In this document: in pieces, positions 1 to 47,866 of the stretch
Layout: each line of letters starts with the position of its first letter
Numbering within the stretch: position 1 is the first letter of the stretch
Assembly: GCA_002279355.1 (NCBI GenBank)
Contig: NCBV01000008.1
Coordinates: forward strand, 53,235 to 101,100
DNA length: 47,866 nt
Direction of reading: 5' to 3'
Origin: Acidiphilium sp. 37-60-79
Lineage (GTDB): Bacteria > Pseudomonadota > Alphaproteobacteria > Acetobacterales > Acetobacteraceae
Program-made: the position numbers and the translations under genes
Notes under the pieces: generated by a model
What the model was told of the DNA's origin: nothing
Seen by the model: only the letters and a program-made list of their open reading frames with translations
Databases searched by the model: none

Positions 1-503
1 TGGGCACGCATATCACCATCACCGAGCGGCGGGCGGCGGATGCCGAGCGGCAATCGGCGGATCGGTATTTGGCCGCGTTTCTGGCTGATCGGGTCGGCAA
101 TGATTTTGCAGCGCGGATCTCTGGGGTGACGCGGTTTGGTTTGTTCGTGACGCTGCTGGAAACCGGCGCGTCCGGCTTTGTGCCGTTTGCAAATTTGCCC
201 GAGGATTTCTGGTTCCATGATGAGGCCAGCGGCAGCCTGTCCGGCCGCCGCAGCCGGGTGGTGTATCACCTCGCGGATTTGGTTTCGGTGCGGCTGGTGG
301 AGGCGCGCCCGGTGACCGGCGGGTTGATTTTCGCCATCGATGGCTCAGCACCGGCAAAAAGCAGGGATCGAAAGCATAAAACGGGTCAAGCGCCCCGCGA
401 GGCGACGGCACCGGGCAAAAAAAATAAAAAAACCAAGTCCGGACCGCGCGCGCGCGCACCGCACCGCAAAGGCCGTCGCGCCAAGGCGGAGCCGCCGACA
501 TGA
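1..503 (+). CDS. rnr: Ribonuclease R, C-terminal part (gene enters from the left)
   Basis: RNase R is a processive 3'-to-5' exoribonuclease that degrades structured RNA in the cytoplasm. The reading frame is open from base 3, so the gene starts outside the window. The visible part begins with a GTHITITERRAADAER-like segment, typical of the end of the RNB catalytic domain. It continues into an S1 RNA-binding domain (ISGVTRFGLFVTL, then GFVPFANL). The last 45 or so residues are rich in Lys and Arg (KHKTGQAP, KKNKKTK, HRKGRRAK), the basic tail usual in RNase R. The stop overlaps the next start in an ATGA junction. RNase II or another RNB enzyme is a weaker alternative, because of the S1 plus basic tail. 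Confidence 0.88.
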   Translation, partial: GTHITITERRAADAERQSADRYLAAFLADRVGNDFAARISGVTRFGLFVTLLETGASGFVPFANLPEDFWFHDEASGSLSGRRSRVVYHLADLVSVRLVEARPVTGGLIFAIDGSAPAKSRDRKHKTGQAPREATAPGKKNKKTKSGPRARAPHRKGRRAKAEPPT

Positions 504-2050
504 CGCGCTGGCTGCAGCTGCTGACAATATTGCTGATCCTGCCGGTGGCCCAAGCGCAAGTGGCCCAAGCGCAATCGGCAGTGCCCGGCAGCGTTGCGCG
601 GTTTCAGAGCGATGAGGCCGGACGCATCTGGGGGGCGGCATTGACCTTCATGGCGCCGCGCCTGGTCAAGAAGGTGCCAATTCCACAACTCGCCGTGTGG
701 GGCTTATCCGGCCTGACCGCGATTGATCCTAATCTGACGGTGCAAGCGTTGCAGGGCAAAATCGTGCTCTACGGCCCCGATCGGGTGATTTATGCCATCC
801 CAGTGCCGGCGAACGGACCGGATGCCGGGCCGCAATGGGGGCAGACCTGTGCGGCGGTAGCGGCGCGGGCGTTTGCCGCGTCACGCCGGTTGCGGCGTGC
901 GGGGACCGGCGCGGTGATCCGTAGTTTTTTCGATGAGTTGTTCAATCATTTCGACCCGTATTCGCGCTACGAATCGCCCCATGAGGGCGATATCGGCCAA
1001 GGTCCGGCGGGGCTTGGCCTGTCGTTGAGCCAGATCGGCGCGGGGACAGCAGCGACGGTGATTGCGGCCAAGGTGGCGGCCAACGGCCCGGCGGGGCAGG
1101 CCGGCATGCAGCCGGGCATGGCGCTGATCGCGGTCAATGACGAAAAAATCACCGATCAGCCGGTTTCCGCCGTGCAAGCCATGCTGTCCGGCCCGGATGG
1201 CTCGACGGTGACACTCACCGTCCGCCCGCCCAACAGCTTGCCGCAAACCATCAGCCTGACCCGTGCGATCGTGCCGCCGCCAACCGTATTCAGCCAGATG
1301 CGTGATGGCGTAGGGGTAATCCGGGTGAAAGCGTTCGGGCCGAATACCGGCCAGGAATTCGCCGCCGCCCTGGCCGATTTGGTCGGGCAGAGCCCGCAGC
1401 CAGCCGGTATCGTGATCGATTTGCGCGGCAATCGGGGCGGGGTGCTGCGACAATCGGTGCTCAGCGTTGATACGCTGCTCAGCCATGGTGAAATTGTGCA
1501 AACCATCGGGCGGGCGGCGGGGGCGAACAAAATTTTTCACGCCGAGGGCGCCGATTTGGCACCGGGCTTGCCGGTGGTGATTTTGGTGGATGGGCAAACG
1601 GCGAGTGCGGCGGAAGTGTTTACCGCCTCGCTCTCCGATAATGATCGGGCGGTGGTGGTGGGTAGCGCGACGTTGGGCAAAGGCTTGGTGCAAACCGTGG
1701 CGCATTTGCCGGGCGGCGGTACGCTGTATGTCACCTGGAGCCGGATTGTCGCGCCACGCGGCTGGCCGCTGCAAGGGCTCGGCGTGATCCCGCAAATCTG
1801 CACCAGCCTTGGCACGGATGCGGTGCGCCGCCAGATGAATGCGCTGCGCCACGGGCATGATTTGATGGCTCAATCGATTGCCGCCGCGCGCACCGCTCGC
1901 CCGCCACTGGCCCTTGCGCAAATATTGGAAATCCGCGATGCGTGCCCCGCCGCCATCGGCGCGAATGATGATTTCAAGGTTGCACAATCGCTGATCGCAC
2001 ATCCGGCGCGCTATCGGGCGGCACTGATTAGGCCATTACGGGCAGGCTGA
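500..2050 (+). CDS. S41-family carboxyl-terminal processing protease, exported
   Basis: This is a periplasmic serine protease of the Tsp/CtpA family, which trims or degrades proteins from their C-termini. The 516-residue product starts with a signal peptide (MTRWLQLLTILLILPVAQAQ). A PDZ domain follows at roughly residues 165-245 (GLGLSLSQ, then GQAGMQPGMALIAVND). The S41 catalytic core spans about 265-435. Within it are IDLRGNRGG, the nucleophile Ser369 in TASAAEV and the general base Lys394 in LGKGLVQT, 25 residues apart as in family members. The start overlaps the rnr stop by four bases, suggesting translational coupling. The physiological substrate cannot be read from the sequence. Confidence 0.9.
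   Translation: MTRWLQLLTILLILPVAQAQVAQAQSAVPGSVARFQSDEAGRIWGAALTFMAPRLVKKVPIPQLAVWGLSGLTAIDPNLTVQALQGKIVLYGPDRVIYAIPVPANGPDAGPQWGQTCAAVAARAFAASRRLRRAGTGAVIRSFFDELFNHFDPYSRYESPHEGDIGQGPAGLGLSLSQIGAGTAATVIAAKVAANGPAGQAGMQPGMALIAVNDEKITDQPVSAVQAMLSGPDGSTVTLTVRPPNSLPQTISLTRAIVPPPTVFSQMRDGVGVIRVKAFGPNTGQEFAAALADLVGQSPQPAGIVIDLRGNRGGVLRQSVLSVDTLLSHGEIVQTIGRAAGANKIFHAEGADLAPGLPVVILVDGQTASAAEVFTASLSDNDRAVVVGSATLGKGLVQTVAHLPGGGTLYVTWSRIVAPRGWPLQGLGVIPQICTSLGTDAVRRQMNALRHGHDLMAQSIAAARTARPPLALAQILEIRDACPAAIGANDDFKVAQSLIAHPARYRAALIRPLRAG
545..574 (+). repeat. 15-bp perfect tandem duplication in the signal peptide
   Basis: The unit GTGGCCCAAGCGCAA occurs twice head to tail (545-559 and 560-574). In translation it duplicates VAQAQ, the part carrying the presumed AQA signal-peptidase site of the S41 protease. 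Confidence 0.9.
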
Positions 2051-2134
2051 ACGGTGCAAATTCAGCTCTTGCTCAGCGTTCGGGCTTGACCGCACCGCGC
2101 GGCTTCGCCATATCGGGGTTTCTGGAGATATATC

Positions 2135-2302
2135 ATGGCCAAATCAAACACTGTTCAAATCAAACTGGTTTCGACCGCCGATACCGGGTTTTTCTATGTG
2201 ACCAAGAAGAATGCCAAGGCGCAGACGGGCAAGCTCGAATTCCGGAAATATGATCCGGTTGCGCGCAAGCATGTCGCGTTCAAGGAAGCGAAAATTAAGT
2301 AA
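2135..2302 (+). CDS. rpmG: 50S ribosomal protein L33
   Basis: This 55-residue protein of the large ribosomal subunit starts [18 protein letters not shown] and contains FFYVTKKN and KLEFRKYDP, the conserved L33 core. It has no cysteines, so it is the zinc-independent form. The ATG at 2135 gives exactly the usual family length. The gene stands alone between the protease and the metallopeptidase and is followed nine bases later by a terminator-like hairpin. Confidence 0.95.
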
Positions 2303-2310
2303 TTCGCTGC

Positions 2311-2341
2311 GCGTGCGATCGTTATATCGACGATCCCACGC
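2311..2341 (+). terminator. Terminator-like hairpin after rpmG
   Basis: GCGTG pairs with CACGC and GATCGT with ACGATC, separated by one C/C mismatch, around a TATATCG loop. A pyrimidine-rich stretch (CCGTTTCGGTTT) follows rather than a clean T run, so termination is likely but not certain. Confidence 0.55.
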
Positions 2342-2430
2342 CCGTTTCGGTTTGCCGAGCCTGTTGGTTGTTTTTGATCGAATCAGTTATTCGGTCAAAA
2401 GCGTTTTTGCTGTCGGTTGAAAGGCACGCG

Positions 2431-3528
2431 ATGCGCCTATTCACCTGCCAATTTTGCGGCGCTCGGCTCTATTTCGAGAACCGATACTGTCACTCCTGCG
2501 ATCATTGGCTCGGTTATCTTGCCGATTGCAGCGAATTAACGGCGCTACGCCGCCCGAACGACCATACGGACGATGAGGATGCGTATCTGGGCCGTTGGAC
2601 GCCGCTGGCGGACCCGCAACGGCGGGTGCGGTTTTGCATCAATGCCGAATATGATGCCTGCAATTGGCTGATCCCCGAGCCCGAACCGGGCCAGGAGCGC
2701 CAGCTTTTTTGCGCCGCCTGCCAGTTTAATCAGGTCATTCCGGATGTATCTGACCCGGTCAATCTGGGCCGCTGGCGCAAGATCGAGTGGGCGAAACATT
2801 GGTTGATCTACACGCTTGAGCAGCTGGGTTTGCCGTTGCCCGACCGGCGCGAGAATCCGGCGCATGGGCTGGCTTTTCAGTTTCTAGCGCCGCTGCCCGG
2901 CGAGCCGCCGCCGCTGACCGGACACAGCGCCGGGGTGATTACCCTCAATATCGAAGAGGCCGAGGATTCGATCCGCGAGCGGCATCGGGCCGCGCTGGGC
3001 GAGCCCTATCGCACGCTCCTTGGGCATTTTCGCCATGAAATCGGTCATTTCTATTGGGATTTACTGGTGCGCGACGGCGGGCGCCTGGATGCGTTCCGCG
3101 CCCTGTTCGGCGATGAGCGCGCCGATTACGGCACGGCTTTGGATCAGCATTATGCCAACGGTGCGCCGCACGATTGGCAGGCGCATTACATCAGCGCCTA
3201 TGCGAGCGCCCATCCTTGGGAGGATTTCGCGGAAAGCTGGGCGCATTATTTGCACATCATCGATACGCTAGAGACCGCCGGCAGCTACGGGTTGGCCGTG
3301 CGACCCCCCGGCCCGGCCCGTGACCCGATGCCGGTGGCCGAGACCAATCCCTATCAAATCTCGACCATCGCCGCGCTGATCGAGCACTGGTTGCCGCTGA
3401 CCTTCGCGATGAACAGCCTCGCGCGCAGCCTGGGACAGGCAGATTTATACCCGTTCATTCTCGCCCCAACCGTGATCGGCAAGCTCGGCTTTATTCACAG
3501 CCTGATGCCCCGCCACCAACAAGGCTGA
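2431..3528 (+). CDS. Zinc-ribbon, putative zinc-dependent metallopeptidase
   Basis: The 366-residue protein begins with a zinc-ribbon-like segment: CQFCG near the N-terminus, CHSC about 15 residues later and CAAC near residue 90. The second half carries a zincin motif, RHEIGH, with His202, Glu203 and His206. A later WEDFAESWAHY segment could supply the third zinc ligand. This layout matches the family I know as putative zinc-binding metallopeptidase (Peptidase_Mx) with an N-terminal zinc ribbon; its substrates are unknown. There is no signal peptide, so it is probably cytoplasmic. The ATG at 2431 is preferred because it begins the cysteine-rich domain directly; an in-frame upstream start at 2368 would add 21 residues resembling nothing. 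It is not overlapped with its neighbours. Confidence 0.8.
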   Translation: MRLFTCQFCGARLYFENRYCHSCDHWLGYLADCSELTALRRPNDHTDDEDAYLGRWTPLADPQRRVRFCINAEYDACNWLIPEPEPGQERQLFCAACQFNQVIPDVSDPVNLGRWRKIEWAKHWLIYTLEQLGLPLPDRRENPAHGLAFQFLAPLPGEPPPLTGHSAGVITLNIEEAEDSIRERHRAALGEPYRTLLGHFRHEIGHFYWDLLVRDGGRLDAFRALFGDERADYGTALDQHYANGAPHDWQAHYISAYASAHPWEDFAESWAHYLHIIDTLETAGSYGLAVRPPGPARDPMPVAETNPYQISTIAALIEHWLPLTFAMNSLARSLGQADLYPFILAPTVIGKLGFIHSLMPRHQQG

Positions 3529-3565
3529 GCGCTTGGGTTTTTCAGGCGGTTGCATCTGCCTTCTG

Positions 3566-3605
3566 CTATTCGGCGCGCACACGCCAAGCCGTCGCCGCCG
3601 AATAG
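3566..3605. other. 10-bp inverted repeat in an intergenic region
   Basis: CTATTCGGCG (3566-3575) and CGCCGAATAG (3596-3605) are perfect inverted copies with a 20-base spacer. They lie about 40 bases after the metallopeptidase stop in the 235-base gap before the HpnL-like gene. No T run follows on either strand. It could be an RNA hairpin or a protein-binding site. Nothing else was recognised in this gap. Confidence 0.5.
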
Positions 3606-3763
3606 GCTGCGCGGATCGCGTCCTGTTCGGCAGGCAGCACGTGATCAGATTGGCAGGATACCGTGCTGTCGTGTAAAGCAAGCTTTATGAGTGTTTGTTC
3701 GCCTTATCGGCACCTTGTCGGTCGTGCCGCAACCGAGCGTTGTGGCTCTCCGGGGAACCGGTC

Positions 3764-4753
3764 ATGACGCGAGCGCGTTTATGGTCGGTGATCACGGCCT
3801 TGATCGGTGCCAGCTTGTTTACGGTCACGGTTGCGTGGTTTGGCTGGGCAGGCGTGGTGCGGGCGCTCAGCGCTGTGCAGGCATCGGATTTTGTCGCCTA
3901 TCTCGGGGTGCAAGCGGTCATCGTTGCTGGTCTCGCGATTGCTTGGCGGCTGGTGCTGCGCAGCCGGCGCGGCGGGCGGTTTTTCCTGCTCTATTGGGGG
4001 CGGCTGGTGCGCGATGCGGCAGGCGAGTTTCTGCCATTTTCGCATGTGGGTGGGTTCATTCTCGGTGGTCGGGCGATTGCGCTGGGCGGCGTGGCGTTCG
4101 CCGATGCGGCGGCCTCGACGCTTGCGGATGTAACGGTCGAATTTCTGTCGGAATTGGTGTTCATTAGCGTCGGTCTGGTGCTGTTGGCGACTTTGGTGCC
4201 CGATAATCGGCTGATCATGCCGGTCGCGCTTGGCTTGGCGGTGGCAGTGCTGGGCGGACTTGGGTTTTTATTTGCGCAAAAAGGTGGGTCGCGGATTTTC
4301 CGGGCCTTGGCGCTGCGAATCGCCGGGCGTTCGGGCGATCAGGTGGCGATGCGCGCCGATCATTTACAGGCTGCGCTGGATGCGATTTATGCGCGGCCCG
4401 GGCGCCTCGCCGGGGCGGGGGCGATGCATTTGCTGTGCTGGTTTGGCACGGGCTGCGCCTCGTTCGTGGCATTTCGGGCGTTCGGCACGCCGATTTCGAT
4501 TTGGCAGGCCGTGGCGATTGAGGCGTTGTTGCACGCGATCCTGGCGGCGGGATTTTTTGTGCCGGGGCGGATTGGCGTGCAGGAAGCCGCCTATGCGCTG
4601 CTCGGCACGGCATTTGGCCTGCCGCCGGATATCGCACTCTCCGTCTCACTGCTGCGCCGGGCGCGCGATCTGATTGTTGCGGTGCCGGTGCTGCTGATTT
4701 GGCAAGGGATTGAGGCACGGCGTTTGCAGCCGCTCGCCGGTGAGGCCCGCTAA
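3764..4753 (+). CDS. Lysylphosphatidylglycerol-synthase-type membrane protein, HpnL-like
   Basis: This 329-residue integral membrane protein has about seven to eight hydrophobic segments and belongs to the UPF0104/LPG-synthase transmembrane family. Recognisable features are LVRDAAGEFLPFSHVGGFILGGRA in the first half and FFVPGRIGVQEAAYALLG near the C-terminus; the latter matches the conserved PG.lG..E motif of the family. In alphaproteobacteria the closest group I know is HpnL, linked to hopanoid biosynthesis or transport, but no other hopanoid gene is in the window, so the role is inferred. The ATG at 3764 is chosen because it begins just before the first hydrophobic segment; the frame is open 23 residues further upstream. 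Confidence 0.75.
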   Translation: MTRARLWSVITALIGASLFTVTVAWFGWAGVVRALSAVQASDFVAYLGVQAVIVAGLAIAWRLVLRSRRGGRFFLLYWGRLVRDAAGEFLPFSHVGGFILGGRAIALGGVAFADAAASTLADVTVEFLSELVFISVGLVLLATLVPDNRLIMPVALGLAVAVLGGLGFLFAQKGGSRIFRALALRIAGRSGDQVAMRADHLQAALDAIYARPGRLAGAGAMHLLCWFGTGCASFVAFRAFGTPISIWQAVAIEALLHAILAAGFFVPGRIGVQEAAYALLGTAFGLPPDIALSVSLLRRARDLIVAVPVLLIWQGIEARRLQPLAGEAR

Positions 4754-4854
4754 CCCAGCGCGCCTGCCGCGCTTGGCGATGATGGCTGCCATGATGGGCT
4801 TGATTGAAGCGCCGCATAGTCCCACTCTGCAATTGAATAGCGAGGAGCGAATCG

Positions 4855-5175
4855 ATGACGAAACCTGTAACCGATGCCAGCTTTGCCGCCGATGTGATCG
4901 GCGCTGGCAAACCCGTGCTGGTTGATTTTTGGGCCGAATGGTGCGGCCCATGCCGCGTGATTGGTCCGGCCTTGGAAGAGTTGAGCGGCGAGTATGCCGG
5001 CAAGATCGAGATTGCCAAGGTCAATATCGATGAAAACCCGATGACGCCGACCCAGTTTGGCGTGCGCGGGATCCCGACCTTGATTATGTTCAAAGACGGC
5101 AAAGCCGTGGCAACCCATGTGGGCGCCGCGCCGAAATCGACGCTAAAAGCCTTTATCGACCAAAATATAGGCTAA
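4855..5175 (+). CDS. trxA: Thioredoxin
   Basis: Thioredoxin is the cytoplasmic disulfide reductase that donates electrons to ribonucleotide reductase, methionine sulfoxide reductase and peroxidases. The 106-residue sequence has the WCGPC active site (Cys30 and Cys33) after VLVDFWAE. It also has the cis-proline region [12 protein letters not shown] and the usual length. A GAGGAG-like ribosome site (GCGAGGAGCGA) lies just before the ATG. The stop is followed three bases later by the thioesterase start, so the two are probably co-transcribed. Confidence 0.97.
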
Positions 5176-5178
5176 TCC

Positions 5179-5583
5179 GTGAACGACCCGGCGGCCGATG
5201 CAGGCGAGACGGTGCCGCAGGCACCGCCGATGATCCGCACTGTCGCTATGCCCGCGGACGCCAATGCCAGTGGCGATATTTTCGGTGGCTGGCTGATGGC
5301 GCAAATGGATCTCGGCGGCAGCAATCTGGCCGGGCGCGTCGCTCATGGCCGAATTGCCACCGTCGCTGTGGATGCGATGAGCTTCATCCGCCCGGTGAAA
5401 ATCGGCGATGAGGTCAGCGTGTACGCCATGCTGGTCTCAGTCGGCCGCAGCTCGATTAAGGTGAATGTCGAGGCATGGCGGCGTGCCCGCGATTCCACCA
5501 CCGAGCGGCGCGTTACCAAGGCCGTATTTACCTTCGTCGCGATCGATAGCGAGGGAAGGCCCCGCCCGATTAATGCTAATTGA
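5179..5583 (+). CDS. Acyl-CoA thioesterase, hotdog fold (YciA-like)
   Basis: This is a 134-residue single hotdog-domain enzyme expected to hydrolyse acyl-CoA thioesters in the cytoplasm. It shows the family signature: IRTVAMPADANASGDIFGGW, with the catalytic Asn/Asp region, then MDLGGSNLAGR and VDAMSFIRPVKIGDEVSVYA. Translation begins at GTG 5179, three bases after the trxA stop. Its C-terminus faces purD on the opposite strand. Substrate chain length cannot be judged from the sequence. Confidence 0.88.
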   Translation: MNDPAADAGETVPQAPPMIRTVAMPADANASGDIFGGWLMAQMDLGGSNLAGRVAHGRIATVAVDAMSFIRPVKIGDEVSVYAMLVSVGRSSIKVNVEAWRRARDSTTERRVTKAVFTFVAIDSEGRPRPINAN

Positions 5584-5626
5584 TGGGGCCGAACTAATAA
5601 CACCCATTAACGCTCGGTGATGGGAT

Positions 5627-6904
5627 TTAATCGCCGATCAGAGCCCGTTCGCCGATATCACGGCGCGCAAAGCCCTCGGGAAAATCAATGGCATCAATGC
5701 CCCGATACGCACGCTCGATCGCAGCGCGCCAATCAGGGCCGGTGGCGGTGATTGCGAGCACCCGGCCGCCATTGGCCTGGAGTGCGCCGTCGCGCTGCAT
5801 CGTGCCCGCGTGAAAAATCAACAAGTCAGGAATGGTCGCCGCTGGCGCCAGATCAATATTCATGCCGCGCGCATACGGGCCCGGATAGCCTTTGGCGGCC
5901 AAAATCACCGTCGCCGCAGCGCCCGCCCGCCAGCTCAGCGCGGTGGCGGGATCGAGGGCGCCTTGCGCGCCGGCGGCAAGCAGGGGCAATAAATCATCCT
6001 CAATCAACGGCAGCAAGGTTTCGCATTCAGGGTCGCCAAAACGGACATTGAACTCGATCAATTGTGGGCCGGTCGGGGTTAGCATGAGCCCGGCGAACAA
6101 AAAGCCACGAAACGGCGTGCCTCGCTCGGCCATCGCGGCCAAAGTGGGGCGGATGATGCGCGCCATAACGGCTTCGCTGAGCAAATCCGGGTCATGCAGG
6201 CGCGGCGGCGCAATCGCGCCCATGCCACCGGTATTCGGCCCGGTATCGCCCTCCCCGACGCGCTTATGATCTTGAGCCATGCCGGCAAAGATCGCGGTCT
6301 CGCCATCACACAGGGCGAAAAACGAAATTTCGGGGCCGGTGAGGCAATCCTCGACCAGAATTTCTGCGCCCGCCGCGCCGTGAATGCCGTGGGCCAACAT
6401 CGCCGTCGCGGCCTCCAAAGCGGCATCGATTGACTCGGCCACCACCACACCTTTGCCCGCCGCCAGCCCGTCAGCCTTGATCACCATGGGCGCCGGACGG
6501 GCGTGGATATAGGCATGGGCTTGATCGAGATCGGTAAAGCGCGCCCATGCGGCGGTGGGGATTTGCGCGACGGCGCAGATTTCCTTGGTGAATATTTTTG
6601 AGGTTTCCAACTGTGCCGCCGCTTGGCTGGGGCCGAAGCAAGTAATACCCGCAGCCGAAAGCGCATCGGTCAGGCCCAAAGCCAGCGGCGCTTCCGGGCC
6701 AGGGATCACCAGATCAATCGCCTGATCGCGTGCAAACGCGACGAGGCCGGGAATATCATCGACGGCGATGGCAATATTGCTGCCCAAAGCAGCCGTGCCG
6801 GGATTGCCAGGAGCGATGAACAACGCGCTCAGCGCCGGGCTTTGCGCCAATTTCCAGGCCAAGGCGCCTTCGCGCGCACCGCCGCCAACCACCAAAACCC
6901 GCAT
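5627..6904 (-). CDS. purD: Phosphoribosylamine-glycine ligase (GAR synthetase)
   Basis: This enzyme joins glycine to phosphoribosylamine with ATP, the second step of purine synthesis. The 425 residues cover the N-terminal domain (MRVLVVGGGAREGALAW, then GNPGTAAL), the ATP-grasp core (VIKADGLAAGKGVVVA, GGMGAIAP) and the metal-binding EFNVRFGDPECE segment. The ATG at 6904 gives normal family length. It is divergent from xseA, with 63 bases between the two starts, and convergent with the thioesterase. Confidence 0.97.
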   Translation of the reverse strand: MRVLVVGGGAREGALAWKLAQSPALSALFIAPGNPGTAALGSNIAIAVDDIPGLVAFARDQAIDLVIPGPEAPLALGLTDALSAAGITCFGPSQAAAQLETSKIFTKEICAVAQIPTAAWARFTDLDQAHAYIHARPAPMVIKADGLAAGKGVVVAESIDAALEAATAMLAHGIHGAAGAEILVEDCLTGPEISFFALCDGETAIFAGMAQDHKRVGEGDTGPNTGGMGAIAPPRLHDPDLLSEAVMARIIRPTLAAMAERGTPFRGFLFAGLMLTPTGPQLIEFNVRFGDPECETLLPLIEDDLLPLLAAGAQGALDPATALSWRAGAAATVILAAKGYPGPYARGMNIDLAPAATIPDLLIFHAGTMQRDGALQANGGRVLAITATGPDWRAAIERAYRGIDAIDFPEGFARRDIGERALIGD

Positions 6905-6967
6905 TTTCGCTCCTTTTGCCTCGGCGCTGCTTGCCGCACCGGCGCGGCCTTAGCATAAAGGTGCCTG

Positions 6968-8341
6968 ATGACAGAAATTTCGGCGCCCAACCCGCATAAT
7001 ATCCCGGAAATCACCGTCTCGGAACTCGCTGGCGCGGTGAAACGCACGCTCGAATCGAGTTTCGGTCGGGTGCGGGTGCGCGGTGAAATCACCGAGATGA
7101 AAACCTATCCCTCCGGCCACACTTATATGGCGCTCAAGGATGAGGGGGCAAAAATTCGGGCGATCATTTGGAAGGGCAATGCCAGCCGGTTGGGGTTGAA
7201 GCCGGAAAACGGCGTGGAAGTTATCGCGACGGGCAAGATCACCGCCTATTCCGAGCGCTCAGAATATCAGCTCATCATCGAGCGGCTCGATTATGCCGGC
7301 GAAGGGGCGATGCTGGCCCGCATCGAGACGCTTCGGCTAAAATTAGCCGATGAGGGCCTGTTCGAGCATGCGCGCAAACGCCCTTTGCCCTTTTTGCCCC
7401 GGATCATTGGCGTCGTCTCCTCGCCGCAAGGGGCGGTGATCCAAGATATTCGCACCACCATCGCCCGGCGGTTTCCAAGCCGGATCATTCTGTGGCCCGT
7501 CGCGGTACAAGGCGAGGCGGCGGCCGGGCAAATTGCCGCCGCGATTGCTGGATTCTCGGCCCTCGCGCCCAACGGGCCGATCCCCCGGCCGGATGTGGTG
7601 ATTGTGGCGCGCGGTGGCGGCTCACTCGAAGATTTGATGGCGTTCAATGACGAGGGCGTGGTGCGCGCCGCAGCGGCGAGCCGGATTCCGCTGATCTCGG
7701 CGGTTGGGCACGAAACCGACACCACCTTGATCGATTTCGCCGCAGATCGCCGCGCCCCTACGCCAACGGCGGCAGCGGAATTGGCGGTGCCGGACCGGCT
7801 CACAATATCAGCCAGTCTGGCACAGCTCACCGCTCGGCTCACCGGCGCACTCTCGGGCCATATCAATGCGAGCCATTTGCGGCTGAACCGTGCCGCTGGC
7901 CAATTGCCGGATTTGCCGAGCCTGATGGCCACGGCGCGGCAACGATTCGATGAGCGCAGCGAACGATTCGCGATGGCCTTGCCCCGTTATGCGCAAGCCA
8001 AGCGGCATCGGCTGGAACAGGTGGCCGCGCGCATACCCGATCCCCGGCATCTTCTCGCCCGCAAGACCCATGCGTTAGCGCTGGTGGCGCAGCGTTTGGA
8101 CCGGCCCTTGGGGGCTTCGCTCCGCGAGGGCAAAATCAAGCTCGATGCGTTGGCCGCACGGCTGGAATCGCTCTCCTACCAAGCAGTGCTGATGCGCGGT
8201 TTTGCGCTGGTGACCACGCCGGACGGTGCGCCGATTTCCCTCGCCGCCACGGCGCGCACCACACCAAACCTGATGGTGCGGTTTCAGGACGGGACGGTTG
8301 CGGTGCAGCCGGAGCAGCCGGGCCAATCAGCCTTGGACTGA
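6968..8341 (+). CDS. xseA: Exodeoxyribonuclease VII large subunit
   Basis: XseA with XseB degrades single-stranded DNA from both ends and takes part in repair. The 457-residue protein has an N-terminal OB-fold (VRVRGEITEMKTYPSGHTYM, then IRAIIWKG). The catalytic domain includes GVVSSPQGAVIQDI, VARGGGSLEDLMAFNDE and GHETDTTLIDFAADRRAPTP, and a coiled-coil C-terminal part follows. No xseB is visible in the window. The last 15 bases overlap the end of the anti-sigma gene on the other strand, so the two transcripts converge. Confidence 0.97.
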   Translation: MTEISAPNPHNIPEITVSELAGAVKRTLESSFGRVRVRGEITEMKTYPSGHTYMALKDEGAKIRAIIWKGNASRLGLKPENGVEVIATGKITAYSERSEYQLIIERLDYAGEGAMLARIETLRLKLADEGLFEHARKRPLPFLPRIIGVVSSPQGAVIQDIRTTIARRFPSRIILWPVAVQGEAAAGQIAAAIAGFSALAPNGPIPRPDVVIVARGGGSLEDLMAFNDEGVVRAAAASRIPLISAVGHETDTTLIDFAADRRAPTPTAAAELAVPDRLTISASLAQLTARLTGALSGHINASHLRLNRAAGQLPDLPSLMATARQRFDERSERFAMALPRYAQAKRHRLEQVAARIPDPRHLLARKTHALALVAQRLDRPLGASLREGKIKLDALAARLESLSYQAVLMRGFALVTTPDGAPISLAATARTTPNLMVRFQDGTVAVQPEQPGQSALD

Positions 8342-9046
8342 CGTCAGCGGACCATCAAACATAATCGGCATGGTCGGCGTGCCGGTCGGTGATCCGCCGG
8401 GCTGCTCCACCGTCACCGCAATCAGCACACCCGGCTTGCGCAAGGCGGCGGGAATATCCCCAGCCGATAAGTTTGTTGGACCAGACTGCAAAAACCCAAT
8501 CGGCACTGGCTTGACGCCCTTGGCCACCGCCCAGAGTTGCCAAACCTTGCCCGCTGGCGGCGCGACATGACCGAGCGGTAGAATTTGCGCGCTGCCATTC
8601 TCGCGCAGCGACACGGTAAAGAGCGGCTTGGTGCCCTGATTAAGGAGTGCGACCATGCTCGGTTGCGGCGCGGGGCCAGAACCCGGGCGGATAATCGCGA
8701 GCGCCAGCGCAGCCGCAATCGCCAGCACGCCAATGCCGCGCCACACACCAACATTATTCCAGAGCGCAGCAACCCGATCGCCCCATGACAAGGGCGGTTG
8801 AGCCGGGCGGATGCTGGCCTCTATCATGCGCCACATTGCCGGTGACGGCATGATTTCAGGAACAGCGGCCCAAGCGAGTGGCGCGAGGCGATCTTCCCAA
8901 AATGCGACCGCACGCGCCAGAGCGGGGTCGCGCGCCATCTCGGCCTCGAATTGCGCGCGCTCCATGCCGCGCAGCAGTCCGAGCACATATTCGCCCGCCC
9001 GTTGTTCAGGGGTGATCCCCTCGCCGAATTCAGGAGAGTCGCTCAT
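8327..9046 (-). CDS. Anti-sigma factor, RskA/anti-sigma-K type
   Basis: This is a 239-residue membrane-anchored anti-sigma factor. The cytoplasmic N-terminal part (AGEYVLGLLRGMERAQFEAEMARDP) has the ASD-like pattern of RskA-family proteins, which hold an ECF sigma factor at the membrane. One transmembrane helix follows at about residues 103-120 (GIGVLAIAAALALAIIR). The exported C-terminal domain includes LPLGHVAPPAGKVWQLWAV and GGSPTGTPTMPIMF, typical of the RskA domain. Its ATG overlaps the sigma gene stop by four bases (ATGA), the usual cognate pair arrangement. The signal that releases the sigma factor is not apparent. Confidence 0.88.
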   Translation of the reverse strand: MSDSPEFGEGITPEQRAGEYVLGLLRGMERAQFEAEMARDPALARAVAFWEDRLAPLAWAAVPEIMPSPAMWRMIEASIRPAQPPLSWGDRVAALWNNVGVWRGIGVLAIAAALALAIIRPGSGPAPQPSMVALLNQGTKPLFTVSLRENGSAQILPLGHVAPPAGKVWQLWAVAKGVKPVPIGFLQSGPTNLSAGDIPAALRKPGVLIAVTVEQPGGSPTGTPTMPIMFDGPLTSVQG

Positions 9047-9582
9047 GCTTCAAGACACCGTTTCAACGACGCTAAACCGCGCAAAATCCAGCTTTTGACG
9101 GTACCCAGCGGGGTTTTGGTCAGTTCGGCAATCTCGGTATGGGAATAACCATCGACAAAGGCGAGCTTGATCGATCGTTGCCAAGCTTCGGGCAGCGTGC
9201 CCAAACAGGTGGCGAGCGCCGATTGATCCTCGACCGAAACCGGCAATTCCGCCGCAATGTCGGGCAGTTCATCGGTGCCAGTATGGCGTTTTTCGGCTTC
9301 AATCCGATCCAACGCCCGATACCGCAAAATGGCGACCATCCATCCCATCGCTGAGCCGCGCGCCGCGTCGAACCGATCCGCATTTCGCCAAATCTGTAAA
9401 AACGCTTCTTGCACCACATCCTCGGCTTGCGGCCGATTGCGCAACAAGCGCAATGCGATGCCGAGAAGTTTCGGCGCGGCCAAATCGTAGAGAGACCGCA
9501 ACGCCGCGCTATCGCGCCCGGCACAACGGCTGAGCAGCGCACGCAAGCGAACATCTTCCGCAGTGCCGAGCGTTGTACTCAT
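9043..9582 (-). CDS. ECF RNA polymerase sigma factor, SigK-like
   Basis: This 179-residue group 4 sigma factor has region 2 (LYDLAAPKLLGIALRLL, then QAEDVVQEAFLQIWRNADRFD) and region 4 (LPEAWQRSIKLAFVDGYSHT, then TPLGTVKSWILRGL). The start MSTTLG at 9582 is preferred over in-frame upstream starts, because the promoter-like motif at 9626-9651 would put the transcript start near 9618, too close for the alternatives. It is coupled to the anti-sigma gene. The probable regulon is its own operon plus the divergent DUF3034/haemoglobin/HiPIP operon, since both share GCATCC-N16-CGTA. Confidence 0.93.
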   Translation of the reverse strand: MSTTLGTAEDVRLRALLSRCAGRDSAALRSLYDLAAPKLLGIALRLLRNRPQAEDVVQEAFLQIWRNADRFDAARGSAMGWMVAILRYRALDRIEAEKRHTGTDELPDIAAELPVSVEDQSALATCLGTLPEAWQRSIKLAFVDGYSHTEIAELTKTPLGTVKSWILRGLASLKRCLEA

Positions 9583-9625
9583 CAGAGGGTGTGAAACAAT
9601 TCCATCAAACATGATCGTAAGCGGA

Positions 9626-9651
9626 TACGTGCTGCATGGCAATCTGGATGC
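9626..9651 (-). promoter_or_regulatory. Predicted ECF promoter for the sigma/anti-sigma operon
   Basis: Reading the minus strand, GCATCC (9651-9646) is followed after exactly 16 bases by CGTA (9629-9626). The same motif and spacing occur on the plus strand before the divergent operon. It resembles, from memory, the CCATCC/CCGAAT promoters of the SigK group. Autoregulation is inferred. Confidence 0.65.
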
Positions 9652-9735
9652 AGCAACCCGTCTGCCGCGACCTGTTGTCGTCTTATCACAGCAATCCGAG
9701 CGCCCCAACAGCGACGAAAAAATTTCATCAATGTT

Positions 9736-9761
9736 GCATCCGGTTAAGTTTGATATTCGTA
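9736..9761 (+). promoter_or_regulatory. Predicted ECF promoter for the DUF3034-haemoglobin-HiPIP operon
   Basis: GCATCC (9736-9741), a 16-base spacer and CGTA (9758-9761) lie 29 bases before the ATG at 9790. The leader then carries AGGAG, a good ribosome site. The match in both hexamer sequence and spacing to the divergent site points to control by the adjacent ECF sigma factor. Confidence 0.68.
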
Positions 9762-9789
9762 GAGCGTTATACAATAACAGGAGATCGAC

Positions 9790-10794
9790 ATGTCGGAATC
9801 GCCAAAATCAACACCCAAACAATTGGTATCACATCGCAATAATTACCGTCCGCGGACCTCGCTTAGTTGCGCAATATTGATCGGCATCATAGGCGCTGTG
9901 GCAGCTCCGGCCGCACACGCGCAGAACGCGATGACCGCCCAAGGCGGCCTGCTCGCAACCGGCGGCGTGACCAGCATCAGCGGTGTTGCCGGTGGTGGTA
10001 TCAATCCGTTCGCGATGATTGCAGGCTATGACACCAACGACCAAATCGGCGCGACCGGTTTCTACACGCATCTAATCGCGGGCAGTTACACACTGAATGC
10101 GGGCGGCGCCGCTGTGGGGTTGTTTAATCGGGTGGAAATCTCGGTGGCGCGGCAAAATTTAGATCTAGGCACGCCAGGGGCGAGCCTCGGCCTCGGCTCT
10201 AATTTCAATCTGAGCCAGAATATTTTCAGCGCGAAAGTCCGGCTGTTCGGCAATGCGGTCTATGACCAAAACTCGTTGGAGCCGGTCGTATCGGTTGGCG
10301 CGTCTTATCATGAAAACGTCACCAGCGCATTCCCTGGCACCAGCATCCCTCTGCCCAAGGCTGTCGGCTCACATCTAGATGGCACCAGCTTCTATATCGA
10401 TGCGACCAAGCTCTTTATCGACGGCTTGTTCGGCCATTACACCTTGGTCAACGCGGGCTTGCGTCTAACAAACTCGAATTATACCGGGCTCCTCGGCTTT
10501 GGCGGCACGAACAGCGCCGGGCAATTCAAATCGGGTTACCATGTCGAGCCGTTCGTCTCATTCGCCTATTTCCCGGATCGCAAAGTCGCCGTCGGTTATG
10601 AGTTCCGGGCGATGCCGCATTTTGACGTGGCTGGCGCTCTGAATTTGAACACTACCAATAACTGGCAAGATGTATTCGTCGCCTATTTCCCAACTAAAAA
10701 CCTCTCGATCACCGCCGCTTATGCCGCGCTCGGGACCATTGCCGGGGCCAAAAACTCGAACGGTCTATATCTATCTCTCACCGCCACCTTCTAA
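9790..10794 (+). CDS. DUF3034-family outer-membrane beta-barrel protein
   Basis: The 334-residue product has a long N-terminal region ending in a signal sequence (SCAILIGIIGAVAAPAAHAQ). The mature part has alternating polar and hydrophobic segments rich in Gly, Asn and aromatic residues, and ends in LYLSLTATF with a terminal Phe, as in outer-membrane barrels. Features such as NAMTAQGGLLATGGVTSISG and a GGGINPFAMIAGYDT segment match the DUF3034 family as I know it; no function is established. It is first in an operon with an exported haemoglobin and HiPIP. Pore, receptor or scaffold roles are all possible. A MetI-like shorter start was not found; the listed ATG has a clear AGGAG. Confidence 0.8.
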   Translation: MSESPKSTPKQLVSHRNNYRPRTSLSCAILIGIIGAVAAPAAHAQNAMTAQGGLLATGGVTSISGVAGGGINPFAMIAGYDTNDQIGATGFYTHLIAGSYTLNAGGAAVGLFNRVEISVARQNLDLGTPGASLGLGSNFNLSQNIFSAKVRLFGNAVYDQNSLEPVVSVGASYHENVTSAFPGTSIPLPKAVGSHLDGTSFYIDATKLFIDGLFGHYTLVNAGLRLTNSNYTGLLGFGGTNSAGQFKSGYHVEPFVSFAYFPDRKVAVGYEFRAMPHFDVAGALNLNTTNNWQDVFVAYFPTKNLSITAAYAALGTIAGAKNSNGLYLSLTATF

Positions 10795-10840
10795 CCAAAC
10801 TCGATTGATGACCTCTCAATCCTCTCAGGAGTAATACTGA

Positions 10841-11299
10841 ATGACCAACGCAACACGCAAAATTTTCGCGCACAGCACGCTGCTGGCTTCCGTCGCCGGG
10901 GCGCTGCTCGCGCTAACCCCGGTGTTGAGCACACCGGCACGCGCCTCAACCGGCTACTATCAGCAATTTGGCAGTCGCCCAGGAACGACCGCCCTGATCA
11001 ACCGTTTCGTCGGTAATGTGTTGGCGGATTCGCGCATTAATTTTTACTTCGCCCACACCAACATCCCCGCTCTGAAAGCCGCCTTAGTCAATCAAGTGTG
11101 CAATCTCGAAGGCGGCGGCTGCCCTTTCAACATGAATATGCATACGATCCATGAAAATATGGGGGTTACCCAAGCGGCGTTTAACGCGCTGGCCGAAGAC
11201 ATGATCCGCGCGCTCGATGAACAGCAAATCCCCGTTGCGGCACAGAACAATCTCCTCGCCAAACTCGCGGCGATGGAACCGGAAATCGTCACAAAATAA
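10841..11299 (+). CDS. Group I truncated haemoglobin with N-terminal signal peptide
   Basis: The 152-residue protein has a signal peptide (TLLASVAGALLALTPVLSTPARA, cut near residue 35) and then a 2-on-2 globin fold: TALINRFVGNVLADSRINFYF, then MNMHTIHENMGVTQAAF. His104 aligns with the proximal haem ligand of group I truncated haemoglobins. Cys87 and Cys94 flank the GGG turn and could form a disulfide in the periplasm. By hand alignment the distal B10 Tyr and E11 Gln appear to be Val57 and Leu82, so the pocket may be nonpolar. Most relatives are cytoplasmic; export and pairing with a HiPIP suggest an envelope redox or ligand-binding role. An AGGAG site precedes the ATG. Confidence 0.87.
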   Translation: MTNATRKIFAHSTLLASVAGALLALTPVLSTPARASTGYYQQFGSRPGTTALINRFVGNVLADSRINFYFAHTNIPALKAALVNQVCNLEGGGCPFNMNMHTIHENMGVTQAAFNALAEDMIRALDEQQIPVAAQNNLLAKLAAMEPEIVTK

Positions 11300-11330
11300 T
11301 CTGCGCTGCACCATCCTTCAGGAGGTCACC

Positions 11331-11597
11331 ATGAGCACGAACAATTTTGGTCGTCGTATCACGCTGAAAGCCATTCTAGCCAGCGCTGTCGGCTCGGCCG
11401 CAACCCTTGCCTTCACCCCGGCACAGGCCTCGAACAAGGCATCGAAGGCCATTGCTGGCTACGTGGCCAAACCAGGCCCCAATGGCGCGCAATGCTCGAC
11501 ATGTGTAAACTACACCCCCACCGATTCCATGTGTATGGCGGTGACAGGTGTGGTGTCGCCTTCCGGCTATTGCAATTTCTACGCGCCCAAAAATTGA
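11331..11597 (+). CDS. High-potential iron-sulfur protein (HiPIP), Tat-exported
   Basis: This 88-residue protein has a twin-arginine signal (GRRITLKAILASAVGSAA, cut near AQA at 31-33). Four cysteines, at 55, 58, 68 and 81, have the HiPIP spacing C-x2-C-x9-C-x12-C and would bind one [4Fe-4S] cluster at high potential. HiPIPs are soluble periplasmic electron carriers between respiratory or photosynthetic complexes and acceptors. The ATG is preceded by AGGAGG, 31 bases after the haemoglobin stop. Its operon partners suggest it exchanges electrons with the exported haemoglobin, which is inference. Confidence 0.9.
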   Translation: MSTNNFGRRITLKAILASAVGSAATLAFTPAQASNKASKAIAGYVAKPGPNGAQCSTCVNYTPTDSMCMAVTGVVSPSGYCNFYAPKN

Positions 11598-11604
11598 TCG
11601 AGGC

Positions 11605-11632
11605 ACCCGGCGGCGGCCGATCGCCGCTGGGT
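11605..11632. terminator. Hairpin between the converging HiPIP and kdpE genes
   Basis: ACCCGGCGGC (11605-11614) pairs with GCCGCTGGGT (11623-11632), ten pairs with one G-T wobble, around an eight-base loop. It lies eight bases after the HiPIP stop and nine bases beyond the kdpE stop, so it may act in both directions. A short T run (AATTTTT) follows some distance away only on the minus strand. Confidence 0.5.
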
Positions 11633-11640
11633 ATCGATTG

Positions 11641-12315
11641 TTAGTCGAAATAATAGCCCACACCGGGGCGAGTTTTGATATGCGCCTCGCCAAAATCGCC
11701 CAGCTTGCGACGCAAATGGCCAATATAAATTCGTAGATAATTCATCTCGCGGTCCTGCGCGTTGCCCCAAACCGCCTTCAGGATCGCGCTATGGGTGATC
11801 ACTCGACCGCGATTGCGCAGCAAGAACTCAAGCAGCCGAAATTCGGTGCGGGTGAAACTGACCGTCGTGCCGCTGAGCCGACCAGTTAATGCCTGGCCGT
11901 CCAGTTCCAGCCCATCCACAATGATGATGCCCCCGACCTCGAAACCCGGCGCATTAATCCGCAACGCCGCCCGTAACCGGGCGAGCAATTCACCAAGGCT
12001 AAAGGGTTTTTCGATGTAATCATTGGCTCCACAATCAAGTGCGGCAATTTTATCAGCGTCGCGGTCGCGCGCCGAGAGCACGATAATGGGCATCGCATAG
12101 TCACGACGAATCTCGGCTAACAATTCTTGTCCATCACGATCCGGCAGCCCTAAATCGAGCAAAATCAAATCCGGCATTCGCGCGGCAATCACCCTGCGCG
12201 CCTCCGCGGCGTTATCAGCGCGCCAGACCGTATACGCGGCCGATTCCAAAGCGGGCTTGAGAAACCGATGAATTTGCGGCTCGTCATCGATCACGAGGAT
12301 TGAGCGGCCGCTCAT
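11641..12315 (-). CDS. kdpE: Kdp operon response regulator
   Basis: KdpE is the OmpR-type regulator that activates kdp transcription under K+ limitation. The 224 residues hold a receiver domain (ILVIDDEPQ, phospho-acceptor Asp54 in LILLDLGLPD, then VLSARD and the EKPF Lys) and a winged-helix DNA-binding domain (FTRTEFRLLEFLLRNRGRVITH, then YLRIYIGHLRRKLG). The start overlaps the kdpD stop by four bases. It is last in the kdp operon. Confidence 0.96.
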   Translation of the reverse strand: MSGRSILVIDDEPQIHRFLKPALESAAYTVWRADNAAEARRVIAARMPDLILLDLGLPDRDGQELLAEIRRDYAMPIIVLSARDRDADKIAALDCGANDYIEKPFSLGELLARLRAALRINAPGFEVGGIIIVDGLELDGQALTGRLSGTTVSFTRTEFRLLEFLLRNRGRVITHSAILKAVWGNAQDREMNYLRIYIGHLRRKLGDFGEAHIKTRPGVGYYFD

Positions 12316-14912
12316 GCGCTGAGAACCCTAATCGTGATCATGGTGCCGGGCATGCCATCACGCGGCAAGTCCGTTCGTGGGCTCATCGCCTCAATCGATC
12401 CGCCCATGGCATCGGCGAAGGCGCGTGCAATCGCAAGTCCAAGTCCGGTGCCCGACGCAACCCGATCGCCCCGCTCTGCACGAAAAAAACTATCGAATAC
12501 GCGCGGTAAATCGGCGGGCGCAATGCCGATCCCCTCATCGGCCACAGTGATGATCACCCATGCGCCATCGCGCCGGGCCGCAATCGAAATTGCCGACCCG
12601 GTCGGTGCGTATTTCACCGCATTTTCCAGACAATTTACCAAAATTTGCTCTAACAGACTTGGGTCAGCAATAACGGTTTGCACCTCATCGGCAATATTAA
12701 CGCCCGCATGAAATGCGTCGGGTACCCGTGCCACCGCAGCCTCAATCAATGCCGGTAGCGCCACCGGATCACGCCGGGCAATAATCTCGCCGGTTTCAAT
12801 CCGCGCCATGCCGGTAATATTCGCCAAAAATCGTGTCATACGGCCGACATCCTGGACAATACTGGCCAACAAATCCAGCCGCACCGCCTCGGTGATCGCG
12901 CTACCGGCGGCAATCAAGGTTTGCGCCGCCCCGCTAATCCCCGTCAGCGGCGTCCGTAAATCATGCGACAGCGACGATAGCAGGGCCGTGCGCAGCAATT
13001 GGGTTTTCGCTTGGGCGCGGATTTCGGCTGCGCGTGCAGCAAGGCGTAGCCGCTCGGTCGCCATGGCACCCTGATCCGCCAACGCGTTCAAGGCTTGCAC
13101 CATCGGCTCGGTCAGCGCCCCCGTTGGCCTGACCCCCAACACGCCAAGACTACCCGCCTCGGTCGCTAACGGAAAAAACCGCCATGCCACCGATGGCAGC
13201 GTGATGGTGCCAACGCCGGTTTCGATTTTATTGCGAAAGGCGAAATCAGCCGCCGCATGTTCGGCTTCGCTGAGGGTTGGCATTGGCACCAGGTCCGCGC
13301 CATCAGCCATCAGCACAATCGCGCCTCCGGCGAGAGAAGCCGCTTCACCCTCAATCGCGTGGCTCAGCGACGCCAGATCGGTCGCAGCGGCGAGGGTGCG
13401 GCCAAACAAAGCCACCCGGCGCAGCGCATCAATCCGGCTGCGCGCCGCTTCCGCCTCAATCCGCACCCGCCCCGCCAGCGTGCCGGTGAGCAAGCCAACA
13501 GCAAGAAACACCACTAACGCCACAATATCACGCGGGTCACCAACCGACAGGGTAAAAACCGGCGGTAGAAAAAAGAAGTTCCAAAGTAAAAAACTCGCAA
13601 CTGCGGCAAACAGGCCAAGCCTGCGCCCATAACGGCTGGCCACACCGACCACAATGGCGGTGAACACAAACCCCATCGCATCGCGCGGCACCACCGAGCG
13701 CAGCACGTAACCCAACGCCGTGGCGAAGGCCATGATCACAAGGCTGGTTGCGTAAGGAGCCATACTAGGCTTGGTCTTTATGGGCTTTGGTGGCGCCGGG
13801 CGCGCCGCCGGATCGGGTACCACATAGAGCGAATATGCCCGCGCATGGCGGGCTAACGAGCGTGCCAACGACCGCGTCTGCCAAAAACTTACCGCGCCGC
13901 GCGCCACCACAATATGCGCAACATTATGCTGAGCCGCCGCCGCTAGCACCGCCGCTACCGCATCGGCATTGGTGGCGGTTTCCACCGTGCCGCCCAATTG
14001 CAGCGCCAAATCAAGCGCAGATTGCACATTCGCGCTCGTCGCGGTTTCCGCATGAAACGCGAGCAGCGGCGCTCGCAACGCATCAGCAAGCCGTGCCGCG
14101 TGGCGCACCACCTGCTCCGAGGCTGCGCCCGCCTCAATCACCGCCATCACCCGCTCCGCCGCCGGCCACGGTCCGGCAATAGCGCGCGCGCGCATGTAGG
14201 TCGCGATGTCACGATCAACATGCTGGGCCACCCGCCGGAGCGCCATTTCGCGCAACGCCGCCAAATTGCCCGGACGAAAAAATCCATCCAACGCACGCCG
14301 CGCCAAATCCGGCCGATAGATCCGCCCCTGCTCCAAGCGAACGCGCAACTCTGCCGGTGGCAAATCGATCAATTCAATTTCTGTAGCGAGACCGAGCACC
14401 GTATCAGGCAGGGTTTCCGCAACCCGCACGCCGGTAATGCGCGCCACCTGATCATGCACGCTCTCCAGATGCTGCACGTTCAGCGTGGTCCAAACATCAA
14501 TGCCCGCTTCGAGAATATCGACAACGTCTTGCCAGCGTTTGGAATGGCGCAGTCCCGGTGCATTGGTATGGGCCAATTCGTCAACCAGCAACAAAGCCGG
14601 TCGCCGGGCAATTGCGGCGTCAAGGTCAAATTCCTCGATCACACGCCCACGATACGCCACCTGCTTGCGCGCGAGTAGCGGCAAATCGTTAAGTTGCGCC
14701 ACGGTTTCGGCGCGACCATGGGTTTCAATTAACCCGGCCAGCACATCAATACCCTCGGCTCGCTTTTGCCGCGCAGCGGCTAACATTTCCCACGTCTTGC
14801 CAACCCCCGGTGCCGCGCCGAGAAAAATCTTCAGCCGACCCCGATGCGCGCCAACAAGCGCAGCGAGCAGGGCGTCCGGGTCAGGTCGTTGATCGTCCGC
14901 TGTCGTGGCCAT
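12312..14912 (-). CDS. kdpD: Sensor histidine kinase of the Kdp system
   Basis: KdpD is the membrane sensor that phosphorylates KdpE when K+ is low. The 866-residue protein has the N-terminal KdpD domain with a Walker A motif (GAAPGVGKT, residues 32-40) and LVDELAHTNAPG. A USP-like domain follows at about 240-370, then a four-helix membrane block (about 385-480). After this come a GAF-like region, the phospho-acceptor His in SLSHDLRTPL and an HATPase domain with NCLENAVKYAP and DEGIGIAP. It lies nine bases after kdpC and overlaps kdpE, so sensor and pump are in one operon. Confidence 0.97.
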   Translation of the reverse strand: MATTADDQRPDPDALLAALVGAHRGRLKIFLGAAPGVGKTWEMLAAARQKRAEGIDVLAGLIETHGRAETVAQLNDLPLLARKQVAYRGRVIEEFDLDAAIARRPALLLVDELAHTNAPGLRHSKRWQDVVDILEAGIDVWTTLNVQHLESVHDQVARITGVRVAETLPDTVLGLATEIELIDLPPAELRVRLEQGRIYRPDLARRALDGFFRPGNLAALREMALRRVAQHVDRDIATYMRARAIAGPWPAAERVMAVIEAGAASEQVVRHAARLADALRAPLLAFHAETATSANVQSALDLALQLGGTVETATNADAVAAVLAAAAQHNVAHIVVARGAVSFWQTRSLARSLARHARAYSLYVVPDPAARPAPPKPIKTKPSMAPYATSLVIMAFATALGYVLRSVVPRDAMGFVFTAIVVGVASRYGRRLGLFAAVASFLLWNFFFLPPVFTLSVGDPRDIVALVVFLAVGLLTGTLAGRVRIEAEAARSRIDALRRVALFGRTLAAATDLASLSHAIEGEAASLAGGAIVLMADGADLVPMPTLSEAEHAAADFAFRNKIETGVGTITLPSVAWRFFPLATEAGSLGVLGVRPTGALTEPMVQALNALADQGAMATERLRLAARAAEIRAQAKTQLLRTALLSSLSHDLRTPLTGISGAAQTLIAAGSAITEAVRLDLLASIVQDVGRMTRFLANITGMARIETGEIIARRDPVALPALIEAAVARVPDAFHAGVNIADEVQTVIADPSLLEQILVNCLENAVKYAPTGSAISIAARRDGAWVIITVADEGIGIAPADLPRVFDSFFRAERGDRVASGTGLGLAIARAFADAMGGSIEAMSPRTDLPRDGMPGTMITIRVLSA

Positions 14913-14921
14913 ACGGTGCGA

Positions 14922-15548
14922 TCATCGCGCCTTTAGCCCTTGCAGCGCAAGATTGAGCTTCAGCACATTGACATGGTCGGTGCCGATCACCCCAAACAGC
15001 CGGTGCGCTGCCAGATGTTGCACCAAATCGCGCACCATCACGACCGGCAGATGCCGGGCCGCAGCCACTGACGGCGCTTGCCGCAGCGCATTCGCCAGAG
15101 AAATGTCCGGATCAAGCCCGGAACCCGAACTGGTCACCGCATCATCGGGCACCCTCCCTGGCCCATAGGCGGCCCGATAGGCGGCGATACGCGCCATCAC
15201 ATGGTCAATCATACCCCTATTGGTCGGCCCGACGCTGGAGCCGCCTGATTCCGATGCGTCATAGGGTGTGGCCACCGTTTGCCCCTTGGCATTTGTCCCG
15301 CTGAGCGCCGACGGGCGCGGCTGAAACCAGCGAGCCGCCTTAATGCCGGGTCCGGCAAAATTTTGCCCAATCAACGCCGAGCCAATCACTTGGCCGTTCA
15401 CCCGCAGCAAGCTGCCATTGGCTTGCAACGGCGCAATCAACTGGGCCAAGCCGGTAAAGCCGACGGGCAGCAAGAACCCCAGCACAAGGGTAAACAGCAA
15501 TACCAATGACAAAGCAGGGCGGATTTCGCGGATCATGATCGGTCCCAT
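14922..15548 (-). CDS. kdpC: K+-transporting ATPase subunit C
   Basis: KdpC is the single-span accessory subunit of the KdpFABC pump. The 208-residue protein has one N-terminal membrane helix (ALSLVLLFTLVLGFLLPVGF) and the conserved periplasmic part (GSALIGQNF, RWFQPRPSA, SGSGLDPDISLANA, GVIGTDHVNVLKLNLAL). The ATG at 15548 forms a TGATG junction with the kdpB stop, suggesting coupled translation. An internal ATG at 15536 would shorten it by four residues. Confidence 0.95.
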   Translation of the reverse strand: MGPIMIREIRPALSLVLLFTLVLGFLLPVGFTGLAQLIAPLQANGSLLRVNGQVIGSALIGQNFAGPGIKAARWFQPRPSALSGTNAKGQTVATPYDASESGGSSVGPTNRGMIDHVMARIAAYRAAYGPGRVPDDAVTSSGSGLDPDISLANALRQAPSVAAARHLPVVMVRDLVQHLAAHRLFGVIGTDHVNVLKLNLALQGLKAR

Positions 15549-17581
15549 CAAGAAAAAATGTGAAATGCACCAAGCAGCATGTCGATCGCCTTGATGCCGA
15601 CAAACGGCGTGACAATGCCGCCCAGCCCATAGATCAACAAATTTCGACGCAAGAGTGCTGCCGCCCCCACCGCCCGAAATTTTACGCCGCGCAGGGCGAG
15701 CGGCACCAGCACCACGATGATCAGCGCATTAAAAATCACCGCCGCCAAAATCGCACTGCGGGGCGAGGTCAATTGCATGATATTCAGCGCTTGCAGACCA
15801 GGATAGGTAGCCACAAAAATCGCCGGTAGAATGGCAAAATATTTCGAGATGTCATTAGCGATTGAAAAGGTCGTCAGCGCGCCACGGGTAATCAGTAATT
15901 GCTTGCCGATTTCAACAATTTCAATCAACTTGGTCGGGTCGCTATCCAAATCAACCATATTGCCCGCCTCGCGGGCCGCCTGGGTGCCGGTTTGCATCGC
16001 CACGCCAACATCTGCTTGCGCTAACGCTGGCGCGTCATTGGTGCCATCGCCACACATGGCCACCATCCGCCCCTCCTCCTGGGCTTTGCGAATATAGCCA
16101 AGCTTATCCTGCGGCGTTGCCTCGGCAATCACATCATCCACCCCGGCCTCGGCCGCAATTGCCGCTGCGGTAATCCGGTTATCACCGGTGACCATTACCG
16201 TGCGAATGCCCATCCGCCGCAAATCGGCAAAGCGCTCCTTAATCCCCGGCTTGACGATATCCTTTAGTTCAATCGCCCCCAGCAATCGATTATCCACGGC
16301 GAGCGCAAGCGGGGTCGAGCCCGAACGCGCAATCCGCGAGACGGCGTCGCTAAATTCGGACGGTGCTGCGCCGGTCAGTTTCAACACCGAATCCACCGCC
16401 CCTTTGCGCCAAGCGCGCTCCCCAACATCAATTCCTGAGACACGGGTATTAGCGCTGAATGGCACCAAAGTCGCACCATCCGGCTGCTCGGCGGTGATCT
16501 GATAGCGATCACGCATCAGCGTGATAATCGAGCGCCCCTCTGGCGTTTCATCACCCAACGAGGCGAACGACGCCGCTTGGGCCATCGTCCGTTCATCAAC
16601 CCCGGGAACCGGATAAATTGCGGCAGCCATGCGGTTACCAAAAGTGATGGTACCGGTTTTATCGAGCAGCAACGCATCAACATCGCCCGCCGCCTCAACC
16701 GCCCGGCCCGACGTCGCAACCACATTGAACCGGATCAACCGATCCATCCCCGCGATGCCGATGGCTGATAACAATCCGCCAATGGTCGTTGGGATTAGAC
16801 ACACAAATAACGCTGCTAACACCGCAATTGATAAATGCGTATGCGAATAGGCGGCAAAGCCGGGCAAAGTCGCGACGGCAATGACAAAAACAAACGTCAG
16901 CCCCGCCAGCAGAATGTCAAGCGCAATCTCATTCGGCGTCTTGCGCCGCTCAGCCCCCTCGACCAGCGCAATCATCCGATCCAAAAAGGTCGCGCCTGGT
17001 TCGGCACTTATGCGCACAACAAGCCAGTCCGAGACCACCTGCGTGCCCCCAGTGACGGCGGAGCGATCCCCGCCTGCCTCGCGGATGACGGGTGCAGACT
17101 CACCGGTGATGGCGCTCTCATTGACGCTGGCAATACCCTGAATAATCTCGCCGTCCGAAGGAATAATATCGCCGGTTTCCACCAGCACCAGATCATCCTT
17201 ATGCAAATCAGGCGCGGCTGTCGGCTTGTACATGGTTGGCGCACGCGGATCGAGGATCAGTTTCGCCATCGTGTCCGAGCGTGCCCGGCGCAGCGCATCC
17301 GCACGCACCCGCCCGCGCCCCTCGGCAACAGCTTCAGCAAAGGTGGCAAACAACACAGTCACCCAGAGCCAAGCAGCAATGGTCAACGAAAATGCCGCCG
17401 GTTTTGCCTCGACCAGATGATGCAGCGCCACCAACGTGACCAGCAAGGCAATAAGTTCCGTTGTGAAAATCACGGGGTTGCGGATTAATTGTCTTGGGTT
17501 GAGCTTCAGCACCGCATCGAAACTTGCCCGGCGCAGAATAGTGCGATCAAACAAGCTGATCGTATCGGCATGTGTGGTCAT
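15548..17581 (-). CDS. kdpB: K+-transporting ATPase subunit B
   Basis: KdpB is the P-type ATPase subunit that energises K+ uptake. The 677-residue product shows the A-domain TGES motif ([12 protein letters not shown]), the phosphorylation site DKTGT ([14 protein letters not shown]), the KGAVD nucleotide-binding region, VTGDN and [21 protein letters not shown]. The ATG at 17581 is preferred over the TTG at 17596 because GAGAGATC lies at ribosome-site distance before it. The two genes are separated by 11 bases. Confidence 0.98.
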
Positions 17582-17592
17582 GGTGATCTCTC

Positions 17593-19290
17593 TCAAAAAC
17601 TGTTGCCCGTGCTCAACAGATAATGCTCAGCGAGCGGCCCCAGCGTATCTGCCGGCATAAATTGTAGGCCACCGAGAATGATGATCACGCCGATCAACAA
17701 TCCGACGAATAACGGACCATCGGTGGGAAATGTGCCGCTGGACATTGCTAATTTCGGCTTGAGCGCCAGCGATCCGGCAATTGCGAGCACCGGGATTAAC
17801 ACGGCAAACCGGCCAAACAGCATCGCCATACCCAACCCATAATCGAGCAAGGGCGTATTGGCCGACAATCCAGCAAAGGCCGAGCCATTATTCTCGGTGG
17901 CCGACGTCCAGCCATACAGCATTTCAGTCAGCCCATGCGGGCCCGCATTGCTGAGCGCGCCAAGGCCGGACTTGGTCAATAGCGAAAATCCAGCACCCGC
18001 CAAGATGAACATGGTTTGCACCAAAATCGCCAACATCGCGAGCTTGATCTCGCGCGCTTGCACTTTTTTGCCCAGATATTCTGGTGTGCGCCCCACCATC
18101 AATCCCGCGACAAACACGGCGAGCAGCGCAAATAGCACCATGCCATACAAGCCTGACCCCACACCACCCGGTGCCACCTCGTCAAGCTGCATCAGAAATA
18201 ACGGCACCAACCCGCCGAGCGGTGTATAACTATCGGTCACCGAGTTGACGGCGCCGGTGGACGTGCCGGTGGCCGCCGTGTTGAAAATGGTCGATTGCGC
18301 AATCCCAAAGCGCATCTCCTTGCCGACCATGTTCCCCGGCTGCACCATGATCCCTGCATGCACCAAAATCGGATTATTCGTTGCCTCGGCAGCATAATCT
18401 CCCAGCATGGCCAAACCGAGAATGAGCCCCATCGCGGCAAAGAGCGCGATACCCTCGCGCTTGCGCCCAATCATGTGACCGAGCGTGATCGGCAAGGCGA
18501 AACCGATAATCAATATCAGCCATATTTCGAGAAGGTTGGTCAGCGCTGTTGGATTCTCAAACGGATGTGCCGAATTGGCGTTAAAAAACCCGCCCCCATT
18601 GGTCCCCAACTCCTTAATCACCTCCTGCAATGCCACCGGTCCGCGGGCGATCGTTTGCGCACCACCGGCCAAGGTATGAACCGTCGCAAATGGCGCAAAG
18701 GTCTGTGGCACGCCGGAGAATAGCAACAGAATCGCCGAGAAAAGCACGATTGGCAGCAAAAGATACAAGATCACCCTGGTAATATCGACATAGATATTGC
18801 CAAGCGTCTTCAACCCACCGCTAACAAAAGCACGCATCAGCGCCGCGGCGACCGCAATGCCAGCGGCCGCGGAGATGAACATGTGCACCGCAAGACCAAA
18901 CATTTGCGCGCCGTTCGATATTTGGCTTTCCGGTGCATAGGCTTGCCAATTGGTATTGGTGGTAAAACTAACGGCGGTATTGAACGCCAACATCGGCGCC
19001 ATACCAGGAATATGCTGAGGATTAAACGGCAAATAATATTGCAGGCGCAGAATCGCAAACAGCAATAGCGCGTGAATGGCACTCAAGAGCAGCAACGCAA
19101 TAGCATAGCCCTGCCAGCCCATCTGCCGGGCCGGATCGATCCCGCAAAGGCGATACAGCCCTCGCTCAACCGGCGCAGCAAAAGTAATTTCGCCCCGAAA
19201 AATCAAAGCAATATACCGCCCCAGCGGCACAGCCGCGCCGAATACCAGCACCAGGATCAATCCGATATAGCCAAGCCCATGGAGCGTCAT
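17593..19290 (-). CDS. kdpA: K+-transporting ATPase subunit A
   Basis: KdpA is the K+-binding channel-like subunit, related to the Trk/Ktr family with four pseudo-repeats. The 565-residue, strongly hydrophobic protein includes the selectivity-filter segments: [10 protein letters not shown] in repeat one, [20 protein letters not shown] in repeat two, GTSTGAVNS in repeat three and [11 protein letters not shown] in repeat four. Family length is normal and about ten membrane helices are visible. It begins two bases after the kdpF stop. Confidence 0.98.
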
Positions 19291-19292
19291 AA

Positions 19293-19379
19293 TTAAAAAT
19301 CCTCCGGCCGGACCAAGGCCCAGACCAGATAGACCAACAAGCCGACCGAAACGACGGCGCCGAGCGTAAGGTCAATCAT
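19293..19379 (-). CDS. kdpF: K+-transporting ATPase small subunit F
   Basis: This 28-residue single-span peptide (MIDLTLGAVVSVGLLVYLV, ending ALVRPEDF) matches KdpF, which stabilises the KdpABC complex. The terminal RPEDF/RPEKF pattern is characteristic. It sits two bases before kdpA. Confidence 0.92.
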   Translation of the reverse strand: MIDLTLGAVVSVGLLVYLVWALVRPEDF

Positions 19380-19381
19380 GA

Positions 19382-19465
19382 TCAGATCCGATCACAGAGC
19401 GCGATATACGCCATAAACAGCGCAAAGCTCGCAATGATTACGGCAATGGCCAGACTATCACCCAT
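19382..19465 (-). CDS. 27-residue membrane peptide leading the kdp operon
   Basis: An ATG at 19465 opens a 27-codon frame ending two bases before kdpF. The product is one hydrophobic helix (AIAVIIASFALFMAYIAL) with the tail CDRI. GGAGCGG is positioned as a ribosome site. From memory, similar tiny membrane ORFs ending in a C-x-R/K-L/I motif precede kdpF in other bacteria, but usually go unannotated. It may be an accessory pump subunit or a regulatory leader peptide; neither is shown. Confidence 0.72.
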   Translation of the reverse strand: MGDSLAIAVIIASFALFMAYIALCDRI

Positions 19466-19551
19466 GATCCGCTCCGATCGATCGGTCCAGCAAAACCGGC
19501 GCACCTATCGCGCTGGCCGGGACCGCGCCAATGAATAGGCGTTCAGGGCAT

Positions 19552-19578
19552 AAAAAAACGAGCCGACGACGCGGCCCG
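19552..19578 (-). terminator. Rho-independent terminator after the first symporter gene
   Basis: On the minus strand CGGGCC (19578-19573) pairs with GGCTCG (19564-19559) across an eight-base loop, followed by seven T residues (19558-19552). It lies about 80 bases after the symporter stop and insulates the kdp operon from the transcript upstream. Confidence 0.8.
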
Positions 19579-19659
19579 TTTCATAAAAATCATATAAAAA
19601 TTCGCCGCCGACCCGCGAAATCGCGAGCCGACGGGGTTATCGTCGTCTGCGCCGCGAGA

Positions 19660-21192
19660 TCACGCGTAGTCAGAAGCCTCCGTCACATCGCGGGTGCGGT
19701 CCGAGGCAAAGGCGTGAAACACTGGCGACAGCACCGTCGCGACAATCACATTCAGCGCGAAGGTCACAATAGCAATGTAGCAAGGGATGACCATGCCAAA
19801 GATATGGAACGGATAGATCGCACCAGCCAAATGATTGAGCAATGCCAGGTGCGTGGCCAGAATAAACCCACTCGCCCAGCCAATCAGCAAGGCCCAGCCA
19901 TTATAAAAGCGGGTGAACAGGCTAAACACGATGGAGGGGAAAATCTGGATCATCCACATACCGCCCAGGAGCTGCAGCTGGATCGCATATTTCAGCGGTA
20001 GGCCAAACACGAAGGCCAGCGCACCAACGATCATCACAATCGAGAATAATTTCGCCACCATCGATTCTTGAGCGGGGGAAACACCCGTATTGATGAATTG
20101 GCGCCAGATGTCGCGGGTAAAAATATTCGCCGAGGCAATCGCCATGATCGCGGCGGGCACCAGCGCGCCAATCGCAATCGCCGCGAAAGCAACGCCAACA
20201 AACCAACCCGGCAGCGTGTGCAACAGCAACGCTGGCACCGAAAAGCTCGGACCGAATTCCTTAAAGCCCTTGGCGAATTCCGGCATCGTGCTCACCCCAG
20301 CCACAGCGGCCATCGCACCCAGCAAAGTAATCAGGCCGAGCATGAAGGAATAAGCTGGCAAAATAACCGCATTGCGCCGCACCACCTCGCGGCTGCGTGC
20401 TGACAGAATTCCGGTCATCGCATGCGGATATAAAAACAACGCCATGGCCGAGCCGAGTGCTAAAGTTGCATATCCAGAATAAATGCCGGTACCCCCTTTC
20501 GGCGGATGCGCGAGCAACAGCTTAGCCGGAGCAATTTTGGCGAAAATCGTGCCAAAGCCACCCAGCTCACTGGGGATAACAATCACTGCGACAATAATCG
20601 TCAAATAAATCAGGATATCCTTGACAATCGCGATCATCGCCGGCGCGCGCAGGCCCGAGGTAAAAGTGAAGGCAGCCAGCACCAAGAACGCAATAATCAA
20701 CGGCAAACGCGCGCCCAGCCCGGCGCCCGTAATACCGAGCCCGCCAATCACCGTCTGCATACCCACAAGCTGCAACGCGATATAGGGCATGGTCGCGACA
20801 ATGCCAGTCAAGCCGACGGCGAGTGCCAGATAGCGATTGCCATAGCGCCCACGCACGAATTCCGGCCCAGTGACAAACCCGTGCTTAGCCGAAACGCGCC
20901 ACAGCTTCGGGAAAATCACATACAAAATCGGATAAGCGACGATGGTGTAAGGCACCGCGAAAAACGCGATCGCACCGGCGCCAAACATCAAGGCTGGCAC
21001 CGCGATGAAGGTATAGGCCGTGTAAATATCGCCGCCGATCAGGAACCAGGAAATCAGCACGCCGAACTGCCGCCCGCCCAACCCCCATTCATGCAGCTGC
21101 GATAGGTCGCCGCCCTTCCAGCGGGCCGCCACAAAGCCGAGAATCAGCACGCCAATCACCAGAATGGCGAAAATAATCGTTGCAGTGGTCAT
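19660..21192 (-). CDS. Sodium:solute symporter, MctP-like monocarboxylate permease (copy 1)
   Basis: This 510-residue member of the SSS family has about 13 membrane helices. Conserved segments include EWGLGGRQFGVLISWFLIGGDIYTAYTF, GPEFVRGRYGNR, FTSGLRAPAMIAIVKD, LGSAMALFLYPHAMTGILSARSRE and AIGALVPAAIMAIASANIFTRDIW. This set fits MctP-type carriers of lactate, pyruvate or amino acids. The ATG at 21192 is preferred over upstream in-frame starts that would run into the DUF3311 gene. It follows that gene by ten bases and is a near copy of the gene at 21649-23181. The substrate is unknown. Confidence 0.9.
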   Translation of the reverse strand: MTTATIIFAILVIGVLILGFVAARWKGGDLSQLHEWGLGGRQFGVLISWFLIGGDIYTAYTFIAVPALMFGAGAIAFFAVPYTIVAYPILYVIFPKLWRVSAKHGFVTGPEFVRGRYGNRYLALAVGLTGIVATMPYIALQLVGMQTVIGGLGITGAGLGARLPLIIAFLVLAAFTFTSGLRAPAMIAIVKDILIYLTIIVAVIVIPSELGGFGTIFAKIAPAKLLLAHPPKGGTGIYSGYATLALGSAMALFLYPHAMTGILSARSREVVRRNAVILPAYSFMLGLITLLGAMAAVAGVSTMPEFAKGFKEFGPSFSVPALLLHTLPGWFVGVAFAAIAIGALVPAAIMAIASANIFTRDIWRQFINTGVSPAQESMVAKLFSIVMIVGALAFVFGLPLKYAIQLQLLGGMWMIQIFPSIVFSLFTRFYNGWALLIGWASGFILATHLALLNHLAGAIYPFHIFGMVIPCYIAIVTFALNVIVATVLSPVFHAFASDRTRDVTEASDYA

Positions 21193-21202
21193 GATCTGAT
21201 CC

Positions 21203-21418
21203 TCAGCGTTCTGCGCGATAGACAACAAAAATAATCAGCGCCGACAAAGGTACCCAGAGTAGCTGATACCAGTAAAAAAATGGAAAACCGGCAAGCTCCG
21301 GCGCCTTACTATTGTAAAACGGCACCCAGAGCGTCGCGATGAATGGGATGAGCAGCAACCAACGCAACGGCGATGATCGCGCCGGGGATTGATCCGTTGA
21401 ATTTTGATGGTCAGACAT
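21203..21418 (-). CDS. DUF3311-family small membrane protein, symporter partner
   Basis: The 71-residue protein has two hydrophobic helices (RWLLLIPFIATLWVPFY and FFYWYQLLWVPLSALIIFVVY) and matches DUF3311, a family commonly encoded just upstream of MctP-type symporters and presumed to be an accessory subunit. The ATG at 21418 has a strong AGGGGGG ribosome site. Only the copy 1 symporter has it adjacent. Confidence 0.85.
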   Translation of the reverse strand: MSDHQNSTDQSPARSSPLRWLLLIPFIATLWVPFYNSKAPELAGFPFFYWYQLLWVPLSALIIFVVYRAER

Positions 21419-21625
21419 AGTGATAGCCCCCCTGATGAGTGTCGCCGCGGCATCAAGCATGACGACGCGAAGATGATTACCGAGCGGTCGTTTGCATCAT
21501 GATCGATCTCGATTGAACCACCGATTCAATCAAAAGCGAACAAATATGCTCGACCCAGCAAGGCGAGATCATAATTAGTATATAGCCAACGCGATCTAGA
21601 ACGAATATCGATGTCCGTGCAAGCG

Positions 21626-21642
21626 GCGCGGCCTCGCCGCGC
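21626..21642 (-). terminator. Short GC hairpin after the second symporter gene
   Basis: GCGCGGC and GCCGCGC form a perfect seven-pair stem with a three-base loop, seven bases past the copy 2 symporter stop. There is no T run, so it may be a rho-dependent or RNA-stabilising element. The rest of the 230-base gap (21419-21648) holds nothing recognised. Confidence 0.45.
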
Positions 21643-21648
21643 ATGCCA

Positions 21649-23181
21649 TCACGCGTAATCGGACGCCACGGTCATGTCGCGGCTGCGATCGGACGCAATT
21701 CGATGAAACAGCGGCGATAAAGCCGAGGCAATCACCACATTCACGCAGAACGTTACAAGAGCAATGTAGCAGGGCACGGTGTAGCCGAACAGATCAAACG
21801 CATAAATCGCGCCGGTCAGATGGTTCAGCAGCGCGAGGTAGGTCGCCATACCAAAGCCAACGGTCCAGCCGATGAGCAACGCCCAACCGTTGTAAAAGCG
21901 CGTGAACAGGCTGAACGCCACGGCGGGAAAGGTCTGAATAATCCACATACCTCCCAGCAATTGCAGCTGGATCGCGTATTTCAGCGGTAGGCCGACCTCA
22001 AACACCAAGCCACCGATAATGATCGCGATCGCAAACAGCTTGGCAATCAAGGATTCCAACCCTTGCGACATCGAAGGCGCAATAAATTGACGCCAAATAT
22101 CGCGGGTAAAAATATTCGCCGCCGCAATACCCATAATTGCCGCAGGCACCAACGCACCAATGGCAATCGCCGCAAACGCGATGCCAACAAACCAGCCTGG
22201 CAATGAATGGATCAACAAAGCGGGAAGCGAGAAATTCGGACCATAATCACGAAAACCTTTCGCGAATTCTGGTATTTTATTAACACCAGCCGCCACCGCC
22301 ATCACCCCGAACAGCGCGATCAGCCCCAACATCAATGAGAAAGCCGGCAGCAAGAACGCGTTGCGACGCACCACATCACGGCTGCGCGCCGCGAGAACAC
22401 CGGTCATTGTATGCGGGTATAAAAACAACGCCATCGCCGAGCCGAGCGCCAGCGTCGCATAGCCCGAATAGAGACCGGCCGAGCCCGCAGGCGGGTGCGC
22501 CAGCACCAAATGCCCCGCAGGCAACTTGCCAAAAACAGCGCCAAATCCGCCAAGCTCTGCCGGAATCACGATAATCCCGACAATCACTGTCAGGAAAATC
22601 AGCAAATTCTTAACCACCGAAACCATCGCAACCGCCCGCAGCCCTGACGTAACGGTGAACAGCGCCACCAGCGTAACCGCCATGATCAGCGGCAAATGCG
22701 CGCCCAGCCCGGTGCCCGTAAACCCAAGGGCGCCCAGCACCGTTTGCATGCCGACCAGTTGCAACGCGATATACGGCACCGTTGCAAGAATACCAGTGAT
22801 GCCGATCGCCAAGGCCAGCAGACGGTTGCCATAGCGCGCGCGCACGAACTCAGCACCCGTCACATAGCCATATTTGGCCGAGACCCGCCATAATTTCGGA
22901 AAAATGGCAAATAGCACGATATTTGCCATTAACGTGTATGACACCGCGAAATAAGCCAACGCGCCGACACCAAACATCAACGCAGGCACCGCAATAAAAG
23001 TATAGGCGGTATAAACATCGCCTCCGACCAGAAACCAGGACATCAGCAACCCAAATTGCCGTCCTCCCAACCCCCATTCATGCAGTTTCGACAGATCATG
23101 GCCCTTGAGTCGCGCCACACTATCGACAATGATCAGCACGCCAATGACCAAAACAACAAAAATAACCGTTGCTAAACCCAT
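21649..23181 (-). CDS. Sodium:solute symporter, MctP-like (copy 2)
   Basis: This 510-residue SSS-family carrier has exactly the same length as copy 1 and long shared stretches (HEWGLGGRQFG, YTAYTFIAVPALMFG, PYIALQLVGMQTV, GWFVGIAFAAIAIGALVPAAIMG, the SDYA C-terminus). Differences are concentrated in membrane helices and loops, such as GAVFGKLPAGHLVLAHPPAGSAG. It is a tandem paralogue, which may have a different substrate or expression. No DUF3311 gene precedes it; the 148 bases between it and gmk hold nothing recognised. Confidence 0.9.
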   Translation of the reverse strand: MGLATVIFVVLVIGVLIIVDSVARLKGHDLSKLHEWGLGGRQFGLLMSWFLVGGDVYTAYTFIAVPALMFGVGALAYFAVSYTLMANIVLFAIFPKLWRVSAKYGYVTGAEFVRARYGNRLLALAIGITGILATVPYIALQLVGMQTVLGALGFTGTGLGAHLPLIMAVTLVALFTVTSGLRAVAMVSVVKNLLIFLTVIVGIIVIPAELGGFGAVFGKLPAGHLVLAHPPAGSAGLYSGYATLALGSAMALFLYPHTMTGVLAARSRDVVRRNAFLLPAFSLMLGLIALFGVMAVAAGVNKIPEFAKGFRDYGPNFSLPALLIHSLPGWFVGIAFAAIAIGALVPAAIMGIAAANIFTRDIWRQFIAPSMSQGLESLIAKLFAIAIIIGGLVFEVGLPLKYAIQLQLLGGMWIIQTFPAVAFSLFTRFYNGWALLIGWTVGFGMATYLALLNHLTGAIYAFDLFGYTVPCYIALVTFCVNVVIASALSPLFHRIASDRSRDMTVASDYA

Positions 23182-23329
23182 TATCCGATCCTCGGCCCGT
23201 TTGCCCCGTTGAACACAACCAACACCCGCAGATTGCGCTCAGCACAACCTGTACGCTCATGTCTCATACTATCAAAAACAGCTTCATCAAGCGCGTCAGA
23301 GCAATTTCACGACGATTATTTGCCGATTC

Positions 23330-23947
23330 CTAAGCGGAATCGCCACCCTCGTCTTCCATCGCAAACCCCGCTTGGCGTGCCGTCGCCAATCGCGACGCTC
23401 GCAGAATCGCCTGTAAATCGTTCAGCGCCTGATCCAGATCATCATTGCGCACGATATAGTCAAACTCGCTTTGATGCGCCCATTCCGATTGCGCCGCCGC
23501 CATTCGCCGCGCCACATCCTCCGGCGCATCGCCCCGCCCCAGCAGCCTTGCCCGCAACGCCGCTAAGCTTGGCGGGCGGATAAACACCCCCACCACATCG
23601 CCGGGCAACGCCGCCCGCACCTGCCGAAATCCCTGCCAATCAATATCGAACAACACATCCTGCCCGGCCCGCAACCGCGCCTCCACCGGCGCGCGCGGCG
23701 TGCCATAGGAGCGCTCAAACACCGTGGCATGCTCCAAAAACGCCCCCGCCGTCACCATCGCGGCGAATTGTTCGTTGGTCTTGAAAAAATAATGCTCGCC
23801 CTCCTGTTCACCGGCACGCGGCGCACGGGTGGTCGCGCTGATCGAGAGCGCCAGCGCCGGGTTCGCCGCCAATAAACGACGCGACAAGGTCGTCTTGCCC
23901 GCGCCAGAGGGCGCCGCCAGCACGAGGCATAGGCCCCGCCGGCTCAC
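23330..23947 (-). CDS. gmk: Guanylate kinase
   Basis: Gmk phosphorylates GMP to GDP. The 205-residue protein has the P-loop APSGAGKTT (residues 12-20), the GMP-binding ISATTRAPRAGEQEGEHYFF segment and LFDIDWQGFRQV. The start is GTG at 23947, three bases after the yicC stop. Co-transcription with yicC is common in bacteria. Confidence 0.96.
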   Translation of the reverse strand: MSRRGLCLVLAAPSGAGKTTLSRRLLAANPALALSISATTRAPRAGEQEGEHYFFKTNEQFAAMVTAGAFLEHATVFERSYGTPRAPVEARLRAGQDVLFDIDWQGFRQVRAALPGDVVGVFIRPPSLAALRARLLGRGDAPEDVARRMAAAQSEWAHQSEFDYIVRNDDLDQALNDLQAILRASRLATARQAGFAMEDEGGDSA

Positions 23948-23950
23948 GCC

Positions 23951-24856
23951 TCACTCCACATTCGCCACCTGCTCGCGCAATTGCTCAATCGCCGCCTTCA
24001 ACTCCAGCCCAAGCGCGGTCAAGGGCAGTGACGCCGATTTGCTGCACAGCGTATTCGCCTCGCGATTAAATTCCTGCACCAGAAAATCCAGCCGCCGCCC
24101 AACCGCCCGCGCCTCGGCCAGCAACGCCCGCGCCGCCCCGCAATGGGCCTCTAGCCGATCCAGCTCCTCCGTCACATCCGATTTCGCCGCCAAAATCGCG
24201 ATCTCCTGCGCCAAGCGCTCCGGCGCCACCGACTCCGCGCCGCCCAGCAGCGCCGCCAGCGCGCCCTGCAACCGGGCCATATGGCGTTCGGCTTGCCCCT
24301 GCGCGAGGCCGCGCGCCCGGGCGGTCAAATCCTCAATCCGATCCAGCGTGGCGGCGAGAATAACCGCAAGCCGCGCCCCTTCCGCCCGGCGCGATAAATC
24401 CAACGCGGCGACCGCACGCTCAAACAGACCAAAAATGCTCCGCTCCAAGGCCTGATCCGCCGCCGGATCGGCCCGCTCCACCCCGTCCTCGCGGCAAAGC
24501 ACGCCTGGCAGCGCCAACACCGCCTCCGCGCACGGCGCTGGTGCGTCAGGCAAGCGCGCACGAATATCCTCAATCGCCCGCAACATCGCCGCCAACGCGA
24601 CCGGATCGACCACTAGCCCCGGCCGCTCCTCGCGCTTGCGGCTCAGCGTCGCGGTAACATTGCCGCGCCCCAAAGCCCGTTCCGCAATCGGGCGCAGCAC
24701 CGCCTCCAGCCGGTCCAACCCCGGTGGCAAACGCAGTTTAATGTCCAAACCCCGGCCATTGACGCTGCGGATCTCCACCACCAGCGCATCGCCCGGCTCG
24801 GCCACCCGGGCGAACCCCGTCATCGAGGCCAGTTCAGGCGGCATTTCTGCGCTCAC
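23951..24856 (-). CDS. yicC: YicC-family endoribonuclease-like protein
   Basis: This 301-residue protein begins with the conserved SMTGFARV motif (residues 11-18), has the EIRSVNGRGLDIKLRLP segment and ends in REANTLCSKSASLPLTALGLELKAAIEQLREQV, diagnostic of YicC. The family is linked to RNA decay and stationary-phase survival. The GTG at 24856 overlaps the ccrM stop by four bases; an ATG four codons inside is an alternative. Confidence 0.94.
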   Translation of the reverse strand: MSAEMPPELASMTGFARVAEPGDALVVEIRSVNGRGLDIKLRLPPGLDRLEAVLRPIAERALGRGNVTATLSRKREERPGLVVDPVALAAMLRAIEDIRARLPDAPAPCAEAVLALPGVLCREDGVERADPAADQALERSIFGLFERAVAALDLSRRAEGARLAVILAATLDRIEDLTARARGLAQGQAERHMARLQGALAALLGGAESVAPERLAQEIAILAAKSDVTEELDRLEAHCGAARALLAEARAVGRRLDFLVQEFNREANTLCSKSASLPLTALGLELKAAIEQLREQVANVE

Positions 24857-25932
24857 AGGCGCATCGTCGCGCGCAGCGTATCAATCGTGACCAGCCGACC
24901 ATCGCGCTCAATATGCCAAAAACTCCAACCATTGCAGCTTGCGGCATTCTGCACCGCCGCCCCCACCTGATGGATCGACCCGCGCACCGCACCCGCAATA
25001 ATCGTCCCATCCGCCGCCACCACCGCCCGCACCCGGCGCAGCCGATCATGCAGCACCGTGCCGGCCGGAACCAAGCCCTGCTCCACCAAGGTGCCAAACG
25101 GAATCCGCGGCGCATCCCGGCGCGACAGGGTGGAGGTTAAATAAGGCGGTGCCGCGCGCATCGCCTTCAACCGCGCCCAACCCGCTTCCACATAGGCCGG
25201 ATGCCGCTCAATCCCGATAAAATGCCGGTTCAACCGCTTCGCCACCGCCGCCGTGGTGGCTGTGCCGGCAAACGGATCGAGCACCACGTCATCAGGGTTG
25301 GTCGCCGCCAGAATCACCCGATGCAACAAGGCTTCCGGCTTTTGCGTCGGGTGCAGCTTCAAGCCGTGATCATTGCGCAACCGTTCCGCACCGGTGCAAA
25401 GCGGCAAGGTCCAATCCGAGCGCATTTGCAAATCCTCGTTCAGCGCCTTCATCGCCTGGTAATTGAACTTATAGCGCGAGGTCGGCTCGCGCGCAGCCCA
25501 AATTAATGTCTCATGCGCATTGGTAAAGCGCCGCCCGCGAAAATTCGGCATCGGGTTGGATTTGCGCCAAATCACATCATTCAGAATCCAAAACCCCAAA
25601 TCCTGCAAAATCGAGCCGATCCGAAATATATTATGATATGAGCCGATCACCCAAATCGTCGCATCCTTATGCATCAGCCGCCTGCACTCGCTGAGCCACG
25701 CCCGGGTGAACGCGTCATAAGCGGCAAAATCGGCAAATTTATCCCAATCGTCATCAACCGCATCGACCAGACTATCATCAGGCCGCCGCAACTCCCCGCG
25801 CAACTGCAAATTATAAGGCGGATCGGCAAAAATACAGTCAATCGACGCATCGGGCAGCATGCGCATCATCTCGACGGCATCGCCGAGAAGCAATTGGTCG
25901 AGCGGCAATTCGCGAATAGCGTGCACGGGCAA
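24853..25932 (-). CDS. ccrM: CcrM-type adenine-N6 DNA methyltransferase (GANTC)
   Basis: CcrM methylates the adenine of GANTC and times the cell cycle in alphaproteobacteria. The 359-residue protein has the catalytic DPPY (residues 37-40, then NLQLRGELRRPD), the SAM-binding DPFAGTATT motif and a C-terminal RAMA-like domain ending SCNGWSFWHIERDG. The start appears to be TTG at 25932, with GAGG at six bases; a GTG two codons inside is possible. A GATTC methylation site lies just upstream of a TATAGT -10 box. It heads a ccrM-yicC-gmk operon. Confidence 0.95.
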   Translation of the reverse strand: MPVHAIRELPLDQLLLGDAVEMMRMLPDASIDCIFADPPYNLQLRGELRRPDDSLVDAVDDDWDKFADFAAYDAFTRAWLSECRRLMHKDATIWVIGSYHNIFRIGSILQDLGFWILNDVIWRKSNPMPNFRGRRFTNAHETLIWAAREPTSRYKFNYQAMKALNEDLQMRSDWTLPLCTGAERLRNDHGLKLHPTQKPEALLHRVILAATNPDDVVLDPFAGTATTAAVAKRLNRHFIGIERHPAYVEAGWARLKAMRAAPPYLTSTLSRRDAPRIPFGTLVEQGLVPAGTVLHDRLRRVRAVVAADGTIIAGAVRGSIHQVGAAVQNAASCNGWSFWHIERDGRLVTIDTLRATMRL

Positions 25933-25957
25933 TGGAAACCTCAGTAATCGTCAGTCC

Positions 25958-25974
25958 ACTATACCTGACGAATC
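25958..25974 (-). promoter_or_regulatory. Candidate ccrM promoter with a GANTC site
   Basis: The minus strand has TATAGT (25963-25958), a good -10 box, about 26 bases before the TTG start. GATTC (25974-25970) lies seven bases upstream of it. No clear -35 was found. In Caulobacter, GANTC sites near the ccrM promoter link transcription to methylation state; here that is inferred. Confidence 0.45.
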
Positions 25975-26007
25975 GCCCGTGACCGCGTCAATGGGCTTTT
26001 GCTCGCG

Positions 26008-26943
26008 CTAAATAATATCCTCCGCCGCCTCAAGCGACGGCTTTTTGGCCCGGCCCAGCATCAACACCGCCCGGGGTTTCAGCGACTCATGCTGGTTGCG
26101 CCGGTGCAGAATCGTTGTGCCAAAGGCGATGTGCCGACATAAATACTGCGTCGGCTCCTCATTATTCCCCTTCTCGCGGAACATTTCGGTAAATTGCACC
26201 CGCCCCAAAACCCCCGAACCGCGCAGGCTGCGCGCATGACGGCGCATGCCATCTACCGCAGTGGCGCGCACTCGGCGCTGAAACCCGGCCAGCACCTCCA
26301 ACTCTTGATTATAAAAGCTGCGCTGCGCATCGGCCCAGCCATAGGGATCAGCCATCCACTCGAAATGCGCGCCCACCGCCAGCCCGATGGGCAAAATCCC
26401 CGCCTCCAACAGCCGGGCAAATTCCAATTGTGACACAGTCGCCACCAAAGGCGGACCACTATGCGCATAGCCCTTAATCGTTACCGCCGTCCCAGTCACC
26501 GCATAATCCATCGAAGCCCGTGCCTCGGCATCATTCAACCGCCGCGTCTTCAGCCGCACCTCCACCACCGCATGCGCCCCCATCAGCGATGCCTCATGCT
26601 GCATGCGCGCAATCGCCGCATTCCAGCCATCGCGATGGCCCTCGGTCCAGGAATAGCCGAAATGAAACCAGCAATTACCTGACACCATGCCCAGCGTTTC
26701 GATCCCATGGGTGTGCAAGGTGAGCAAATCCGCCGGCGATGCGGTGGACACCCAGGGCAATTTGCCCACCGCCGTATGGCGCAGCCGCTCAGCGACGAAG
26801 CCCGGCACGCTGTTGCGCCGGAGTGCTACCGACCATTCCTGCATCCGCGCATCCTGCCGCGCCATCTCGGCGGGGTCTTGCGCTTGCGGCACCTGTGCTG
26901 AGACCGCCCCCACCACGCCCTTCAGTAAATCCTTGAACGACAT
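26008..26943 (-). CDS. Double YbjQ-family (heavy-metal-binding-like) protein B
   Basis: The 311-residue protein holds two YbjQ-type domains. The first covers about residues 60-155 (LHTHGIETLGMVSGNCWFHFGYSW, then MQHEASLMGAHAVVEVRLKTRR and MDYAVTGTAVT). The second covers about 165-290 (TVSQLEFARLLEAGILPIGLAVGAHFEW, then FGTTILH). There is no signal peptide or membrane helix. YbjQ proteins form dodecin-like oligomers; metal binding is only presumed. It is the last gene of the PspA operon, ten bases after the 129-residue unknown. Confidence 0.78.
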   Translation of the reverse strand: MSFKDLLKGVVGAVSAQVPQAQDPAEMARQDARMQEWSVALRRNSVPGFVAERLRHTAVGKLPWVSTASPADLLTLHTHGIETLGMVSGNCWFHFGYSWTEGHRDGWNAAIARMQHEASLMGAHAVVEVRLKTRRLNDAEARASMDYAVTGTAVTIKGYAHSGPPLVATVSQLEFARLLEAGILPIGLAVGAHFEWMADPYGWADAQRSFYNQELEVLAGFQRRVRATAVDGMRRHARSLRGSGVLGRVQFTEMFREKGNNEEPTQYLCRHIAFGTTILHRRNQHESLKPRAVLMLGRAKKPSLEAAEDII

Positions 26944-26953
26944 GGCGCCCTCC

Positions 26954-27343
26954 TCAGGACATCAAAAAATCATGCAAAACCCGATGCGCGCCCTCGGCAT
27001 CGCTCGATAATTTGGCCAAGGCCGCGCTCAACTCATCCAGCCATTGCGGCACGGTGAGGGAATCGCGCTTCAACACCACCCCATGGGTGCCGCGCGCCCG
27101 GCTCGCCTGCAGCAATCCCGCCTCAGTCTCCAACCCGTAGCGCGCGTCGCCGGTATCCACCGTAATCGCGCGCACACGGGCGGTTTTCGAAAAGAGCCCG
27201 TCCTTTTTGCGCACCACCTGCACCCGGCCCGGCAAAGCCTGTTCCAGCCGGATCGCCAATGCTTCGAGAAAGGCAGGCTGGTCCGCGGCCGCACGGCGCA
27301 TGAACGCCGCGTGCAGATCCAACCCGCCCGTCCCATCACTCAT
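26954..27343 (-). CDS. Unrecognised 129-residue protein in the PspA operon
   Basis: I do not recognise a family. The protein is soluble, mixed alpha/beta, with an N-terminal helical part (LHAAFMRRAAADQPAFLEALAIRLEQ cut into helices). A basic strand region follows (GRVQVVRKKDG), then VRAITVDTGDARYGLE and a C-terminal helix with a WLDELSAALAKL amphipathic pattern. Its start overlaps the PspA-like gene stop (ATGA), so tight co-expression is expected. It could be a PspA partner of the PspAA/PspAB kind in role; that is inference from position only. Confidence 0.8.
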   Translation of the reverse strand: MSDGTGGLDLHAAFMRRAAADQPAFLEALAIRLEQALPGRVQVVRKKDGLFSKTARVRAITVDTGDARYGLETEAGLLQASRARGTHGVVLKRDSLTVPQWLDELSAALAKLSSDAEGAHRVLHDFLMS

Positions 27344-28083
27344 GACTTGTTCGCCTCGGGCTTGTTCGCCTCAGGTTTTGGTGCTGAGGCATCCATCTCG
27401 GCGCGCAATTTGGCCAACTGATCATCGATCCCCGATTGATCGCGCAATTTCGCAATCTCATGGTCGCTGCTGGTGCTGTGATCGGAGGGATCATGGATCA
27501 CCCCCTCATCCATCAACCGCTCCATCGCTTCGGCCTTGGCGGACATCGCATGGGTCTTGTCACGCGCATGCTGGATCAAATCGCCAGCCCCACCCAAGCC
27601 TTTGCCAATCCCGGCCAATTGCTGATCCACCTTCAGCTCCGCCTCCGCCGCATGATGCTCGGCCTTCAACGACTCTTTCTCAGTGCGAAATTGCTCGATT
27701 TTATCTTCGAGCTTTTGCTCATACAGCTTCAACTTATCGGCCTGCTGCTTGACATGCTCAAGCGAGGCCTGGATTGGCTCCAGCCGATGCTCCTCCGCCG
27801 CCTTCGCCCCCAAAGCCGCCCGCGCCAAATCCTCGCGCCCGGCTTTCAGGGCAATGCGCGCATCATTATCATGCCGATCGATCGAGGTTTTATGATCGGC
27901 AATCTGATGCTCCAGCGTGATCTGCTCAGCAACCACATCGGCCAAATGCCCCTTGGTCTCTTGTAGGCTGGTGAGCATTTTCTCATAGGATAAATCCAGC
28001 TCGGCATCGGTGTCCTCCGCCGCGTCCAGGAACTTATTGGCCTTGGCCGCCACCAGATTGTTAAACCGCGATAACAGGCTCAT
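27340..28083 (-). CDS. PspA/IM30-family membrane-repair protein
   Basis: This 247-residue protein is nearly all helical and coiled-coil. It begins with MSLLSRFNNLVAAKANKFLDA, the amphipathic membrane-binding helix of PspA/Vipp1, followed by the long hairpin (DLSYEKMLTSLQETKGHLADV, AALGAKAAEEHRLEPIQASLE). PspA proteins belong to the ESCRT-III superfamily and coat damaged inner membranes. The C-terminal tail is a low-complexity KPEANKPEANKS repeat. A strong GGGGAG ribosome site precedes the ATG. Its partners here are YbjQ-type proteins, not the classical pspBC/F genes. Confidence 0.85.
   Translation of the reverse strand: MSLLSRFNNLVAAKANKFLDAAEDTDAELDLSYEKMLTSLQETKGHLADVVAEQITLEHQIADHKTSIDRHDNDARIALKAGREDLARAALGAKAAEEHRLEPIQASLEHVKQQADKLKLYEQKLEDKIEQFRTEKESLKAEHHAAEAELKVDQQLAGIGKGLGGAGDLIQHARDKTHAMSAKAEAMERLMDEGVIHDPSDHSTSSDHEIAKLRDQSGIDDQLAKLRAEMDASAPKPEANKPEANKS
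27346..27375 (-). repeat. 15-bp tandem duplication at the PspA-like C-terminus
   Basis: The unit CTTGTTCGCCTCGGG (27346-27360) is repeated with one change (27361-27375). It encodes the doubled PEANK at the end of the protein. Confidence 0.85.
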
Positions 28084-28104
28084 TTCTCCGCTCCCCTTTT
28101 GAGG

Positions 28105-28935
28105 TTAATCATTCACCGGCAACACAATTTGCGGGATCAATTTCTCCGGCAGCACCGATTTATCCTCAACCGGCGTGACCGCTGTGCCCACCGCAAAAAA
28201 CTCGATCACATGGGGCTGCCAATTATGCGACCCTTCTTTGAGTTGCACCCCGACCACACCCTCGGCCTTGGCCTCGCCCGCCTCGCGCTGCATCCGCTCC
28301 ATCGCGAGCTCACGCGCGTCGTAAAGCGCTTGGGTAAATACCTCGATTTCGGCATTGCGCCCGACATTGCCGAGCGAGCGCATCACCCCCTGATGGGCCA
28401 TGTGATACACGCACGACCCCATCACCATTTCCAGCGGCCGATAACCCGATTGCAGCAATAGCCACAAATCCTGACCGGACAAATCCGAGGTAAATGGCTT
28501 GCCGCCGACGCCTTTGAACATCGGATGCCCGGCGGAATGCGCAATCGCGGTGCCAATCGCCATGAATTCCAGAATATCCTGGTCCCATTCCATCCGTTTG
28601 ACTTCAAGCCGCACACCAACAATCCCGTCCGCATGCAGCGCCGCCGCCTCCTGCTCCATCCGCGACATCGCCAATTCGCGCGCATGATACATTGCCTGCG
28701 AGAGCACCGTCATTTCCTGGTTCTTGCTCCAGGAACTATACTGCACTCCCACATGATAAATGCACGAGCCGACCACCAGGCCGAGCGGCTCGAACCCGGC
28801 CTCACGCACCATCAGAAATTCATTAACCGAAAAATCCGAAGTGAAAATTCCCTCATGACTGCCCTCGCTGCGCAAGCCGCGCAGCCGCTCCAGCGCTTGA
28901 TGAGAGAGTTGGCCCGTTTGTGGCGCCGTATCCAT
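28105..28935 (-). CDS. Double YbjQ-family (heavy-metal-binding-like) protein A
   Basis: The 276-residue protein has two related halves. Half one: FLMVREAGFEPLGLVVGSCIYHVG, then ELAMSRMEQEAAALHADGIVGVRLE and IEFMAIGTAI. Half two: LLLQSGYRPLEMVMGSCVYHMA, then ELAMERMQREAGEAKAEGVVGVQLK and IEFFAVGTAV. Both match the YbjQ-like pattern, and the GSC-x-YH motif is repeated with Cys and His in each half. No signal peptide is seen. It is the first gene of the operon, preceded by GGAGGAG; the product may bind metal or act as an oligomeric scaffold. Confidence 0.8.
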   Translation of the reverse strand: MDTAPQTGQLSHQALERLRGLRSEGSHEGIFTSDFSVNEFLMVREAGFEPLGLVVGSCIYHVGVQYSSWSKNQEMTVLSQAMYHARELAMSRMEQEAAALHADGIVGVRLEVKRMEWDQDILEFMAIGTAIAHSAGHPMFKGVGGKPFTSDLSGQDLWLLLQSGYRPLEMVMGSCVYHMAHQGVMRSLGNVGRNAEIEVFTQALYDARELAMERMQREAGEAKAEGVVGVQLKEGSHNWQPHVIEFFAVGTAVTPVEDKSVLPEKLIPQIVLPVND

Positions 28936-29124
28936 GGTTCGCTCCTCCGGTGATTGTCAGATCATGATTGTGCGATCAGCGCTGTCGACATTATTCAAAT
29001 CACTTAAAGCATTCATCGCAGCCTATCGCGTTTCACCGTGCGGTCAAGCCACCAAACCGGCCGTCACCGGCGAACACCCTCGCCACGAGGTTCAATCCCA
29101 AAACCGTGATGACCGATGGGCCGC

Positions 29125-29526
29125 TCAGGGCCAGCCGCGATTGCGATTAGCCCGTTGCGCGCGGCTCAACCGGTCCGGCCCTTCAGCCACCGGCGGCGCA
29201 TGATCCGGCAAATTTTGCGGGTCCGACCAGCAGGTCACCCGACCCAATGTTTGGGTGCAATACGGTGTCGGCGGGGTCAACGGCGCCGGAGTGCGGCAAT
29301 AGCTCTTGCCCGCATCAAGCCGCGCCAGCGAACAATCGCGGTGCAAAGCGAGCGACACAATCGCGTCAGGAATGGTGCGATGGATGGTGGCCAGTGCCAC
29401 CAAATTCGCCCCAGCGCCAATGCCCGCATCCGCCCCCGCGCTCAGGCCGCAGCCGCTCAGCCCCAGCAAGCCCGTGACCAGCCCGGCCAGCAGCATGATC
29501 TTTTTGATCCATCGTCGATGCGTCAT
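29125..29526 (-). CDS. Small putative lipoprotein
   Basis: The 133-residue product starts MTHRRWIKKIMLLAGLVTGL, with the lipobox LSGC and Cys at about residue 26. The frame extends far upstream, but only this start gives a proper lipoprotein signal. The mature part includes NLVALATIHRTIPDAIVSLALHRDCS, LDAGKSYCRTP and YCTQTLGRVTCWSDPQNLP, with five cysteines after the lipobox. I know this short pattern only as an uncharacterised lipoprotein of Acetobacteraceae. Lying on the minus strand, it is divergent from the TPR gene at 29698. Confidence 0.7.
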   Translation of the reverse strand: MTHRRWIKKIMLLAGLVTGLLGLSGCGLSAGADAGIGAGANLVALATIHRTIPDAIVSLALHRDCSLARLDAGKSYCRTPAPLTPPTPYCTQTLGRVTCWSDPQNLPDHAPPVAEGPDRLSRAQRANRNRGWP

Positions 29527-29697
29527 GCGCGCATTATCACGCGAAAAGGTGAAAATTCGGTTACGTTGCTCAAAGCAGTCAGCACGGCTATGTAGAGCGC
29601 GATCAGGCGGTCGCGGCCTCGCGTCGCATCGCTGACCCCACCGCATGTCGCCAGCGACCCAGACAGCCAGCGACACAGACAGAGAGCGAGACCAGGC

Positions 29698-30363
29698 GTG
29701 CCCGATATTTTTGACGAAGTTGCCGATGATCTGCGCGCCGATCGCACGCGCCAATTTTTGCTCCGCTATGCGGGCGCCTTTCTCGGCGCAGCACTGCTCG
29801 TGCTCGCCGGGGTCGGCGGCTATAAAGCGTGGCAATGGCATCGCCACCAGCAAGCCATGCAGGCAGCCACTCATTATTTGGCGATCACCGACCGTATCGC
29901 CGCCGCCGGGCCGGGCATGACCAATCAAGGCCGCCTGACCGACGCCACGGATTTACTCGCCTTCGCCAAAACCGCCCCGTCCGGCTATGCGCTGCTCGCC
30001 GAATTGCGCGCCGCCGGCCTATATCGTGATGCCGGGCAATTGCCCAAAGCCCAAGCACTCTGGCTGCGCATCGGCGCAACCGCCCAAGGCCACCCGGCCT
30101 TGCGTGATCTCGGTAATTTGCTTTGGGCGCAAAGCGCGCTTGGCACCGCCCCCGCCGCCCAAGTCAGCGCGAAACTCAAACCGCTGATGGACCCCAACAA
30201 CCCATGGCACAACATCGCCCAGTTCGATCAGGCCGTGCTCGATTTGCATCAGCACGACCAAGCGGGGGCCAAATCCCTGCTACAGCGCGTGACCGATGAT
30301 CCCGCAACACCGGCGGGCCTGCGCAATCTGGCGCAGGGCGTGCTCTCAACCGTGCAATCCTAG
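29698..30363 (+). CDS. TPR-like inner-membrane protein (YfgM-type)
   Basis: The 221-residue protein has one N-terminal membrane helix (YAGAFLGAALLVLAGVGGY, about residues 24-42) and a TPR-like helical periplasmic domain. The order TPR protein-BamB-Der matches the conserved yfgM-bamB-der block, where YfgM assists SecYEG-linked periplasmic chaperones. The start is GTG at 29698; BamB follows ten bases after the stop. Confidence 0.85.
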   Translation: MPDIFDEVADDLRADRTRQFLLRYAGAFLGAALLVLAGVGGYKAWQWHRHQQAMQAATHYLAITDRIAAAGPGMTNQGRLTDATDLLAFAKTAPSGYALLAELRAAGLYRDAGQLPKAQALWLRIGATAQGHPALRDLGNLLWAQSALGTAPAAQVSAKLKPLMDPNNPWHNIAQFDQAVLDLHQHDQAGAKSLLQRVTDDPATPAGLRNLAQGVLSTVQS

Positions 30364-30372
30364 GCGAGTCCG

Positions 30373-31707
30373 ATGGCGCATAAAACCAAAATCGCCCGCC
30401 GCACCGCGCTGATGCTGCCGGTCGGCCTGCTCGCCAGTTGCGGCCTGTTGGATAGCAAAAAGAAGGTCGTCGTCCCCGGGGTCAAAACTCCGGTCATCGC
30501 CACCCGCAATCCGCTGCGGGTTGACCCACAAGCGCCGCCGATCAGCCTGCCCGCCGCCACGCCCAACCCATCCTGGCCGCAATCGGCCGGAAACGCGCTG
30601 CATGCCAGCGGCAATATCGCCCTCCCCGATCAACTCAGCGAAGCCTGGCACAGCTCAATCGGTGCCGGTGCCACCTATCGGCGCGTGCTGCACGCCGCCC
30701 CGATCGCGGCGGGCGGCCAAATTTTCACCATGGACGCCAATGGCTTTATCGATGCGTTCGATGCCAGCAATGGTCGCCGCCTTTGGCGCAAATCGATGCG
30801 CCCCAAACATGTCACCAGCTTCGCTCTGGGCGGCGGGCTCGGCTTTGCCGACGGCACCTTGTTCGTCGCTACCGCCTTTTCCGAACTCCACGCGCTCGAT
30901 CCGGCAAGCGGCGCGCTGCGTTGGCAAAAATCACTCGGCCAACCGGCCCGTTCCGCCCCCACCATCGGCGGCGGCTCGGTCTATCTGGTCCAGCTCGACA
31001 ATACTTTGGTCGCCTATGACGCTAAAAGCGGCGCGTTTGGCTGGCGTTTCCCTGCAGGCGAATCGGTGAATTCGGTGCTCGGCGCCGGTGCGCCCGCCTA
31101 TCAGCACGGCATCGTCGTCGCCGGGTTCGGCACCGGCCTGATCGCGGGCATCCATGCCGAAACCGGCACCGCCATCTGGGAACAAAGCCTCGCCGCCGGC
31201 TATAATGCCAGCAACCCGCTCAACATCGCGACTATCCTCGCCGATCCCGTCATCAGCGGCAATCTGGTCATCGTCAATTCGGTCTCCGGCTCGACCGTCG
31301 CGTTCGATCTGCGCACCGGCCGCCGCATCTGGAGCCATAGCGCGGGCGCCTCCGCCACCCCCGCCGCCGCCGGCAATTGGCTGTTCCTGCTCACCGATGA
31401 TCAAACGCTCGCCGCGATCGATGCCATCGAAGGAAGAGTGGCCTGGGTGACCCAACTCCCCGCCTTCCGCAACGAAAAATCCGATTCCGGCCCAATCACC
31501 TGGCACGGCCCGCTGCTCGCAGGCACCCGCCTGATCCTCGCAGGCGATGATCAGCGTCTGCTCATGGTCGATGCGATGACCGGCGCCCTGCTCGATCAAC
31601 CGGCCCACGCCCTACATTTGCGCGGCAAGGCCGATCACGCGCCGATCGCCGTCAACGGCCAATTACTGACCCTGACGCGCAACGCCGTCCTGACCAGCTA
31701 CCGATAA
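30373..31707 (+). CDS. bamB: Outer-membrane assembly lipoprotein BamB
   Basis: BamB is the beta-propeller lipoprotein of the Bam complex that inserts barrels into the outer membrane. The 444-residue protein has a lipobox (LLASC, Cys about residue 18) and repeated PQQ-like propeller blades, for instance FTMDANGFIDAFDASNGRRLW and ALDPASGALRWQKSL. Position between the TPR protein and der is the conserved arrangement. Alternative: another PQQ-like propeller lipoprotein, unlikely given context. Confidence 0.92.
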   Translation: MAHKTKIARRTALMLPVGLLASCGLLDSKKKVVVPGVKTPVIATRNPLRVDPQAPPISLPAATPNPSWPQSAGNALHASGNIALPDQLSEAWHSSIGAGATYRRVLHAAPIAAGGQIFTMDANGFIDAFDASNGRRLWRKSMRPKHVTSFALGGGLGFADGTLFVATAFSELHALDPASGALRWQKSLGQPARSAPTIGGGSVYLVQLDNTLVAYDAKSGAFGWRFPAGESVNSVLGAGAPAYQHGIVVAGFGTGLIAGIHAETGTAIWEQSLAAGYNASNPLNIATILADPVISGNLVIVNSVSGSTVAFDLRTGRRIWSHSAGASATPAAAGNWLFLLTDDQTLAAIDAIEGRVAWVTQLPAFRNEKSDSGPITWHGPLLAGTRLILAGDDQRLLMVDAMTGALLDQPAHALHLRGKADHAPIAVNGQLLTLTRNAVLTSYR

Positions 31708-31720
31708 GCATCAACCGGCC

Positions 31721-33055
31721 GTGGAACCCAAAATCGCCATATGCGGGCGGCCCAATGTGGGTAAATCAACCCTGTTCAACCGCCTCGTCGGTCGGCGGAT
31801 GGCGCTGGTTGATGACACGCCCGGCGTCACCCGCGATCATAAAGAAGGCTGGGCCGAATTATTTGGCCGCCGCGTGGTGCTGATCGACACCGCGGGCCTC
31901 GAAGAAGCCCCGCCGGAAACCCTGGCCGGGCGCATGCGCGCCTCCACCAGCACTGCAATCGATACCGCCGATCTCGTGCTGTTCATGTTCGATTGCCGCG
32001 CCGGCTTGCTGCCCGAAGATCGACATGTCGCTTCCTGGCTGCGCCGCTCAGGCCGACCGGTGCTGGTGGTCGCCAACAAAGCCGAAGGCCGTGCCGGCGC
32101 CAATGCCGCACTCGAAGCCTTCGAACTCGGCTTTGGCGAACCGATCGCGATTTCCGCCGAACATAATGAGGGCGTTTCCTCGCTGATCGCCGCCATGCTG
32201 GAAATGCTGCCGGAAACCAGCCCCCAGCAACCCGAAGCCGACCGACCCTTGCATCTCGCGATTCTCGGCCGCCCCAATGCCGGCAAATCCACCCTGCTCA
32301 ATCGCCTGCTCGGCACCGAACGCTCAATCACCGGCCCGGAACCCGGCCTAACCCGCGACGCCATCGCTGCCGATTTCACCGACCGCGACGGCCATCGCTA
32401 CCGGCTGATCGACACGGCGGGCCTGCGCAAACGCGCCCGCGTCGATGAGGGGCTGGAAAAAATGTCCACCTCCGCCACCATCGAGGCGATGAAACGGGCG
32501 GATTCAGTCATCCTCGCGGTCGATGCCGCGCGCGGCATGGATGATCAGGATTTCCAAATCGCCCGGCTGATCGAGCGCGAAGGCCGCAGCCTAATCATCG
32601 CCTTAACCAAATGGGATCTCGTCGAAGACCGCGACGCCACCCGCCGCGCCATCCGCGACCGGCTAAACGATTCGCTCTCGCAACTCAAAGACATCCCTGC
32701 CATCCCGATTTCCGCTGAAACCGGCGAAGGTATCGGCAAAATGCTGGCCGCCGTGCAAGACGCCGCGACAATCTGGAACACCCGCATCGCCACCGGCGCG
32801 CTCAATCGCTGGTTCGAAGGCGCGCTCGAACGCTTCCCGCCGCCGCTGGTCGAAGGGCGGCGCCTCAAGCTGCGCTACATCACCCAAGTCAAAGCCCGCC
32901 CGCCCAGCTTCATTCTATTCGGCACCCGCGTTGAATCCACCCCGGATTCCTATCAGCGCTATCTGGTCAACAGCCTGCGCGATCAGTTCAAACTTCCCGG
33001 CACACCGATCCGCATTTCGCTGCGTGGCAGCAAAAACCCGTACGATCCCGATTAG
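31721..33055 (+). CDS. der: Ribosome-assembly GTPase Der (EngA)
   Basis: Der is the double-domain GTPase needed for 50S maturation. The 444-residue protein has two G domains: GRPNVGKST with DTPGVTRD, then GRPNAGKST with DTAGLRKRARV and TKWD. A KH-like C-terminal domain follows (RYITQVKARPPSFILFGTR, then RYLVNSLRDQFKLPGTPIRI). The start is GTG at 31721, 13 bases after bamB. Confidence 0.97.
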   Translation: MEPKIAICGRPNVGKSTLFNRLVGRRMALVDDTPGVTRDHKEGWAELFGRRVVLIDTAGLEEAPPETLAGRMRASTSTAIDTADLVLFMFDCRAGLLPEDRHVASWLRRSGRPVLVVANKAEGRAGANAALEAFELGFGEPIAISAEHNEGVSSLIAAMLEMLPETSPQQPEADRPLHLAILGRPNAGKSTLLNRLLGTERSITGPEPGLTRDAIAADFTDRDGHRYRLIDTAGLRKRARVDEGLEKMSTSATIEAMKRADSVILAVDAARGMDDQDFQIARLIEREGRSLIIALTKWDLVEDRDATRRAIRDRLNDSLSQLKDIPAIPISAETGEGIGKMLAAVQDAATIWNTRIATGALNRWFEGALERFPPPLVEGRRLKLRYITQVKARPPSFILFGTRVESTPDSYQRYLVNSLRDQFKLPGTPIRISLRGSKNPYDPD

Positions 33056-33121
33056 AGCGTGATGTCAGATCGAGTGACCCAACCTAACGCTATATTGATC
33101 AAACGCACCGCGTCACTGACC

Positions 33122-33385
33122 CTACCGCGTCAATGATCGATTGCCGCGAAACCACCGCATCAACGGCGATTGTTTGAACCGCCAAAAACCGTAAAGCGCC
33201 AGACCGCCCAGCACCATGACGGCCGCACTGACCAGTGCCGCCCACAATAGCGAAATCCCAATCACCAAAATCACCCCGACAATCGCAAGCCGCACGATAA
33301 CCGTGCCAAGCCCCGCTTTCGGCGGCGGCGGCGTGAAGCTGCCATCGGGCTGCATGTCAATAATCGGGCCAGTGTCTCGATCCAT
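33122..33385 (-). CDS. Small membrane protein, unrecognised
   Basis: The 87-residue protein has a Pro-rich start (DGSFTPPPPKAGLG) and two hydrophobic stretches (VIVRLAIVGVILVIGISLLW, then SAAVMVLGGLALYGFWRF), probably two membrane helices, then a basic tail (RWFRGNRSLTR). No family recognised. It lies downstream of the RluA gene on the same strand and converges with der. Confidence 0.6.
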   Translation of the reverse strand: MDRDTGPIIDMQPDGSFTPPPPKAGLGTVIVRLAIVGVILVIGISLLWAALVSAAVMVLGGLALYGFWRFKQSPLMRWFRGNRSLTR

Positions 33386-33450
33386 CCTCTTAGCTTGGCG
33401 CCGCTCCCGCCGCCATGCAAGGGCGGATAAACCCGAACCGAGATGAAATA

Positions 33451-34119
33451 TCAGTCAGGCAGCGTCTCGCTCCAGGCCGCCTCCATCGCCGGTGACCATG
33501 GCGCCTCAGCATGGATCGCCACACCATCCAAAACCAAATCCAACTGCCGGGCGAGCAAGCTCAGCCCGCCAATCCCATCGCCATAAACCGGGTCGCCGAC
33601 AATCGGGTGGCCGATGGCCGCGCAATGCACCCGCAATTGATGGGTCCGCCCAGTCTGCGGTTGCAATTCCAGCAATGCCCGCCCCGCGCCCACCGCCAAC
33701 ACCCGCCACAATGTGCGCGCAGGCTGCCCCGCCGGATCAACCACCATGCGCCAGCCGGTCACATCATTGCGTTTCGCTAACGGCGCCTCAATCACCCCCG
33801 CCACCGTATCCGGCACCCCGCGCACAATCGCCGCATAGGTTTTCCGCACGGACCCGGTGCGAAACCCAAGCTGGATCGCAAGCAACGCGGTCTTGCGCCG
33901 CGCCACCATCAAACATCCCGCCGTATCCGCATCCAGCCGATGTGCAAGCCACGGCCCGTCATGCCCACGCCGCCAAAGCGGAAAAAAATCCTCCACGCTC
34001 GGCCCCGCAACGGGTTTTCCCGCATGGCAAGGCAACCCGGCCGGCTTGTTGATGATCAATAAATGGGTCGATTGAAACAAAATATCCGGCACCGACCCCG
34101 CAGGTTCCAGCCCTGCCAT
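33451..34119 (-). CDS. RluA-family pseudouridine synthase
   Basis: This 222-residue enzyme converts uridine to pseudouridine in rRNA or tRNA. The catalytic motif is AHRLDADTAG with Asp63; also visible are LIINKPAGLPCH near the N-terminus and QTGRTHQLRVHCAAIGHPIVGDPVYG. There is no S4 domain, so it is the short RluA/TruC-like type. The ATG at 34119 is chosen because the upstream part of the frame is not family-like. The target site is not predictable. Confidence 0.9.
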   Translation of the reverse strand: MAGLEPAGSVPDILFQSTHLLIINKPAGLPCHAGKPVAGPSVEDFFPLWRRGHDGPWLAHRLDADTAGCLMVARRKTALLAIQLGFRTGSVRKTYAAIVRGVPDTVAGVIEAPLAKRNDVTGWRMVVDPAGQPARTLWRVLAVGAGRALLELQPQTGRTHQLRVHCAAIGHPIVGDPVYGDGIGGLSLLARQLDLVLDGVAIHAEAPWSPAMEAAWSETLPD

Positions 34120-34219
34120 CACCAAACCCCTAACGCCCGGCCCGATAACGCACCCATAGCATACACCATGCCCATCCAAGCTCGGGTATCATAGCCCCCC
34201 ATGCTCCACGCGAACGCGA

Positions 34220-34873
34220 TCACGCCTCACCGCTGGCATCACCCGAGCGATCCGCGACCAACCCCAGGCCCGGTGCCCCATCCTGGCCGATCGCAAGCAA
34301 ATGCGGCGGCACCGCAAAACCCAGGCGTCGTGGAATATCCCACACTTCGCGCACCTGCCGCATGATCCGAAATCCTGCCCGCTGATAATTCGGCAATGCC
34401 CGTGGATGATCCGCCGTGCAGGTATTCACCGTCATGCCGCGCACCGGCCCAGAAAATACCTGCTCAATCGCCGCGCCCAGCAGCGAAAACCCCAAACCTT
34501 GCCCAATCGCCTCCGGCAGCAGGCCAAAATAGCTCAAATTCACATCCGGCCAGCTCGTCGCATCCAGCTCAAAAAACCCCAACACCGCATCGCCCTGCCA
34601 GAGCCGGTAAATCGCCACCGCCGGGTCTGCGAGCAGCCGCGCCAACATCGGCTCGGGCATCATCCGGCGCAGCCACCACAGCCACGGCCCGCCGACCCGA
34701 TCATATAAATCCCGATACGCGCTCACACTCAAACGCGGCGCCAAGTCAAGCCGCGCGCCCGCAGGCAACGCCGACCATCGCGGCTCGGGCTTCGCATCCA
34801 AGCGCATAAAACTCACCGTCACGATCACCCGATCGACGGCTTCTCCCGGCAAAGCCTGCCAATAGCTCGACAT
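34220..34873 (-). CDS. GNAT-family N-acetyltransferase
   Basis: The 217-residue protein has a GNAT fold: AVIYRLWQGDAVLGFFELDA-like strands, then LSYFGLLPEAIGQGLGFSLLGAAIEQ, the acetyl-CoA-binding motif A, and a C-terminal NYQRAGFRIMRQVREVWDIP. Substrate unknown. It starts six bases after the rpoD stop, so it may be read from the rpoD transcript. Confidence 0.85.
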   Translation of the reverse strand: MSSYWQALPGEAVDRVIVTVSFMRLDAKPEPRWSALPAGARLDLAPRLSVSAYRDLYDRVGGPWLWWLRRMMPEPMLARLLADPAVAIYRLWQGDAVLGFFELDATSWPDVNLSYFGLLPEAIGQGLGFSLLGAAIEQVFSGPVRGMTVNTCTADHPRALPNYQRAGFRIMRQVREVWDIPRRLGFAVPPHLLAIGQDGAPGLGLVADRSGDASGEA

Positions 34874-34879
34874 GGCCGC

Positions 34880-36802
34880 TCAGTCTTCCAGAAAACTCCG
34901 CAATTTTCGGCTGCGCGTCGGGTGCTTTAATTTGCGCAACGCCTTCGCCTCGATTTGCCGAATGCGCTCGCGCGTCACGTTGAATTGCTGCCCCACCTCT
35001 TCGAGCGTGTGGTCGGTATTCATGCCGATGCCAAAACGCATGCGCAACACCCGCTCCTCGCGCGGCGTCAGCGATGATAACACCCGTGTCGCCGCCTCGC
35101 GCAAATTCGCATGGACCGCCGCATCGAGCGGAATAATCGCGTTCTTATCCTCGATGAAATCGCCCAAATGGCTGTCTTCCTCATCGCCAATCGGCGTCTC
35201 AAGGCTGATCGGCTCCTTGGCGATTTTCAGCACCTTGCGCACTTTTTCGAGCGGCATGCCCAATTTCTCCGCCAATTCCTCCGGCGTCGGCTCGCGGCCA
35301 ATTTCGTGCAGCATCTGGCGTGAGGTGCGCACCAATTTATTGATCGTCTCGATCATATGCACCGGGATCCGAATGGTGCGCGCCTGATCGGCAATCGAGC
35401 GCGTAATCGCTTGGCGGATCCACCATGTCGCATAGGTGCTGAACTTATAGCCGCGCCGATATTCAAACTTATCGACCGCCTTCATCAACCCGATATTGCC
35501 CTCCTGGATCAAATCCAGAAACTGCAAACCACGATTAGTATATTTTTTCGCAATCGAAATAACCAATCGCAAATTCGCCTCGATCATTTCCTTCTTCGCC
35601 CGGGTCGAATCCCGCTCCCCGCGCGACACGGTGGCATAAACCCGGCGGAACTCCTCAATCGGCAATTGCGCTTCCGCCGCAATCCGGCCGATTTGCGCTC
35701 GCAACTCGGCAATTTGCGGCGCGTGCTTGGAGACGAATAATTTCCAGCCCTTGCCCGGCCGGTCCACCACATGATCGAGCCAAGCCGGGTCCATCTCACA
35801 GCCACGATAGGCCGCCAGAAAATCCTCCCGCGAAATTTTGCAGCTCTCCGCCAGCCGCAACAGCTGCCCCTCAAGCCCATTCAGTCGCTGGCTCAACTCT
35901 TTAAGCTGCACCACCAACTCTTCAATCCGGTTGGTGTGCAAGCGCACCTGCTCCACCTTGGCGACCAGCTCATCGCGCAATTTCTCATAGGTCTTTTCCG
36001 AGCGCTTATTCGCCTCGGTGCCCGCATTCAGCGCATCCAGCCGTTTATGCTGAAGCTTCATGAATTTTTCGTATAAATCCTCAATCACGGTGAAGGTCTC
36101 AAACACTTCCGGCTTGAGTTTTTCTTCGACCGCCGAGAGCGACATGCCGCTCCCCTCGCCCTCTTCTTCTTCCTCCGGCTCATCGACCACGGCGTCAAAC
36201 CCGGCCTCGCTGGTCGGCTCACCGCCACCTTGCGTCGCTTCCAAATCAATCACATCGCGCAGCAACATCCGGCTCGATTTCAGCGCCTCATGCCAAGCAA
36301 TAATCGCACGGAAGGTCAGCGGGCTCTCGCACAGCCCGCCAATCATCATATCGCGTCCGGCTTCGATGCGCTTGGCAATGGCAATTTCGCCCTCACGGGA
36401 CAGCAATTCCACCGTGCCCATTTCGCGCAAATACATCCGCACCGGATCATCGGTGCGCCCGGCACTCGCCTCACTAATATTGCCCGCCGCCGGCTCATCC
36501 TCGGCATCCGCCGCCTCTTCGGCCTTCTCGGTCACCGGCTCGACATCGTCGCTTTCTTCGCTCTCGACCACCTGGATGCCCATTTCGCTGAGCTGGGACA
36601 TCACATCCTCGATCTGCTCGGAACTATTCTGCTCCGCCGGCAGCACCGCATTCAGCTCATCGAAGGTGATATAGCCGCGCTCCTTACCGCGCGCGATCAG
36701 CCGCTTCACCGAGGCCGATTGAATATCAAGGGTTGCAGTCTCCGGCTCGGCCTCAGCGGCAACGGGCTCAGTCTGGGTAGCGGCGGCTGGTTTGATGGCC
36801 AT
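34880..36802 (-). CDS. rpoD: RNA polymerase primary sigma factor (sigma-70)
   Basis: RpoD directs transcription of housekeeping genes. The 640-residue protein has region 1.1 ([25 protein letters not shown]), an acidic spacer (EEEEEGEG), the non-conserved insert and regions 2-4 ([40 protein letters not shown] as separate motifs). Region 4 ends [19 protein letters not shown]. The ATG at 36802 has GGAG at nine bases; an ATG two codons upstream is too close to it. It follows dnaG by about 110 bases. Confidence 0.97.
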
Positions 36803-36890
36803 TAACATAGTCTCCAACTCGATCGAAAGATTATTGCGCCGGACCAATGTGCTCCGGCAGCATCCTTAACTAAGACATCCTATACACAAT

Positions 36891-36922
36891 CGGGCACTCA
36901 ATCGGGCGGGCACTCAATCGGG
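36891..36922. repeat. 16-bp perfect tandem repeat covering the dnaG stop
   Basis: CGGGCACTCAATCGGG occurs twice in direct succession (36891-36906, 36907-36922). The second copy holds the dnaG stop codon, so the first copy duplicates it in the dnaG-rpoD gap. Confidence 0.9.
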
Positions 36923-38716
36923 CGCATCCTCATCACTCTCGCCGCGCTCAGCCCGTCTGAGCGCCTGGGTGAGCGATACCAGCCGGTCCCAGTGCCCAGC
37001 ATCCTTGGTTTCACGCCACCGCCGATGTTGTTCGGCACATTGGTCGCGCAACCAATCGAGATTCATCAGGCCAAAAATACCGTACCAGCAGGCTTCGATG
37101 TCGGACCGGAGCGCATCAGGGCGCGACACGATGGATGGCAGCGGTTCAGCCTCGATACTCGACATTAAATCCCCGAAACCTGATGTGCGGAGATGGTCAA
37201 CCAAGGCCGCGCTGTCAAGGGCCTGCGCGCAATTCGCCCATTCGATCAGGGCCGCGCGCAGCGCTGTCAGCGATGCGGGCAGATCAAGGGCAACCAGCGC
37301 CTCATCGAAATTGGGGATGAGCGCTGGCTGTTTCAACAAAATTCCCAATAAAATGCGCGCTCGATGCTCCTGGGTTCGCTCAGCCGCAATCACCGGGCGC
37401 GGCAACCCCAGCGAGCGGCGTAGCGGCGGCGCCCCGCGCCGCTGATCGGCCAGGCGCGGCCGCGCCGGGCGAGCATTGAAAAACCGATCGAGCAAACTGC
37501 GTCGCATCTCACTCGCCAAAGCCCGATCGGTGATCTGCGCTGCCGCCGCCTCCAAGCGCCGCCGCAACGCCGCCCGCCCCTCCGGACCCGCTTGATCCGC
37601 CCCCTCCGCCAACAGCCCGAACAACGCCTCATCCAACGACCGCGCCCCCGCCAGCACCGCCGCGAACCCCGCAGCACCCGCCTTGCGCACCACGCTATCG
37701 GGGTCCTCATCATCGGGCAGCCGCGCCACCATCAAGGACCGATCCGCCGCCAAAGACGGCAAAGCCCGCTCAATCGCCCGCAACGTCGCCCGCCGCCCGG
37801 CTTTATCGCCATCCAAACATAGCACCGGCATCGGCGAGACCCGCCAAAGCTCCGCCCAATGCATCTCGGTCAGCGCAGTGCCGAGCGGCGCCACCGCCCC
37901 GCCGAATCCGGCCTCATGGAGCGCAATCACATCCATATAGCCTTCCACCACCACCAGCCGCGCGCCCTGGCGCAGCGCGGCACGCGCCCGATCCATCCCA
38001 TACAGAGTGCGCCCCTTGGAAAACACCGCGGTTTCCGGGCCGTTCAGATATTTCGGCTCCCCCGCGCCGAGCAACCGCCCGCCGAAACTCACCACCCGGC
38101 CCCGCCGGTCGCTGATCGGAAACATCAGCCGCCCGTAAAAATAATCAACCGGCCCGCGCTCGCCTTGCTTCATCAGCCCGGCCTCCACCAGCCCTTCGGC
38201 GCTCACGCCCTCGCGCGCCAACGACGCCAGCAACGCCCCGCGCCCCTCACCGGACCAGCCCAGCCCAAACCGCTCAATCGCCGCGTGCTCCAAGCCCCGC
38301 TTGGCCAAATAGGCCCGCGCCGCCGCGCCTTCCGGCTGCAGCAACCGCCGCTGATAGTCTGCCGCCGCCCGCGCCAGCACCTCCACCACCCCGGCTTCGC
38401 GTGAGGCCAGCTCCGCCGCGCGCGGGTCGGCCTTGGGCATCTCCATCCCGGCCTCGCCAGCCAGGCGCTCCACCGCCTCGGTGAAACTCGCCCCCTCACT
38501 CTGCATCACGAAACTAATCGCATCGCCATGCGCGCCGCAGCCAAAACAATGGAAATGATCGTCATACACATAAAAAGATGGCGTCTTTTCATTGTGAAAC
38601 GGGCAACACCCCTTCTGCTCGCGCCCCGATCGGGTCAGGCGCACCCGCTTGCCAATCAGGCCCGCAATCGGCGTGCGGGTGCGCAACTCATCCAGAAAAT
38701 TCGCGGGAAAATTCAT
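36914..38716 (-). CDS. dnaG: DNA primase
   Basis: DnaG synthesises RNA primers for replication. The 600-residue protein has the CHC2 zinc finger (Cys38, His41, Cys57, Cys60), the primase core and the Toprim motif (LVVVEGYMDVIALHEAG, then LCLDGDKAGRRA). A helical C-terminal DnaB-binding region follows. The start overlaps the yqeY stop by four bases. Confidence 0.97.
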   Translation of the reverse strand: MNFPANFLDELRTRTPIAGLIGKRVRLTRSGREQKGCCPFHNEKTPSFYVYDDHFHCFGCGAHGDAISFVMQSEGASFTEAVERLAGEAGMEMPKADPRAAELASREAGVVEVLARAAADYQRRLLQPEGAAARAYLAKRGLEHAAIERFGLGWSGEGRGALLASLAREGVSAEGLVEAGLMKQGERGPVDYFYGRLMFPISDRRGRVVSFGGRLLGAGEPKYLNGPETAVFSKGRTLYGMDRARAALRQGARLVVVEGYMDVIALHEAGFGGAVAPLGTALTEMHWAELWRVSPMPVLCLDGDKAGRRATLRAIERALPSLAADRSLMVARLPDDEDPDSVVRKAGAAGFAAVLAGARSLDEALFGLLAEGADQAGPEGRAALRRRLEAAAAQITDRALASEMRRSLLDRFFNARPARPRLADQRRGAPPLRRSLGLPRPVIAAERTQEHRARILLGILLKQPALIPNFDEALVALDLPASLTALRAALIEWANCAQALDSAALVDHLRTSGFGDLMSSIEAEPLPSIVSRPDALRSDIEACWYGIFGLMNLDWLRDQCAEQHRRWRETKDAGHWDRLVSLTQALRRAERGESDEDAPD

Positions 38717-39180
38717 TGAGCGGCTAATTTTTCTTTCACCAGCGCCGAAGTGACACCCATATCCAAATCAGTCCCATGCGCCTGCTTCAGCGCGGCGATC
38801 ACCTTACCCATGTCTTTCGCGCCGAGCGCTCCGGTCGCGGCAATCGCCTGATCCACCGCCGCCGCCAACGCCGCCCCCTCCAGCGTTTGCGGCAAAAACG
38901 CCTCGATAATCACAATTTCCGCCGCCTCCTTATCCGCCAATTCCGCCCGATTAACCGCCCGATATTGCGCCTCAGACTCCCGGCGCGACTTCACCATGCC
39001 ACGCAGCATCGCAATAATCTCAGCATCCGGAATTTCCGTGACGCCCTTGGGTCGTGCGGCAATGTCAAAATCCTTCAACCGCGCCGTCATCATCCGCAGC
39101 GTCGAAACCCGCAGCGCATCCCCCGCCCGCATCGCCGCCTTCAAATTATCCGTCATCTGCGTCCGTAACGCTGAACTCAT
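38713..39180 (-). CDS. GatB/YqeY domain protein
   Basis: The 155-residue protein starts SALRTQMTDNLKAAMRAGDALRVSTLRMM and ends GVTSALVKEKLAAQ, matching the YqeY family, which is related to the tail domain of the GatB amidotransferase. Function is unclear. In many bacteria it precedes dnaG and rpoD in the macromolecular-synthesis operon, as here. Its promoter region shares 115 bases with the divergent carA gene. Confidence 0.9.
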   Translation of the reverse strand: MSSALRTQMTDNLKAAMRAGDALRVSTLRMMTARLKDFDIAARPKGVTEIPDAEIIAMLRGMVKSRRESEAQYRAVNRAELADKEAAEIVIIEAFLPQTLEGAALAAAVDQAIAATGALGAKDMGKVIAALKQAHGTDLDMGVTSALVKEKLAAQ

Positions 39181-39225
39181 TTTTGGCTCCTGTTATTTGT
39201 CTCGTTCTACCTTACCGAAATCAAC

Positions 39226-39241
39226 CCGGAAAAAATTTCCG
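39226..39241. promoter_or_regulatory. Operator-like imperfect palindrome 1 upstream of carA
   Basis: CCGGAAAAAATTTCCG (extended by one G gives a 7-bp perfect inverted repeat CCGGAAA/TTTCCGG). It differs from copy 2 at only three central positions. It sits 55 bases before the carA ATG and may overlap a promoter for carA or yqeY. Confidence 0.6.
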
Positions 39242-39264
39242 GCACACCACTCTCCATATTGAAT

Positions 39265-39280
39265 CCGGATTTAATTTCCG
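39265..39280. promoter_or_regulatory. Operator-like imperfect palindrome 2 upstream of carA
   Basis: CCGGATTTAATTTCCG, 13 of 16 bases identical to copy 1, with centre-to-centre spacing of 39 bp. It ends 15 bases before the carA ATG. A degenerate third version may lie at 39215-39229. Binding by the CarA N-terminal helix-turn-helix is inferred, not shown. Confidence 0.6.
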
Positions 39281-39295
39281 ATATGCACATTGATC

Positions 39296-40651
39296 ATGCC
39301 CCTGTCCATAGAATCCCTGATAGATCGTCTCGGCGGCCCGGACGCTGCCGCCAAACTCACCGCCGTCTCGACCGAGGCGGTGCGCAAATGGCGCAGCACC
39401 GGCGCTATCCCCTCGCGCCACTGGCCGATTGTGCTCGCCGCGACCGGCTTGAGCCTCGATGATCTGCCCGGCGGGGTCAATCATGACGCGCCAACCCACA
39501 AGCCAGACCGCGCCACCGCCGCCCTGGTGCTGGGCGATGGCCGGATATACTGGGGCATCGGCTTTGGCGCGTATAGCCGCCCCGATCACGAGGCCGCCGA
39601 ATTATGCTTCTCCACCGGCATGGCCGGCTATCAAGAAACCCTGACCGATCCCTCCTTCGCCGGCCAAATCATCACCTTCACCTTCCCCCATATCGGCAAT
39701 GTAGGCAGCAACGCCGAGGATATCGAGGCCAGCCAAAGCTTCGCCCTGGGCTTGGTGCTCAACCGGCCGATCAGCAAACCCTCCAATTGGCGCTCCACAG
39801 CACCGCTCGAAGATTGGTGCGCCCGCATGGGCCTACCCGGCATCCACAGCGTCGATACCCGCGCCCTCACCATCTCGATCCGCGAAGACGGCGCGCCCAA
39901 CGCGCTGCTCGCCTACCCGCAAGACCAAAAATTCGACATCCCCGCCCTGGTCGCCCAAGCCCGCGACTGGCCCGGCCTCACCGGCATGGATCTCGCGCGG
40001 GCCGTGTCCTGCACCCAGCCCTATGAATGGACCGAAACGCTCTGGGACCGCGCCACCGGCTTTGGCCACAAGACCGCCCCAACCTATACCGTCGTCGCGG
40101 TCGATTACGGCGCCAAACGCAATATTTTCCGCAATCTCGCCAGTGCGGGCTGCCGGGTGATCGTGGTCCCCGCGACAAGCACCGCCGAAGATATTCTGCG
40201 CCACCAACCCGATGGCGTCTTTCTCTCCAACGGCCCCGGTGACCCCGCCGCCACCGCCCACTATGCGGTGCCGACCATTCGCCGTGTGCTCGAGACCGGC
40301 CTACCGCTCTTTGGCATCTGCCTGGGCCACCAACTCCTCGCCACCGCCCTTGGCGGCAAAACCTATAAACTCGCCCGTGGCCATCGCGGCGCCAACCAGC
40401 CGGTGCAAGACCTCGCCACCGGCCGGGTCGAAATCACCAGCCAAAATCACGGTTTCGCCGTCGATGAAGCCTCGCTCCCCCACGGCGTCACCATCACCCA
40501 TCGCAGCCTGTTCGATGGCTCCAATGAAGGCATCGCCTGCCCCGCGCAAAACTGCTTTTCGGTGCAATACCACCCTGAAGCCAGCCCCGGCCCGTCGGAC
40601 GCCAATCACCTCTTCACCCGCTTCACCGCCATGATGCGCGCGAAACGCTAA
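39296..40651 (+). CDS. carA: Carbamoyl-phosphate synthase small subunit with N-terminal helix-turn-helix domain
   Basis: CarA hydrolyses glutamine and passes ammonia to CarB for arginine and pyrimidine synthesis. Residues 70-451 form a normal Car[21 protein letters not shown], the amidotransferase nucleophile Cys342 in [10 protein letters not shown], and His/Glu in [11 protein letters not shown]. The first 58 or so residues are extra: [17 protein letters not shown], then [19 protein letters not shown], the layout of a Cro/YdaS-like helix-turn-helix. No in-frame ATG or good start exists at the normal CarA beginning, supporting the fusion. The ATG at 39296 lacks a clear ribosome site. I recall an NCBI domain called carph-isopro for such a fusion; unverified. 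Confidence 0.92.
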
Positions 40652-40691
40652 CGCCTCGATCACCCGCCTGCCGCCATCACGGAGCCCCAAA

Positions 40692-43600
40692 ATGCCCAAG
40701 CGCACCGACCTCAAATCCATCCTGATCATCGGCGCTGGCCCCATCGTCATCGGCCAGGCTTGCGAGTTCGATTATTCCGGCGCCCAGGCCTGCAAGGCCC
40801 TGCGCGAGGAGGGCTATCGGGTCATTCTGGTCAATTCCAACCCCGCCACCATCATGACCGACCCGGAATTGGCCGACGCCACCTATATCGAGCCGATCAC
40901 CCCCGAGATGGTGGAAAAAATCATCATCAAGGAGCGGCCCGACGCGCTCTTGCCCACCATGGGCGGACAAACCGCGCTCAACACCGCCATGACCCTGGCC
41001 AAATCGGGCATTTTGGCCAAGCACGGCGTCGAATTGATCGGCGCCAAAGCCGACGTGATCGATCGCGCTGAGGACCGCCTCAAATTCCGCGACGCCATGG
41101 CCGAAATCGGCATCGAGAGCCCGAAAAGCCGCATCGCCCACTCGCTCGATGATGCGAAGGCCGCCCTCGAAATCGTCGGCCTGCCCGCCGTCATCCGCCC
41201 CTCTTTCACCCTCGGCGGAACCGGCGGCGGCATCGCCTATAACCGCACCGAGTTTCTCGACATCGTCTCCGGCGGGCTCGACGCCTCGCCCACCACCGAA
41301 GTGCTGATCGAAGAGAGCGTTCTCGGCTGGAAAGAATTCGAAATGGAAGTCGTGCGCGACAGCGCCGATAATTGCATCATCATTTGCTCAATCGAGAATA
41401 TCGACCCGATGGGCGTGCATACCGGCGATTCCGTCACCGTCGCCCCCGCCCTCACCCTCACCGACCGCGAACTCCAAATCATGCGCGATGCCTCAATCGC
41501 CTGCCTGCGCAAAATCGGCGTCGATACCGGCGGCTCCAACGTCCAATTCGGCATCAACCCCGCCGACGGCCGTATGGTGGTGATCGAAATGAACCCGCGC
41601 GTCTCGCGTTCATCGGCCTTGGCCTCCAAAGCCACCGGCTTTCCCATCGCCAAAATCGCGGCCAAACTCGCGGTCGGCTACACGCTCGATGAATTGCGCA
41701 ACGACATCACCAAAGTCACCCCCGCGAGTTTCGAGCCGACCATCGATTACGTGGTGGTCAAAATCCCCCGCTTCACCTTCGAAAAATTCCCCGGCACCCC
41801 GGCCGTGCTCACCACCGCGATGAAATCGGTCGGCGAAGCCATGGCGATTGGCCGCAGCTTCCCCGAAGCCTTGCAAAAAGCCCTGCGCAGCCTGGAGACC
41901 GGCTATGCCGGGCTCGACCCGATCGAGCCACCCGGCGATGGCACCCATGATGCCTATCGCGCCGCCCTCTCCACCCCGCGCCCTGATCGCTTGCTGATCG
42001 CCGCCGCCGCGCTGCGCGCGGGTCTCAGCGTCGCCGATATCCACAATGCCTGCAAATTCGACCCCTGGTTCATCGACCAGCTCGCCTTGATCATCGATGC
42101 CGAACGCAGCGTCACCGCGCACGGCCTGCCCGATGACGCTGATGGCTGGCGTGCCCTCAAAGCCCTCGGCCTGTCCGATAAGCGGCTCAGCACCCTGTCG
42201 GGCCTCGCCGAACCCGACATCGCCGCCACCCGCCAACGCCTCGGCGTAATCCCCGCCTATCGCCGGATCGACAGCACCGCCGGCGAATTCGCCTCCGCAA
42301 CCGCCTATCTCTACGCGACATATGAGGGCGGCTTCGGCACCCCGCATTGCGAAGCCGAACCCAGTGCGCGCAACAAAATCGTGATCCTCGGCGGCGGCCC
42401 CAACCGGATCGGCCAGGGCATCGAGTTCGATTATTGCTGCGTTCACGCCGCCTACGCCCTGCGCGACGCCGGCTTTGAAACCATCATGGTCAATTGCAAT
42501 CCCGAAACCGTCTCCACCGATTACGACACCTCCGACCGGCTCTATTTCGAACCCCTTTTCGCCGAAGACGTGCTGGCCCTGATCAAGCGCGAACAAGCGA
42601 GCGGCCATCTGCTCGGCTGCATTGTGCAATATGGCGGACAAACCCCGCTAAAACTCAGCCAATCCCTCGCCGCCGCCGGTATCCCCATCCTCGGCACCTC
42701 CGCCGATGCCATCGATATCGCCGAAGACCGCGAACGCTTCCAAACCCTGCTGCACCAGCTCGGCCTGCGCCAACCCGAAAACGGCATCGCCCGCTCCGCC
42801 GACGAGGCCGAAGCCATCGTCGCGCGCATCGGCTTCCCGGTGGTCATCCGCCCCAGCTACGTGCTCGGCGGCCGCGCCATGGAAATCGTCTACGACCTCG
42901 CCAATCTGCGCCGCTATATGCGCGAAGCCGTGGTCGTCTCAGGCACCAACCCGGTGCTGATCGACCGCTATTTGAACGACGCCATCGAGGTCGACGTCGA
43001 TTGCATCGCCGATGGCGAAACCGTCTATGTCGCGGGCGTGATGGAACATATCGAAGAAGCCGGCATTCACTCCGGCGATAGCGCCTGCTCGCTGCCGCCC
43101 TACTCGCTCTCCCCCGCCATCATCGATGAATTACGCGCCCAAACCGAAGCCATGGCCAAAGCCCTCAACGTGGTCGGGCTGATGAATGTCCAATTCGCCA
43201 TCCAGCGCGATCAAGCGGGCGGTGACAATGTCTATGTGCTCGAAGTCAATCCGCGCGCCTCACGCACCGTCCCCTTCGTCGCCAAAGCCACTGGCATCCC
43301 GGTCGCCAAAATCGGTGCGCGCGTCATGGCCGGCGAAAAACTCGCCAGCTTCAATCTCGACCCCAACGTCATGCGCAGCCATGTCGCGGTCAAAGAAGCG
43401 GTGTTCCCCTTCGCCCGCTTCTCTGGCGTTGATGTCTTGCTCGGCCCCGAAATGAAATCCACCGGCGAAGTCATGGGCCTCGATGCCAGCTTTGCCCGCG
43501 CCTTCGCCAAAGCCCAGCTCGGCGCCGGGGTAAAACTGCCGCAAACCGGCACGGTGTTTCTCTCCGTGCGCGATGCCGATAAATCCGCCATCGTCCCGAT

Positions 43601-43949
43601 CGCCCGCCGCTTCACCGAACTCGGCTTTTCGCTCCGCGCCACCCGCGGCACCGCCGCCCACCTCGCCAGTGCGGGCATCACCGCCGAAGCGGTGAACAAA
43701 GTGCTCGAAGGCCGCCCCCATTGCGTCGATGCCATTCGCTCGGGCGAGATCGACCTCGTGATCAACACCGCCTCCGGCGCGCAAACCGTCGCCGACAGCT
43801 TCGATATCCGCCGCTCCGCCCTCACCCACGGCGTTCCCCACTTCACCACCATCGCCGGTGCGCGCGCCGCCTCCCACGCCATTTCCGCCCTCGCGGCGGG
43901 CAACCTTGATGTTGCGCCACTTCAGTCGTATTTTCGTTCCTCGTTCTGA
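40692..43949 (+). CDS. carB: Carbamoyl-phosphate synthase large subunit
   Basis: CarB makes carbamoyl phosphate from ammonia, bicarbonate and two ATP. The 1085-residue protein has two homologous ATP-grasp halves ([23 protein letters not shown] at the start, [23 protein letters not shown] in the second), and a C-terminal MGS-like allosteric domain ([19 protein letters not shown]). Length is typical. It follows carA by 40 bases. Confidence 0.98.
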
Positions 43950-43973
43950 CGGCCCGTGGCGGTTTTCGGGCCG
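43950..43973 (+). terminator. Hairpin directly after carB
   Basis: CGGCCCG (43950-43956) and CGGGCCG (43967-43973) form seven pairs around a ten-base loop, starting one base after the carB stop. No T run follows, so it may be an attenuating or stabilising element. Confidence 0.45.
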
Positions 43974-44016
43974 CCCCGGCGTAAAAACCTGTCTTGTTGC
44001 CAACCTCCAGCCTCTC

Positions 44017-44037
44017 GCCCGATCAACCCGATCGGGC
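44017..44037 (+). promoter_or_regulatory. Leader hairpin immediately before greA
   Basis: GCCCGATC and GATCGGGC form an eight-pair perfect stem with a five-base loop, eight bases before the greA ribosome site (AAGGA). It could slow translation or transcription into greA. Confidence 0.5.
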
Positions 44038-44055
44038 AAGCGTTAAGGATATGAC

Positions 44056-44532
44056 GTGCAAAGATTTCCGATGACCGGGCCCGGCCTGCAACAGCTCGAA
44101 AACGAGTTGCGCCACCTCAAGTCCGAAGAGCGCCCCGCAATCATCCGCGCCATCGCCGAGGCCCGCAGCCACGGCGATCTCTCGGAAAACGCCGAATATC
44201 ACGCCGCCCGCGAACGCCAATCCTTCATCGAAGGCCGCATCGCCGAGCTGGAAGAAGTGATCTCCTCCGCCGAAGTCATTGATATCGCATCACTCTCCGG
44301 CGATAGCGTGAAATTCGGCGCCTTCGTCACCCTCGTTGACGAAGAAGCCGACCGCGAAGTCACCTACCAGCTCGTCGGCCTCCATGAGGCCGACATCAAA
44401 TCCGGTCGCCTCTCGATCACCGCCCCGCTCGCCAAAGCCCTGATCGGCAAAAAAACCGGCGACACCGTCTCCGTCCCCGCCCCCGGCGGCGACCGGTCCT
44501 ACGAAATTCTGACGATCCGCTTCGGTGGCTAG
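44056..44532 (+). CDS. greA: Transcription elongation factor GreA
   Basis: GreA rescues backtracked RNA polymerase by stimulating transcript cleavage. The 158-residue protein has the N-terminal coiled coil (GLQQLENELRHLKSEERPAII, HGDLSENAEYHAARERQ with the acidic DLSENAEY tip) and the C-terminal FKBP-like domain. The start is GTG at 44056 with AAGGA. It overlaps ilvA by eight bases. Confidence 0.95.
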   Translation: MQRFPMTGPGLQQLENELRHLKSEERPAIIRAIAEARSHGDLSENAEYHAARERQSFIEGRIAELEEVISSAEVIDIASLSGDSVKFGAFVTLVDEEADREVTYQLVGLHEADIKSGRLSITAPLAKALIGKKTGDTVSVPAPGGDRSYEILTIRFGG

Positions 44533-45781
44533 CCTCACGCCCGGCCCCACCGTGGGCGCTTCACCAAGCCCCGCCGTGGGCGATCCACCCAGCCTCACCG
44601 ATATCGATGCCGCCACCAGCCGCATCGAAGGCTCGGTCCTGCGCACCCCCCTGGTGCATTCGGATACCCTGTCGCGCGCCACCGGCGCCGAAATTTTCCT
44701 GAAACTCGAAAATCTCCAACCCACCGGTGCCTTCAAAGAACGCGGCGCCGCCAACCGTATCGCGCTGCTCACCCCCGCCGAACGCGCCTGCGGCGTCATC
44801 GCCATGTCTGCGGGCAATCACGCCCAAGCGGTCGCTCGCCATGCCAGCCTCGCGGGCATCACCGCCACCATCGTCATGCCCCGCTTCACCCCCACCACCA
44901 AAATCATGCGCACCCGCGCCTGGGGCGCCGAAGTCGTGCTGCACGGCGAAACCCTCGCCGAAGCCTCGGACCACGCTTACGCCCTCGCCGCCCGCGAAGG
45001 CCTCGTCTTCATCCACCCCTATAACGACCCCGCAATCATCGCGGGCCAAGCCACCGTTGCCCTCGAAATCATCGCCGACCAGCCCGATCTCGATGCCCTG
45101 ATCGTCCCCACCGGCGGCGGCGGCTTCGTCGCCGGCTGCACCATCGCCGCCCATGCCCGCGCCCCGCATATGCAGGTGTTCGGCGTCGAAGTCGAAACCT
45201 ATGCCGGCTTTGCCCAAGCCCTCGCCGGCCAACCCATCGCGGTCGGCGGCGCCACCATCGCCGAAGGCATCGCCGTGCGCGATATCGGCAGCCTGCCGCT
45301 CGCCATCCTGCGCGCCCACCACGCCGAAATCCTCGTCGTCCCCGAAGCCATGGTCGAGCAAGCCATCGCCATGCTGGTCGAAGACGCCAAACTCGTCGCC
45401 GAAGGCGCAGGGGCGGCCGGCCTCGCCGCCATTCTCTGCTTCCCCGAGCGCTTCAAAGGCAAGCGCGTCGCCCTGCCCATTTGCGGCGGCAATATCGATT
45501 CGCGCATCCTCGCCAACACCCTGCTGCGCAACCTCCTGCGCGATGGCCGCCTGCTGCGCGTTCTGATGGAAATCCCCGATCGCCCCGGCGTACTCGCCGA
45601 CATCGCCACCCGCATCAGCGCCCAAGGCGGCAACATCCTCGAAGTCGTCCATCAACGCCTATTCGCCTCGCCCACCGTCCAAGCCGCGACCCTCGAAATC
45701 ATGGTCGAAGCGCGCGACGCCGCCCACGGCAACGCCATCGCTACGGCCCTGGAACAAGTCTACACGGTCAAGCGCATGTGA
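44525..45781 (+). CDS. ilvA: Threonine ammonia-lyase with ACT domain
   Basis: IlvA converts threonine to 2-oxobutanoate for isoleucine synthesis. The 418-residue protein binds PLP through Lys71 (GAFKERGA), with SAGNHAQAVA, the glycine loop PTGGGGFVAG and SEGAGAAG-like EGAGAAGLAA. A single ACT domain forms the C-terminus (LMEIPDRPGVLADIATRI, EVVHQRLF), the family variant often called short or catabolic type. The GTG start lies inside greA; about 25 residues before the catalytic domain are a low-complexity Pro-Gly-Ser repeat. Confidence 0.93.
   Translation: MASLTPGPTVGASPSPAVGDPPSLTDIDAATSRIEGSVLRTPLVHSDTLSRATGAEIFLKLENLQPTGAFKERGAANRIALLTPAERACGVIAMSAGNHAQAVARHASLAGITATIVMPRFTPTTKIMRTRAWGAEVVLHGETLAEASDHAYALAAREGLVFIHPYNDPAIIAGQATVALEIIADQPDLDALIVPTGGGGFVAGCTIAAHARAPHMQVFGVEVETYAGFAQALAGQPIAVGGATIAEGIAVRDIGSLPLAILRAHHAEILVVPEAMVEQAIAMLVEDAKLVAEGAGAAGLAAILCFPERFKGKRVALPICGGNIDSRILANTLLRNLLRDGRLLRVLMEIPDRPGVLADIATRISAQGGNILEVVHQRLFASPTVQAATLEIMVEARDAAHGNAIATALEQVYTVKRM
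44545..44592 (+). repeat. 24-bp imperfect tandem repeat at the ilvA N-terminus
   Basis: CCCCACCGTGGGCGCTTCAC (start of unit one, 44545-44568) is repeated with changes at 44569-44592. In protein it gives two similar P-x-VG-x-P/S-x-P segments. Confidence 0.75.
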
Positions 45782-47100
45782 GCACCGATCAACCCCCCTC
45801 CACCCAGCCATCGATCATAACGCAGCGGATCACAACGCAGTGGATCACAACGCAGTGGATCACTGGCAAAACCCTCACCCTCATCACCCTGCTCGGCTTT
45901 TCCTCCGGCCTGCCCCTCGCCCTCTCCGGCTTTACCCTCCGCCTCTGGCTCACCCGCGCCCATTTGCCCCTCGCTGAAATCGGCCTCACCGCCAATCTTG
46001 GCATCGCCTACTCACTCAAATTCCTCTGGGCCCCGGCACTCGACCATTTCCGCGCCCCACCGCCCTTTCGCGCCCTTGGCCGCCGCCGCAGCTGGCTGCT
46101 GATCACCCAACTCAGCCTCGCCGGCGCCATTCTCGGCCTCGCTTTCACCCACCCCGCCCATCACCTCGCCGCCACCCTCACCCTCGGCGCCCTCGTCGCG
46201 TTTTGCTCCGCCAGCCAGGACATCATGATCGATACCTGGCGCATCGAATTTTTCCCGCTCCCCGCCATGGGCACCGCCATCGCTGGCTATGTCTGGGGCT
46301 ATCGCGCCGCCATGCTGATCTCCGGTGCGGGCGTCATCGCCCTCTCCGCCACCATCGGTTGGCACGCCGCCTTGCTCCTGATGGTCCCGCTCCAACTCAT
46401 CGGCGCCATCGCCACCCTGCTCGCAAGCGAACCACCCCCGCCCGCCACCAACACCCCCCGCTCCATCGCCGCCCAATTCCGCGCCGCCGTAATCGACCCG
46501 CTCGCGCAATTTCTCACCCGCCCCGGCGCACCGCTGATCCTCGCCTTCATCATTCTGTTTTATCTCGGCGACGCCCTCGCGGGCGTCATGCTCGCCCCCT
46601 ATTACACCCATCTCGGCTTCAACCGCGCCGCCATCGCCATCGCCACCGGCATCCCCGCCCTCGCCGCCATCCTCGCCGGCACCGCCATCGGCGGCATCGC
46701 AATCGCCCGCCTCGGCACCGGCCGCGCCCTGCTCGCCGCCGGCTGCTTTCAAACCGCCGCCCTCGCACTGTATCCGATCCTCGGCCTCTACCCGCACTTC
46801 CCCCATATTTTGCTGATCACCAGCGTCACCGAATCCTTCGCCGAAGGCATCGCCAGCGCCGCCTTCCTCAGCTACCTCTCCAGCCTGTGCGACCGGCACT
46901 ACACCGCCACCCAATACGCCCTACTCTCCTCCGCCGCCGCCCTATCGCTGCGCACACTCGGCGGCGCCTCCGGCGTCATCGCCCAACGCCTCGGCTGGAT
47001 CCAATTCTACGAATTTTCTGTTCTCTCCGCCCTCCCCGCCATGGCCCTCATGATTCTTCTCCTCCGCTATTATCCGCCGCCCGGTCGGGTCCACGCTTAA
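45778..47100 (+). CDS. AmpG-like MFS transporter
   Basis: The 440-residue protein has about 12 membrane helices. It shows AmpG-type segments: LLGFSSGLPLALSGFTLRLWL, YSLKFLWAPALDHF, ASQDIMIDTWRIEFFP and YLSSLCDRHYTATQYALLSS. AmpG imports muropeptides for cell-wall recycling. The GTG at 45778 overlaps the ilvA stop by four bases. A 15-bp triple repeat encodes the soluble N-terminal ITTQW repeats. The last four bases overlap the end of the GNAT gene on the other strand. Confidence 0.87.
   Translation: MSTDQPPSTQPSIITQRITTQWITTQWITGKTLTLITLLGFSSGLPLALSGFTLRLWLTRAHLPLAEIGLTANLGIAYSLKFLWAPALDHFRAPPPFRALGRRRSWLLITQLSLAGAILGLAFTHPAHHLAATLTLGALVAFCSASQDIMIDTWRIEFFPLPAMGTAIAGYVWGYRAAMLISGAGVIALSATIGWHAALLLMVPLQLIGAIATLLASEPPPPATNTPRSIAAQFRAAVIDPLAQFLTRPGAPLILAFIILFYLGDALAGVMLAPYYTHLGFNRAAIAIATGIPALAAILAGTAIGGIAIARLGTGRALLAAGCFQTAALALYPILGLYPHFPHILLITSVTESFAEGIASAAFLSYLSSLCDRHYTATQYALLSSAAALSLRTLGGASGVIAQRLGWIQFYEFSVLSALPAMALMILLLRYYPPPGRVHA
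45819..45863 (+). repeat. Three tandem 15-bp copies in the AmpG-like N-terminus
   Basis: AACGCAGCGGATCAC is followed by two copies of AACGCAGTGGATCAC. In protein it gives ITQRIT-TQWIT-TQWIT before the first helix. Confidence 0.9.
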
Positions 47101-47543
47101 CCCAAACCGGCACGCTGCATCACCATCCATTTCCCGTCCGGTTCCGCCAAGCGAAACCCAAATCGCCGATACAACCCGTGCGCATCCGCCGTCGTCAATG
47201 TCCAATCCGCTACCGTAACAAGATCAGGATGCGCCAAAATGCTTTCAATCAGCGCCTTGCCAAGCCCCAATCCGCGCAACGCCGGGCGAATAAACACATC
47301 GCCCACATGCGCCCGCAACGCATAATCGGTTAGCACCCGGCCAAACCCGACCGGCGTGCCATCGAGCGCATAAACGCCAAAACACAGGCAATGCGCCCAA
47401 CTCCGCTCGGTCAGCACGCGAGGGCGATCAACCGCCCAATAAACACCCGCGAGCGACTCATGGATAAACACCATATCCAACAGCGCCCGGTCATCGCTCA
47501 CCCAATACCCATCAGCACGTCTGACTTCATACATCAAAACCAT
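47097..47543 (-). CDS. GNAT-family N-acetyltransferase
   Basis: The 148-residue protein has the GNAT pattern: FGVYALDGTPVGFGRVLTDYA, then VGDVFIRPALRGLGLGKALIESIL, which contains the RxxGxG/A acetyl-CoA motif. It ends in GLYRRFGFRLAEPDGKWMV. Substrate unknown. It converges with the AmpG-like gene. An ATG three codons in is an alternative start. Confidence 0.88.
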   Translation of the reverse strand: MVLMYEVRRADGYWVSDDRALLDMVFIHESLAGVYWAVDRPRVLTERSWAHCLCFGVYALDGTPVGFGRVLTDYALRAHVGDVFIRPALRGLGLGKALIESILAHPDLVTVADWTLTTADAHGLYRRFGFRLAEPDGKWMVMQRAGLG

Positions 47544-47641
47544 CCCATTTTCGCGCCCAACACAGCGCCCAAGTGCTTGTCACAGCCGAGATAAACAATT
47601 CCCCTTGCGCACCCAAGCCCGCTTATGCAATGTTAGTATTT

Positions 47642-47866
47642 ATGCACATGGCGTCACCCCAAATCATTCGCTTCGCGCGCATCATGCGCCAGCTTCTCCG
47701 CGCCATCACTTCGGATGGCTATGATGTCCGCCTGTTCGGTCGCCTGCTCGCCATGGTCTGGAACCGCGTCAATCGCATCGGCTGCCGCTTCACCGCCCGC
47801 GCCACCATGCCGGCCCGCCGCCCGCAATCCGCTCCGCCAAACCCCGCCCCCAAAATGCCACCACCG
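47642..47866 (+). CDS. Unknown protein, N-terminal part (gene leaves on the right)
   Basis: An open frame from ATG 47642 (a second ATG at 47648) runs off the end with no stop in 75 codons. The visible part reads MASPQIIRFARIMRQLLRAI, then DGYDVRLFGRLLAMVWNRVNR, followed by an Ala/Pro-rich, basic stretch. No family recognised; codon use resembles the neighbours. Confidence 0.5.
   Translation, partial: MHMASPQIIRFARIMRQLLRAITSDGYDVRLFGRLLAMVWNRVNRIGCRFTARATMPARRPQSAPPNPAPKMPPP

Follow-up and report, generated by a model that had tools for sequence, protein, structure and literature searches.

In the window (the whole stretch of 47,866 nucleotides that we analysed), two palindromic boxes, which we call O1 and O2, lie between yqeY and the divergently transcribed carA (Table 1). 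O2 is imperfect, with 4 of its 6 outer pairs symmetric, and O1 is perfect. Their left ends are 39 bp apart, and they are the only exact matches to CCGGANNNAATTTCCG in the window. An initial annotation, made from the sequence alone, had placed two 16-bp sites with a common pattern at 39226 and 39265, 39 bp apart, between the divergent yqeY and carA. The coordinates, the common pattern (both sites fit CCGGANNNAATTTCCG exactly), the spacing, and the position between the two genes all held. The symmetric units that we found are 17 bp (39226-39242 and 39265-39281), not 16 bp. The listed open reading frame (ORF) for carA begins at a TTG at 39290, not at the ATG at 39296.

Table 1. Features of the yqeY-carAB region (window coordinates).
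Feature	Position	Strand	Comment
yqeY, divergent neighbour of carA	38713..39180	-	Pfam YqeY
Putative distal operator O1	39226..39242	.	Perfect 17-bp palindrome CCGGAAAAAATTTCCGG
Inferred -35 of carA promoter, TTGAAT	39259..39264	+	From sequence and conservation
Putative proximal operator O2	39265..39281	.	CCGGATTTAATTTCCGA; occupies the gap from the inferred -35 to the inferred -10
Inferred -10 of carA promoter, TATGCA	39282..39287	+	From sequence and conservation; 8 nt before the ATG
carA, fused HTH-CarA	39296..40651	+	451 amino acids from the ATG at 39296
Cro-like HTH domain, NF046037 carph-isopro	39308..39466	+	Recognition helix is residues 26-35, counted from the ATG
carB, CPSase large subunit	40692..43949	+	CPSase_L_D1, D2, D3, MGS; presumed second gene of the operon

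The protein encoded by carA matches TIGR01368 (CarA, the glutamine-hydrolysing CPSase small subunit) at 425 bits, above the cut-off of 307.35, and its N-terminus is an HTH domain of about 55 residues. This domain (residues 7-59 when counted from the TTG) scores 64.3 bits against NF046037 (carph-isopro), for which the curated cut-off is 38. Pfam's P22_Cro (PF14549) reaches only 19.1 bits, under its gathering cut-off of 30.2, and the likeness to P22_Cro resides in the fold. A profile built from 12 of these domains matches the Cro chains 5w8y, 3bd1, 2hin, and 1rzs from PDB, with E values from 0.0015 to 0.09. Given the AF2 model of the domain (pLDDT 83.6), Foldseek placed phage Cro proteins and the 434 repressor as the best matches, with a probability of 1.00; the E values of these best PDB matches were 0.025 and up, with none under 0.001. 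In the model of full-length CarA (pLDDT 88.2), the HTH-CarA junction at about residues 51-70 is predicted with less certainty. These computations show that the N-terminal domain of CarA is a Cro-like HTH, as to domain and fold class; that it binds DNA is an inference. The enzyme part appears intact across the family, as the glutaminase motifs are retained in 114 of 117 long CarA sequences. We did not find a second copy of the carph-isopro domain above the cut-off in the window's genome.

The fusion is not confined to the window. Across the order, 296 of 299 sampled genomes have a match to the profile of the CarA-type HTH. (For these 296, fusion to CarA was not checked genome by genome.) The exceptions are G041, G470, and G680, and in G680 the end of a contig cuts carA. 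In an earlier sample of 60 genomes of the family, including the window's, 56 had the fusion. The other four were G041, which lacks the HTH; G038, in which the gene is cut; and G031 and G051, in which we found no carA. Genera represented among the loci from named genomes (80 kept of 354) include Acidiphilium, Acetobacter, Komagataeibacter, Novacetimonas, Rhodopila, Acidocella, Elioraea, and Asaia, and of the loci with a genus name, those from Acidiphilium are the closest to the window's. We saw no CarA fusion outside the family among the part of the profile matches that we examined.

The boxes exceed chance as a pair, in their placement, and in their conservation, not as a loose single motif. 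With up to 3 mismatches allowed, the window contains 19 sites versus 23.5 expected. Similarly, a looser pattern gave 16 rows genome-wide versus 11 for the reversed-pattern control, which is not informative. (In the genome-wide rows, one palindrome is counted on both strands.) The stricter pattern CGGANNNAATTTCCG has 4 matches in the 3.07-Mb genome versus 0 for the control, and two of these are O1 and O2. The remaining two (L003 and L004) are in reading frames of very similar DNA that is apparently from mobile elements. Within the window, a site with one mismatch (2243-2258) lies inside a short frame that, by eye, resembles ribosomal protein L33.

Upstream of fused carA genes, at least one box was present within 250 bp in all 59 of the loci that we examined, and 48 of the 59 had two boxes (the other 11 had only one at our threshold). 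In Markov shuffles, at least one box appeared in 194 of 2,950 and two boxes in 8 of 2,950. As another control, internal stretches of carA contained at least one box in 6 of 59 cases. The 59 loci are the window, 55 relatives, and three loci from a further search. They include L047, even though a contig end kept us from matching its CarA part; we left out L077, which is the same locus as L027, and all other loci for which we had no CarA match were left out as well. The comparison with the nearest relative (L024) shows how local the conservation is: both boxes are identical (17/17 positions each), versus 13 of the 22 bp between the boxes and 3 of the 15 bp upstream of O1.

We then use a larger set of 120 distinct loci, from which 18 of 138 were removed because their upstream DNA was duplicated. 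(L201 could not be parsed and was dropped. Elsewhere in the analysis, contig ends led us to leave out L149, L168, and L285.) Of 111 pairs of boxes, 75 were spaced by 37-40 bp, 19 by 44 bp, and 6 by 49-50 bp. Because the 44-bp spacing is common, we rejected strict helical phasing of O1 and O2.

The proximal box has a consistent relationship to the start of carA. In 73 of the 120 loci, the start codon is less than 25 nt after the box. In this short-leader class, the positions 6-4 nt before the box are T, T, and G in 94%, 93%, and 91% of loci, and the box is followed by T (68%) and A (94%), which would be the first two positions of the -10 element. From sequence and conservation, and without any measurement, we infer that the proximal box forms the 17-bp spacer in a sigma70-like promoter, which in the window reads TTGAAT-[box]-TATGCA. 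The start codon is 12-15 nt after the box in 63 of the 73 short-leader loci. This is about where transcription would be expected to start, so the carA mRNA may be leaderless. For the window, with the -10 only 8 nt before the ATG, a leaderless or nearly leaderless mRNA is a possibility that we infer from the sequence.

The spacer register (TTG before the box and A after it) fits 67 of the 120 loci. Of the 52 loci that lack the TTG, 30 carry a TA-type hexamer downstream of the box, at a distance of 16-18 nt. In these 30 loci, many of which are from Acetobacter or Komagataeibacter, the end of the box could perhaps serve as the -35 element. Neither register fits the other 22 of the 120 loci.

Of the unfused carA genes, 20 had readable DNA upstream, and none of these had boxes. 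Because the rate in shuffled DNA is low, few boxes would be expected in 20 genes anyway, so this shows a lack of enrichment and not a loss. The absence matters most for L163 (from G041) and L284 (from G470), which are the only readable HTH-less genes from the same family. In both, CarA starts directly at the enzyme part and there are no boxes.

The boxes are also nearly specific to carA. For instance, we found 23 sites that match TGGGAAN5TTCCCA in 36 genomes of the family, and 21 of these are directly before carA. (The other two are on G012:C289 and G027:C45.) The 23 sites were spread over 19 genomes. Of the 36, 13 belong to the same genus as the window, in which the boxes carry another base. 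Outside the family, 3 of 24 genomes had one such site each. With only 2 of the 23 sites in the family away from carA, a wider regulon is not supported.

That other base, the second of the operator, varies: the window's relatives have C, and most other loci have G. The residues of CarA that are most associated with it are 25, 34, and 36 (S25, S34, and G36 in the window), which lie at the ends of the recognition helix (residues 26-35, numbered from the ATG). A simple rule, that Ser or Thr at 25 together with Gly at 36 goes with CGGA boxes and anything else with GGGA boxes, was right for 113 of 117 unambiguous loci, with 4 exceptions. Three mixed loci were excluded from this test, and the rule was chosen using the same data that score it. 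Within a locus, the second base was the same in O1 and O2 in 80 of 111 pairs, different in 5, and ambiguous in 26. In a tree of the body of CarA (without L023 and L047, which are too short), there were about 4 switches of the operator base, 2 of them on well-supported branches. Paired comparisons on the tree showed the rule's direction or no difference, and the switches were too few for a sign test or a claim of significance. Our computations show that the operator base co-varies with residues of the HTH, with few independent switches and a rule that was fitted to the same data.

We propose that CarA (or CarAB) is an autorepressor of carAB with a single target. We consider this very likely; there are no binding or expression data. 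Self-regulation of carAB by way of the HTH had been suggested by the initial annotation, which would have been refuted if relatives that keep the fusion did not conserve the palindromes. That check was run, and the hypothesis passed it, with boxes at 59 of 59 loci. Conservation and covariation support the suggestion, and binding itself is inferred. In our model, the N-terminal Cro-type HTH would bind the palindromes, with two HTH domains per palindrome. The location of O2 in the spacer of a sigma70-like promoter suggests repression: if O2 is occupied between the -35 and the -10, RNA polymerase would be blocked. O1, which is 39 bp upstream, most likely would strengthen repression by cooperative binding of the oligomeric enzyme; both the repression and the cooperativity are inferences. 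The four CarA chains of a tetramer would supply enough HTH domains to match the four half-sites one to one, which is again an inference. The result would be negative autoregulation, with higher levels of CarA(B) leading to less transcription of carAB.

Ligands might also influence this circuit. In E. coli, CPSase moves among alpha-beta, (alpha-beta)2, and (alpha-beta)4 forms in response to effectors (PMC6245113). Such effector-driven shifts in oligomeric state could gate the pairing of HTH domains. This gating of carAB is inferred, and the sign of the effect is open. A simple model in which CarA senses its own oligomeric state has the wrong sign for feedback by UMP, as UMP would relieve repression.

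We considered three other explanations. The boxes might serve a separate, unlinked repressor, such as a pyrimidine or arginine regulator, while the HTH of CarA does something else. There is precedent for separate factors, as the carAB of E. coli is controlled by ArgR, PurR, RutR, and PepA (PMC6245113). But the two readable HTH-less genes from the same family lack boxes, the sites are nearly confined to carA, the operator base tracks HTH residues of CarA itself, and the window's genome has no second copy of the domain above the cut-off. We think that a separate repressor is very unlikely. It is also very unlikely that CarA, once bound to the boxes, activates carAB. O1 does lie on the upstream side of the promoter, a possible place for an activator, but O2 is in the promoter spacer in 67 of the 120 loci, which is a classic position for a repressor.

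The boxes might instead mainly control the divergent yqeY-dnaG-rpoD, or transcription in both directions, as the initial annotation had raised as an alternative. The arrangement is common: yqeY was found divergently upstream in 107 of the 120 fused loci. But the boxes persist in the 13 loci where we did not find yqeY upstream (two boxes in 9 and one box in 4), O2 lies in the promoter of carA, and L163 lacks boxes even though yqeY, by eye, still seems to be its neighbour. Control of yqeY is unlikely, if less so than the other two alternatives, and we judge it to be less likely than autorepression of carAB by CarA.

Enzymes that double as regulators are known. PutA and NadR are bifunctional, each being an enzyme and a transcriptional regulator of its own pathway, and involve other proteins and other operators. 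The group II biotin protein ligase BirA is an enzyme known to regulate genes, as we propose for CarA. BirA is a different enzyme and regulates biotin genes, whereas the only conserved target that we saw for CarA is its own operon. Phage Cro proteins (such as 1rzs, 3bd1, and 2hin) share their fold with the HTH of CarA, and they act on short palindromic operators. Unlike them, the HTH of CarA is a domain of a housekeeping enzyme.

The closest comparison is with carAB itself. This operon feeds the synthesis of arginine and pyrimidines, and its control, by many separate factors, is a textbook example. In E. coli, the same operon is likewise controlled at its promoters with the involvement of trigger enzymes: PepA binds the P1 region of carAB, and PyrH is proposed to act via protein contacts (PMC6245113). 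There, separate proteins act, and the relevant passages of PMC6245113 do not describe an HTH on CarA. The fused CarA has two features of a trigger enzyme: a DNA-binding-type domain and an enzyme in one chain, and conserved operator-like sites at its own promoter. As an annotation, the fusion is not new, because NCBI already models the domain. We searched the open-access literature, which excludes most subscription journals, by title and the start of the abstract, and found no paper about the HTH-CarA fusion. The operators, the nearly exclusive target, and the covariation appear to be new.

The same or a similar N-terminal domain, in part below the NF046037 cut-off, occurs on other proteins of Alphaproteobacteria. 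Its partners include HisZ-like proteins (tRNA-synt_His in Pfam), ArgB-like amino-acid kinases, NAD(P)H-hydrate dehydratase, a mitofilin-type protein, and, more weakly, the E1 component of a dehydrogenase. The initial annotation had proposed looking for boxes before other genes with this HTH. One HisZ family and ArgB pass this check, with box sequences that differ from those of carA. A strict palindrome search found nothing before two further HisZ fusions (L131 and L144). In family f49, 15 of the 18 genomes searched had an HTH-HisZ match. All 15 loci (L250-L264) have a pair of TTCATN5ATGAA boxes. In each locus, the left ends of the two boxes are exactly 39 bp apart, and the second box starts 20-23 nt before the ATG. 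These 15 loci are close relatives, and L256-L258 also have an overlapping weaker match. Three of the four ArgB fusions (L265-L267) are preceded by two TTACTN5AGTAA-like boxes, at positions -58 and -24, the second of which follows TTGAC(A/T); upstream of the fourth fusion (L268) is a single box of another sequence, TTGCGTAATACGTAA. The HisZ and ArgB boxes have no sequence in common with the carA operators, as would follow if each fused domain recognised boxes of its own.

A search for perfect palindromes with 6-bp arms gave upstream matches for L128, L130, and L123, and an AT-rich match for L132; there were none for L131, L144, L141, L142, or L143. L141 and L142 (the same as L265 and L266) show boxes only with the pattern that was derived from themselves. 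Because several fusions have no palindrome in the strict search, we rejected the idea that twin boxes precede every fused enzyme.

Some of the other fusions are described here as separate observations. In L123, near 1490, an HTH is joined to NAD(P)H-hydrate dehydratase (in Pfam), and the palindrome GTACGTATTTTACGTAC is directly upstream. L052 (782-1657, - strand) is a gene from the window's own family that encodes an N-terminal domain of this type followed by a stretch with a weak, below-cut-off match to TetR_N; by eye, there are TTTACATGTAAA-like palindromes upstream. In L132, a weaker domain, below the NF046037 cut-off, precedes the dehydrogenase E1 component. NF046037 also matches the front of long mitofilin-domain proteins in L126 and others of L101-L127 (the mitofilin match in Pfam was tested in L126 alone). 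The mitofilin fusions put a domain of the DNA-binding type onto what is likely a membrane protein.

A bolder reading, which we can neither favour nor dismiss, is that the Cro-type HTH is a movable cartridge that has been added repeatedly to metabolic enzymes in Alphaproteobacteria: to CarA in Acetobacteraceae, to HisZ and ArgB in other families, and perhaps to NnrD and others. Each fusion would have a private pair of operators, often 39 bp apart, on its own promoter, which would co-evolve with the recognition helix, and the allosteric or assembly state of the enzyme may gate repression. If this is true, then the enzyme is the sensor, the effector, and the target in one chain.

For CarA, an enzyme apparently carries its own repressor, with a nearly exclusive target, in almost all of the members that we sampled from a large family. 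With this apparent repressor so common in the family, acetic-acid bacteria (Acetobacter or Komagataeibacter, for example) would be suitable for testing the circuit. Should the cases of HisZ and ArgB hold up, such fusions would be a general route to feedback on a single target.
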